From positions 1-38,581 of the IMG/VR virus record IMGVR_UViG_3300037202_000025: a DNA stretch of 38,581 nucleotides. One strand, given 5' to 3'. Numbering within the stretch: the first letter of the stretch is position 1; every line of letters starts with the position of its first letter. The notes beneath the pieces were generated by a model. The model worked only from the letters and a program-made list of their open reading frames with translations. It ran no database searches and was not told where the DNA came from. Positions 1 through 38,581 of this stretch are shown in pieces. The position numbers were made by a program, and so were the translations under genes. Source of the stretch: a virus.

Positions 1-1832
1 ATCTCGTCTAATAATATCGTCTGCAGAATGACCGTGCTCGCTATCGGAACAGTATATGTGGTGCTGGATGTTGTCGCTGGGTTGTCTATCCCGGCATAAG
101 TAACCGCACAATAAACTGTTACGCCCGAGGTTGCGGAACAAAGCGTTGTTGCCAGAAGCGTAGTCGATCCTCTTTTGAAACTTGTTGCTATAGTAGATTG
201 GAAAACATCAGCACTTGCTAGTGCATTAAATTTTATCAAGTTGACGGCTGATGTCGGTGTAACGGCGAGTGATCCACCTGACGCGCTGTAGACCGTCTGC
301 ACTACGCCGCCAGGTTTCGGGGTGCTGGGGCCAGCAACCTGCAATGTGGTGCAGGCCGATGCCCACGAACCGGCTGTCGCTAGCCCGGAAGAGTAGTCGC
401 AATAGCCGACGATGCGGACCGAGTCGCTCGACACGCCGGTTGTGGAATAAAGCACCCCCGATGTTGCCGCTAGTCCAGTGATTGTAACTGTGGTTTTCCC
501 GGTCTGCTCCCACGCTGCGCATGGGAATATCTGCGTTGTGCCGCTGCAAACGGCCACACCGAGTTCAGGTGTCCCGCCGTTGAGCTCTAAGAATATCCAA
601 AGGCGGAATGGCACGCTGTTGGATGTTCCGAGTGTGGCCCCTGACGGCACTACGATCGAGAGCGCCGAGGTGATCGCAGCCCACACCGGAGTGCCGGTCG
701 CTAGCGTTGCTGATCGGAGGGGCACCGATACCGGATTGCTCGCGCTTGGTGCTGATCCGTTCGCGCCGACCACATTGATGGTGAGAGCGCTGCTACCAGC
801 GCTTGCGGTGAGCCCGAGATTGACGGGCATGTCGAAGCCGTAGGGCGGTTGCGCCGTCGAAACCGAAAACACGCCAGCGCTGAGATTTATACCCCATCCG
901 GCCGTTGTCGCGCCGAGCGTGCCGCACTGATAGCCGGTATTGGTGAGCCACTGCAGCGCGTTCGTTGCTCCGCTGCAGGATGGCATCACCAGATCGGCGA
1001 TCGCCGTCGACGCGGCTGCGCCCTTGGTTGTGTTCTGGGTCGCCACTGCCATCTTCGCGTTGGTGACGACTCCGGGCTGGATCGTGGTGCTCGTGGTGCC
1101 GGCCGAGCTAGCGACGTCGCCCGTGAACGCCGGCATGACGGTTGCCCCGAACGATCCGCTGTTGACCTCGCTCGCGTTGATGCTTTTGTTGGTCAGCGTC
1201 TGGGTATCGGATATCCCAACGAGATTGCCGCTTCCGGGGAAGGTCTGCGCTGCTCCGAGCACCTGAACTGGACCGGTAAAGTTGTTAGTTCCGGTCCAGG
1301 TGTTGGTGCCGCCGACCGTTACGAAGGCTCCGCAGTCTTTGAGCAGCGTTCCAGTTACGTTGTTCCAGCAGGCGGCATCGTTGACCACGCTGGTGCCTGG
1401 CCCAAGGATACCGCCGATCGAGAACGGGAACGGGTAGGCCACTCCGTTGACGTTGAATGCGAGCGGCAGCGCTGACGCAGCTCCGCCAGCGCCATATGTG
1501 ATCAGGCCGCCGCCCTGTGCGTTGGCATCAAGGCAGAAATAGTGGTAGCCGCCCGGTGTGGTCGTTGGGTTGTCGAGGAAGCAGCTATGGCTTCCCAGCG
1601 GTCCCGTCCCCGTCGTTCGGTTGACCTGCAGCAACTCGCTCAGCCCGAGGCCTGGGCCTCCGCCGCCCGCAGAACCGCTGTCCTGCACCACTGGCTGGCT
1701 AGTGCCTTGCCCGACATACATCGGGACGTGGCCGGGCGTAGTTGCTCCGCCCTGCAAGATGGCACCCTGCCCCCACGCGGTGGATCCCACCGCGAGGAAG
1801 GCAAGGGCGATCAGTGCTCGTGCGAGCCGCAT
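1..1832 (-). CDS. Tail-fibre-like exported protein, C terminus beyond window
   Basis: The frame is open from the ATG at 1832 to the left edge, giving at least 610 codons; the stop lies outside the window. The N terminus reads MRLARALIALAFLAVGSTAW then GQG, a good Sec signal peptide (basic start, hydrophobic core, small residues at the cut). The body is low in charge and rich in Gly, Ser, Thr and Ala. Around residues 209-218 it contains DTQTLTNKSI, a phrase typical of phage tail fibres. I infer a host-range or adhesion protein. The signal peptide is odd for a fibre assembled in the cytoplasm. It is the last gene visible in the leftward transcript. Confidence 0.75.
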   Translation of the reverse strand, partial: MRLARALIALAFLAVGSTAWGQGAILQGGATTPGHVPMYVGQGTSQPVVQDSGSAGGGGPGLGLSELLQVNRTTGTGPLGSHSCFLDNPTTTPGGYHYFCLDANAQGGGLITYGAGGAASALPLAFNVNGVAYPFPFSIGGILGPGTSVVNDAACWNNVTGTLLKDCGAFVTVGGTNTWTGTNNFTGPVQVLGAAQTFPGSGNLVGISDTQTLTNKSINASEVNSGSFGATVMPAFTGDVASSAGTTSTTIQPGVVTNAKMAVATQNTTKGAAASTAIADLVMPSCSGATNALQWLTNTGYQCGTLGATTAGWGINLSAGVFSVSTAQPPYGFDMPVNLGLTASAGSSALTINVVGANGSAPSASNPVSVPLRSATLATGTPVWAAITSALSIVVPSGATLGTSNSVPFRLWIFLELNGGTPELGVAVCSGTTQIFPCAAWEQTGKTTVTITGLAATSGVLYSTTGVSSDSVRIVGYCDYSSGLATAGSWASACTTLQVAGPSTPKPGGVVQTVYSASGGSLAVTPTSAVNLIKFNALASADVFQSTIATSFKRGSTTLLATTLCSATSGVTVYCAVTYAGIDNPATTSSTTYTVPIASTVILQTILLDE

Positions 1833-1860
1833 AGAACGTCCCCTCAACGACAGAGACTGA

Positions 1861-2304
1861 CTATTGCTGCGGGACCGACGGCGACACCACCGGCGGCACT
1901 GGCGTTGCAGGTGGGATCTCAATCGGGGCAGGCTGAGGATTGCGATCCGCGATGATCTCGTTGCGGTCCGCCGCGTTGAACGGCACACCGTTGGCGATTT
2001 CTTCGGGCGTACGCCATTCGGCTTCCGGCGCGCCTTCGGCCATGAGACTGCGCGTGGTGGGCCCGGTGCTGGCCGCATGTTGGGCCTTGTAGTCGGCCAG
2101 CATCAAAGCCGAGAGTTCGGCACCTGGAGCTAGCATTTTCCGGAGCTCGGCAAACTGCCCGTCATCCAGCGTCTTGGCTGGTTGCTGCTGGCTCTTATTC
2201 ACCAGATCGGCAAGGAACGCCTGAAGGTCATTGAACTGCGCTGCGGTCATCACGACAGCATTGGTGATTGGAACAGGTACGTGATCGTCAAGGTGCAGGG
2301 GCAT
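1861..2304 (-). CDS. Hypothetical protein, 147 aa
   Basis: An acidic, Ala- and Pro-rich protein with a helical middle (about residues 18-80) and a C-terminal Pro-rich tail (PPATPVPPVVSPSVPQQ). I recognise no family. The start at 2304 is preceded by AAGGAG at a good distance, and that ribosome site overlaps the stop of the preceding 107-aa gene, so translation is probably coupled. It sits between a capsid-staple-like gene and a fibre gene, suggesting a virion or assembly role, but nothing in the sequence proves it. Confidence 0.65.
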   Translation of the reverse strand: MPLHLDDHVPVPITNAVVMTAAQFNDLQAFLADLVNKSQQQPAKTLDDGQFAELRKMLAPGAELSALMLADYKAQHAASTGPTTRSLMAEGAPEAEWRTPEEIANGVPFNAADRNEIIADRNPQPAPIEIPPATPVPPVVSPSVPQQ

Positions 2305-2306
2305 GG

Positions 2307-2630
2307 CTAGTCTTCTCCTTTGCCTTCGGTGGTTTCCTCGTCATCCGAGGTGATTGAGAGGTCTTCGATCTGAGCTTCCAGTCTACAGCTTTTTCGGTCG
2401 CTATTCTCATCCGCGCTCACGCTGGTAACCCTAGCCATGAAGTGGCCGTGGAAGATACCACCGACAAAGGCATCGGCGTGATCAATCTTGAGCTTTTCGA
2501 GTTCCTTGTCAGTCAGGGTGATGCGTAACCCGAATGGGTACTCCGGCCGCATCGGCATCGGCATGGGGCAGCAGGCGTCGAGGGAATCCTCGTCGTCATA
2601 TTCCATCGACGTTAGCGGCCTAAGTGGCAT
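2307..2630 (-). CDS. Possible capsid staple/cement-type protein, 107 aa
   Basis: The N-terminal third has Met/Pro repeats (CCPMPMPMRPEYPFG). The core (about residues 34-95) has the pattern LRITLTDKELEKL, then GHFMARVTSVSADEN, then CRLEAQIEDLSI, and the tail is acidic. The core pattern resembles small phage proteins annotated as capsid staple proteins, which bind the outer capsid. That resemblance is from memory of the family, not a search. A TAGGAAC ribosome site precedes the ATG, overlapping the end of the upstream gene. Confidence 0.5.
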   Translation of the reverse strand: MPLRPLTSMEYDDEDSLDACCPMPMPMRPEYPFGLRITLTDKELEKLKIDHADAFVGGIFHGHFMARVTSVSADENSDRKSCRLEAQIEDLSITSDDEETTEGKGED

Positions 2631-2639
2631 CGGCTGTTC

Positions 2640-3101
2640 CTACGCTGCCGCCGGCATCTGTGGCTGTGGCATGCCCGGAGGAGCGCCACCGGGGGCTCCG
2701 CCTGGGGCTGGGGCGGCACCTTCAGCGCCGGGGGCCGCCGGTGCCGCACCCTGCGCGAGCTCCTGCATCTGCTGGTCGGCCATGTCCTTGTGCGCCTTCT
2801 CGTGGCGCGAGTTCATCTTGCGGTGCTCCTCACGGTGGTTGCCGTGCATATCGCGCCGTTCCGTCTCGTGCGTCTTGTTCATGGCTTCGCGCGCCTCGGC
2901 GTGGCGCTCGTTGATCGACTTTGCGGCCGGTTCCGCAGGCTCATCGCCTTCGGCCGCCGCTTCCTTCTTGGGCTCGGTGCGCTCCTCTTTGGCGCTGCCC
3001 TCCTTGCCCTCTTTCTTTTCGTCGCCGCTGCGGTGCTTCTTAGAAGCAGGATGGTCGTAGATAGCCGAACTGCGGCGTTCTTTTTTTTCATCCTTAGCCA
3101 T
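2640..3101 (-). CDS. Charged His/Met-rich helical protein with N-terminal YDHP motif
   Basis: A longer frame exists, but the ATG at 3101 is preceded by a strong AAGGAG, giving 153 residues. Residues 1-25 are basic and contain AIYDHPASKKHRS, a variant of the LYDHPRS motif seen in three other proteins here. The middle is a charged helix with repeated MH/RH/EH steps (RRDMHGNHREEHRKMNSRHE), and the last 45 residues are Pro/Gly/Ala-rich. Similar small proteins occur beside phage structural genes, with no known function. Its start overlaps the end of the endonuclease VII-like gene by 8 nt. Confidence 0.7.
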   Translation of the reverse strand: MAKDEKKERRSSAIYDHPASKKHRSGDEKKEGKEGSAKEERTEPKKEAAAEGDEPAEPAAKSINERHAEAREAMNKTHETERRDMHGNHREEHRKMNSRHEKAHKDMADQQMQELAQGAAPAAPGAEGAAPAPGGAPGGAPPGMPQPQMPAAA

Positions 3102-3618
3102 GTTGCTTCTCCTTGTGCATATTTTGATGGGCTTCCAGGTAGTCAGCCGCCATACGGCAAGCGGCCACACTGTCCTTAAATGCTCCTAAAGCCATATTGC
3201 ATGGCTTACAAAGTATTCCACGAATTGCATGCCGCCCCGCAGCGCGACGCTTATTTCCATTGCTCATTTGTCTATCGTGATCCACGCACAGCATCTCGTT
3301 TTTTGGCGGCTTGCATTTGCAAATGGCGCAGCCACCGCCCTGATTAGCCAGAATTTCATAATATTCCCGCTCTGTTAATCCGTAGAAATACTTTAATTTT
3401 CCTTTGACGTGGTAGCCTGGATTTTCGGCGCGCCACTTTTGGCCTGCTGCTCTCGCCACTGGCCGATAGCATGTCTTGCATTGGTGCCAGCGCCCATTTT
3501 TGTTTCTCTTATAATTGTTAAATTCAGACAGCGGCTTAACAATGCCGCACTTGGTGCAGCGCTTCTCCAATAGAGCGCCGGCGAGTGACACGACGCTGAG
3601 CATTGGCTGATTAGTCAT
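3094..3618 (-). CDS. Endonuclease VII-type HNH nuclease (mobile endonuclease)
   Basis: 174 residues. An N-terminal zinc-ribbon-like stretch (CTKCG near residue 21, CKTCY near 48) is followed by the recombination endonuclease VII core: CAICKCKPP, then LCVDHDRQ, then IRGILCKPCNMALG. The DH pair and the CxxC pairs are the expected metal and catalytic residues. In phage genomes this family often acts as a free-standing homing nuclease; it could alternatively resolve branched DNA at packaging. The start overlaps the previous stop by 8 nt (ATGACTAA), and its end overlaps the next ribosome site and start, so it is tightly packed between two small structural-type genes. Confidence 0.85.
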   Translation of the reverse strand: MTNQPMLSVVSLAGALLEKRCTKCGIVKPLSEFNNYKRNKNGRWHQCKTCYRPVARAAGQKWRAENPGYHVKGKLKYFYGLTEREYYEILANQGGGCAICKCKPPKNEMLCVDHDRQMSNGNKRRAAGRHAIRGILCKPCNMALGAFKDSVAACRMAADYLEAHQNMHKEKQHG

Positions 3619-3898
3619 GCCGGCTCCGGGGATTGTCGTATAGCACCGATTTCTTCTTCCGCTTGTGTGACATACCCATCAGGTTGGTGGCAAGCCTAGC
3701 CTCTTTCCCCAATGTGCCGGGCGCGCTGTCTTCCTTCTCGGCGTAGGCCTTCGTCGACATGCCGGCCTCTTTGGCCTTTTCCTTGAACACGCCGCGGCGC
3801 TCTTTTGGCACCGCCGCTTTAATCCAGTTCTTTTTCTTGGCCGGTTCGGCCATCGGTGTGGTCCTACTAGATAGATCGGCCATTGAGAGACTGGCCAT
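3611..3898 (-). CDS. Small basic protein ending in LYDNPRS motif
   Basis: 95 residues, Lys/Arg-rich. The family phrase AKKKNWIKAAVPK lies near residues 20-32, as in other small phage proteins of unknown role, and the C terminus is KKKSVLYDNPRSRHD. The ATG at 3898 shares a base with the previous stop (TAATG) and has AGGAAA at a good distance, so I prefer it to the internal ATG at 3853. It lies among other small basic genes and shares its C-terminal motif with the scaffold protein, which suggests that it goes into the head. Confidence 0.7.
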   Translation of the reverse strand: MASLSMADLSSRTTPMAEPAKKKNWIKAAVPKERRGVFKEKAKEAGMSTKAYAEKEDSAPGTLGKEARLATNLMGMSHKRKKKSVLYDNPRSRHD

Positions 3899-4161
3899 TA
3901 GTGTTTCCTGTGCGGAAATTTGCCCTTGATGTTCTCGTGGACAAACTTCCCGATCGAGTGATCCGGCTTCCCGTCGCCGTGAAGCGACGCGTGAAGGTCC
4001 GGGGACACGCCATCGTACGAGTAGTGAGCGCCACCCCTAAAGCGAACATGCAAAACGCTGCGCGCCGCGTCATATCCCACAGCCTCGACATTACTCGATT
4101 TTACGGGGTTCATATGGATGATCGGCACTTCAGTCATTTCGTCTCGATCGTGGGTGGTCAT
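3898..4161 (-). CDS. KTSC-domain protein
   Basis: 87 residues. The KTSC domain fills residues 18-85: VKSSNVEAVGYDAARSVLHV, then FRGGAHYSYDGVSPDLHASL, then the terminal NIKGKFPHRKH. KTSC domains occur in bacteria and phages, often fused to nucleic-acid enzymes; the molecular role is unknown. The start at 4161 overlaps the end of the upstream gene by 32 nt and has a weak ribosome site. ATG codons at 4137 and 4113 are alternatives, and the second would begin just at the domain. Confidence 0.85.
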   Translation of the reverse strand: MTTHDRDEMTEVPIIHMNPVKSSNVEAVGYDAARSVLHVRFRGGAHYSYDGVSPDLHASLHGDGKPDHSIGKFVHENIKGKFPHRKH

Positions 4162-4339
4162 ATAGCGGGGACTTTTTCCGTTGTAGCTTGTTTCCCGTCT
4201 TGTTCGCAGTGGCGATGGCTGTGCCCTCGGGCACTCCGGCCTTCACCATCGCGGTCGCCTGTGCCGCTGCCTTGGATGCCGCTTCGCCACTCAGCTTTTT
4301 ATTGTGCTTTGTGGAGAAACTCTTGGCGTCCCACGGCAC
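4130..4339 (-). CDS. Small basic PWDAKSF-type protein ending in LYDHPRS motif
   Basis: A GTG at 4339 with AGAGGAGAA upstream gives 69 residues starting V-PWDAKSFSTKHNKKLS. This is a recurring small phage protein type (PWDAKSF, KHN, then an Ala-rich helix and GVPEGTAIATANK). The C terminus is RKKSPLYDHPRSRRND, sharing its motif with two other genes nearby and with the scaffold. Function is unknown. Its start falls inside the 3' end of the frameshifted O-antigen-ligase-like gene. Confidence 0.75.
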   Translation of the reverse strand: MPWDAKSFSTKHNKKLSGEAASKAAAQATAMVKAGVPEGTAIATANKTGNKLQRKKSPLYDHPRSRRND

Positions 4340-5607
4340 GACTAAAGTTCTCCTCTTGGCCACGCGGCGGGATGGAGGCGATCTTGCGCTCCACATACTT
4401 CAGGCGATGAAACTGGTACGGATCGAACGGGAATCGGGTGAAGGCTGCCCTCGCCGTCTCCAGTAATTCGGCCGTAGGATGCTTGGCCCCGTCGAATACG
4501 CGCGCCATCATCAGGTCCGACGAGATCGAAGCCCATGCGAACCACAGGCCTGCGGCTAACAAGATACCCCGCCACGATAGCAGCAACAAATCCGCTAGCC
4601 GGAACGTGGAGAGGAAAGGAGACGAGCGCCTCGACGCAAACGGCAAAGAATAAGGCTCTTTCGGCATTGGTGCCTCGGTTTCCGGTAAATGCCACGATCG
4701 GTACGGTCAGGAGAGCCAGCCCCATGATCCCGAGCTCCGCAATTGCCTGGAGGGCGTCGCTGTGCGCGAACTCCTCCTGCGGATAGGACGCCTGGAACCA
4801 ACCCAGGCCGTGGCCGAACTGCGTCCATGAAGCGATGGTGGTGAGCCAGAGCACCAGCCGATGATCGGCAGAGCCGAGCTTCCCTTGGCCGAGAATGAAT
4901 ATAGCTGCCACGCCGGCGGCGATGAGGCCTGCTGCGATAGCTGCGGTCTTGATGTTGGATGCTGGGCGGTAGGCATAGAGCGCGCCAACGGCCGCCACGA
5001 ATAACGCGATGCGCGAATTGCACATCATAAGCGGGATCAAACAGGCGGCGGCGATTAGCGGGCGCGGCCGAGCTATCGCCCAGACGAAAACCAGCGCGGA
5101 GAATTCGGCGAACACCTCGCTGTTTCCGAACAACCCGGTCGGCGCCGCGCCGAACATACCGTCTCTGCCCATGTCGCTCGGGGTTGATATCTGAAATAGC
5201 GCAATAAACGAGGAAAGCACCAAGCCTGCACCGACACCGTGCATGACATCATCGAGCGTTTTGAGATTGGCGCCCGCGATAAGGGTGACGCATAGCATCA
5301 CCACGAACATTAACTCGAGGTATCCACCCATCGGGTCCGGCGACGCCCATGTGGTAGCCATCGCCGCCGCAGCGAGCAGGAGAGCTATCGCCCAGAGCAC
5401 ACTGCCTCGCACCGCTCTCGGATCAAGCGTGGCCAGGAGCGGCACTCCGACGGCGATCGCGGCCCACCTGGTGAGATAAGTTGGGGAGAGCATGGTCGGT
5501 ACGAAAGCCGAGGTAACAACAAAACCCAGGATTCCCATTGAGTGATCGGCGAGCCACTTTCGTGCCCCACCGATCAGATCGAATGTTCCTCGCAGGGCGA
5601 TATCCAT
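4299..5607 (-). pseudogene. O-antigen-ligase/polymerase-like membrane protein with apparent frameshift
   Basis: Starting at 5607 (ATG, 7 nt after the previous stop) the product is a polytopic membrane protein with about ten hydrophobic segments. The Wzy_C/O-antigen ligase signatures are RLVLWLTTIASWTQFGHGLG, then the loop EEFAHSDALQAIAELGIMG. The frame runs to a stop at 4342, but the last 75 residues look unlike the family. Removing one base from the CCCC run at 4567-4570 joins FVAAIVAG to ILLAAGLWFAWASIS, restoring a single membrane helix and the usual end (RFPFDPYQFHRLKY), with a stop at 4299. I read this as a frameshift, sequencing error or programmed slip. The likely role is changing host surface polysaccharide (seroconversion). 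Confidence 0.75.
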
Positions 5608-5614
5608 CGTCTTG

Positions 5615-6124
5615 TTAGTCTCGGTCCCATGTCTGGTTTGACGCGGAGTAGAGGTAGCAGGCCCCTGCATTGGCGGCCAGGGTTGTCACGCCCGCGTTGA
5701 TGCCGGTGGTGGTGCAGGACCCGCTGGAGGCTGCGGTGCAAACGCCGATCGTGGTGATGGCTGCGGTCGAGAAGAAGCAATTTCGCGTCCCGTCAGAAGG
5801 CGCGGTGTTGAGCACCATGTATCCGTAGGCAAGGGTGCCCGATGGTGTGAACGAGGCATAGGTCACGGTGTCGGTGAAAGTGTAGACGAATCCCGTGGCT
5901 GGCGCCGACGCTGGTGATTTGTAGTATCCGTACGTGTTGCTGACCCGGTTAGGGATCGTGTACTGGCTCTGCGCTGTTGGCTGACCTAACGGCACGACCT
6001 GCATGAGGTCGGTCGGGTGCAGGATTGAGACGGTCGGGACCGGCTGCACCTGCGAGAGAACGACGCCGGTAAGCGCCAGGAACCCGATGGCTGCGCCGAT
6101 CAGGATTTTATTGAGATGCTTCAT
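5615..6124 (-). CDS. Exported protein of unknown function, 169 aa
   Basis: The N terminus MKHLNKILIGAAIGFLALTG then VVLSQ is a classic signal peptide, or possibly a membrane anchor. The mature part is a Thr/Ser/Gly-rich beta-type sequence with several Cys in the last third (NCFF, VCTA, SCTTT, ACYLY), as expected of a protein that folds outside the cytoplasm. No family is recognised. It lies just upstream of the O-antigen-ligase-like gene and downstream of another small exported protein, so the three may act together at the cell envelope. Confidence 0.7.
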   Translation of the reverse strand: MKHLNKILIGAAIGFLALTGVVLSQVQPVPTVSILHPTDLMQVVPLGQPTAQSQYTIPNRVSNTYGYYKSPASAPATGFVYTFTDTVTYASFTPSGTLAYGYMVLNTAPSDGTRNCFFSTAAITTIGVCTAASSGSCTTTGINAGVTTLAANAGACYLYSASNQTWDRD

Positions 6125-6157
6125 GGGTCTTTCTCCGTTGATGCCGTAGCGAGGCTG

Positions 6158-6550
6158 TTAGCCGAGGACGAGATAATTATAAACCGATGTGTCGCTGGTT
6201 CCGCATATGACGGTGAAGCCTGTTCCCGCCGTAATCGTGGAGATATACAGGGCCGTGCTGACGGTGCCACCTACGGTCTTGAGCGTCATGTCAATGATTG
6301 AATTAGCCGTGACGTTCGTATTGGAGACTGTGATGGTGCCCGCGCTCGTGCAGGTGTACGTGCCGCCCGTTGCGCGCACAGCCGATGACTGCGGGCCACC
6401 CTGGAAAGAGAATGTCCCACCGACGACGACTGGTGAGGTTAGGATTTGGCCTGGAGACTGGGCGAGGGCTACTTCGGCGATCCGGCCAAGAGAGAGGGCC
6501 GCGACCACAATAATGGCCAGCGTGCCTAGGAATTTCATCAACTCTTTCAT
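6158..6550 (-). CDS. Small exported protein, 130 aa
   Basis: A signal peptide at residues 1-31 (FLGTLAIIVVAALSLGR, ending VALAQS) leads a roughly 100-residue beta-rich chain with two Cys (YTCTSA and VICGTS) placed as a likely disulfide. No family is recognised. The ATG has GGAG at a suitable distance (CGGAGAACTACG) between it and the HNH gene's stop. Composition resembles the other exported proteins at 17-21 kb. Confidence 0.7.
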   Translation of the reverse strand: MKELMKFLGTLAIIVVAALSLGRIAEVALAQSPGQILTSPVVVGGTFSFQGGPQSSAVRATGGTYTCTSAGTITVSNTNVTANSIIDMTLKTVGGTVSTALYISTITAGTGFTVICGTSDTSVYNYLVLG

Positions 6551-6562
6551 CGTAGTTCTCCG

Positions 6563-7063
6563 TTAATTTGATCGGGCAAATTCGCCGAAGGCTTTATCTG
6601 CTGCAACTACATAAGCAAATTGTGCTGCCGCTGGGCAGTCGAATTGCCCAAGAAACTTTTTCTTATTATTCACTCCTATAGCCGCATACCAAAATTTCTT
6701 TTTTGGTCGCCAATAAACACCCTTGAAGCCGCTCGTATTGTTGCTTGGCGGCCGTGTATTAGCTCTGTTTTGCGATCTTGTGCCGAGCCTAATATTATTC
6801 CACCTGTTGTTGCCTTTATTCAGATCGCGATGATCGGGCTCTTTTACTGGCCATTTACCCGTCATGTAAAATACTGCAAGACGGTGCGCACGATATTTCT
6901 TGCCGTCTACGCGGATGCGAATATATCCGCATTCGTTCTTGCCCCCGGCGATGTCGCCGATTTTTGTTTTTTGAGCAGCCCTAGTCAGGCGCGTAAAATC
7001 GCCTGTTTCATGGTCGTAAAAAAGAAGATGTTTCAGTCTCTCGACTGTTAGAATATTCATCAT
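6563..7063 (-). CDS. HNH homing endonuclease with AP2-like DNA-binding domain
   Basis: 166 residues. The N-terminal HNH_3-type domain has YRAHRLAVFYMTGKWP, then DHRDLNKGNNRWNNIRLGT, with the conserved H, D-H and N residues. The C-terminal AP2-like domain has NTSGFKGVYWRPKKKFWYAA. This two-domain layout is typical of free-standing phage homing endonucleases. It starts 3 bp after the structural gene at 7066 and ends just before the ribosome site of the next gene. Its lower GC content compared with its neighbours fits recent arrival. Confidence 0.9.
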   Translation of the reverse strand: MMNILTVERLKHLLFYDHETGDFTRLTRAAQKTKIGDIAGGKNECGYIRIRVDGKKYRAHRLAVFYMTGKWPVKEPDHRDLNKGNNRWNNIRLGTRSQNRANTRPPSNNTSGFKGVYWRPKKKFWYAAIGVNNKKKFLGQFDCPAAAQFAYVVAADKAFGEFARSN

Positions 7064-7065
7064 TC

Positions 7066-7956
7066 CTAGCTCAAAGGCCCGATGGCGAGCGATTCCGCAG
7101 CCCCGCCAGTCTGACTGATCCGATAGTTGATGGCTATTATGGGCGCTACTTCGACAAGGGTGAATTCGATACAGTTGAGGCGATATAGCACATTCCTTTC
7201 CGGCTCGCCGAATGTCAGCGAGACCGATGAAAGATCAATGTACTGGGCGAGCGTTCCCGCGCCGGTGTTGCAAACCACCCAGGTATATCCGCCGTCGAAG
7301 CTGCGCTCGATCTGCACCGTGGCGTCCCACATCAACGCCGCGTCGGTAAAACTCGCCGCGGCATCTGCGCCCGTTGCTGTAATGGCCGCTCCCGTCAATC
7401 CGGAGAACGTGAACGGTTGTGCAGTGACCACCGATGGGGCGGAGGTTGGATCTGCCGAGATCGATATGGTCCCAGGATATCCTGCGGAATTAAGGTTGGC
7501 CGGGACTGCGGGCACGAGGATCGCCAGAACGGTTGTTCCTGCCGGGAGGCCTGGTCCGGCAACGGTCGCGCCTGCGAGGCCTGCGGTCGAGGCTAGACCT
7601 GAGATCTGAGCAGATGACGTGTTGGTAAGGCCATAGATCGTGACGGCCGGCAGTAACAAATTGAGGTTGGTGCCCGCGAGACCGCTGGCGATCGTTCCCG
7701 GCGGGACATTGGCGCTTTTGATGGCCGAGCCATTTGCAAAGCCCGTTCCACTTGCGACCGAGGCAGCAAGTGAACCGGCCGTGGTCGTGAGGACGTTGCC
7801 AGCAGATGCCCATAGCGCCAGGTTCATTGGGCCACGGAATGCGAATGGTTGGGTTACTCCGACGTTCTTGAAGGTGCCCTGCAGCACAGCATTCGCCTGA
7901 TCTCCCGCCGGAGGGAGACCAGATGCCGCAATGCCAGCCGGTGCCGGAATTCCCAT
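7066..7956 (-). CDS. Probable structural protein, 296 aa
   Basis: A low-charge Ala/Gly/Thr-rich protein. The last 90 residues resemble phage virion beta-domains (VQIERSFDGGYTWVVCNTG, then NVLYRLNCIEF). There is no signal peptide, unlike many neighbours. The ATG at 7956 is preceded by AGAGGA. It follows the cement and capsid genes in the same transcript, so a virion role is likely; the exact role is unknown. Confidence 0.65.
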   Translation of the reverse strand: MGIPAPAGIAASGLPPAGDQANAVLQGTFKNVGVTQPFAFRGPMNLALWASAGNVLTTTAGSLAASVASGTGFANGSAIKSANVPPGTIASGLAGTNLNLLLPAVTIYGLTNTSSAQISGLASTAGLAGATVAGPGLPAGTTVLAILVPAVPANLNSAGYPGTISISADPTSAPSVVTAQPFTFSGLTGAAITATGADAAASFTDAALMWDATVQIERSFDGGYTWVVCNTGAGTLAQYIDLSSVSLTFGEPERNVLYRLNCIEFTLVEVAPIIAINYRISQTGGAAESLAIGPLS

Positions 7957-7986
7957 CTTCGTCCTCTACCAGCCTCGCGGCTGGAA

Positions 7987-8721
7987 TTACGCAGTCTGCC
8001 GCGCCGGTTCCATGACGGTGCCGAGAATGCGCTTCTCGACAAACTGTCCTGGCCTGTTGCGATGCGGCACGTTGAGTCCGCCTTCGGTCGGCTGGTGGGT
8101 CTGCTCGCCAAGCGCCGCGAGCGGACGCATTGCGCGCGATCCGCTGCGCACGACAAGGCCACCGGCAGTGACACCGAGCAAAGCTGCCTCGGGCGCCGGC
8201 TTCTCGACGCTGCCGATCGAGTCCATGAATGCTGAGTGGATGCCCTTGGCCACTTCGTTGACCGGGATCATCGCCTCGTTGGGGACGCTCGACCATTCGA
8301 TCACGGTCTGCCGCTGGGTGTGGTCGGGGGCGATCCAGACGGGCTCGACCAGGAGTTCGTCGAGATAGACCTTGTTGCGCAGATTGTACTGCGGGACCGT
8401 GCCCGCTGCGCGCGCTGCGATAATCATCTGCGTCATGCGCTCGCGCGCGACGATGCGTTGCTGGACGATCTCGGGTGCCACGCGCTTGCGGCCGGTTCCC
8501 TGATCGGTGAGCGAGGCAATGGCCATGGCGATGGATTCGGCGAACGCATGATCGCCCGGCTGCGCCGCCGGTCCGGTACCAACGTCGGTTCTGGCATTCG
8601 CCAGGTTGCCGAGGATCTGGGCGCGCAGCGCTGGCAGCGCCTTCTCGACGGCTGAGGCTACCGCGTCGGCGAACTGCGGGGTTTCTTCGATCGGAATGAC
8701 GTTCTTTTCTGCCTTGGCCAT
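7987..8721 (-). CDS. Hypothetical head-module protein, 244 aa
   Basis: An Ala/Glu-rich helical N-terminal half (VASAVEKALPALRAQILGNL) is followed by a region that appears globular (VYLDELLVEPVWIAPDHTQR) and a basic C terminus. I do not recognise a family. The start is well supported (GGAGAG before ATG). Its place directly downstream of the cement protein suggests a part in the head or in tail completion. Confidence 0.65.
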   Translation of the reverse strand: MAKAEKNVIPIEETPQFADAVASAVEKALPALRAQILGNLANARTDVGTGPAAQPGDHAFAESIAMAIASLTDQGTGRKRVAPEIVQQRIVARERMTQMIIAARAAGTVPQYNLRNKVYLDELLVEPVWIAPDHTQRQTVIEWSSVPNEAMIPVNEVAKGIHSAFMDSIGSVEKPAPEAALLGVTAGGLVVRSGSRAMRPLAALGEQTHQPTEGGLNVPHRNRPGQFVEKRILGTVMEPARQTA

Positions 8722-8801
8722 GGCTATATCTCTCCGGTTAAACTCTGAAGATGCTGACGCCGCCTACGTGGCGACGCCGCGATTTACGAAAGCCGCGTGT
8801 C

Positions 8802-9332
8802 CTACTGGACCTTGTAATTTTTCGCGGCGTATTTCTGCGCCAGATCGTCGCGCACCAGCGTGACAAGTGCGAAGTTGATATTGCCCGCGGTCGGGGTGCC
8901 AACGGCGGTAAATAACAGCGATAGGTACCGCGGCTGCAGATTGGCGGGGAATGCCGGCAACCATGGGAACCTCGCCACAACTTGGTTCGCAGTGAGGCTG
9001 GCAATCGCGATCTGGCCTGTCTCCGCGAGTGTCGTCCAGGTCCCTGGTAGCCAGGTCGGCGTGCCAGCGTCGGGAGCCGCCTGGAGTGCGATGTTGTAGG
9101 AAGCTGCCCCGGTGACGGCATTGCCGAGTGCCACCATCAGCTCGGGCCGGAATGTACCGATGCCTTGATCGGTGCCGAAGTTCGTTACGGTACCGATGAT
9201 GTTGGTCGGTGCCGTGCCCTGTCCCTGTCCGAGCAAGTCGATGACGTTCGATCGCACGGTGTTGGCGTTGCCGCCAATCAGCGAGAGCGGTGCTCCGAGC
9301 GGCACGAACGACAGGAGTGCATCAATGCGCAT
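8802..9332 (-). CDS. Bbp16-family capsid cement protein
   Basis: 176 residues with the pattern of the BPP-1 Bbp16 cement protein: a short N-terminal stretch (MRIDALLSFVPLGAPLSL), the phrase ELMVALGNAVTGAASYNIAL, and a beta-sheet end (NLQPRYLSLLFTAVGTPTAG). Cement proteins of this family form trimers on the capsid and stabilise it. It is the first gene after the major capsid protein, as in BPP-1. The ribosome site is AGGAAAGGAATT. The family call is from recalled pattern and gene order. Confidence 0.75.
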   Translation of the reverse strand: MRIDALLSFVPLGAPLSLIGGNANTVRSNVIDLLGQGQGTAPTNIIGTVTNFGTDQGIGTFRPELMVALGNAVTGAASYNIALQAAPDAGTPTWLPGTWTTLAETGQIAIASLTANQVVARFPWLPAFPANLQPRYLSLLFTAVGTPTAGNINFALVTLVRDDLAQKYAAKNYKVQ

Positions 9333-9389
9333 GGGGTAATTCCTTTCCTAAGCTCTATCTTCGTTCCGTTCGGATCAAGCGGCCTGAGA

Positions 9390-10436
9390 TCAGGTTACAC
9401 GTGATTCGCTGATGATCAACTGGTCCGAGATCTTGACCGGGATGCCGCGATAGTTGTCGGTGACGCGGCCGGCATAGTCCTCGAGGCGCAACAGCACGTT
9501 GCGGTCGCGCATGGCCTGGACGTCCATCCAGTGGCGGCCGGTTCGGTTGGTGTAGAACACCGGCCGGATTCCGGGGGCCGGATCATTGGGAGCGTCCGTC
9601 TTGGTGATGCCGGAGGTTCCTTTGCCGAGGTGCGGCGGAAACAGCATCATCTCCGCCATGGTGGCGAACAGGTCGAGCGCGTTCGGCCCGGCGAGGCCGG
9701 CGTTGGTCACGTCGATATTCGGCACACGCACAGCGTAGCGCCAATCCTGCGGGCAGATGCCGAGTTGCTGGCGGAACCACGAGGTGAACGCCTCAAACCG
9801 GTTGCCCACGGCGTCGAAGCCGGGGACGGTGTCGCCCTTGTCTTCCATCGACAGACCGGCCTTTGAGCCGCGCGGGTAAAGCCCGAAGATGGTGCGCTCA
9901 CCCCAGCAGATCAGCCAGAGCGAGAGATTGCTCGATCCGGTGCCGCCGCCATCGATCACGTTCTGGGCGTTCTGGGCGTTGGCCGTGTTCACCGTATTGT
10001 AGAACGGCGAAAGGCCCATGAACTCGGCCGGCGTGAGCACGGTGTTGCCGTACCAGGTGGTCTGTTCCATCGTCTGGCCCATACCCTCGAGGAACGCGAC
10101 GTCCTCGTTTTCACGGAACTGATCGATGTCGCCCGAGTCCTCGGCCAGCATCCTGTCGATCTGGCTGTAGTCTTCGAGCGAGCCCAGCGAGACGCGGGCC
10201 TTGGCGGTCGTGCTCTTGGAGTAGGGCACGCCCATGTTGTACTGGCGCCAGGCGCCGGCCGGGATCGATGTGCGGAACACGAATTCATGTCCCCCGATCT
10301 CGTTCGACTCGACCATCGGCATATCCTCGACAGTCTCGATGCTCTGCGAGAGCATCTCGGAGATATAGACTTGCTTCTGCGCGCCGTTGATACGGCTGGT
10401 GAGATCCTGCAGCGTCGGCCAACTGCCCGTTGCCAT
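9390..10436 (-). CDS. Major capsid protein (BPP-1 Bbp17-like)
   Basis: 348 residues. The sequence matches the podovirus major capsid family of BPP-1: N-terminal region WPTLQDLTSRINGAQKQVYI, the central IDRMLAEDSGDIDQFRENED, and GLYPRGSKAGLSMEDKGD near the middle, ending with NYRGIPVKISDQLI. It forms the icosahedral shell. It lies downstream of the scaffold and upstream of the cement gene. Between scaffold and capsid gene an HNH gene is inserted on the opposite strand. The ribosome site is GAAGGAAAT. Confidence 0.9.
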   Translation of the reverse strand: MATGSWPTLQDLTSRINGAQKQVYISEMLSQSIETVEDMPMVESNEIGGHEFVFRTSIPAGAWRQYNMGVPYSKSTTAKARVSLGSLEDYSQIDRMLAEDSGDIDQFRENEDVAFLEGMGQTMEQTTWYGNTVLTPAEFMGLSPFYNTVNTANAQNAQNVIDGGGTGSSNLSLWLICWGERTIFGLYPRGSKAGLSMEDKGDTVPGFDAVGNRFEAFTSWFRQQLGICPQDWRYAVRVPNIDVTNAGLAGPNALDLFATMAEMMLFPPHLGKGTSGITKTDAPNDPAPGIRPVFYTNRTGRHWMDVQAMRDRNVLLRLEDYAGRVTDNYRGIPVKISDQLIISESRVT

Positions 10437-10511
10437 TTGAGATTTCCTTCTCTAAGAGTTGCAAGGCAATGGCAACCGTGGTATGCCCACGCCATGCCAT
10501 AGGAGGTGAAG

Positions 10512-11042
10512 ATGCCGAAGCCAACGCGCCCGGTACTGACGGCTGAATTCGTGCGTTCGATCCTTGATTATGATCGTGCGACAGGAATTTTCCGGTGGCG
10601 CTTGCGCGCTGATAGACCGAAAAAGTGGAACACGCGGTACGCCGGAACAATCGCCGGGGCCTCGGTCAAGGGCTACGTCCACATCCAAATCCCGAAGCCG
10701 ACCAACTATTACGCCCATGTTCTCGCGTGGCTTTACGTATATGGAGAATGGCGCCCGGACGAGATTGACCACCGCAACCGCAAGCGGTCCGATAATCGTA
10801 TCGAGAATCTTCGCATTGCGGACTATTCGCAAAATGGCTGCAATAAATGTATGCAGCGCAACAATACCAGCGGCGTGGTTGGCGTTATCTTTCATCCACA
10901 AACCGGCAAATGGAGAGCGCGAATTAACAAGAATAGGGCCGTCGTTTTTGATGCCCTGTTTGACAGCCTCGCCGCAGCGAAAAGCGCGCGCGCCGTTGCG
11001 CTGCGTGAACTTCACGGTCAATTCGCCGCTATAATTGGTTAG
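10512..11042 (+). CDS. HNH homing endonuclease, antisense insert between scaffold and capsid genes
   Basis: A near-perfect AGGAGGTGAAG precedes the ATG at 10512, giving 176 residues. The HNH_3 core shows YAHVLAWLYVYGEWRPDEID then HRNRKRSDNRIENLRIA, and the C-terminal AP2-like part shows NTSGVVGVIFHPQTGKWRAR. This is the usual layout of phage homing endonucleases. It is read against all surrounding genes and converges with the scaffold gene 5 bp past its stop, so it needs its own promoter. It probably entered as an intergenic mobile gene. Confidence 0.9.
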   Translation: MPKPTRPVLTAEFVRSILDYDRATGIFRWRLRADRPKKWNTRYAGTIAGASVKGYVHIQIPKPTNYYAHVLAWLYVYGEWRPDEIDHRNRKRSDNRIENLRIADYSQNGCNKCMQRNNTSGVVGVIFHPQTGKWRARINKNRAVVFDALFDSLAAAKSARAVALRELHGQFAAIIG

Positions 11043-11047
11043 CGTTC

Positions 11048-12052
11048 TCATTGCGCTCTGTTCGCGGTGCTTCTCGGGTGATCGTAGAGAATTCTCTTGC
11101 GTGCGCCGTTCTGGCGCCCGTTGTCCGGCGGTGGTTGCGGATTGTCTGGCGGCAGGCCGGGTTCGTCGAAATAACGCGCCGCGTTGTGCAGCATCCTCAG
11201 AAACACGGGATGATCCCCGGCTCCGGTGACGCGCAGGAACGTGTCGAGCGCTTTGTGGTCGGCCGCATATTCCTTGGTGCCGGGATTCGCGGTGGAGACC
11301 AGCATGTCTCGCATGCGCGCGATCGCGCCCATCGCTGTGTCGTGGCCAGCGCCGCCGATCTGCGCGTCGCCCATAACGTCCTTTGCCCAGCTGTTGCGCG
11401 TTTCGTTGAACGCCTTGATCTGGTTCTTGAGCGTCTGATTGGCGTATTCCGTCATCGCGGTCGCGTGCATGTCGAGCAGTTTCTGCCCGGCATCCTGCGG
11501 GTTGGCGAGCGCCTCTTGGAGTGCCCCGGTAAATTCGACCATGCGCGGATTGTCTGCGGTCGTGTCCTTGAGCGCGTCCGGCATCTTGAACTTGGTGAAG
11601 TCGATCGGGGTCGGTGCCGCGGCCGCCTCTGCCGGCTTGGCTGCTGCAGCCGCCTTCTCGCCTGGCTTTTCGGCGGCCTTGGCCGCTTCTGCTGGTTTCG
11701 CCGTCTTATCGTCGGGTTTTGCCGCTTTATCGGCGACTTCTGCCGGTTTGGCGTCAGGTTTCGCGGCATCCTTGGCCGCGGCAGCCTCTGCGGCCTTCTC
11801 GAGCAGCGTCGGGCGCTCGGACGGCGGCGCATTGAGGTCGTCGGCCGCCACTACGGGGGCTGGCGCTGCCTCAGCGGCCTTCACCGGTTCCGCGGCTGGC
11901 GCCGGGGCGGCTACAGGCTCTGGCTGGGGTGCGGGGGCGGCCTCAGCGACCTGCGCTACGACTGGCGGGGGGGCTGCAGCCGGGGCCGCGGCCGGGGCCG
12001 CCCCCAGATCGAGCTGCGGTTGGGCTGGTGCTGCTTTGTCGCCGTCAGCCAT
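11048..12052 (-). CDS. Capsid scaffolding protein ending in LYDHPRS motif
   Basis: 334 residues. The first 150 are Ala/Pro/Lys-rich and disordered. A helical part follows (FTKFKMPDALKDTTADNPRM to FLRMLHNAARYFDE), then a Pro-rich linker and the basic end RKRILYDHPRSTANRAQ. This composition, with its position directly upstream of the capsid gene, fits a head scaffold (BPP-1 Bbp18 position). Phage scaffolds often bind coat protein through a basic C terminus. The same motif occurs in three other proteins of this genome. The start overlaps the previous stop (TAATG). Confidence 0.75.
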   Translation of the reverse strand: MADGDKAAPAQPQLDLGAAPAAAPAAAPPPVVAQVAEAAPAPQPEPVAAPAPAAEPVKAAEAAPAPVVAADDLNAPPSERPTLLEKAAEAAAAKDAAKPDAKPAEVADKAAKPDDKTAKPAEAAKAAEKPGEKAAAAAKPAEAAAAPTPIDFTKFKMPDALKDTTADNPRMVEFTGALQEALANPQDAGQKLLDMHATAMTEYANQTLKNQIKAFNETRNSWAKDVMGDAQIGGAGHDTAMGAIARMRDMLVSTANPGTKEYAADHKALDTFLRVTGAGDHPVFLRMLHNAARYFDEPGLPPDNPQPPPDNGRQNGARKRILYDHPRSTANRAQ

Positions 12053-12474
12053 TAGCTTTCATCCTTGGCTGTTCTTGGTTCTGGCATCTTGACGAATCGG
12101 GGGTCGTTTTCCTGCTGCATGAGCAGGACGTTCTCCTGGTCGATGCGCTGCCAGCTGAAAAAAATGCGAAGCCCGAGATCCTGCTCGCCGCGAGCAAACC
12201 ATGTTGCCTCCGACTGGGGGAATCCGTTCGGGCCGCATGCGAATTTCGTCTCGAATGCGTGGGCGCTTTGAAGGATGCGCCAGAGTTCGCGCCGACCTGT
12301 CTTCGTGGCCAGACAGCCACGCCAGAACGTGGAGCCTTCCTTGGCCTCGAGACGGCTGCGGGTGCGCTGCTTGCGAACACCGCTCGGGCTGCCTGCGTCG
12401 ACGAGGGGTTGATCCTCGACGGGAAACAGGTCGTCATGAATTTCGTTGTCTGATCGTTGATCGTCATCTGCCAT
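12052..12474 (-). CDS. Bbp19-like phage protein
   Basis: 140 residues. The core, from about residue 48, reads FWRGCLATKTGRRELWRILQ, then FETKFACGPNGFPQSEATWF, then GEQDLGLRIFFSWQRIDQEN. This matches the Bbp19 structural-domain family that sits before the scaffold gene in BPP-1-like phages. It is probably part of the virion or its assembly; the exact role is not known to me. The ATG overlaps the preceding stop (TGATG). A GTG one codon earlier (12477) is an alternative start. Confidence 0.75.
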   Translation of the reverse strand: MADDDQRSDNEIHDDLFPVEDQPLVDAGSPSGVRKQRTRSRLEAKEGSTFWRGCLATKTGRRELWRILQSAHAFETKFACGPNGFPQSEATWFARGEQDLGLRIFFSWQRIDQENVLLMQQENDPRFVKMPEPRTAKDES

Positions 12475-12983
12475 CACGCCGCCGCGCTCATCGGGATAAT
12501 TAGACCGCTGCGGCGCTTCTTGAATCCGTCCGGCATGAGAACTTGGACCGGTCGCGTATCGCGGTGCGGCGCCGGCGCGGCCTTCGGTAGGATCATCCCT
12601 GTGCGCCCAGTCTTGCGATTGCGCAGGCGCTCGGCCTGCTGCTGACCAGCGCGGAGATTTTCTGCGAGTTTCATGAAAAGTGGATGGATCGTGCCCTCGC
12701 GGTGCGTCACGCGCAGCCCGCTCGGAAGCTTATAACCGCGTAGCCAGTCACCGGCTCGCTTGTGGACTTCCTCCATGTAGAGGCCGATCCGGAGCCATCG
12801 TGCGTCCTGCCGCCAGTACGCCGCTTGGCGGCATGCGCCCTCGAGCAGTTTCAATTCGGCACGTAATTTTACATAGGTCGGCCCCTTCTTCGGCAATTTG
12901 GCGAGGTCTTCGCAGTGCTCTGCCGCCAGATTGAAGTTGCTGGCGAGGCAATCGAAGATTTCTACTTCTGTGAGCGCGCTCAT
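12474..12983 (-). CDS. Conserved-type phage hypothetical protein, 169 aa
   Basis: A mostly helical N-terminal 90 residues (FDCLASNFNLAAEHCEDLAK, RWLRIGLYMEEVHKRAGDWL) is followed by a basic region (NLRAGQQQAERLRNRKTGRT). I do not recognise a named family. Proteins of this kind occur near the portal in similar phages. It is the first gene of the capsid transcript below the exported-protein block, and a 95-bp divergent gap separates it from the plus-strand HTH gene. The ribosome site is weak. Confidence 0.65.
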   Translation of the reverse strand: MSALTEVEIFDCLASNFNLAAEHCEDLAKLPKKGPTYVKLRAELKLLEGACRQAAYWRQDARWLRIGLYMEEVHKRAGDWLRGYKLPSGLRVTHREGTIHPLFMKLAENLRAGQQQAERLRNRKTGRTGMILPKAAPAPHRDTRPVQVLMPDGFKKRRSGLIIPMSAAA

Positions 12984-13078
12984 TAGTCAGCATCTATTCT
13001 GCGATCGGGGATCGAACACAATACCTACTTGCGGGCGCGGGCAGTTTGCGGCAATATGTTCGGGCGCGGAGGGTTTGC

Positions 13079-13303
13079 ATGGCTGAAAACGGAAAGACGC
13101 CCCGGCTGCTGTCTCGCAAGGAGGCCGCGGTCTATCTCGAAACAATCGGTTGCCCGCGCATCTCGGTGCGCACCTTGGAGAAGTGGGCGGCGAACAAGAA
13201 TGCCGGCAATGGTCCGCCCTTCACAAAGATGCGAAAGGCAGTCGGTTACCAGCGTGAGGACTTAGACCAGTGGGCGTGGCGAGAAGCAAAAAGGATACTG
13301 TGA
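13079..13303 (+). CDS. Small helix-turn-helix protein, excisionase/AlpA-like
   Basis: The ATG at 13079 is preceded by GGAGGG at 13068-13073, giving 74 residues. The sequence LLSRKEAAVYLETIGCPRIS, then VRTLEKWAA, then VGYQREDLDQWAW is the HTH_17/MerR-like fold of excisionases and AlpA-type regulators. It is one of only two plus-strand genes within the leftward block and diverges from the 169-aa gene, so it may regulate that promoter or be an autonomous insert. It converges with the 45-aa gene 3 bp past its stop. Confidence 0.75.
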   Translation: MAENGKTPRLLSRKEAAVYLETIGCPRISVRTLEKWAANKNAGNGPPFTKMRKAVGYQREDLDQWAWREAKRIL

Positions 13304-13306
13304 CCT

Positions 13307-13444
13307 CTACACCGGTCGAAGCCGAGGGAAGTCTTGCAGGCTCCACGACGCATTTATTTGCAGAGCTAATTCCGGAGCCAAAATCTTATCCAGCTCAGCC
13401 TTTTGTGCAGGACTTAGGCTGGCAATAATGGCTTGTGCGTTCAC
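13307..13444 (-). CDS. Small hypothetical protein, 45 aa
   Basis: A GTG at 13444 with GGAGAAGG upstream opens a 45-codon frame beginning MNAQAIIASLSPAQKAELDK and ending FPRLRPV. A longer frame exists but would overlap the propeller gene by 215 nt. The ASLSPAQKAELDKIL helix is reminiscent of the starts of other small phage proteins; the function is unknown. It is the last gene of the exported-protein block. Confidence 0.5.
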   Translation of the reverse strand: MNAQAIIASLSPAQKAELDKILAPELALQINASWSLQDFPRLRPV

Positions 13445-13484
13445 GCCACCTTCTCCATCCCTGCCGGGGTGTTGTCGTTGGAGG

Positions 13485-16265
13485 TCATGGGTTGTAATAC
13501 GCGAAGCCAGATTGGCCTGAAGCAACAAGCAAACGTTGGTATTGATTCCAACTTCCTCTAATGGACTGGAATCCCGCAATTTGCGAAACGGAAGGCAAGT
13601 CTTGCCTGGTCCCGTTAGGATGCGCAAACAAGGACCATGTGACAGCGCCAGTTCCTGTATTGTAAGTACCTTGAAATACTTCTTGTACGGTCTGACCACC
13701 TAAGCCATTCGAGTTGTTAAAAATGCCATAAATGGCCGGGTAGGCTCCAGAAGTTGGTGGTGCTCCCAACGTTAAGCTATGACAGAATGGATTTGAAGTT
13801 GGCGTGCCTACCGGCGTTGCAGTTGCTGACGCAGTATTTGCATTGGTAATATGCCAGACATTTATATTAGAACCACCCGTGAAGTAGAAAGTAATCCATA
13901 ACTCATTCGGAAAACCGGGGACGGAAAGAACGAAGGGGCCGCCAGCGACAGACGCCGAGTCCGAGAATGTGACGATGGACGAGAAGTTTGCACCTGAGTC
14001 CGTCGATCTCCAAAGCGTCGCTGTTCCAGATAAGGTTTCGCAAGCCCATACTGTGCCAAGGTCTACTCCATAGCCAACGGCAAACGGTCGCGACGTAGAA
14101 CCAAAATTGTATCCGCGATTCATCCAATCCCGCGCCGGAAGCCCGCTGCAAAACTGCCAAGTATTTGTTGGCGACGTTGCATTCGCGGTATAGCCAGGAA
14201 CAGAGGGGCCGCTGTTGTTCGTGATACAGCACATGTGATGGTCATGATCGACTGCAACCATCTGGCCGCCAGCGGTCGTGGGTGCCAAACTCAATGTAGT
14301 GCCTGGTGAAACGGAGCTTGAGCCACCGATAGAATACGTTCCGACGCCTCCGGTCCCGGTCGTACCTCCGGTGCCGTATGCTAGGACTGTCCCATAACTT
14401 GGATAAGTGGCTACTGCCGGATAGACAACTTGGCCAACTAAAACTAAATTTCCAAGCCCTGTAACTGAATTAAATGATGTGACGGTTAGCACACCCCCCG
14501 ATACGCCGCCGACGATGGACGCACACCATAAAAGATCAGGTTGTACGGCGTAGGGAACCCAAGAACCCGTTGCACCGTAACTTGGAGAATAGGAGGAATA
14601 CATGCCCCCATTGTTTGGGGCGACAGCGACTTCCACGTTAACCCTTCCAACGTAGAAGCTAGAATCTGATGCCGCATATTCTAACGTTTCGCAATCTACG
14701 CGGTGTGGCGAAGGATAAAAATTAGTCGGATAGAATCCTGGTTGAAATGATGTCTGATATATTCCAACGTCCTGCGCGGCAATAACTGGATACGGAGCAC
14801 CAGGGGCCTCGATCGCGTCCTGCGCAACCGTGACCTCTGTCCCACGACTAACACCGAATGAATACGTGACATTGCTGACGGCATAATTCGGAATCGTCGG
14901 AGTTGATAAGTCCGACTGCACAAACTTCCACATCGCACCTTGATTACCAGGCCACCAGCATCCACCGCTGGCATCGATCATACACGCGGTCCCCTCCGTA
15001 AAAGTAGTTGGAAACGCCCATACATGGTTGAGCCACGGGCAGTCGTATGACGGTGCATAAAGCGTCGTAGCCTCGCCGCCTGTGCCGCCACCCCAAGCTA
15101 TCGTAGAACCAGTTGCTGCGTTGGAGTTGGTGGAAGTGAAGCCGTTGCCGATCCCATTCGGGCCGCTGACGCTGAGAAATCCCTGATGCCCATTGCGTGG
15201 GTCTACGACGAGCAGAGCACCAGCGTAGGAACCAGTCCATCCCGCCCCATGAGTCCAACCGCTCTGTGCGTCGAGTTGGACCCACCCAGTACCTGACGCC
15301 GTACCACGAGCAGCTGCCGGGGCGTATCTCCATAGATAGCCAGTGCCTTGCGAGCCTGCATATGATACGAGGCAGTAATAAACACCGTCATAATCCGTGT
15401 ACGCCTGATGTACCGAGATATCAGAACGACCGAACGCGGTGACTGCAATCTCAGTGAAATTCTGGCCGCCGTCTAAGCTCTCAAAGATGCCGACGCCACC
15501 AACTGGGACGATGACGCGAGCCGATACGGTCTTTCCAAAGGCGGTCGTCGTGCCATAATTCTTATCAAATGCAATGCCGCAGGTGCCGCTGCCCTTCGAC
15601 GACGCGGGAAATGGTGTCGAACCATCAGTAGTCGCGGCAGCAAATGTCGTGCCGTCTGTGGCGCGGTAAACACCGGCTTTTCCGCTGTTGCCATTCGCAA
15701 TACCGCAATAGACTATGTTTTCATTCGCCGGGTCTACACAAACTTTTCGGGTTGATGTTTTCCACGTTCCGTTGCTGCCACCGTCCGTAATGAGCATAGT
15801 GACGGCTGATTTTGTCCAAAGTTGCCCTGAGTTCGTTGAGTAATAAAGTGCCCAACTAAAGGTAGGGCCGCCGTCGTCAGCAAAAATTGCGTAGAGGTTT
15901 GTCGTCAGCGTCGGAGCAATAACAAGCTCGTAGGCACCGTTGTAAGTGCCGTTTGCCCCTGCATAGCCGGAACCAAGCGACGCATAGGTTTTGAGTGGTA
16001 ACCATTTCTGAGCAGGATCAGTTATCTGTGCCGACGTCCCAGAAAATATATAAGCGTTGCCAACATCGGTACGCACAACCATTGTGCCGTCTGGCGCTAT
16101 ATCAAATCCAACTATCAGTCCACCACAGCCCAGTGGAAGCGTGTTCCATCCGTGGCCGATAGGAATTGCTGTGCTTGCCCCATGAGGAAACCAAGCCTCT
16201 GCCTTGCGCGGCATCATGCCAAGTGCAGCGGCTCCCGCAATAAGCTGGCGGCGATCAAGTTTCAC
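13485..16265 (-). CDS. Tat-signal beta-propeller protein, sialidase/GH74-like Asp-box repeats
   Basis: 926 residues from a GTG start. The N terminus MKLDRRQLIAGAAALGMM then PRKAEAW has the twin-arginine pattern RRxLI, a weak hydrophobic core and an A-x-A cut site, so Tat export is likely. The body contains Asp-box (BNR) repeats: YYSTNSGQLWTKS, GIFESLDGGQNFTEI and LWRSTDSGANFSSI, with a VYRATDGTTF variant. The layout recalls sialidases and GH74 xyloglucanase-type propellers, but catalytic residues cannot be assigned with confidence. It may cut or bind host or environmental polysaccharide, as a virion or a secreted protein. Confidence 0.75.
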   Translation of the reverse strand: MKLDRRQLIAGAAALGMMPRKAEAWFPHGASTAIPIGHGWNTLPLGCGGLIVGFDIAPDGTMVVRTDVGNAYIFSGTSAQITDPAQKWLPLKTYASLGSGYAGANGTYNGAYELVIAPTLTTNLYAIFADDGGPTFSWALYYSTNSGQLWTKSAVTMLITDGGSNGTWKTSTRKVCVDPANENIVYCGIANGNSGKAGVYRATDGTTFAAATTDGSTPFPASSKGSGTCGIAFDKNYGTTTAFGKTVSARVIVPVGGVGIFESLDGGQNFTEIAVTAFGRSDISVHQAYTDYDGVYYCLVSYAGSQGTGYLWRYAPAAARGTASGTGWVQLDAQSGWTHGAGWTGSYAGALLVVDPRNGHQGFLSVSGPNGIGNGFTSTNSNAATGSTIAWGGGTGGEATTLYAPSYDCPWLNHVWAFPTTFTEGTACMIDASGGCWWPGNQGAMWKFVQSDLSTPTIPNYAVSNVTYSFGVSRGTEVTVAQDAIEAPGAPYPVIAAQDVGIYQTSFQPGFYPTNFYPSPHRVDCETLEYAASDSSFYVGRVNVEVAVAPNNGGMYSSYSPSYGATGSWVPYAVQPDLLWCASIVGGVSGGVLTVTSFNSVTGLGNLVLVGQVVYPAVATYPSYGTVLAYGTGGTTGTGGVGTYSIGGSSSVSPGTTLSLAPTTAGGQMVAVDHDHHMCCITNNSGPSVPGYTANATSPTNTWQFCSGLPARDWMNRGYNFGSTSRPFAVGYGVDLGTVWACETLSGTATLWRSTDSGANFSSIVTFSDSASVAGGPFVLSVPGFPNELWITFYFTGGSNINVWHITNANTASATATPVGTPTSNPFCHSLTLGAPPTSGAYPAIYGIFNNSNGLGGQTVQEVFQGTYNTGTGAVTWSLFAHPNGTRQDLPSVSQIAGFQSIRGSWNQYQRLLVASGQSGFAYYNP

Positions 16266-16268
16266 GTG

Positions 16269-17234
16269 TCAGCACCCGATACAATGGCTTCCACCACCAC
16301 CTCCGCTCGGGAATGTAATAGCAAGCGTGCCAGAGTTGCCGCCGAGGCTAACTGAATTGGTTGCGTTTATAGCGCTCGTCGCTCCGGCGATTCCACGAAA
16401 GGCGGAATAGGCAATGTTCGCCACTGCACCGGAGGCTATGGTTGCCTGCTGGTTTCCAAGACTGTCAGAACTAAAAAGCACCACTGCGCTTGATGACGAG
16501 CCTATAACCGTTATCCCCCCGGTAAATGTCTCCGTTTCCCCCCCCCTAAATTGTAAGGAAGCCGGCGCATTCACCGTTAAAGACGCAAACGTACCGGAGG
16601 CATTAGTCCCTGTTTCAAAACCATAATACGCCGTTGGGTAACTAACGTTTGCATTGATTGTCAAAGCGCCCCATGTTTTTCCACCTCCGTAAAATGAAAG
16701 AATGTTAACACTACCAGGTTGCCAAACCATTGAAGAGCTATTGATATTCAGGGTCAATCCTGTGGTCGTACTGAAATTCCACGCAGGAGATGCTCCCCCT
16801 CCGAATGTCCAGACGCCGTTGCCCATGCTAAGTGTGCGAGTGCCGGTTCCGGTTCCGGTGAATGATGTGGAAATCGTGACGGCCGGATTTATTGCAGAAA
16901 AGTCCAAAGTTCCAGTAAAGGCTCCAAACGTGAGGCCCGTTATTGAAACAGACCCGGTGCCGCTTGGACATGTTGAGGAAAGGGAGCCACAGATAGTTAC
17001 TGTGCCACCGCCAGAACTACCATCAAAAACAGCAGTGTCGACTGTGTTTTTGGGGATACCTCCTGTTGCAGCACAAGAAGAAGCGGCTCCGCCAGATGCA
17101 GCGGCCCAGGAAGCAACATTTGTGCTATCCCAATTCCCTGTACCGCCAACCCAGTAGCAGATGGCTGCATTGGCTGGCAGAGATATGAAGCACAGGGAAA
17201 GCGCGGCGAGAGCGTAGCGAAGGAAATGTTTCAT
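16269..17234 (-). CDS. Exported beta-rich fibre-like protein with C-terminal CxxC
   Basis: The start at 17234 (GAGG upstream) gives 321 residues with signal peptide MKHFLRYALAALSLCFISLP then ANAAIC. The mature start CYWVGGTGNWDSTNVASW is a phrase common in beta-helix or passenger-type phage and surface proteins. The chain is Ser/Thr/Gly-rich with repeated short strands. It ends SGGGGGSHCIGC, a flexible glycine run with a terminal Cys pair. Function is unknown; adhesion or a fibre are plausible. Its stop lies just before the start of the propeller gene. Confidence 0.7.
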   Translation of the reverse strand: MKHFLRYALAALSLCFISLPANAAICYWVGGTGNWDSTNVASWAAASGGAASSCAATGGIPKNTVDTAVFDGSSGGGTVTICGSLSSTCPSGTGSVSITGLTFGAFTGTLDFSAINPAVTISTSFTGTGTGTRTLSMGNGVWTFGGGASPAWNFSTTTGLTLNINSSSMVWQPGSVNILSFYGGGKTWGALTINANVSYPTAYYGFETGTNASGTFASLTVNAPASLQFRGGETETFTGGITVIGSSSSAVVLFSSDSLGNQQATIASGAVANIAYSAFRGIAGATSAINATNSVSLGGNSGTLAITFPSGGGGGSHCIGC

Positions 17235-17244
17235 GGCGATGTCC

Positions 17245-17859
17245 TCACTGCACGACGTACTTGATGACGCCAGCGAGAGGTCCCGCCGCTGACGTAATGA
17301 TGCAGATGTCGTCGTTGTTGGTGGCAACCTGAGCGATTGCGTAGCCACCGTTTCCGAAAGCCTGACCGCTGTTGGCCGCGTTGATAAGACCAGTCGCCGC
17401 CGTAATGCCACCGACAAGCGCCGCCGTATTGGCACCGCAAGTCGCGCCAGTCGTGCCGGATATGACGGCGACGTTGTTGGCGAGGCCAGTCTGCAAGTAC
17501 AGATAACAGACATAGATTTTCTTAGCTGACGTGCCAGTAAGGATGTTCGTCGTCGTGGCAGTTGGAATAGTGATCGGCTTGATGAGGGCTACGTTGGTTC
17601 GGCATGGATCAAGCGCACCGTTCGTCTCGTAGAGCGGATTTGTGACCGTGCCCTTCTCCACACCAGTGTTGTCGATCAACACCGTTGCCGAGCAGAGAGC
17701 AGTCGTCTGGCAGACAAAGGCCCAAGGTGTGATCGGCGTGCCGGCCTGCGGCAGGTTGAACGTCGTGCCGGCACCGCCGTACACGTACATCACCGGCGAA
17801 ATCAGGACCGCGAGCGCGAACAGCCCGAAGACCCAGCGGCTATGTAGAAACTTTTTCAT
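17245..17859 (-). CDS. Exported protein of unknown function, 204 aa
   Basis: A signal peptide or anchor covers residues 1-30 (WVFGLFALAVLISPVMYVYG). The mature part contains TNILTGTSAKKIYVCYLYLQ, a strand pattern that also appears in the C-terminal parts of the 569-aa and 215-aa exported proteins here, suggesting a shared beta-sandwich. Several Cys are present. GAGGAAG precedes the ATG. The stop is 11 bp before the next start, so the two are probably co-translated. Confidence 0.7.
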   Translation of the reverse strand: MKKFLHSRWVFGLFALAVLISPVMYVYGGAGTTFNLPQAGTPITPWAFVCQTTALCSATVLIDNTGVEKGTVTNPLYETNGALDPCRTNVALIKPITIPTATTTNILTGTSAKKIYVCYLYLQTGLANNVAVISGTTGATCGANTAALVGGITAATGLINAANSGQAFGNGGYAIAQVATNNDDICIITSAAGPLAGVIKYVVQ

Positions 17860-17875
17860 GGATTTGCTTCCTCTT

Positions 17876-18097
17876 TCAGAACTGCATGGGAGACGGGATG
17901 AACGCGATGGTATCCGAGCAAGCTTGCGGCATTCCTGGCATTATCGCGCAGTTGCCTCTGGCGACGGCAGGAGCGGCACCACCGACGCTAATGTTGTAGT
18001 TGGAGTCGCGTGACTGCCAATATGTCCACGCGCCCGTGGCGATGAGCCACAGACATGTCGCGAGCAGCGCGGTGCTTAGGTGCCTCATAGTTGTCAC
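17876..18097 (-). CDS. Small exported or anchored protein, 73 aa
   Basis: A GTG at 18097 overlaps the previous stop as GTGA, the pattern used by several genes here; an ATG at 18088 is an alternative. The N terminus has a hydrophobic segment (LSTALLATCLWLIATGAWTY), probably a signal peptide or anchor. About 45 polar residues follow with two Cys (NCAIMP, QACSDT). No family is recognised. It lies between two larger exported-protein genes. Confidence 0.6.
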   Translation of the reverse strand: MTTMRHLSTALLATCLWLIATGAWTYWQSRDSNYNISVGGAAPAVARGNCAIMPGMPQACSDTIAFIPSPMQF

Positions 18098-18741
18098 CGA
18101 TAGCTAACTGTTACATCAGGAGCGGCGGTGCCGGTCGTTACAATGGTCAGGCCAGTAGCAAACGCCACATCTAAGGTCTGGCAGCCCAGCAGCGTCAAAG
18201 AGTTAATTACACCGATGGTTGGGGTCGTAGCCGTGAGGGCATCGTCAACGGTTATCGTCGAGGCCACTGTGCCCAAGGTATTGACACAGATGGTATGCAC
18301 TACACCCGCACCTGACTTAACAGTAGTTGTCGTTGCCGTCGAAATGTGTGCGTAAGAGAAACCACTCAAATAACCGATGGGATTGGTGCCAGCAGGGATG
18401 GCCGAGCCGCTGTTCGTCGCGATCGTCGAGAGATAACCGTATTCGGTGACTTGATTGGCGGAAGTTGCCGCTCCTGTCGGCAACGAAACCGTACCTGAAA
18501 TATTTGTAATATTCCAAGTTCCCGACTGTGCCACCAGAAACGGCGTCATCGAGGATATGCCTTGAACAGTTTGAACGCTCGTGTTTGGCGATCCAGCGGT
18601 CCCAAGAAGGTTGTCCAACGTTGAGACGGTCCCTGATCCAGCGGTCGGAACGCCATTCGTGACCGTTACCGTGGTGAGGTTCACAGCTCCGGCCAGCCCA
18701 GGAGCCAGCGCGATAAGTAAGGCTAGGACTATCTTGCGCAT
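18094..18741 (-). CDS. Exported protein of unknown function, 215 aa
   Basis: Signal peptide MRKIVLALLIALAPGLAGAV with a clear A-G-A cut. The mature part is Val/Thr/Ser-rich. The C-terminal 75 residues (VVHTICVNTLGTVASTITVD, then SLTLLGCQTLDVAF) resemble the end domains of neighbouring exported proteins. AGGAT precedes the ATG. Probably a fibre-type or surface beta protein; no enzyme motif is seen. Confidence 0.7.
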   Translation of the reverse strand: MRKIVLALLIALAPGLAGAVNLTTVTVTNGVPTAGSGTVSTLDNLLGTAGSPNTSVQTVQGISSMTPFLVAQSGTWNITNISGTVSLPTGAATSANQVTEYGYLSTIATNSGSAIPAGTNPIGYLSGFSYAHISTATTTTVKSGAGVVHTICVNTLGTVASTITVDDALTATTPTIGVINSLTLLGCQTLDVAFATGLTIVTTGTAAPDVTVSYR

Positions 18742-18742
18742 G

Positions 18743-18865
18743 TCAAAATCCTAAGAAGTAGTAGGTTGGAACGTAGCTGCCGCCGCCACTCGGCACGCCA
18801 TGCCAGAACGCGAGCGCCGGAGTGGCAAGAGCGAGTGCGGCTATGATGGCAAGAACAAATCTCAC
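18743..18865 (-). CDS. Exported mini-protein, 40 aa
   Basis: A GTG at 18865 overlaps the stop of the 569-aa gene as GTGA, with TTGGGGAT upstream. The product is a signal peptide (VRFVLAIIAALALATPALAF) plus only about 20 mature residues, WHGVPSGGGSYVPTYYFLGF. The coupling and the clean signal sequence argue that it is real despite its size. The mature aromatic/Gly peptide could stick to membranes or other fibre parts. Function is unknown. Confidence 0.6.
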   Translation of the reverse strand: MRFVLAIIAALALATPALAFWHGVPSGGGSYVPTYYFLGF

Positions 18866-20571
18866 AACTGATATCCCCAACCCTTCGACGATACGTTGCC
18901 GCCGGTGCCGGGCGTTCCAGAGACAATGGCAATGCCAGTGTTGGCCGCGCTGGCAGGAATGCATGGCGAGAATATCTGCTCATCGACGCCCACACCTGAA
19001 GCTGCGGGGGCAACCCACATGATTGAACTCATCGTGGCCGTAATGACGCCGGTTATCGTATTGGTGACCGTCGCGGCCGCCGTCGCGTTGGCGCGGATTG
19101 AGTAGCCGCAGATGTACGTGGTCTTGCCAGATGTACCAGCGAGCGTTGCGGTCGTGGCCGCTGTGGTGCCGGTGGCTGACGCAGTGATTGGAACAGCTCC
19201 CGCTGGATATCCGGCTGATAAGGGATTGATTTGAACAACAACCGAAGTGTCCGTCTTTGCTGCCACTGTCGATGCGGGCTTGACAGTTGCGGTCTGAATA
19301 CCCCCACTATCGACAAGATATGTGCCGCCAATAAGATTTGAGCCGGATGCGATTGATCCCGACACTGCGCCAAAAAGGTTTCCACCCGCCGGTGTGTCGA
19401 TGTAAAGCGGGTTGCTAGATGTGCCCTCCTCCGTACCGCTTGCAGATCGCATGTTAACAAACCCGGCTCGGTTGGCGGTCATCTGCCACGCGCCTGCTTG
19501 TCCATTCGATAGCGCGTTGCTCGTTGCAGTAGTCTGAAAGACACCGCCAATGGGCGTATAGGTTGTTGGACTGCCCCAAGTGAAGGCCGCTTCATCAACT
19601 GCCGACGTTCCGCCAGACCCGCCAGCGCAACCAGTAACGCAGTTGATTTTCAGATACTTAGAGGAGTCAACCTGAAGCTGGTCCCAAGACGTTCCATTAA
19701 AACCGTAGTTGTAGGAAACAGTCGGCCCGTTGGTTGAACTGGTCGCTACGTTGGAAGAAGCATTACTTGTTGACCCGCCAGCACCGCACCCAGTACCGCA
19801 GTTGAATGTAGGTGTCGCCGCATATGCTGGCAGTGTGCCAGTGAGGGTGGTAGATGTAAGTGAAACTGGTTGGGTTGTTTGCCAGAATGTGCCGGTGACG
19901 CCAACGCCAGTGCCACCTGTAATATACGCGTTCATCCCAGGTACTAGCACGGCTCCTGGCGACGTGCCGTAGTTGGCCATCGCCCCGAGAGTACCGCCAG
20001 CCCAAGACGTAATAGGCCCGCCAAATGTGGTAATCTGATTACCAGAACCATCCACAATAGCGGCGGTCAGTGAATGTTTTGATCCTACAGTCAATGACGA
20101 GAGCTGATCCCAGGTCGTGCCGTTCCATCCGTAATTATAATTGACCGTTTTGCCATTGGTCGATGAGGTGGCTACGCCTGACCCGGCATTTGATGTTGCT
20201 CCACCAGCACAGCCAGCCTGACAGTTGATGTTTAGGTTCTTAGAAGCATCGACTTGAAGTTGATCCCAAGTTGTTCCGTTGAAACCATAATTGTAGGAGA
20301 CTGATCCTTGATTGGTCCCCGATGTTGCCTGCGCCGAAGTGGCGTTGCTGATTGTGCCGCCGGTCGCCGAAAAAGTTCCGGCTATGCAAGCGTTGCCGTT
20401 AATATCTTGTGTGGGAGTAACTACGGCGCCCGGCTTGTACGCGAGAGGAAGAGTGCCGCAGACTGCAACGACTAGCGCGCCGCCTCCCCTGGGGCCGATC
20501 TGCGCCGTTGCTGGCCAGCACAATCCGAACAACAGCAAGGCAGCTCCGGATAACCTGCTGAACATTTTCAT
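18862..20571 (-). CDS. Exported repeat-bearing fibre-like protein, 569 aa
   Basis: A longer frame starts at 20664, but the ATG at 20571 (GAGGG upstream) begins the signal peptide MKMFSRLSGAALLLFGLCWP then ATAQ. The mature part carries copies of YNYGFNGTTWDQLQVDASK, each followed by a NCxxGCxGG step (INCQAGC, FNCGTGC, INCVTGC), separated by Ser/Asn/Ala linkers (VATSSTNG). This suggests a fibrous protein with repeated disulfides. The C-terminal 110 residues (KTTYICGYSI) resemble other exported proteins nearby. Probably an adhesin or fibre; no enzyme motif is seen. Confidence 0.75.
   Translation of the reverse strand: MKMFSRLSGAALLLFGLCWPATAQIGPRGGGALVVAVCGTLPLAYKPGAVVTPTQDINGNACIAGTFSATGGTISNATSAQATSGTNQGSVSYNYGFNGTTWDQLQVDASKNLNINCQAGCAGGATSNAGSGVATSSTNGKTVNYNYGWNGTTWDQLSSLTVGSKHSLTAAIVDGSGNQITTFGGPITSWAGGTLGAMANYGTSPGAVLVPGMNAYITGGTGVGVTGTFWQTTQPVSLTSTTLTGTLPAYAATPTFNCGTGCGAGGSTSNASSNVATSSTNGPTVSYNYGFNGTSWDQLQVDSSKYLKINCVTGCAGGSGGTSAVDEAAFTWGSPTTYTPIGGVFQTTATSNALSNGQAGAWQMTANRAGFVNMRSASGTEEGTSSNPLYIDTPAGGNLFGAVSGSIASGSNLIGGTYLVDSGGIQTATVKPASTVAAKTDTSVVVQINPLSAGYPAGAVPITASATGTTAATTATLAGTSGKTTYICGYSIRANATAAATVTNTITGVITATMSSIMWVAPAASGVGVDEQIFSPCIPASAANTGIAIVSGTPGTGGNVSSKGWGYQL
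19621..20302 (-). repeat. In-gene repeats coding YNYGxNGTxWDQL modules
   Basis: Three copies of a module lie within the 569-aa fibre-like gene: 20201-20302 (full, with the CxxxC step), 20097-20146 (first half only), and 19621-19720 (full). The full copies differ at many silent positions while keeping the protein sequence, so selection has kept the module. A fourth CxxxC step without the YNYG half lies between the last two. Confidence 0.75.
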
Positions 20572-20590
20572 GGCGTCATATCCCTCGTGG

Positions 20591-21286
20591 TCATTGTGAC
20601 ATATTTCCAGGCTGTCCACCACCCTGCTGAACCATGCGTCCACACAGTCGGCCATCAGGTCCATGTAAGCGAACTCGTCCTTCAGCCTTCCATCTTACAT
20701 GCCGTCGTCGCGCCGCGATCCGCATTTTCTCAATTGCCTCAGGTGATCGTTTTTTTCCTAGCGACTGCCTTGAAAACGCGGCGAGGTTTTCCGGCGTATT
20801 GAGAGCTTTCCGAATTGCTGCTCTCCGTTTTTCTTCAATCCGTGGATCGTATCTAAAAGAATTCAATTTTTGTCGGGAAAGAGCTTGCCGTTCTGGTGTT
20901 AGCAGCAGTTGCGAGAGCTTAGGATTTTTGACACCGATCAATCTATTTCTAGTGGCCTGCTTTTGTTTTTCTGATCCTGGGCGTCCTTTGTTGACAAACG
21001 CCATCGGTCTTAAGTTAAAGCCACCATTTTTGAAATATGCATCGAATCCGTCCATTATGATTTGCTCGTACATCTCCAAATCGGACTGCTCGCATATCAA
21101 GATTGTTTCGAACGTAAAGTTATCACGCCCATGCCTATCCCATGAATTCTGCAATCGTGCATTACGATGCTTGCCGTTAGTTAGGCTTATAAAATGATCA
21201 TGCATCCGACGTTTGATGTTCTTCGAACTGCCGACATAGCATTTTCCGTTTACTTCGTTCACTATTTTGTAAATGCCAGATGTCAT
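20591..21286 (-). CDS. GIY-YIG homing endonuclease with NUMOD-type repeats
   Basis: 231 residues. The GIY-YIG core is GIYKIVNEVNGKCYVGSSKN, followed by RRMHDHFISL and the catalytic-region E in FETILICE. Helical DNA-binding repeats of NUMOD3 type follow (TRNRLIGVKNPKLS, KRRAAIRKALNTPEN, SRQSLGKKRSPEA). The start overlaps the portal stop as ATGA. The last 15 residues (RMVQQGGGQPGNMSQ) resemble a portal C terminus rather than an endonuclease end, so this gene may have captured the displaced 3' end of the portal gene. GC content is lower than that of its neighbours. Confidence 0.9.
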   Translation of the reverse strand: MTSGIYKIVNEVNGKCYVGSSKNIKRRMHDHFISLTNGKHRNARLQNSWDRHGRDNFTFETILICEQSDLEMYEQIIMDGFDAYFKNGGFNLRPMAFVNKGRPGSEKQKQATRNRLIGVKNPKLSQLLLTPERQALSRQKLNSFRYDPRIEEKRRAAIRKALNTPENLAAFSRQSLGKKRSPEAIEKMRIAARRRHVRWKAEGRVRLHGPDGRLCGRMVQQGGGQPGNMSQ

Positions 21287-23124
21287 TGGCCCGCGCCTTG
21301 CTGAGAACCCATCATAGCACTTAAGGCATTTCCTGGCGCAACTTGCGTTTCAGAAAGAGTTTTAGCCGCAGCAACTGCGGCAGCTGCTTGATCTGGCGCT
21401 TTTGCCTGCTGCTGCGCCTTGGCTCGTATCTGATCGTGCTGCTCGACCTCGTCGTCGGTGAAGACGCAATCGTTCGGGAAGTTGTTGAGCTCGCTGTATT
21501 TCCGATACGCCTTGTCGAGGTTGATGACGCGGAGCGGATCCGGAACGCCGGCGGCTTTGGCCGCACTTGAGAGCGCTCCGCCTGTGGCGAAGGTGTCCTT
21601 CATGGCGACCGACTCAGCCGACTTCTGCGCCAGCTTCATGATCGAAAGATAATTGATTTTCAGCGGCACGTTGCGCAGTGAATCCGGCATCGGCTTGAGC
21701 ATCTTCCGGCGCTGCAGGATGTCGATCACGCGCATGATGCCGTTGTTGAGTTCTTTCTCCGCTAGGTCGACGACTGGGCCCAACTCCTGCAAGCGCTCGA
21801 GGTCGCGCTTGGTGAGTTCGAGCTCGTTGCGCGGTTGGACGCCTTCCATCCGGCTGATCGCCATGAACAGGTCGACGAACAAGCATTTGTCGATGCGCGC
21901 GGCTACCATTTTGATGTCTTCGACCAACGGGCTGAGCCATGCGGCGCTTACCTCGAAGAGCGGGAAGAATCCCTTCTTGCCGCCGTCGGTGTTGAAATAC
22001 GTGATGTTGGACGGAATGATCGAGGCCGGCTCGTTTTTGAGTTCTGGGCTTGCTCCCATCGGAGGCCGCACGCCCTTCTCGATGAATTCTGCCTTGCGCC
22101 TCGTCTCGAGTTGGATCTGCTTGGTGTCGCCGATCGCGTCCATGCAGGGGCTGCGGCCGTATGCGTCGTTGGAGACCGTCGACCACTTGAATGCCATGAA
22201 CGGCGGGGCATTGAACCCGTGCTTGCTCAGCGCTTTTTCGGTTTTGACGCCCTTGAGCCAGTACACCTCGCGATAAGTGAAGGTTCCGGGCACTACGTTG
22301 AACGGCCTGGCGGTGATGTCGCCGCGGTGGGAAAGCTGGAAGTTAGGCTCGATCGCGTGGCAAACCACAAATTCCATATCGAGCGACGATCCGCCCTTTC
22401 CCCACAGGTCTGCGACCTGCCTTGGGCAGTTCTTGAGCTGGAATTGGTCGACGATCTGCTGGACCGTGAGGGTGAATTCGCGGAACAGCGTGGTGGTTGA
22501 GAAGCGCGCGCCGACGGCGAGGAAATATTCGCCCGCGCATGGCAGGTAGCATCGGATGACGTCCTCGGCATCCTCGTAGATGATGACCGGCGCAGTGCCG
22601 ATCACAGTCACGTCCTGAAACGCCTGCGACATCGTCGTGTAGAAGTTCGATTGCGCGAGCACCGTGTAGGCTCGCTGCTCGGTATCCTCAAGCCAGTCCT
22701 TGCCATCGGCGTCGAGTTTTACCCATGGCAGGCCTATGCCCAGTTTAAACCACGGTCTTGATGGCGATGTGAGTCCTGTCCACATGCCGGCCGAGCATGT
22801 CCTGACCGCCAGCGTGCCAGTCGAATCGATTATCTGGTCGTTAAGGGAATTGCCGCGGTCCATCCGATTGGCGACGACCAGCCAGTGGTATCGTCGTGGG
22901 ATAAAGAACTTCGCGAGCACTGCCCAGAACGCCCACCATGAGTATCGCCAGGTTCGCAGCATCCCGAGGCGCTGCTCGAGGTACGCGAACGTGGAGTCCC
23001 ACTCGCGGTTCTCTTTGATTGGCTTCTCTGGGAGTTTGACCGGCTGCTTGGAGAGCAGCGTGGCTGACATCAATTCGTATGGCGCCGCATCCGGAGTTGC
23101 GTTGAGCGCGACGCTGAGGGCCAC
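21283..23124 (-). CDS. Portal (head-to-tail connecting) protein
   Basis: 613 residues from a GTG with GGAGAAA upstream. The sequence fits the podovirus head-tail connector family: early WRYSWWAFWAVLAKFFIPRR, then NSLNDQIIDSTGTLAVRTCS with GMWTGLTSPSRPWFKL, and the later KRDLERLQELGPVVDLAEKE. The dodecameric portal sits at one capsid vertex and binds terminase during packaging. The C terminus is Ala/Gln-rich and ends MMGSQQGAGQ, directly coupled to the GIY-YIG gene; this end may have been rewritten by that insertion. Confidence 0.9.
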   Translation of the reverse strand: MALSVALNATPDAAPYELMSATLLSKQPVKLPEKPIKENREWDSTFAYLEQRLGMLRTWRYSWWAFWAVLAKFFIPRRYHWLVVANRMDRGNSLNDQIIDSTGTLAVRTCSAGMWTGLTSPSRPWFKLGIGLPWVKLDADGKDWLEDTEQRAYTVLAQSNFYTTMSQAFQDVTVIGTAPVIIYEDAEDVIRCYLPCAGEYFLAVGARFSTTTLFREFTLTVQQIVDQFQLKNCPRQVADLWGKGGSSLDMEFVVCHAIEPNFQLSHRGDITARPFNVVPGTFTYREVYWLKGVKTEKALSKHGFNAPPFMAFKWSTVSNDAYGRSPCMDAIGDTKQIQLETRRKAEFIEKGVRPPMGASPELKNEPASIIPSNITYFNTDGGKKGFFPLFEVSAAWLSPLVEDIKMVAARIDKCLFVDLFMAISRMEGVQPRNELELTKRDLERLQELGPVVDLAEKELNNGIMRVIDILQRRKMLKPMPDSLRNVPLKINYLSIMKLAQKSAESVAMKDTFATGGALSSAAKAAGVPDPLRVINLDKAYRKYSELNNFPNDCVFTDDEVEQHDQIRAKAQQQAKAPDQAAAAVAAAKTLSETQVAPGNALSAMMGSQQGAGQ

Positions 23125-23125
23125 G

Positions 23126-23347
23126 TTAGGTTTCTCCGCCTAGCGTCTTTTTTGCTGTGTTGGGGTTTGCGGCACCCTCTGGGCCTGTCTGGACGGTATC
23201 GCTCATTCCCTTGCCGGCGGCTGCGGCGGCTGCTCGAGCTGCGGCTGCACCAGCTCCTTGCGTAGATGCGCTAGCTAAAATCGGCGGCATTGGAGGCGGT
23301 GGCGGTGGCGGCGGCGCGGCTGGTGCTGACGGGGCTAGGAAGCTCAA
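23126..23347 (-). CDS. Small Pro/Ala-rich protein, 73 aa, TTG start
   Basis: A TTG at 23347 with GGAGGA upstream opens 73 codons: a poly-Pro stretch near residues 12-20 (PPPPPPPPMPP), an Ala-rich helix (AGAAAARAAAAAAGKG) and a polar tail. It is probably disordered. Similar Pro/Ala-rich small proteins sit between terminase and portal in related phages. The ribosome site lies inside the displaced last codons of terL, so it was originally coupled to terminase. Its stop overlaps the portal's ribosome site. Confidence 0.6.
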   Translation of the reverse strand: MSFLAPSAPAAPPPPPPPPMPPILASASTQGAGAAAARAAAAAAGKGMSDTVQTGPEGAANPNTAKKTLGGET

Positions 23348-23350
23348 GGG

Positions 23351-23425
23351 CTATCCTCCGCGGAATGGATCGTAGGGCGCGCTCCCTCCATACGACTTGT
23401 TGACATGGGTTTCAAGGTCACCACC
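23351..23425 (-). pseudogene. Displaced 3' end of the large terminase gene
   Basis: This short open stretch encodes GGDLETHVNKSYGGSAPYDP then FRGG and a stop. The present terminase end reads ADLEKSVEKSYDPFNE. The two share DLE, V, KSY and (Y)DPF, and at DNA level TGACCTTGA. The stop lies 3 bp before the start of the next gene, where a terminase stop would be expected. I infer that this is the ancestral end, now cut off by the HNH gene, while terminase carries a replacement copy. A group I intron joining the two parts is a less likely alternative. Confidence 0.6.
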
Positions 23426-23438
23426 AGCAGTAGAGAAA

Positions 23439-24017
23439 TTAAAGCAGCATGCCGTTTTCCTGCGCCCACTCAATCGGATGCTTGGCATGCTTCCGTTGAT
23501 TGCACAGCGGACAGAGAAGTTGGATGTTTTTGATATTATTAGAACCACCGCGCGCTAGCGCAATAATATGATCCTCATTGTAACTTTTCGCGATAGGCAC
23601 CCGACATACTGGATTCGCACACTTCCATCTCTGCTTACGGCCTAATTCTATTGTTTCTGCTGTAGTGTGGGTTCCACCACCGCCAGCCTTTCGAGTGCGC
23701 CTCTTGTGCCCATCCTGCCTTCGTTGCGCTTTGGTTTCTGCTGGTTTGCAGAGGCGCATTACTCTCACGCGCTCAACCTGCTTCGCCATTGAACCGGGTT
23801 TCGAATAATATCTTTTGTTCGCGCGTCGCCGTTCCTCCGGCTCACGCACTCGCTTTAATCCTTTTTGTCGCAAGAAAGTGCATTCGACACACGTTCCATT
23901 GATGACATAACGAATTGGCCTATGGCCGAAGCGACAGGGCCGGATTGATCCGAATTTGACCGAGCCAGCGCGCCGCGCTGCTACTCTATTTGCCCCATCT
24001 TGGTCCTTCGGTTTCAT
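23439..24017 (-). CDS. HNH endonuclease inserted at the 3' end of terL
   Basis: The frame is open from 24071; the ATG at 24017 gives 192 residues and none of the candidate starts has a good ribosome site. The N terminus has a zinc-type region (CRFGHRPIRYVINGTCVECT), the middle is basic, and the C-terminal HNH domain reads RWKCANPVCRVPIAKSYNED, then HIIALARGGSNNIKN, then LLCPLCNQRKHAK. Catalytic H and N and two CxxC pairs are present. It overlaps the terminase 3' end, and its end is followed by the displaced terminase tail. This is the layout of a homing endonuclease that targets terL. Confidence 0.85.
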   Translation of the reverse strand: MKPKDQDGANRVAARRAGSVKFGSIRPCRFGHRPIRYVINGTCVECTFLRQKGLKRVREPEERRRANKRYYSKPGSMAKQVERVRVMRLCKPAETKAQRRQDGHKRRTRKAGGGGTHTTAETIELGRKQRWKCANPVCRVPIAKSYNEDHIIALARGGSNNIKNIQLLCPLCNQRKHAKHPIEWAQENGMLL

Positions 24018-26490
24018 TGAACGGATCATAAGACTTTTCGACGCTTTTCTCAAGGTCAGCGAATGGATCATAATTTGCTTTTATCGGCTGCGGACGCCTC
24101 ATTGCTGGCTTGACGGTGACCGGTTCTGCGAAGGTCATGATCGCTGCGTCGAACTCGTCGGGAGAGTATCCGATCTTGATCTTCACGTCTTCCTTCGGCT
24201 CCAGCAGGAACCTGTCCCGGTAAAACGTGTACGTGGTCTGCGTCAGTGCGGCCAACAGTTCGGGACATTCCGGTAGCCCGCCGCCTCGTTTGATCCACTC
24301 GACGAATTCGAACGCCATCTCGGCCCGCTTGTTGAAATAGCGCGACTTCTCGTGCGCCTCGCCGGCAAACTGCACGCCGATCGGGTCCCTGCCCATGTTG
24401 ACCAGCTGGTCGATCCAGCCGCCGCCGTAGCCGCCGGTCGCGTCGACGAAGCAGGCGTTTGCACCCCAATCGTCCCAGGTTCTTGCTACCCATCCCGCTC
24501 CTTGCGTGCTGTCGATGTTGCGCTTCTTGTCGAAGGGATACATCTGAATCCCTTCACGTTTGGCGAGCACGCTCGCGTCATCACCGAACCTGGCGACGTC
24601 GGCCGCGATGATCTTCGCCGCGGTGCCAATCTGGAACGGCCGGTAGAAGCGCTTCATCGCCTCACTGACCTCATCGGGCCCGATGAGCACGTTGATGCTG
24701 CTCGGTGGGAATTTTCCGAACACATTCACCAACACCCAGGGGTTGTCTTTGCCGTATTTCTCGATCTGCTGGCGCGCCCACTCGACCGAGATGCGCGGAC
24801 TCCGCTTGGGATCGTCCGGATCGCCTGTGATCTCGACGACGTACCAGAGCCTCTTTTCGGATGTGCAGGCCCGGTAAAGCGGGCCCGAGAGCATGGTCGG
24901 GTTGCCGGCTTGGACGATGTGACCCTCGATGCAGCTCGAGAGGGCCGCTTCGGCGCTCACCATAATCGCCTCTGGCATCGATCCGGATTCGTCGAGGATG
25001 AACAGGATGTAATCGGCGTGCAGCCCGGCCAGCGTGTCCGCCTGCTTGCTCGCGTCGGCCGACTGCGGCCATGTCCGGGCCGACATAAACCATTCTTCGG
25101 GCGCCGCGCGATAGCTAATGCGCTGTGCCGTCCATTCGAATGCCCGCTTGAGATATTCGTTTTTGTTCTGCCACTTCGCCATCTCGGTCCAGAAGTTGTC
25201 CTTGAGGTTCTGGCCGCTGATCGACGTTGCCGCGCACTTGGGCCGCGGCCTGGTCAGTAGGAAATTCCACGCGATCCATGCCTCTACCGTGGTGTTGTGT
25301 GTGACGATGAAGCTGTCGTCGGTGAGATAAAGGTGATCCGGGTGGTCAACCTCGATGCATAGGCAGTGCGCTTCGCCGTCCTTCTCGATGCTATCGATCT
25401 TTCGCGTCATGTACCGGATGGTTGAGGGTGCGCGCGCTGGGTCTGTCCATCGCGAGCGCCGATGCGGCACGCGGAACGGGTTGAACGGGAGCCTAACCGT
25501 TACTCGATAGCAATCCCGACCAACGATCTTCACTCGGTCCTTGTCGTAATAGAACGGCTTTTTAATCGCCTTCTTGCGGAACGCCACGCCGCCGAGCGAT
25601 CGCACTAGCCACACGACGTGATCCGCCAGTCTTTCTGAGGTGGTCCCGTATTCCATGTGGCCGTCACGATCAATGCCGCCGTCGGTATCCATGAGCCCGC
25701 ACATCAAATCGCGGCGCTGGTCAACACTGGCATGGCGATACTTGCTAGGGATAAACCGCTCGTACGAGTAGCGCGCTGCGAGTTGCATGTGGCGGAGATG
25801 CCCCACAATTCCATAGACGTTTACGATGCCTGCGCTCTCGCCACTCGTTTCGTAGCCGCGGCGCTGGATCTCCTGCTCGATCTCATTGGTTGGCTTCGTC
25901 GCGTATCTGCCAGTCTCACGCACGCCGTCACCAAGCCAAACTCCCAGCACATAAGGGTCGAGCGGCAAATCGGCATGTGGGAACTGCGCGGCACCTTGGC
26001 GCGGTATCTCGAAATGCCTGCCGGCCCAGCGGCCGTTCTTCTCCCGAACTCCGCGCTTGATGATCTCGTCGGTGGATAGGATCGACCATGTATCGTGCCG
26101 TCGTTCTGTCCGTCCGCGCACCTTCCATAGGTGCTCGCCGCATGCTCGTGTGGTCGATCCGTCGTCAAATGTAATTCTGTAAACTGGCAAGACGCCGCGA
26201 TTATAGACGCCGCGCACCGTGGTGATCGAACCGTCGCCGGCAAATATGCGGTCGCCCGGCTTGAGCATCCCCATCGATTGCTCGCCCCATGGCGTGTAGA
26301 TGCGCGTGTCGTGAGGTTGCGCTTTTCCCGGGCCTTTGCATGCCTTCATGGCGAGGCGCTGGCTGTGCGGGAAGGCCTCGAGCGCTTCTTCCTGCCACTT
26401 GTCCGGCTCTACGCCGAACATTTCGCGCACCATTTGGCTCGGATGCTCGCGCCAAACCTTGAGACGGTTGGCTATTTCCTTTTCTTTCAT
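23986..26490 (-). CDS. terL: Terminase large subunit with an in-frame intein
   Basis: The ATG at 26490 overlaps the upstream stop (ATGA) and gives 834 residues, of which 57-399 are an intein; the spliced protein would have 491, normal for the family. Walker A (CKGPGK-TT) is split by the intein after K56. Walker B with its catalytic Glu is YILFILDESG (about 494-503). The nuclease domain begins at IIAADVARFGDD (about 627), with later acidic residues in CFVDATGG and EFDAAIMTF. It packages DNA into the head through the portal. The last 20 residues appear to be a rewritten copy of the displaced tail at 23351-23425. Confidence 0.93.
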   Translation of the reverse strand: MKEKEIANRLKVWREHPSQMVREMFGVEPDKWQEEALEAFPHSQRLAMKACKGPGKAQPHDTRIYTPWGEQSMGMLKPGDRIFAGDGSITTVRGVYNRGVLPVYRITFDDGSTTRACGEHLWKVRGRTERRHDTWSILSTDEIIKRGVREKNGRWAGRHFEIPRQGAAQFPHADLPLDPYVLGVWLGDGVRETGRYATKPTNEIEQEIQRRGYETSGESAGIVNVYGIVGHLRHMQLAARYSYERFIPSKYRHASVDQRRDLMCGLMDTDGGIDRDGHMEYGTTSERLADHVVWLVRSLGGVAFRKKAIKKPFYYDKDRVKIVGRDCYRVTVRLPFNPFRVPHRRSRWTDPARAPSTIRYMTRKIDSIEKDGEAHCLCIEVDHPDHLYLTDDSFIVTHNTTVEAWIAWNFLLTRPRPKCAATSISGQNLKDNFWTEMAKWQNKNEYLKRAFEWTAQRISYRAAPEEWFMSARTWPQSADASKQADTLAGLHADYILFILDESGSMPEAIMVSAEAALSSCIEGHIVQAGNPTMLSGPLYRACTSEKRLWYVVEITGDPDDPKRSPRISVEWARQQIEKYGKDNPWVLVNVFGKFPPSSINVLIGPDEVSEAMKRFYRPFQIGTAAKIIAADVARFGDDASVLAKREGIQMYPFDKKRNIDSTQGAGWVARTWDDWGANACFVDATGGYGGGWIDQLVNMGRDPIGVQFAGEAHEKSRYFNKRAEMAFEFVEWIKRGGGLPECPELLAALTQTTYTFYRDRFLLEPKEDVKIKIGYSPDEFDAAIMTFAEPVTVKPAMRRPQPIKANYDPFADLEKSVEKSYDPFNETEGPRWGK
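25294..26322 (-). mobile_element. Intein with LAGLIDADG endonuclease in the terL Walker A motif
   Basis: 343 codons interrupt terL between K56 and T400. The first residue is Ala (AQPHDTRIYTPWGE), as in class-2 type inteins that lack Cys1. Block A/B features follow (MLKPGDRIFAGDGS, TTRACGEHLWKV). The endonuclease has two LAGLIDADG-like helices, YVLGVWLGDG and LMCGLMDTDG. The C-terminal end is HPDHLYLTDDSFIVTHN followed by Thr, the expected His-Asn plus Thr nucleophile. Removal restores GPGKTT exactly. Both splicing and endonuclease parts look intact. Confidence 0.93.
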
Positions 26491-26705
26491 CGAAGCAGCA
26501 GCGCCGGCGCCCACGTCGCCACCCAAACGAGCGCCGCGGCTATGCAGATCATCAATACCGGCCACGCGAGGTTCGTCGTCATCGTGAGGCGCGTCTCGCG
26601 CCACCACTTCTCGTGCTCGGCGCGATATGCCGCCTCCAGCCGTGATCGCTCTGGCTCGTCGTAAGCTAGCCAGTACGGCACTGTCGGTGGCGGCATGATC
26701 ATCAT
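26487..26705 (-). CDS. Small membrane protein, 72 aa
   Basis: It begins MMIMPPPTVPYWLAYDEPER, has a charged middle and ends in one membrane helix (WPVLMICIAAALVWVATWAP then ALLLR). Start and stop both overlap their neighbours as ATGA, which strongly supports the reading. Single-helix proteins of this kind can be holins, spanins or envelope modifiers, but the place in the packaging block does not decide this. No family is recognised. Confidence 0.65.
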   Translation of the reverse strand: MMIMPPPTVPYWLAYDEPERSRLEAAYRAEHEKWWRETRLTMTTNLAWPVLMICIAAALVWVATWAPALLLR

Positions 26706-27448
26706 CTATCGAACTTTCGCTCGTGTTCCATGCGATTCAGACACTCACGCGGCGTCTCGTCGTGATAGATCGTAAAGCCGCAGCCCACGGTCCCGCCCTT
26801 CCACGATCCCGTGCCTTCGCCAACCTCGGCGCTGAACTTGACGTCGATCGAGCGTCCGACGCGCCGTGGAAATGGCAGCCATGTGAACCAGCGCCAGCGG
26901 TGCTCCATCTCCGTGACGGTGACGGTGGCCTGGCGCTCCTGCACCTCGCCGCTGCGCAGGACGTAGCGATACGGATACGTCTCGCGCCACAGCATGTCGT
27001 CATGCACGGCATAGTAGCCGGACCACTTCCGCTTTCCGACCTGGGTCATGAAGTTCGGAGCGCTTTGGCGCCGGCGCCGACCGATCTCATCTAGCCATGT
27101 GCCGTCAGCGAGCAGGTGGCTTGTGCGGTACCATTCCCACGCCCAAGGGAAGTGGATGATCTTGCTGCGCCGGCCCCAATTCAGATGTGCGTCCTGGCGA
27201 TGAATCGAAATGCCCCAGCTCTCCATGCACTCGTGGGGGTCGCGGTGCCACCTCTGCAGCCACGGCAATTTAATGAAAAGGTTCGGCCAGCCGATCCGAA
27301 GATGAAGGCTGTAGTGGTCCTCGAACAGGCATAGCGCCACCGCAAGGCCGAGGCCCCCCGTTATCTCGGCCCAGGAGAAGCGCATCTCCCATCTGCCTCG
27401 CCTCCCGCGATCAAAGAACCGAAATCCGGTTAGTGCGGCGACGTTCAT
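26702..27448 (-). CDS. Conserved-type phage hypothetical protein, 248 aa
   Basis: A Trp/Arg-rich protein. A short hydrophobic run near residue 30 (GGLGLAVALCLF) precedes a region of EDHYSLHLRIGWPNLFIKLP and WGISIHRQDAHLNWGRRSKI. The second half has TYPYRYVLRSGEVQERQATV and EMEHRWRWFTWLPFPRR. Proteins of this type recur beside terminase genes in similar phages, but I cannot name a function. It is coupled on both sides by overlaps. It has no HNH, nuclease or kinase motif. Confidence 0.7.
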   Translation of the reverse strand: MNVAALTGFRFFDRGRRGRWEMRFSWAEITGGLGLAVALCLFEDHYSLHLRIGWPNLFIKLPWLQRWHRDPHECMESWGISIHRQDAHLNWGRRSKIIHFPWAWEWYRTSHLLADGTWLDEIGRRRRQSAPNFMTQVGKRKWSGYYAVHDDMLWRETYPYRYVLRSGEVQERQATVTVTEMEHRWRWFTWLPFPRRVGRSIDVKFSAEVGEGTGSWKGGTVGCGFTIYHDETPRECLNRMEHERKFDR

Positions 27449-27618
27449 GTTCTTGGCTCCGTGAATTTCACCGTGGCCAGCGTGATCGGCCGCGGAGCGT
27501 GGCCGCCCTTCTTGAGGGAGCCGGCTAAGTTATACCGGCTGCTCGCTTGGCTTGTGCCTCGGCGGATAAGTCTAATCTTTGGGTCTGTGTTTTGACCGTT
27601 GGGTTTGTTCTTGCTCAC
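27445..27618 (-). CDS. Small basic protein, 57 aa, GTG start
   Basis: A GTG at 27618 overlaps the previous stop as GTGA, with GGAG 8 nt upstream; the TGA stop overlaps the next ATG. The product begins MSKNKPNGQNTDPKIRLIRR, is basic throughout and has no recognised domain. Overlaps on both sides and a ribosome site make it credible despite its length. Confidence 0.65.
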   Translation of the reverse strand: MSKNKPNGQNTDPKIRLIRRGTSQASSRYNLAGSLKKGGHAPRPITLATVKFTEPRT

Positions 27619-27824
27619 TGCTGCGTCTCCACGATCTTGCGCTTAAAAATGAACTGGACGTGAAGCATGTTGCCGACCATGGCAGCTCCGCCCATCGTGA
27701 CGAGCTCCCAGCCATCGAGGCCACGCTTGTTGAAGTCGGCCTGCATGTCCTCCTCGCTATAAGGCACATTGCCGAGCACCAGCTTCTTCTTTGTCTCGAC
27801 GAGGTATTCGAAGCGGTCGATCAC
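27615..27824 (-). CDS. DUF4177-like small protein, 69 aa
   Basis: A GTG start overlaps the preceding stop (GTGA). The sequence FEYLVETKKKLVLGN, then DFNKRGLDGWELVTM, then LHVQFIFKRKI has the layout of DUF4177 proteins: an N-terminal strand, the 'GWELV' signature and a closing strand. The role of this family is unknown. It lies within a chain of small coupled genes between the small and large terminase genes. Confidence 0.75.
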   Translation of the reverse strand: MIDRFEYLVETKKKLVLGNVPYSEEDMQADFNKRGLDGWELVTMGGAAMVGNMLHVQFIFKRKIVETQQ

Positions 27825-28000
27825 TGTTTCTTTTCTTCCTCGTCAGGCAGTTTGGTCCAACAATCGAATCGCTGCACCGAATATCTTCCGAGCGCATCAG
27901 TCCCGAGATTAAACTCGACCTTAATGCCTTGCTCCAGCGCGATGTTCAGTTGGTTGACGAGGCTGTAGAGATCATCGCGGATCTCTTTCTGGATGGTCAT
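27821..28000 (-). CDS. Small hypothetical protein, 59 aa
   Basis: The ATG at 28000 overlaps the previous stop (ATGA) and has GGAGG 10 nt upstream. The product starts MTIQKEIRDDLYSLVNQLNI, continues with EFNLGTDALGRYSVQRFDCW and ends in an acidic/basic tail (DEEEKKQ). It may be one helix packed on a small sheet. No family is recognised. Its TGA overlaps the next GTG. Confidence 0.65.
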   Translation of the reverse strand: MTIQKEIRDDLYSLVNQLNIALEQGIKVEFNLGTDALGRYSVQRFDCWTKLPDEEEKKQ

Positions 28001-28320
28001 TTCGGTGGATCCTCCGGCTTGGCCTTCTTGCCGGCTTGGTAGCTCAGATGCACGAGATCCTCGAGCGAGAGGCCACCTTCGCTACCGAAGGATTTCCCGT
28101 CAGTAACCTTGGCGTGGACATAAGGCGCGGCTGCGCGCGCCATCTCGTCTCTGCGCTTAGTCGGGATGCTATTCTTCCGCATGATCCGCAACATATACTC
28201 CAACGGAGTTTCCCCGCCCTCCACCGCTCGAACAACTGCGCTTTTAGCCACGGCTGAGGTAGCTCTGCGCTTGTTTGGTGTGCCCTTCTGGCGGCCTCCT
28301 GTTTTGATACCCGGTGCCAT
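27997..28320 (-). CDS. Putative small terminase subunit
   Basis: 107 residues. The start MAPGIKTGGRQKGTPNKRRA is the DUF5681-type GGRxKGTPNK signature. A helical region follows (TPLEYMLRIMRKNSIPTKRR) with DEMARAAAPYVHAKV. Proteins of this pattern commonly precede terL in phages and are annotated as small terminase or DNA-binding packaging proteins. It is the first gene of the packaging block, 48 bp downstream of a plausible promoter. The end may contact TerL. The assignment rests on pattern and position. Confidence 0.65.
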   Translation of the reverse strand: MAPGIKTGGRQKGTPNKRRATSAVAKSAVVRAVEGGETPLEYMLRIMRKNSIPTKRRDEMARAAAPYVHAKVTDGKSFGSEGGLSLEDLVHLSYQAGKKAKPEDPPK

Positions 28321-28367
28321 TCTATTTCTCGGTCTATTTATTCTAACTTTGTTAACTTCTCTGTCTA

Positions 28368-28396
28368 ATAGTACGCCCGAACTCTGGAGGGTTCAA
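28368..28396 (-). promoter_or_regulatory. Candidate sigma-70-type promoter for the packaging/head block
   Basis: On the minus strand TTGAAC (28396-28391) and TACTAT (28373-28368) are separated by 17 bp, in an AT-rich gap between the 211-aa gene and the small terminase gene. Each hexamer matches the consensus at four of six positions. The downstream leader of about 40 nt is AT-rich. This is the only gap in the region wide enough for a promoter. Confidence 0.4.
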
Positions 28397-28408
28397 ATCA
28401 TGCAAAAG

Positions 28409-29044
28409 TCACGTCCGCTCGGTCTTGTTCAAACTATCGCCCGGCCATCGCGATTCGATGGGAAAGTTCGTCTCGATTGCGGCTGCCGGCTGTGCGGGTG
28501 TTGTTGCGTAATCCATAGCGGCCCGGAGATGGTGGAATCCGGGCTCGGGCGTCTCTGCGCCATCCACGCCTGCGATGCCGTCTTGCGCACAATCGCCCAT
28601 GAAGCATCGGCGCTCGTCAGTCTCGCGCTGTTCGTTGGCATGGTTGCGGTCTGGGCGGTGGTGATCGGCGGGTAATGGGATCCCGCGATAAATGGCCGGC
28701 CCCGGTTCTGCACGCAATGCCCAATCAGCCCAGTCTTTGTCCTCTTGGGTCAGTTTTGGGGGATGGTACTCGGCGGATAGCATCTGCAGCCGGATCGTGC
28801 GCATCACGGTGCCGGCCGCCATGTCGAAGATGGCTGGACTAGAGCGCAGGACCGTCTCGAGGTCCTGCTCGTTGATGTCGGGGCAGACGTCGTGCGCGGT
28901 GTGGACGAATAGGTGCCACATCGCCTGCTCGAGCGTCTCTGTTGGGGTTTGCTCGTTCATATCTTTCGCAGCTTCAAGGCCAAATACACCATAGATGGCG
29001 TCATACACACCATGAATATTTGCCAGTACGTCATTGGGTGTCAT
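28409..29044 (-). CDS. Hypothetical protein, 211 aa
   Basis: The N-terminal 125 residues look like a real folded protein: LANIHGVYDAIYGVFGLEAA, then LEQAMWHLFVHTAHDVCPDI, then QEDKDWADWALRAEPGPAIY. The last 80 residues are polar and less convincing, and other frames on both strands overlap them. The start overlaps the winged-helix gene by 14 nt, with GGAGAGGAG directly before it. No family is recognised. The 3' third may be non-coding or belong to another small gene. Confidence 0.55.
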   Translation of the reverse strand: MTPNDVLANIHGVYDAIYGVFGLEAAKDMNEQTPTETLEQAMWHLFVHTAHDVCPDINEQDLETVLRSSPAIFDMAAGTVMRTIRLQMLSAEYHPPKLTQEDKDWADWALRAEPGPAIYRGIPLPADHHRPDRNHANEQRETDERRCFMGDCAQDGIAGVDGAETPEPGFHHLRAAMDYATTPAQPAAAIETNFPIESRWPGDSLNKTERT

Positions 29045-29390
29045 CTCCTCTCCGGTTTGGGTGTCTGAGGTAAATCAGCAGTGCATCTCCGATCACCGAT
29101 CCTGGCGTGCGGCCGGAGCGTTTGCAGAAGCCATCCATCTCCCGCCTGATCGAATCCGGTATATCCCACGGGCCGTCGATAAGTTCGATTGCTTGGCGCC
29201 TGTATGGCTGGCGCTTTATGTGGCCTCGTTCCTCGAGGCATTTGAGTAAACGATGCGGGGTGGTCTTGCTGACGGCGCCGAGGTGATCCGCCATCTCGCG
29301 CAAGCTCGGCATCCTGGAGTTTTCCTCTAGGAACCTCCGCAAGAATACCATCAGCACTTTCTGGCGATCGGTGATTGAAGTAGCACTCAT
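29031..29390 (-). CDS. LexA-type winged-helix regulator lacking the peptidase domain
   Basis: 119 residues. Residues 5-65 match the LexA DNA-binding domain: ITDRQKVLMVFLRRFLEENS, then MPSLREMADHLGAVSKTTPH, then RLLKCLEERGHIKRQ. The C-terminal 50 residues have no LexA peptidase motif, so it is not cleaved in the RecA-dependent way. It is probably a transcription factor of the early or middle block. Start and stop overlap the neighbours. Confidence 0.8.
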   Translation of the reverse strand: MSATSITDRQKVLMVFLRRFLEENSRMPSLREMADHLGAVSKTTPHRLLKCLEERGHIKRQPYRRQAIELIDGPWDIPDSIRREMDGFCKRSGRTPGSVIGDALLIYLRHPNRRGDDTQ

Positions 29391-29722
29391 GGCAGGCTCA
29401 GATTAAGCGGCCCATGCAATTCGAGGTGGCAGGGGCGGCAGACCCACTCAACATCGAGTGGCCTGCTATAATCGGCATGGTGCATTTCAACGTCGGTGCA
29501 GCCGCACGCGCATGATTGCGGCATTAGTTTGCCGCGCCGCTTATAGACGCCGGCATAGCTGCGCGCGTTGTCCTTGTATCGCTGTTCTGGCGTCAAGGGA
29601 TGCGAGGGTCGCCAGCCGCGCATATAGGCCGCGTGGCACTTCAGGCAGTACCGCTGGTCGCGTCCAATGTTGTCGCCACCGCAGCGCGAACACGGCCGGC
29701 TCACTGTGGTTGCTTTGTTCAT
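29387..29722 (-). CDS. Zinc-binding HNH-like protein, 111 aa
   Basis: The ATG at 29722 overlaps the previous stop (ATGA); a longer frame is unlikely. Two CxxC pairs near the start (CSRCGG, YCLKCH) are followed by basic residues, and a second set SCACGCTDVEMHHADYSRP ends with VEWVCRPCHLELHG. The HH and H residues with the Cys pairs resemble a compact HNH/zinc-finger fold. This type recurs in phages and may be a nuclease or a DNA-binding zinc protein. Confidence 0.65.
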   Translation of the reverse strand: MNKATTVSRPCSRCGGDNIGRDQRYCLKCHAAYMRGWRPSHPLTPEQRYKDNARSYAGVYKRRGKLMPQSCACGCTDVEMHHADYSRPLDVEWVCRPCHLELHGPLNLSLP

Positions 29723-29820
29723 GGCAGCACCAAGCCAAACCACCACGCCAGGATAAACGGCGATACCAAAACGGCGACGAAAGCAAAGACCGCGACGATT
29801 GCCCAGTCCTTGGTTTTCAT
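29719..29820 (-). CDS. Single-helix membrane peptide, 33 aa
   Basis: MKTKDWAIVAVFAFVAVLVS then PFILAWWFGLVLP: a short basic start and one long hydrophobic helix with aromatic ends. GAAGG lies at a good distance, and both ends overlap neighbours as ATGA. Such peptides are often missed; this one is credible because of the overlaps. A membrane role is likely, the function unknown. Confidence 0.6.
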   Translation of the reverse strand: MKTKDWAIVAVFAFVAVLVSPFILAWWFGLVLP

Positions 29821-30011
29821 GATTTCGGGGCCTTCTCTGCTTGTCGGCGATACCATGTGCGCCGCGACATTCCAGCCGCGAGCCACGGCTTCCTGGCCTC
29901 GATTGTTTTGTCGCGATCCTCGAGCCGAGCGCGCCCTTTGTGGGCCGACGCCCTTCCCTCCCGCAATGCGCGGATTTGGTCTTGCTTGGGTGTGGTGGTG
30001 GGCTTGCTCAT
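29817..30011 (-). CDS. Small HTH-containing protein, 64 aa
   Basis: The ATG at 30011 begins MSKPTTTPKQDQIRALREGR; a longer TTG-started frame to 30092 would run through two stem-loops and is less likely. The C-terminal half, RKPWLAAGMSRRTWYRRQAE, has the helix-turn-helix look of resolvase or sigma-like DNA-binding ends. It leads the small coupled gene group (29.0-30.0 kb) and lies just downstream of an inverted repeat, so it may regulate itself. Confidence 0.6.
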   Translation of the reverse strand: MSKPTTTPKQDQIRALREGRASAHKGRARLEDRDKTIEARKPWLAAGMSRRTWYRRQAEKAPKS

Positions 30012-30049
30012 TGGCACCGATTTGGCACAATTCGGCACGCCCGTCAATT

Positions 30050-30067
30050 CCCCTTTTTTAGAAGGGG
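30050..30067. repeat. Short inverted repeat, CCCCTT/AAGGGG
   Basis: CCCCTT (30050-30055) and AAGGGG (30062-30067) flank a 6-nt loop, in the gap before the 64-aa HTH gene. Either a weak terminator for the leftward transcript or part of an operator. The following sequence lacks a clear T run on the minus strand. Confidence 0.4.
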
Positions 30068-30083
30068 CACCGTTCGCCCCCAC

Positions 30084-30125
30084 CGCGGTCAACTGGGGCC
30101 AGGGAGGACAACTCCGTTGACCGCG
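30084..30125. promoter_or_regulatory. 10-bp perfect inverted repeat, candidate operator
   Basis: CGCGGTCAAC (30084-30093) and GTTGACCGCG (30116-30125) are exact inverted copies with 22 bp between, in the 213-bp non-coding gap 30012-30224 upstream of the HTH/LexA-type gene group. The spacing places the half-site centres 32 bp apart, about three helical turns. The gap holds no other gene I can support. Confidence 0.45.
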
Positions 30126-30224
30126 AATGGGGACGTTCGGCCGAGGATCGGCCTTGTGCCTGGTGTGACGCGGATCTGGAGGATTCGATCCACCCGGCAG
30201 ACGCCGTCAGTCGACCTGCGGAGC

Positions 30225-30464
30225 CTATACGGAATTATCTGGTTTGTCTTCTATGCGCTGGAACGTGAGTTCGATGGTGCTGCCCGGCTTGAGATCGACC
30301 GGGCATTTGGCGCCAAAGCAGAACGTGCCGCTGGTGGTCGTGAGAAACCATCCCTTCGATTTCTCGTCAAAGGTGGAGTCGGGGCCCACTCCCGATACCC
30401 AGAACTTGTCGTAGCGCTTCTCAACGTTGAGGACGCGGGTGGTGGCGATGTATTGGATGGTCAT
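30225..30464 (-). CDS. Hypothetical protein, 79 aa
   Basis: The ATG overlaps the methyltransferase stop (ATGA). The sequence is beta-like: MTIQYIATTRVLNVEKRYDK, then GWFLTTTSGTFCFGAKCPVD, then PGSTIELTFQRIED. It may be a small OB-type or SH3-like fold; no family is recognised. It is the last gene before a 213-bp gap and so probably ends a transcript unit with the methyltransferase. Confidence 0.65.
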   Translation of the reverse strand: MTIQYIATTRVLNVEKRYDKFWVSGVGPDSTFDEKSKGWFLTTTSGTFCFGAKCPVDLKPGSTIELTFQRIEDKPDNSV

Positions 30465-31312
30465 GGTTTAAAGGTAACTCCTATATGACGACTGAGTGGC
30501 AACGGTATCTTGGCGATCATGGCAGAGGCCATCTTGCGGCCATTGGATTTGGAACCATGACGACGCTGCAAAGAGCAGTTGTCGCCAGCCCCAAACCAGT
30601 CGTTCCCGTTTTTCGTGCCGTGCTCGGCGGGATTGGTCCAATGCCCCTTCGTTCGGTGAGGAACTCCTTTTCGGCCATCAGGGTTCTGCCCCTTCCCGCT
30701 AGTCGTATTGTGGGCGATGTTGAACCACGATCCGCCCGTGTTTTTGATATGCCGGTCAACGCTCTCCGATTGGAACGAACGGCCGCTGCCGTCAAACCTA
30801 AAGCCGGGGACTTTGGAGCCCTTAAAGGTGATTGGCATCAGCGCCGGCACATCGCCCCACAGATAGAACGATCCAAAGTTCCAGCGGGCACGCCCCACCC
30901 ACGGCTGTGCGCCGCGCACGTTTTCGACCACCAACGGGATAATCCGACCGGCAGCGAACGATGCTTCCTTCTGAATGCGGAAGCATTGGTCGAACAGCCG
31001 ATTGAGCGCGGCCAATTTCTTGCCGCTCGTGTCCTCTCGGATAGCCTTTGCCTTTGCCTTTGCCAAAGACCACGGCATCGCCATATAGCTGTATTCTTGG
31101 CACGGAGGCGAGGCGACGATCAGCGCAGCATCCTTGAATTGAGAGCCATGCAACGTGCAAACGTCTTGGACGACAAGCTGCGCCGGATAGCGATGCTCGC
31201 CATAGACGTGCCGTTTAATGTCGAAGCCGATCACGTCATAGCCTTCGGCCAGTAGGCCGTCGGTCCAGCCGCCGAGGCCACAGAAAAGATCAATCGCGAG
31301 CGGTCTGTTCAT
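30461..31312 (-). CDS. DNA cytosine-C5 methyltransferase
   Basis: 283 residues. Motif I is DLFCGLGGW (8-16), binding S-adenosylmethionine. Motif IV with the catalytic Cys is SPPCQEYS (Cys71), and motif VI is VVENVRG (128-134). A motif X-like end is AKIPLPLSRHIG. The target-recognition region is short, compared with 320-400 residues for typical bacterial enzymes, as in many phage enzymes. It probably protects phage DNA from host restriction. The ribosome site is AAGGAAGG. A repeat-rich gap of 132 bp lies upstream. Confidence 0.9.
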   Translation of the reverse strand: MNRPLAIDLFCGLGGWTDGLLAEGYDVIGFDIKRHVYGEHRYPAQLVVQDVCTLHGSQFKDAALIVASPPCQEYSYMAMPWSLAKAKAKAIREDTSGKKLAALNRLFDQCFRIQKEASFAAGRIIPLVVENVRGAQPWVGRARWNFGSFYLWGDVPALMPITFKGSKVPGFRFDGSGRSFQSESVDRHIKNTGGSWFNIAHNTTSGKGQNPDGRKGVPHRTKGHWTNPAEHGTKNGNDWFGAGDNCSLQRRHGSKSNGRKMASAMIAKIPLPLSRHIGVTFKP

Positions 31313-31331
31313 CTCGGCCTTCCTTTTGATG

Positions 31332-31441
31332 GGGGACAGGCGGCATCTGTCCCCATCGTCATATATCTTGTCCCCATGCGCTAAGTGTCTGTTTTCTCAT
31401 ATATTCGTATGGGGACAGCTATTTTCCTGCTTTGTGTCCCC
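31332..31441. repeat. Five TGTCCCC/GGGGACA repeats in the gap before the methyltransferase
   Basis: GGGGACA at 31332-31338 and 31411-31417, and TGTCCCC at 31348-31354, 31369-31375 and 31435-31441. The first two form an 8-bp inverted pair (GGGGACAG/CTGTCCCC), and the third and fourth form a 9-bp pair (TGTCCCCAT/ATGGGGACA). The same heptamer recurs at 35.8-36.0 kb. They probably bind one protein: a repressor, an early activator or a replication initiator. Confidence 0.7.
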
Positions 31442-31444
31442 TCC

Positions 31445-33691
31445 CTAGAAATAGTCGCTTAGGCTGCTCTGGTCGGTATCCTTTGGCTTGTCCTCGGCCG
31501 TCTCCTTGTGGCCGTTCGGCCAGCGCAGGTCCGGGCCCCAGACCGCCTTCCCGGTCGGCCAGACGACGTGGTAGGGCTCCTCGCCCTTGATCTGGTCGAT
31601 ACCGATCACGCCGAAGCCCAGGAGGGCCACTCTGGCCCGCTTGAGGGTCTTCTTGACCCGCTCGGCGTACTTGCGCTTGCCCTCAACGGTATCCCCGTCG
31701 TCGTTTGGAACCTTGGTCTTGTAGGCAATCCCGACCTCCGACCAGCGCACCACGCGCCCGATCGATCCGGGGAGCCTGAGTTCTGGGGGCGACGGCTCGC
31801 CGTGCCCTTCGATGGCGGTGATAATGGCCTTGAAGACCTCCGCCTCGCCTTCCCTGTAAAGGTTGAAGCCTTCGCCCCTGGGGCCTTCACGGGTGCGTTT
31901 GTTCTCCTTGGGGGTGTCATGGTCGCCTAAATCCGGGATTTCGCACACACAGGTCGTTACTGGGTCACCGTCGGCGTCTTTACGGACCTCGATCGCCTTC
32001 AGAACGAAATCCCAATGGTTCCCGGCGATGCCCTCCCGCTGCTTAAAAACCGTCAATCGGCGGATTTTCCGCTTGTTGTCGTCGGTGACGGCTATCAGGT
32101 CCTTGCCTTCCCGGCGGGTGACCCACGCCACGTCGAGCTGCGTCTCGATGTCGGCTGTCTTGCTGGTGTGGCCGCGGACCTTGTCGCCTACCGCGTTCGT
32201 GTGGTCGACAAAGAGAACGCCGCAATTGCAGGCGTCTTGGATCTGCACCACGCGCTGGCGGACCCGGCTGATATCCTCGCTGGTGTTCTCCTTGAGGCCT
32301 GGCGTGGCTGCGCTGTATGTGTCGATCACCACCAGGGCGAGCTCGTGGGCGTGCTCGGCCGCAATTGCTTTAATTTCGGTGATCAGTTCCTTGAGGTCTG
32401 TGTCGTTGGTGAACAGATCGGCCCGCCGGGTGAGCACCTCGAACGGAATGCCTTCGAGTGGCAGGCCATTGTGCATCCGGTAGCCGCGGAGTCGGTCGCG
32501 GAATCCCTTGCCGCCTTCCATGGCGCAGTAGATCACCAGCCCCTGCTTGGTCCTGCAGCCGCGGTAATCGACGCCGCGGGCGATGTGCATGCCGAGGTTG
32601 AACGTCTCGAACGACTTGCCGGTTTGGGTAGCCCCCACAACCGCGATGGTTTCGCGCTTGGGGATGATGCCCTTGATCCACCATTCGTATTCGGTGATGT
32701 TCGGCTGGTCCTGGTCCTCCCAGCGAATGCGGCCGAACTTGCTGTCGAGCGGGCCCTTCTTCCATAGCGATAGGGTTTTGACGATATCGTAGAGCTGCTC
32801 GACCGTGCCGTGTGCCTGGTCGCGCCAGTCGGTGACGTCGAATCCTTTCGATGCGTCGCGCCATTGCTTGGCGATGTCGAGAATCCGGACGCCCTTGGCT
32901 ATACCTTTTAGGGATATACCGATCGTATCAGCCCGAGCTCGGCCCGCCGCATCGTTGTCGATCGCCACGATGACTTGGGCGTCTTTGAAGAGGCTGAGGT
33001 CTTGGCGTCCCCAGTGCTGGGCTCCTCCTGAATTCGTGGTCGCCGGAACGCCCCAGCCCCAGAGGGTGTCGGCGTCCTTCTCGCCCTCCGTGATGAACAC
33101 CACGCGCTCCTCGCCGAGCGCCTCGAGCAGTTCGGGCAGGCGGTAGAACAGCGGCTGGATGTCCTTTATCGACCAGACCCAGCCGCCCTTGCCGTCCGGC
33201 CGGCGCTGGCGGAATTCCTTCGGCTCATAGCGGACGACTTGGTAGATCAGGACGCCTGTTTCGTCCGTGTAGTCGTAGGTTCGAGCAATTTTACGAGGAG
33301 CGCTATCGTGAGCAGATTCGTGATCGTCACCCCAGGGTGGCGCCCCATCTTCAGGAGGTGCAGCCGCAGCGCGCGCCGGTTGTGATCCGTTAACCGTCTC
33401 GCTTGGGACTTGGAGACCCGCAATCGACGCGCAGGTTTTGACCGCTTCTGGGAACGTAAGCCCTTCGACGTCGACGAGGAACGAGAAGATATCGCCGCCT
33501 TGATCTTTGCCATTGCCTATTCCTTTTCCAAAGTCCCACCAGAGATGCTTCTTGTCGTTGACCGTGATCGACTTGTCTTCGATCGCGACGAATTCTTGCC
33601 CTTGTCTGCGCAGCTTGTATTTGCGCCCGACGATCTCGCTCACCGGCACGCGCGCGCGGAGCTCGTCGAGGAAGGCGTCGGGAAATTTCAT
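31445..33691 (-). CDS. Primase-helicase with degenerate zinc-binding domain
   Basis: 748 residues. Residues 10-90 follow the DnaG N-terminal domain (ARVPVSEIVGRKYKLRRQGQ to GGDIFSFLVDVEGLTFPEAV) but have none of its zinc-binding Cys/His. A TOPRIM domain has VVFITEGEKDA (Glu202) and VIVAIDNDAAG (Asp245, Asp247). A RecA-type ATPase has Walker A GATQTGKS (353-360) and Walker B LALVVIDTYSA, then VLFVDHTN. The C terminus is acidic and ends SSLSDYF. It would prime and unwind phage DNA. The ATG overlaps the previous stop (ATGA). Confidence 0.9.
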   Translation of the reverse strand: MKFPDAFLDELRARVPVSEIVGRKYKLRRQGQEFVAIEDKSITVNDKKHLWWDFGKGIGNGKDQGGDIFSFLVDVEGLTFPEAVKTCASIAGLQVPSETVNGSQPARAAAAPPEDGAPPWGDDHESAHDSAPRKIARTYDYTDETGVLIYQVVRYEPKEFRQRRPDGKGGWVWSIKDIQPLFYRLPELLEALGEERVVFITEGEKDADTLWGWGVPATTNSGGAQHWGRQDLSLFKDAQVIVAIDNDAAGRARADTIGISLKGIAKGVRILDIAKQWRDASKGFDVTDWRDQAHGTVEQLYDIVKTLSLWKKGPLDSKFGRIRWEDQDQPNITEYEWWIKGIIPKRETIAVVGATQTGKSFETFNLGMHIARGVDYRGCRTKQGLVIYCAMEGGKGFRDRLRGYRMHNGLPLEGIPFEVLTRRADLFTNDTDLKELITEIKAIAAEHAHELALVVIDTYSAATPGLKENTSEDISRVRQRVVQIQDACNCGVLFVDHTNAVGDKVRGHTSKTADIETQLDVAWVTRREGKDLIAVTDDNKRKIRRLTVFKQREGIAGNHWDFVLKAIEVRKDADGDPVTTCVCEIPDLGDHDTPKENKRTREGPRGEGFNLYREGEAEVFKAIITAIEGHGEPSPPELRLPGSIGRVVRWSEVGIAYKTKVPNDDGDTVEGKRKYAERVKKTLKRARVALLGFGVIGIDQIKGEEPYHVVWPTGKAVWGPDLRWPNGHKETAEDKPKDTDQSSLSDYF

Positions 33692-33930
33692 CGGCCGGTT
33701 GGTTTCTTCTTGCCCATTTTACGCTGCAGGATCTGCTTAAAGTCGCCCTCGTAGGCCTGGACGAGCGTCAGCGTCTTGCTGATCTCGTCGAGGATGGCGT
33801 GTTCTGCCTTTGCGAATTCTGTCCGCCACACCAGTTCTTTTTCTTCGTTCAGGTCGGCGTATCTGATCTCAAGGGTTTCCATTTTCATGCCGATGTAGCT
33901 GATCATGCGGTGGAGCGGTTTTTCGGTCAT
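33688..33930 (-). CDS. Hypothetical coiled-coil-like protein, 80 aa
   Basis: A charged, mostly helical protein: MTEKPLHRMISYIGMKMETL, then RYADLNEEKELVWRTEFAKA, ending LQRKMGKKKPTGR. It overlaps genes on both sides by ATGA. No family is recognised. Its place between the RuvC-like resolvase and the primase-helicase suggests a role in DNA replication or repair. Confidence 0.65.
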   Translation of the reverse strand: MTEKPLHRMISYIGMKMETLEIRYADLNEEKELVWRTEFAKAEHAILDEISKTLTLVQAYEGDFKQILQRKMGKKKPTGR

Positions 33931-34445
33931 GACAGCGACGCGCCGTAGCGCGCAATAAGCGCTGCCTCGCCGCGTCCTTCATCCTTTTTGCGCTGTAGAT
34001 CGCCCGCAATCTGCGGGAATAACTCGATGGCGAGCATCCGACTTTGCTCTTTGTCTGGGCCACTGAGGCCATAGAATTTTTTCCATACTCGCGGCACGAC
34101 AAACCTCGGCTCAAATCCGCAAAGCCGCACCGTGGTGCGTAGATCGCCGAACGCAGTGCCGAACTTGAACGCCGATGTTGCTCCCATTCCACGCCTGTTT
34201 CCGAACGCATCCGGTATCGATGGCATCGCGGTTACAAGTTCTATTGTGCAGTGTGTGACGCCGTAGTTTTGGATGAGATCGACGAGGCCAAGAACGTCTA
34301 TCCTGCGCTTGGTTTCCTCGCCGATCATGGGCACGTCAAATACCGCGATGACGTTGCCTTTGTTCATGCCAACGGTGCCGCTAAGCGCCTGATATACGGC
34401 CCCGCTCGGTGATACCGAACCGGGATCAAATCCAGCCATTCGCAT
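33927..34445 (-). CDS. RuvC-like Holliday-junction resolvase
   Basis: The ATG at 34445 (G-run upstream) gives 172 residues; a longer frame upstream overlaps the preceding gene and is a shadow. The RNase H fold signs are MAGFDPGSVSPSGAVYQ (first Asp), CTIELVTAMPSIPDAFG (Glu), TSAFKFGTAFGDLR, and the end DEGRGEAALIARYG. These match phage RuvC-type resolvases. It would trim branched DNA from recombination or replication before packaging. It lies between the RMF-motif gene and the primase block. Confidence 0.85.
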   Translation of the reverse strand: MRMAGFDPGSVSPSGAVYQALSGTVGMNKGNVIAVFDVPMIGEETKRRIDVLGLVDLIQNYGVTHCTIELVTAMPSIPDAFGNRRGMGATSAFKFGTAFGDLRTTVRLCGFEPRFVVPRVWKKFYGLSGPDKEQSRMLAIELFPQIAGDLQRKKDEGRGEAALIARYGASLS

Positions 34446-34464
34446 GTCAGCCCCCCCAAGGAAT

Positions 34465-35088
34465 TTAGTGCTCGGTGTCGCCTTCGTTCCGCTCGGCTTC
34501 GCGCTGCTGCAGGAACGCCGGCCGGACGTCTTTGTCGTCGTCGCCCTTTCCGCGGCCGATCTTGGTCGATAGCTCTTTCTGGTGGCCGTGGTAGCCCTCC
34601 ATCCACATTCGGTATTGATCGGTGTCGGGGCTGTACGGCGGTTTACATGGTTTCTGGCCCATGCTTGCCTGGATTCCTTCGTCACGCGCGCGATCAACTG
34701 CGGGCGTGCGGTCTGGTTCGGCGAGTTGGAGCTCGATCTGGGTGCCGACCGGCAATCCGGACCATCTCGCGGCTTTGGCTTGTGCGCGTATCCTCTCCAT
34801 AACAGCGGCTTCGCCTTCATCGCTGTCGAGTTCGACCATAGCTTTGATGGTGGCTACGCCGCTGTCTCCGAGTTCGGCCTTGATCTTCTTGCAGCAATTT
34901 CGGAAGTCAGCGTCCTTTGCCTTCTTCGCCGCGAGAGCGCGCTCGAATAGGCCCTTATGATTGATCGCCAGTGCGCGAAGCTCATCGTCGCGCAGTTCGT
35001 TTGTGCCGTTTGATGGCTCTGACGCCGCGCGTGGCTTTCGTGTCTTGGTCTTCACGCTTGTAGGTCTTGTCTTGCTGCGCTTGCTCAT
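34465..35088 (-). CDS. Helical protein with ribosome-modulation-factor-like C-terminal motif
   Basis: 207 residues. A basic start (MSKRSKTRPTSVKTKTRKPR) is followed by two helices (NHKGLFERALAAKKAKDADF). The C-terminal part reads RARDEGIQASMGQKPCKPPY then SPDTDQYRMWMEGYHGHQ, which matches the RMF-like pattern 'A..G..A...G....PPY....Y..W..GW..GQ'. RMF dimerises ribosomes, but phage proteins with this tail often use it only as a fold. The N-terminal part is seen in Rhizobiales phages. Function is unknown. Confidence 0.65.
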   Translation of the reverse strand: MSKRSKTRPTSVKTKTRKPRAASEPSNGTNELRDDELRALAINHKGLFERALAAKKAKDADFRNCCKKIKAELGDSGVATIKAMVELDSDEGEAAVMERIRAQAKAARWSGLPVGTQIELQLAEPDRTPAVDRARDEGIQASMGQKPCKPPYSPDTDQYRMWMEGYHGHQKELSTKIGRGKGDDDKDVRPAFLQQREAERNEGDTEH

Positions 35089-35624
35089 GGTTTCCTCCGG
35101 TTGGTGAAATATGGGCGTGTTCCGGCTGCATATGTCGACGCTGGCCCGGCCGCCCTTCTAGCGTGGTGGGCGCAGTAAGGGGGAGTCGTTGTTGGTGCCC
35201 CGCAGAAAAAGAAATTCGCCGAACGTGGCTCGCCGACCGGCCAATGACAGACCTTGTCTGTGAGCTGCAGGAGCGTCTTCCGCTGTTCGATTGGGATATT
35301 GAGGTCGTCCGTAGAATCAATATCAAGGGGTGGGAGAGCTCCGGAAGGCAGGCGTTTCCGCACCACCTCCCGGTTCTCCGTCCTCGCTCTTTCACCTGGG
35401 GGGGATAGGGGGCGAGGTTGGCTCTGAATTCGTGGTGGATATCGGTAGCCCTGCTTTAGGCCCTTTTCCCGCGCCGTCAGGCCCATGCGGTGGATTTTGC
35501 CGATGACCGCATTGCGGCTTAGGCCGGCGCCGAGTGTCTCTGCTATGAGGCTAGCGCTTTCGCCGTCCTGCCACATCTTCACTGCGGTTGCGGCACGCTC
35601 GTCCGTCCAGACTAATGATTTCAT
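35085..35624 (-). CDS. GcrA-family transcription regulator
   Basis: 179 residues. The N-terminal part (LVWTDERAATAVKMWQDGES then ASLIAETLGAGLSRNAVIGK) is the GcrA helix-turn-helix, followed by IHRMGL. The C-terminal part carries TDKVCHWPVGEPRSANFFFC then CAHHARRA, the Cys/His pattern of GcrA. In Caulobacter GcrA binds sigma-70 polymerase and activates promoters with methylated GANTC. It is the first gene of the leftward early block, with a dyad 18 bp before its start. This strongly supports an alphaproteobacterial host. The linker is longer than in many homologues. Confidence 0.88.
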   Translation of the reverse strand: MKSLVWTDERAATAVKMWQDGESASLIAETLGAGLSRNAVIGKIHRMGLTAREKGLKQGYRYPPRIQSQPRPLSPPGERARTENREVVRKRLPSGALPPLDIDSTDDLNIPIEQRKTLLQLTDKVCHWPVGEPRSANFFFCGAPTTTPPYCAHHARRAAGPASTYAAGTRPYFTNRRKP

Positions 35625-35641
35625 TCTTCCCCCCTATTTTG

Positions 35642-35655
35642 GCCACCGTGGTGGC
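35642..35655. promoter_or_regulatory. GCCACC-GT-GGTGGC dyad before the GcrA gene
   Basis: A perfect 6-bp inverted repeat with a 2-bp centre, 18 bp upstream of the GcrA-type start and next to its ribosome site (AGGGGGGAAGA). In this place it could be an operator for self-control or a structure that hides the ribosome site. Confidence 0.4.
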
Positions 35656-35713
35656 TATTTACACTCTGACTATCGTCTTGGTTGCCTGTAGTCCTTCTCG
35701 GTCCTGTCAGACC

Positions 35714-35728
35714 CGCGCTTTTAGCGCG
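35714..35728. repeat. CGCGCT-TTT-AGCGCG stem-loop
   Basis: A strong 6-bp GC stem with a 3-nt loop, 90 bp upstream of the GcrA-type start. There is no T run after the stem on the minus strand, so it is not a plain terminator. An operator or leader structure is likely. Confidence 0.4.
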
Positions 35729-36007
35729 TCTGTCTGTCGGGTGTCTCAAGTGCTGTTTTTTAATCTCCCGAGTACTGAGCCAAGAGCGATAAAAATTATC
35801 TAGCTGTCAAGGGGGGACAAGTTTTTTGGGTGTTTTTTTGTGCATGCCCTGCGGCTGTCCCCCTCTACTAGCAGCGGTTCGTAATGTCCGATGGCCCTAC
35901 ATGTTGTGTTTGATGGGGGTACAAAGATTATTTTCGGGATAATCGGCTGTCCCTCGTCTGTCCCCATCTGTGCCACTAGATGTGGTATTGTGTTGTCTGC
36001 ATCATCT

Positions 36008-36028
36008 ACTAATAGTGGCGCTATTAGT
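36008..36028. promoter_or_regulatory. ACTAATAG/CTATTAGT inverted repeat, candidate operator
   Basis: 8-bp perfect arms (36008-36015, 36021-36028) with a 5-bp centre in the control region. The size and layout are typical of a repressor operator. Another dyad, CCACCA-CATC-TGGTGG, lies at 36066-36081. Confidence 0.45.
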
Positions 36029-36260
36029 GGTGGGTGGTTGGTGATTTGGCCACAATATCTGGTAACCACCACATCTGGTGGGTCGTAAGATATCCACCAA
36101 CAAGTGCGGAAAATTTAACTTGCATTCTGTTTTGCCGTTGATCTAACGTACGGTCGGATCGTTGGAGGATTCAACTTGCATTTTATTCCTAATGCGCTCT
36201 GCGCACCTGGCTCACCGCCAGCCCTCCTTCGATGCCGTAGGCCGTTGGAGGGCCTTCCAC

Positions 36261-37130
36261 ATGTCAAATTCAAGCGCCGAACTCGTAAATCCTGACGCCA
36301 TTTCTGGTCATAACGCTCCGCCGATCTCTGCTCAGCAGGTGACCGCGGCGATGGCCCGCGACTATGCCGCGATGGCTGAGGCTACCGGTGTGCTGCTCGC
36401 GGAGGCTCGGGCTCTCCCAGATGCCGTCGCCGACGAAGGTGATCTGCAGGTCGTGTCCGCGGTCATCGTCAAAATCCGCGACAAGGCCAAGCTCGCAAAC
36501 GCAACCCGTGAAAAGGAGAAGGAACCGTATCTGCGCGGCGGGCAGGCGGTGGATGCGTTCTTTAAGGATATAATCGATCGCCTCGATAAAACGAACACGA
36601 TCCTTGGTCGTCGCGTAAACGCCTACCAGCAGGCCAAGCTCGCCGAGGAGCGTGCGCGGCGCGCGGCTGAGGCTCGTGAGGCTGCTCGGGTAGCTGCGGA
36701 AGCGGCTGCGCGGTTGGCCGAACAGGAACGTCTTGCCCGCGAGGCTACGGAGGCTGCTGCGCGCGCCCGCAAAGCCGAGAACATCGCCGCCCATAACGAA
36801 GAAGCCGCCGATCATGCGGAGTTAGCGGCGGCGGCGGCCAGGGCTGCAGCCCTCGCACTCAATGAGGCGGCCGCGGCCGAGCTCGCCGCCAAGCAAAAGC
36901 CGGCGGAACTGACCCGCTCGCGATTCGAGGAGGGCACGTTGGTGACCATGAAGCAGGTTGGCTACGTCGAGATCGTCGACGCTTCTCTGCTTGACCTCGC
37001 CGTGCTGCGACCGTTCCTTAAAGACGAGCACCTCGTGATGGCGCTGCGCGCATGGGCCAAGATCAACGGCTACAAGAAGCCGATGCCAGGCGCGATCGTA
37101 GAAATGCGGGACGAGGCGGTGATCCGGTGA
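36261..37130 (+). CDS. Coiled-coil protein of the recombination operon
   Basis: The ATG at 36261 with GGAGG 9 nt upstream gives 289 residues. Residues 120-215 form a long Ala/Glu/Arg coiled coil (EERARRAAEAREAARVAAEA). The N-terminal part is helical (QQVTAAMARDYAAMAEATG). The C-terminal 60 residues appear globular (VTMKQVGYVEIVDASLLDLA, then INGYKKPMPGAIVEMRDEAV). Proteins like this sit before RecE/RecT-type genes in other phages; the role is not known. Its TGA overlaps the next GTG. Confidence 0.75.
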   Translation: MSNSSAELVNPDAISGHNAPPISAQQVTAAMARDYAAMAEATGVLLAEARALPDAVADEGDLQVVSAVIVKIRDKAKLANATREKEKEPYLRGGQAVDAFFKDIIDRLDKTNTILGRRVNAYQQAKLAEERARRAAEAREAARVAAEAAARLAEQERLAREATEAAARARKAENIAAHNEEAADHAELAAAAARAAALALNEAAAAELAAKQKPAELTRSRFEEGTLVTMKQVGYVEIVDASLLDLAVLRPFLKDEHLVMALRAWAKINGYKKPMPGAIVEMRDEAVIR

Positions 37131-38077
37131 AAACAAAATCAGTTGAATGGAACGGCAATGCCATTACTGCGCCAGGTCTGTACTCAAAGATTCCTCTTGA
37201 GACTTATCACTCGTCTGGGATCTGCGATGGGCCGAGCGTTTCGTCATCGGGCCTGCGTAAGCTATTCAACGAAAGCCCAGCGCATTTCTATTGTGACTGG
37301 CCCGGCAATCCAGACCGGGTCGAGCAGGAGGATAAGCCGCATTTCGCGCTCGGGCGTGCGGTCCATCATTTAATGCTCGGTGAGCCGTTCTTTGCCAAGT
37401 TGTTTGCTGTGCAGCCCGCGGAATATCCAGACAGCAAGACCGGCGAGTTGAAGCCGTGGAGCAACAACTCAAACCATGCGAAGGCGTGGAAAGGAAAGAT
37501 GTTGGGCGAAGGCCGCGCTGTTCTGACGTTCAAGGACGTGGAGGCGATCAAAGGTATGGCTGAGGCGCTCTCGCGCCATCCAATCGTAAAAGCTGGCGCT
37601 CTTAACGGAATGATCGAGCGGTCGATGTTCTGGAAGGACAAGGAAACCGGCCTATGGATCAAGTCGCGCCCTGACAGCATTCCAGGCGATAGCGGCGATT
37701 TTGTCGACCTTAAAACCACCATCAGCGTCAAGTGGGTTGATTTGCAGCGTGCCATTGCCGAGCACTCCTATCATCAGCAGGGAGCCTTAGTGCGCGCCGC
37801 TGCGCGCGTGGTACTCGGCATCAAATCGCCAACCTTCACGCTGGTGTTCGTCGAGAAAAAACCGCCCTATTGCGTGCGCGTCGTCACGCTCAAGGACAAC
37901 GACTTGGACCGCGGCGAGCATGCCAATCGCGCGGCCCTTGACGCGATGGCTCGGTGCCTCGCCTCGAAGCATTGGCCCGGTCCTGGTGGCGAGCGCGAGG
38001 ATGCAGAAAATATCGAACTGCCCGGTTGGGCACAAACACAACTTGATGACCGGATTAAATACGGCATCGCAACCTGA
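37127..38077 (+). CDS. RecE-like PD-(D/E)XK exonuclease
   Basis: A GTG at 37127 overlaps the previous stop (GTGA), giving 316 residues. Sequence marks are YHSSGICDGPSVSSSGLRKL, FALGRAVHHLML (conserved His), WIKSRPDSIP (catalytic Asp) and FVDLKTTIS (the D-x-K part). This is the exodeoxyribonuclease VIII C-terminal type of PD-(D/E)XK nuclease. It would resect double-strand ends for RecT. The partner gene follows 11 bp downstream. The family usually has a longer N-terminal part; here only the catalytic domain is present. Confidence 0.88.
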   Translation: MKTKSVEWNGNAITAPGLYSKIPLETYHSSGICDGPSVSSSGLRKLFNESPAHFYCDWPGNPDRVEQEDKPHFALGRAVHHLMLGEPFFAKLFAVQPAEYPDSKTGELKPWSNNSNHAKAWKGKMLGEGRAVLTFKDVEAIKGMAEALSRHPIVKAGALNGMIERSMFWKDKETGLWIKSRPDSIPGDSGDFVDLKTTISVKWVDLQRAIAEHSYHQQGALVRAAARVVLGIKSPTFTLVFVEKKPPYCVRVVTLKDNDLDRGEHANRAALDAMARCLASKHWPGPGGEREDAENIELPGWAQTQLDDRIKYGIAT

Positions 38078-38088
38078 CGGAGTGATCG

Positions 38089-38581
38089 ATGAACCAAGTC
38101 ACGACGAGAGGCGATCTGGCACGCATGGGCCTCGATGCTTTGGACCCACAGAAGGCCGGAGCTGTTACCGTCTCGCATTCGGCCGGCGGCGTCTCGTTCG
38201 CCTCCGCGATGGAGGTCATGGAATTTGCCAAGTTGATGTCGGTGTCCGCCACGGCCGTGCCGAAACACCTACGCAACAATCCAGGCGCTTGCCTGCGCAT
38301 CGTGTTCCAAGCGATTGAATGGCGCATGTCGCCTTATGCGGTGGCCGACAAGTCCTACGAGGTAAACGATCGCATCGCATACGAGTCGCAGCTTATCCAT
38401 GCTGTGATCGAGGCGCGCGCGCCGTTGCTCGGGCGTCTTGAGTGCGACTATGAGGGCAATGGCCCCGAGCGTGCTTGTATCGTGACCGGCGTTTTTAATG
38501 GCGGAGAAACGCGCGAATATAAGTCGCCGAAGATCAAAGATATCCGGGTTAAAAATTCCCCGCTGTGGGTTGCCGATCCAG
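38089..38581 (+). CDS. recT: RecT-family single-strand annealing protein, partial
   Basis: The ATG at 38089 has GGAG upstream; the frame runs to the right edge (164 codons). The sequence AMEVMEFAKLMSVSATAVPK, then CLRIVFQAIEWRMSPYAVAD, then SYEVNDRIAYESQLIHAVIE matches the RecT core. It would anneal single strands produced by the RecE-like exonuclease encoded just before. The C terminus is outside the window. Confidence 0.88.
   Translation, partial: MNQVTTRGDLARMGLDALDPQKAGAVTVSHSAGGVSFASAMEVMEFAKLMSVSATAVPKHLRNNPGACLRIVFQAIEWRMSPYAVADKSYEVNDRIAYESQLIHAVIEARAPLLGRLECDYEGNGPERACIVTGVFNGGETREYKSPKIKDIRVKNSPLWVADP

Follow-up and report, generated by a model that had tools for sequence, protein, structure and literature searches.

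A phage terminase gene whose 3' end appears to have been replaced alongside an HNH endonuclease gene, with the native end left behind

To our knowledge, homing endonucleases have two known ways of residing inside an essential gene without killing it: inteins and group I introns. A third way is known from fungal mitochondria, in the mORF hybrids described for atp6 in Allomyces and for atp6, atp9, cox2 and nad3 in Glomus (PMC3630166). In phage T4 the free-standing (intronless) endonucleases seg and mob cleave at a distance of hundreds or thousands of bp from where they are inserted (PMC2988022), the ShiLan domain is a hidden HNH inside a phage methylase (PMC11855218), and in the HomeR gene drive a nuclease sits at the 3' end of an essential gene, together with a C terminus of 22-27 residues that has been re-coded (PMC7968924). 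Our analysis suggests that the third way is now met at a phage terL gene, and again, both at the starts and at the ends of genes, in the neighbourhood of related HNH genes.

The window analysed is a virus record of 38,581 bases, and all elements described here lie on its minus strand. We propose, with a probability of about 0.82, that a free-standing HNH gene together with a foreign terL 3' end was inserted into the 3' part of terL; cutting, homing, immunity and the function of the hybrid terminase are inferred. The features concerned, with their evidence in brackets, are:

23986..26607, minus strand: terL (large terminase) ORF, with an in-frame intein and the substitute tail at its end (tblastn to phage terminases; PHROG terminase matches)
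23986..24087, minus strand: probably imported terL 3' end, encoding the substitute C terminus IKANYDPFADLEKSVEKSYDPFNETEGPRWGK and stop (alignments, GC)
24050..24058, minus strand: first copy of TGACCTTGA, start of the substitute tail (sequence)
23439..24029, minus strand: HNH endonuclease gene (Pfam HNH 1.9e-10, HNH_5 1.8e-10; PHROG endonuclease VII/HNH)
23412..23420, minus strand: second copy of TGACCTTGA, start of the left-behind tail (sequence, alignment)
23351..23425, minus strand: native terL 3' end that was left behind, reading GGDLETHVNKSYGGSAPYDPFRGG and the original stop TAG (near-identity to the terL end of relative L002; codon-position pattern)
23126..23347, minus strand: small Pro-rich gene, directly after terL in the empty relative L002 (phrog_831)

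The intein lies in the ATPase domain of terL and is a separate, different element.

A terL search of viral contigs gave 19 loci. The closest different one, L002, is from a sister sample, shares 82% terL protein identity and has no HNH gene; at this level of identity it is the sole closely related empty relative. L003 (59% terL identity) is likewise empty of the HNH gene. These two, and the absence of the gene from all other terL relatives examined, satisfy the criterion that a homing endonuclease gene be present sporadically, close relatives having an empty allele. In L002, terL ends in GEDLETQVNKSYGGSAPYDPFRSG and stop (DLETQVNKSYGGSAPYDPFRSG or AAYDPFGEDLETQVNKSYGGSAPYDPFRSG in other extents), the same Pro-rich gene comes directly next, and then the portal gene. 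Since L002 lacks the HNH gene, ends its terL in this way and has the same Pro-rich gene next, we take the stranded stretch in our window to be the native terL end. Nearly all of its 24 residues are identical to the L002 end, with few differences (BLOSUM score 114, with 0 of 5000 shuffles as high), and L002 is also its nearest tail among the relatives. When the L002 tail DNA is scanned over both strands of the whole 38.6 kb window, the leftover comes out on top with a score of 77, the next, unrelated place reaching 23. Of the nucleotide differences between the two, 2 are at first, 3 at second and 13 at third codon positions, and since they fall mainly at third positions the leftover appears to have been under protein-level selection until recently. 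The sequence-only reading had held that the 3' end of terL was replaced alongside the HNH gene and the old end left behind, which the ORFs, the empty site of L002 and the L002-like leftover all bear out; L002, ending in DLETQVNKSYGGSAPYDPFRSG, also fulfils its prediction that the terL of relatives lacking the HNH gene should end in DLETHVNKSY...YDPFRGG, with the Pro-rich gene directly after it.

The terL ORF itself now has the C-terminal end NYDPFADLEKSVEKSYDPFNETEGPRWGK (PIKANYDPFADLEKSVEKSYDPFNETEGPRWGK in a longer form), with its stop at 23986. Identity to L002, which is 0.89 over the 162 codons preceding the drop, falls at about 24087 from about 89% to about 63% (about 17/27 just before the junction, by alignment), and the left edge of the probably imported tail lies between about 24087 and 24061. 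With the right edge at about 23430-23420, the putative import spans some 640-660 bp, about 580 bp of them taken by the HNH ORF. The identical junction occurs in the IMG/VR contig 3300037140_000024, 99.9% identical over 11.2 kb across the junction, and is therefore not an assembly artefact of one record alone.

What kind of sequence is the new tail? As protein it scores 57 against the L002 tail (BLOSUM, with 0 of 5000 shuffles as high) and 36 against the leftover (3 of 5000). An aromatic-x-P-F/Y motif stands near the end of 42 of the 48 distinct relatives' tails, usually as YDPF...SYDPF, and the new tail, whose nearest relatives' tails are those of L029, L054 and L060, retains this pattern. Its GC content (24060-23986) is 0.453, compared with 0.515 for the HNH gene, 0.573 for the leftover and 0.607 for the terL body (binomial p 0.005 for new tail against terL body). 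Among the 48 distinct relatives' tails there is no match to EKSYDPFNETEGPRWGK; relatives without the HNH gene that already ended so would have refuted the replacement. The ETEGPRWGK ending, an extension of terL in which the HNH gene start is dual-coded, is found in 0/48. A DNA pattern search of viral contigs for a donor phage with the EKSYDPFNETEGPRWGK tail found none, returning two chance matches in unrelated AT-rich phage DNA and the known near-identical contig. On these comparisons, the present terL end is probably a genuine but foreign terL-type tail, its donor not found. The earlier idea of a recoded tail is better put as acquisition from a diverged terL lineage.

In an unlikely alternative, the terL 3' end was locally duplicated in tandem, the HNH gene entered between the resulting copies, and one of these then diverged; this account would draw on the DLE..V.KSY core and the TGACCTTGA common to both copies. 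However, the divergence from copy to copy far exceeds that from leftover to L002, the new tail is low in GC like the HNH gene, and the drop in identity on the left side starts about 27 nt ahead of the shared repeat. Moreover, a duplicated tail without the HNH gene was not seen among the relatives. We prefer import over local duplication and rapid divergence because of composition and divergence, no donor having been identified. That the two ends share both protein pattern and DNA, as had been remarked from the sequence, is softer in its second half: protein homology carries the case, while the exact shared DNA is short (TGACCTTGA).

The HNH frame is open between 24071 and its stop at 23441-23439, with the ATG at 24029 or 24017 as likely start, and overlaps the terL end. 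Its protein combines an N-terminal CxxGH...C..C module with an intact HNH domain at the C terminus, and the criterion of an HNH catalytic domain is satisfied by Pfam matches above cut-offs and by conserved D-H, N and C-C residues in an alignment with phage relatives, to which the protein is 28-54% identical. In viral contigs no close relative was found apart from the identical contig, and a single-protein search of genome contigs gave no relative. We interpret the product as a putative free-standing homing endonuclease, its cutting and homing being inferred. Could it instead help in packaging, like the HNH proteins of HK97-type phages and of skunaviruses, where the gene lies between terL and portal, so that its position by terL would be functional rather than parasitic? 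HNH genes adjoining terL can aid cos cleavage (PMC10448857, PMC12724721), and the gene here might do the same. Against this, the gene is absent at this place in all of the about 50 terL relatives examined, its HNH relatives adjoin helicases, phosphatases, primases and portals, and the stranded end would be left unexplained; a packaging role seems to us very unlikely as an account of the locus.

On an intron reading (group I or II), the HNH gene would be intron-encoded and the terL parts spliced to NYDPF(A)GGDLETHVNKSY..., and a join near 24061/23425 does restore the L002 protein almost exactly. Phage introns, too, commonly carry HNH genes. Yet this alternative, which the sequence-only reading had named as a refutation, found no support: there is no Rfam family in the region at E<=5 and none in the whole window at gathering scores, and the 661-nt region folds with the same energy as its shuffles (z 0.2). 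The insert of about 640 bp is taken up by the HNH ORF for about 580, leaving about 60 nt outside it and no room for a core, since a group I core, going by intron sizes, needs more space than that. The 5' part moreover ends in a terL-type tail and stop of its own, for which an intron would have no need. The criterion for a group I intron, a catalytic core with splice sites, is not satisfied, and we regard an intron as highly improbable. An intein at the terL end was also considered and is rejected, as terL stops at 23986 and the HNH gene lies in another frame. The reverse polarity, with the EKSYDPFNETEGPRWGK end native and the HNH gene and an L002-like tail imported from an L002-like phage, is just as improbable: a sequence between two partly homologous tails is readable either way, but on both sides the flanking sequences (terL body, Pro-rich gene, portal) all resemble L002 (80-89% DNA identity), so that L002-like is the host lineage and only the tail and the HNH gene stand apart.

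We return to insertion of the HNH gene with its foreign terL end, and to how it could have come about. We observe an empty site, a native leftover, a foreign terL-type tail, no intron signatures, and recurrence around related HNH genes. The insertion point would lie inside the terL coding sequence, just after the YDPF codons. On the left side terL would read into the carried end, which replaces ~23 residues, keeps YDPF...SYDPF and overlaps the HNH start; on the right side the native end would remain, unused by terL and still before the next gene. The enzyme is inferred to cut terL genes without the HNH gene near the junction, and repair to copy the HNH gene and the tail from the donor, the homology arms being the terL body on the left and the native tail on the right. 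The native tail would then stay behind because it serves as that right arm, again an inference. The carried end being diverged, the site would be interrupted while the gene keeps working, with reading frame and conserved motif restored; destruction of the cut site by the carried end is plausible. The geometry is similar to that of intron homing, where rescue comes by splicing rather than, as here, by a carried end.

The same window probably holds a second case, at the portal gene:

21283..23124, minus strand: portal (head-tail connector) gene, last residues NALSAMMGSQQGAGQ and stop (Pfam Head-tail_con 7.9e-101)
20591..21286, minus strand: GIY-YIG gene at the portal 3' end (Pfam GIY-YIG 3.7e-9)

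The portal gene end overlaps the GIY-YIG gene. L002 has no GIY-YIG gene here, and its portal ends in NTALGAMVGQQGGGPPATGGL and stop. The last codons of the GIY-YIG ORF (about 20640..20591) read GRMVQQGGGQPGNMSQ and stop in the portal frame. The L002 portal tail DNA has its best score of 1540 windows at the end of the GIY-YIG ORF, with a modest margin (30 vs 28), and in the protein comparison 61 of 5000 shuffles score as high. From these matches, the end of the GIY-YIG ORF is probably a left-behind portal end.

We then looked beyond this phage with a family search seeded by a five-protein HNH alignment, from which 80 viral and 80 genome loci were taken. The sequence just before each HNH gene was compared with that just after it, with within-segment shuffles as control, giving a z; a raw-score statistic was swamped by low-complexity wrong-frame translations and was replaced by this shuffle-based z. 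The control ORF set is modest in size and the family alignment spans divergent sequences. Duplicated termini are commoner around related HNH genes than around control ORFs: z>=5 was reached by 5/75 independent HNH clusters vs 1/250 control ORFs (Fisher p 0.003). The duplications found are mostly of a mirror form at gene starts, to which all five z>=5 cases belong:

Synechococcus phage Ssp-JY40: helicase
L176, a Paraburkholderia prophage: DUF1073 portal
L142: NinI-like phosphatase
L184: primase
L174: unknown gene

The single control ORF at this level appears to be a pair of related genes. A mirror form at the helicase is also present in phage Yong-M3-232, like Ssp-JY40 a cultured phage.

In the L176 portal, KRSVKGVAQRASREEK is the same in both copies (16/16 residues), with most codons differing synonymously. 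In four of the five (JY40, L176, L142, L184) the old start and the stop of the upstream gene overlap in an ATGA-type junction. The new start in these four is GTG, and it overlaps the stop of the HNH gene (GTGA). Such an ATGA-type position is as would be expected of a native start, and Acidovorax phage AP1 has a native ATGA helicase-primase junction without an HNH gene. The 3' form also occurs at L109 and L140, in a gene between terL and portal; L140 has z 4.8, and L109 alone is not significant by shuffling (3/100). In L252 and L253, empty relatives of L109, the end of the same gene overlaps the next small gene, as the L109 leftover does. In about 68 of the 75 HNH clusters no terminus duplication was detectable, so that duplication is either not obligatory or quickly erased, and in a quick HNH tree the cases do not group together. 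Rhizobium phage X2_25, with its HNH gene between Sak4 and DUF669, showed no terminus duplication, nor did the GIY-YIG genes of PhiXhv-5 and phiN3, the phiN3 score arising from two GIY-YIG motifs. Pseudomonas phage IME307, at first sight a further 3' case, was not used as evidence, since in MPK9 a different gene occupies that position and the tails do not decide the matter, and HNH-like motifs after the portal in L048 and L050 were set aside because the frames do not support genes.

More generally, it is somewhat better than an even bet, in our view, that a widespread group of phage homing endonucleases inserts within the coding sequence of essential genes, near either end, together with a diverged replacement end, a natural form of home-and-rescue without self-splicing in which the native end is kept as homology arm. 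Duplicated, diverged gene termini around an endonuclease form a signature that can be searched for in any genome. The process is a possible reason for patchy diversity at the termini of genes for packaging and replication, and it would provide natural examples to compare with the rescue logic of engineered gene drives. Substitute termini in phages are not described in the literature searched, most subscription journals being outside its reach.

How does the locus compare with the systems described above? HomeR follows the same design idea, its re-coded C terminus restoring function and being immune to cleavage; it is an engineered Cas9 system in flies (PMC7968924), a design analogue and not a relative. 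ShiLan resembles the locus in being an HNH within a phage gene that is neither intron nor intein, but its insert is read through in frame, with no substitute end and no stranded native end (PMC11855218). T4 seg and mob are also free-standing HNH or GIY-YIG genes that overlap adjoining essential genes and co-convert the flanks (PMC2988022), whereas here the insertion is inside the terL coding sequence and a spare end is supplied. A duplication test on 11 T4 genes gave no clear case; mobC and nrdG have MNYDRIY in common, yet mobD also begins MNYTKVY, which leaves mobC ambiguous. As far as sequence alone can tell, the locus comes nearest, among known systems, to the mORF hybrids of fungal mitochondria, transcription of the hybrid here being inferred without RNA data. 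In mORF hybrids an endonuclease ORF lies in the 3' part of an essential gene and a foreign carboxy-terminal end is in phase with it, with the native C terminus downstream and nearer to a relative's sequence (PMC3630166). Both criteria are satisfied here, by a carried C-terminal end that is in phase with terL and diverged from the native end, and by a native C terminus downstream of the HNH ORF that matches the empty relative L002. The endonucleases of the mORF hybrids are of the LAGLIDADG and GIY-YIG types (PMC3630166), whereas here we find HNH and probably GIY-YIG. Unlike the mORF hybrids, moreover, our cases occur in a phage, target terL and portal, carry a very short tail that overlaps the endonuclease start, and have an additional mirror form at gene starts.

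The terL-portal module of the window holds three selfish elements: an intein, the HNH gene and a GIY-YIG gene. The first and last of these lie as follows.

26322..25294, minus strand: intein of 343 residues in terL, at the Walker A motif (GPGK/TT)
21286..20591, minus strand: GIY-YIG gene, at the 3' end of the portal gene

The intein begins with Ala and has the Trp, the block-F Cys and the THN end, a combination that we take to be that of a class 3 intein. It is common to the relatives L035, L041, L051 and L054, while the other relatives are without it. At the portal, the end of the GIY-YIG gene probably carries, fused to it, the left-behind portal tail.

In L047, L049, L051 and L052 the interval between terL and portal is a variable slot: the terL ends are near-identical, but the cargo after them differs from one to the next and includes a methylase-like gene and genes for small membrane proteins, among others. 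L065 has another, different HNH-like gene (3676-4374), which has the small Pro-rich gene on one side and portal on the other, overlaps the portal start and is seemingly absent from the relatives L064 and L067. Separately, in two phages of Rhizobium/Sinorhizobium, one shared position between the Sak4 and DUF669 genes is a hot spot, occupied in each by a different HNH-type gene (L025, 2965-3603; L082, 2313-3053).

Elsewhere, HNH genes are found with duplicated gene starts around them, and the mobC-nrdG region of T4 is noted as well.

L026, 2791-3609: HNH ORF at the helicase start, Synechococcus phages Ssp-JY40 and Yong-M3-232
L176, 2326-3160: HNH gene at the portal start, Paraburkholderia prophage
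L262, 42446-43538: mobC-nrdG region, phage T4

In both Synechococcus phages the old helicase start forms the beginning of the HNH ORF, whose stop is overlapped by a new, diverged helicase start. In the prophage, two copies of the portal start flank the HNH gene, with 16 residues identical and most codons synonymously changed. In T4, mobC and nrdG share their first residues, MNYDRIY, and nrdG diverges strongly from mobC-less relatives at about nucleotides 90-300, with near-identity after; this divergent stretch next to mobC may be a co-conversion tract.
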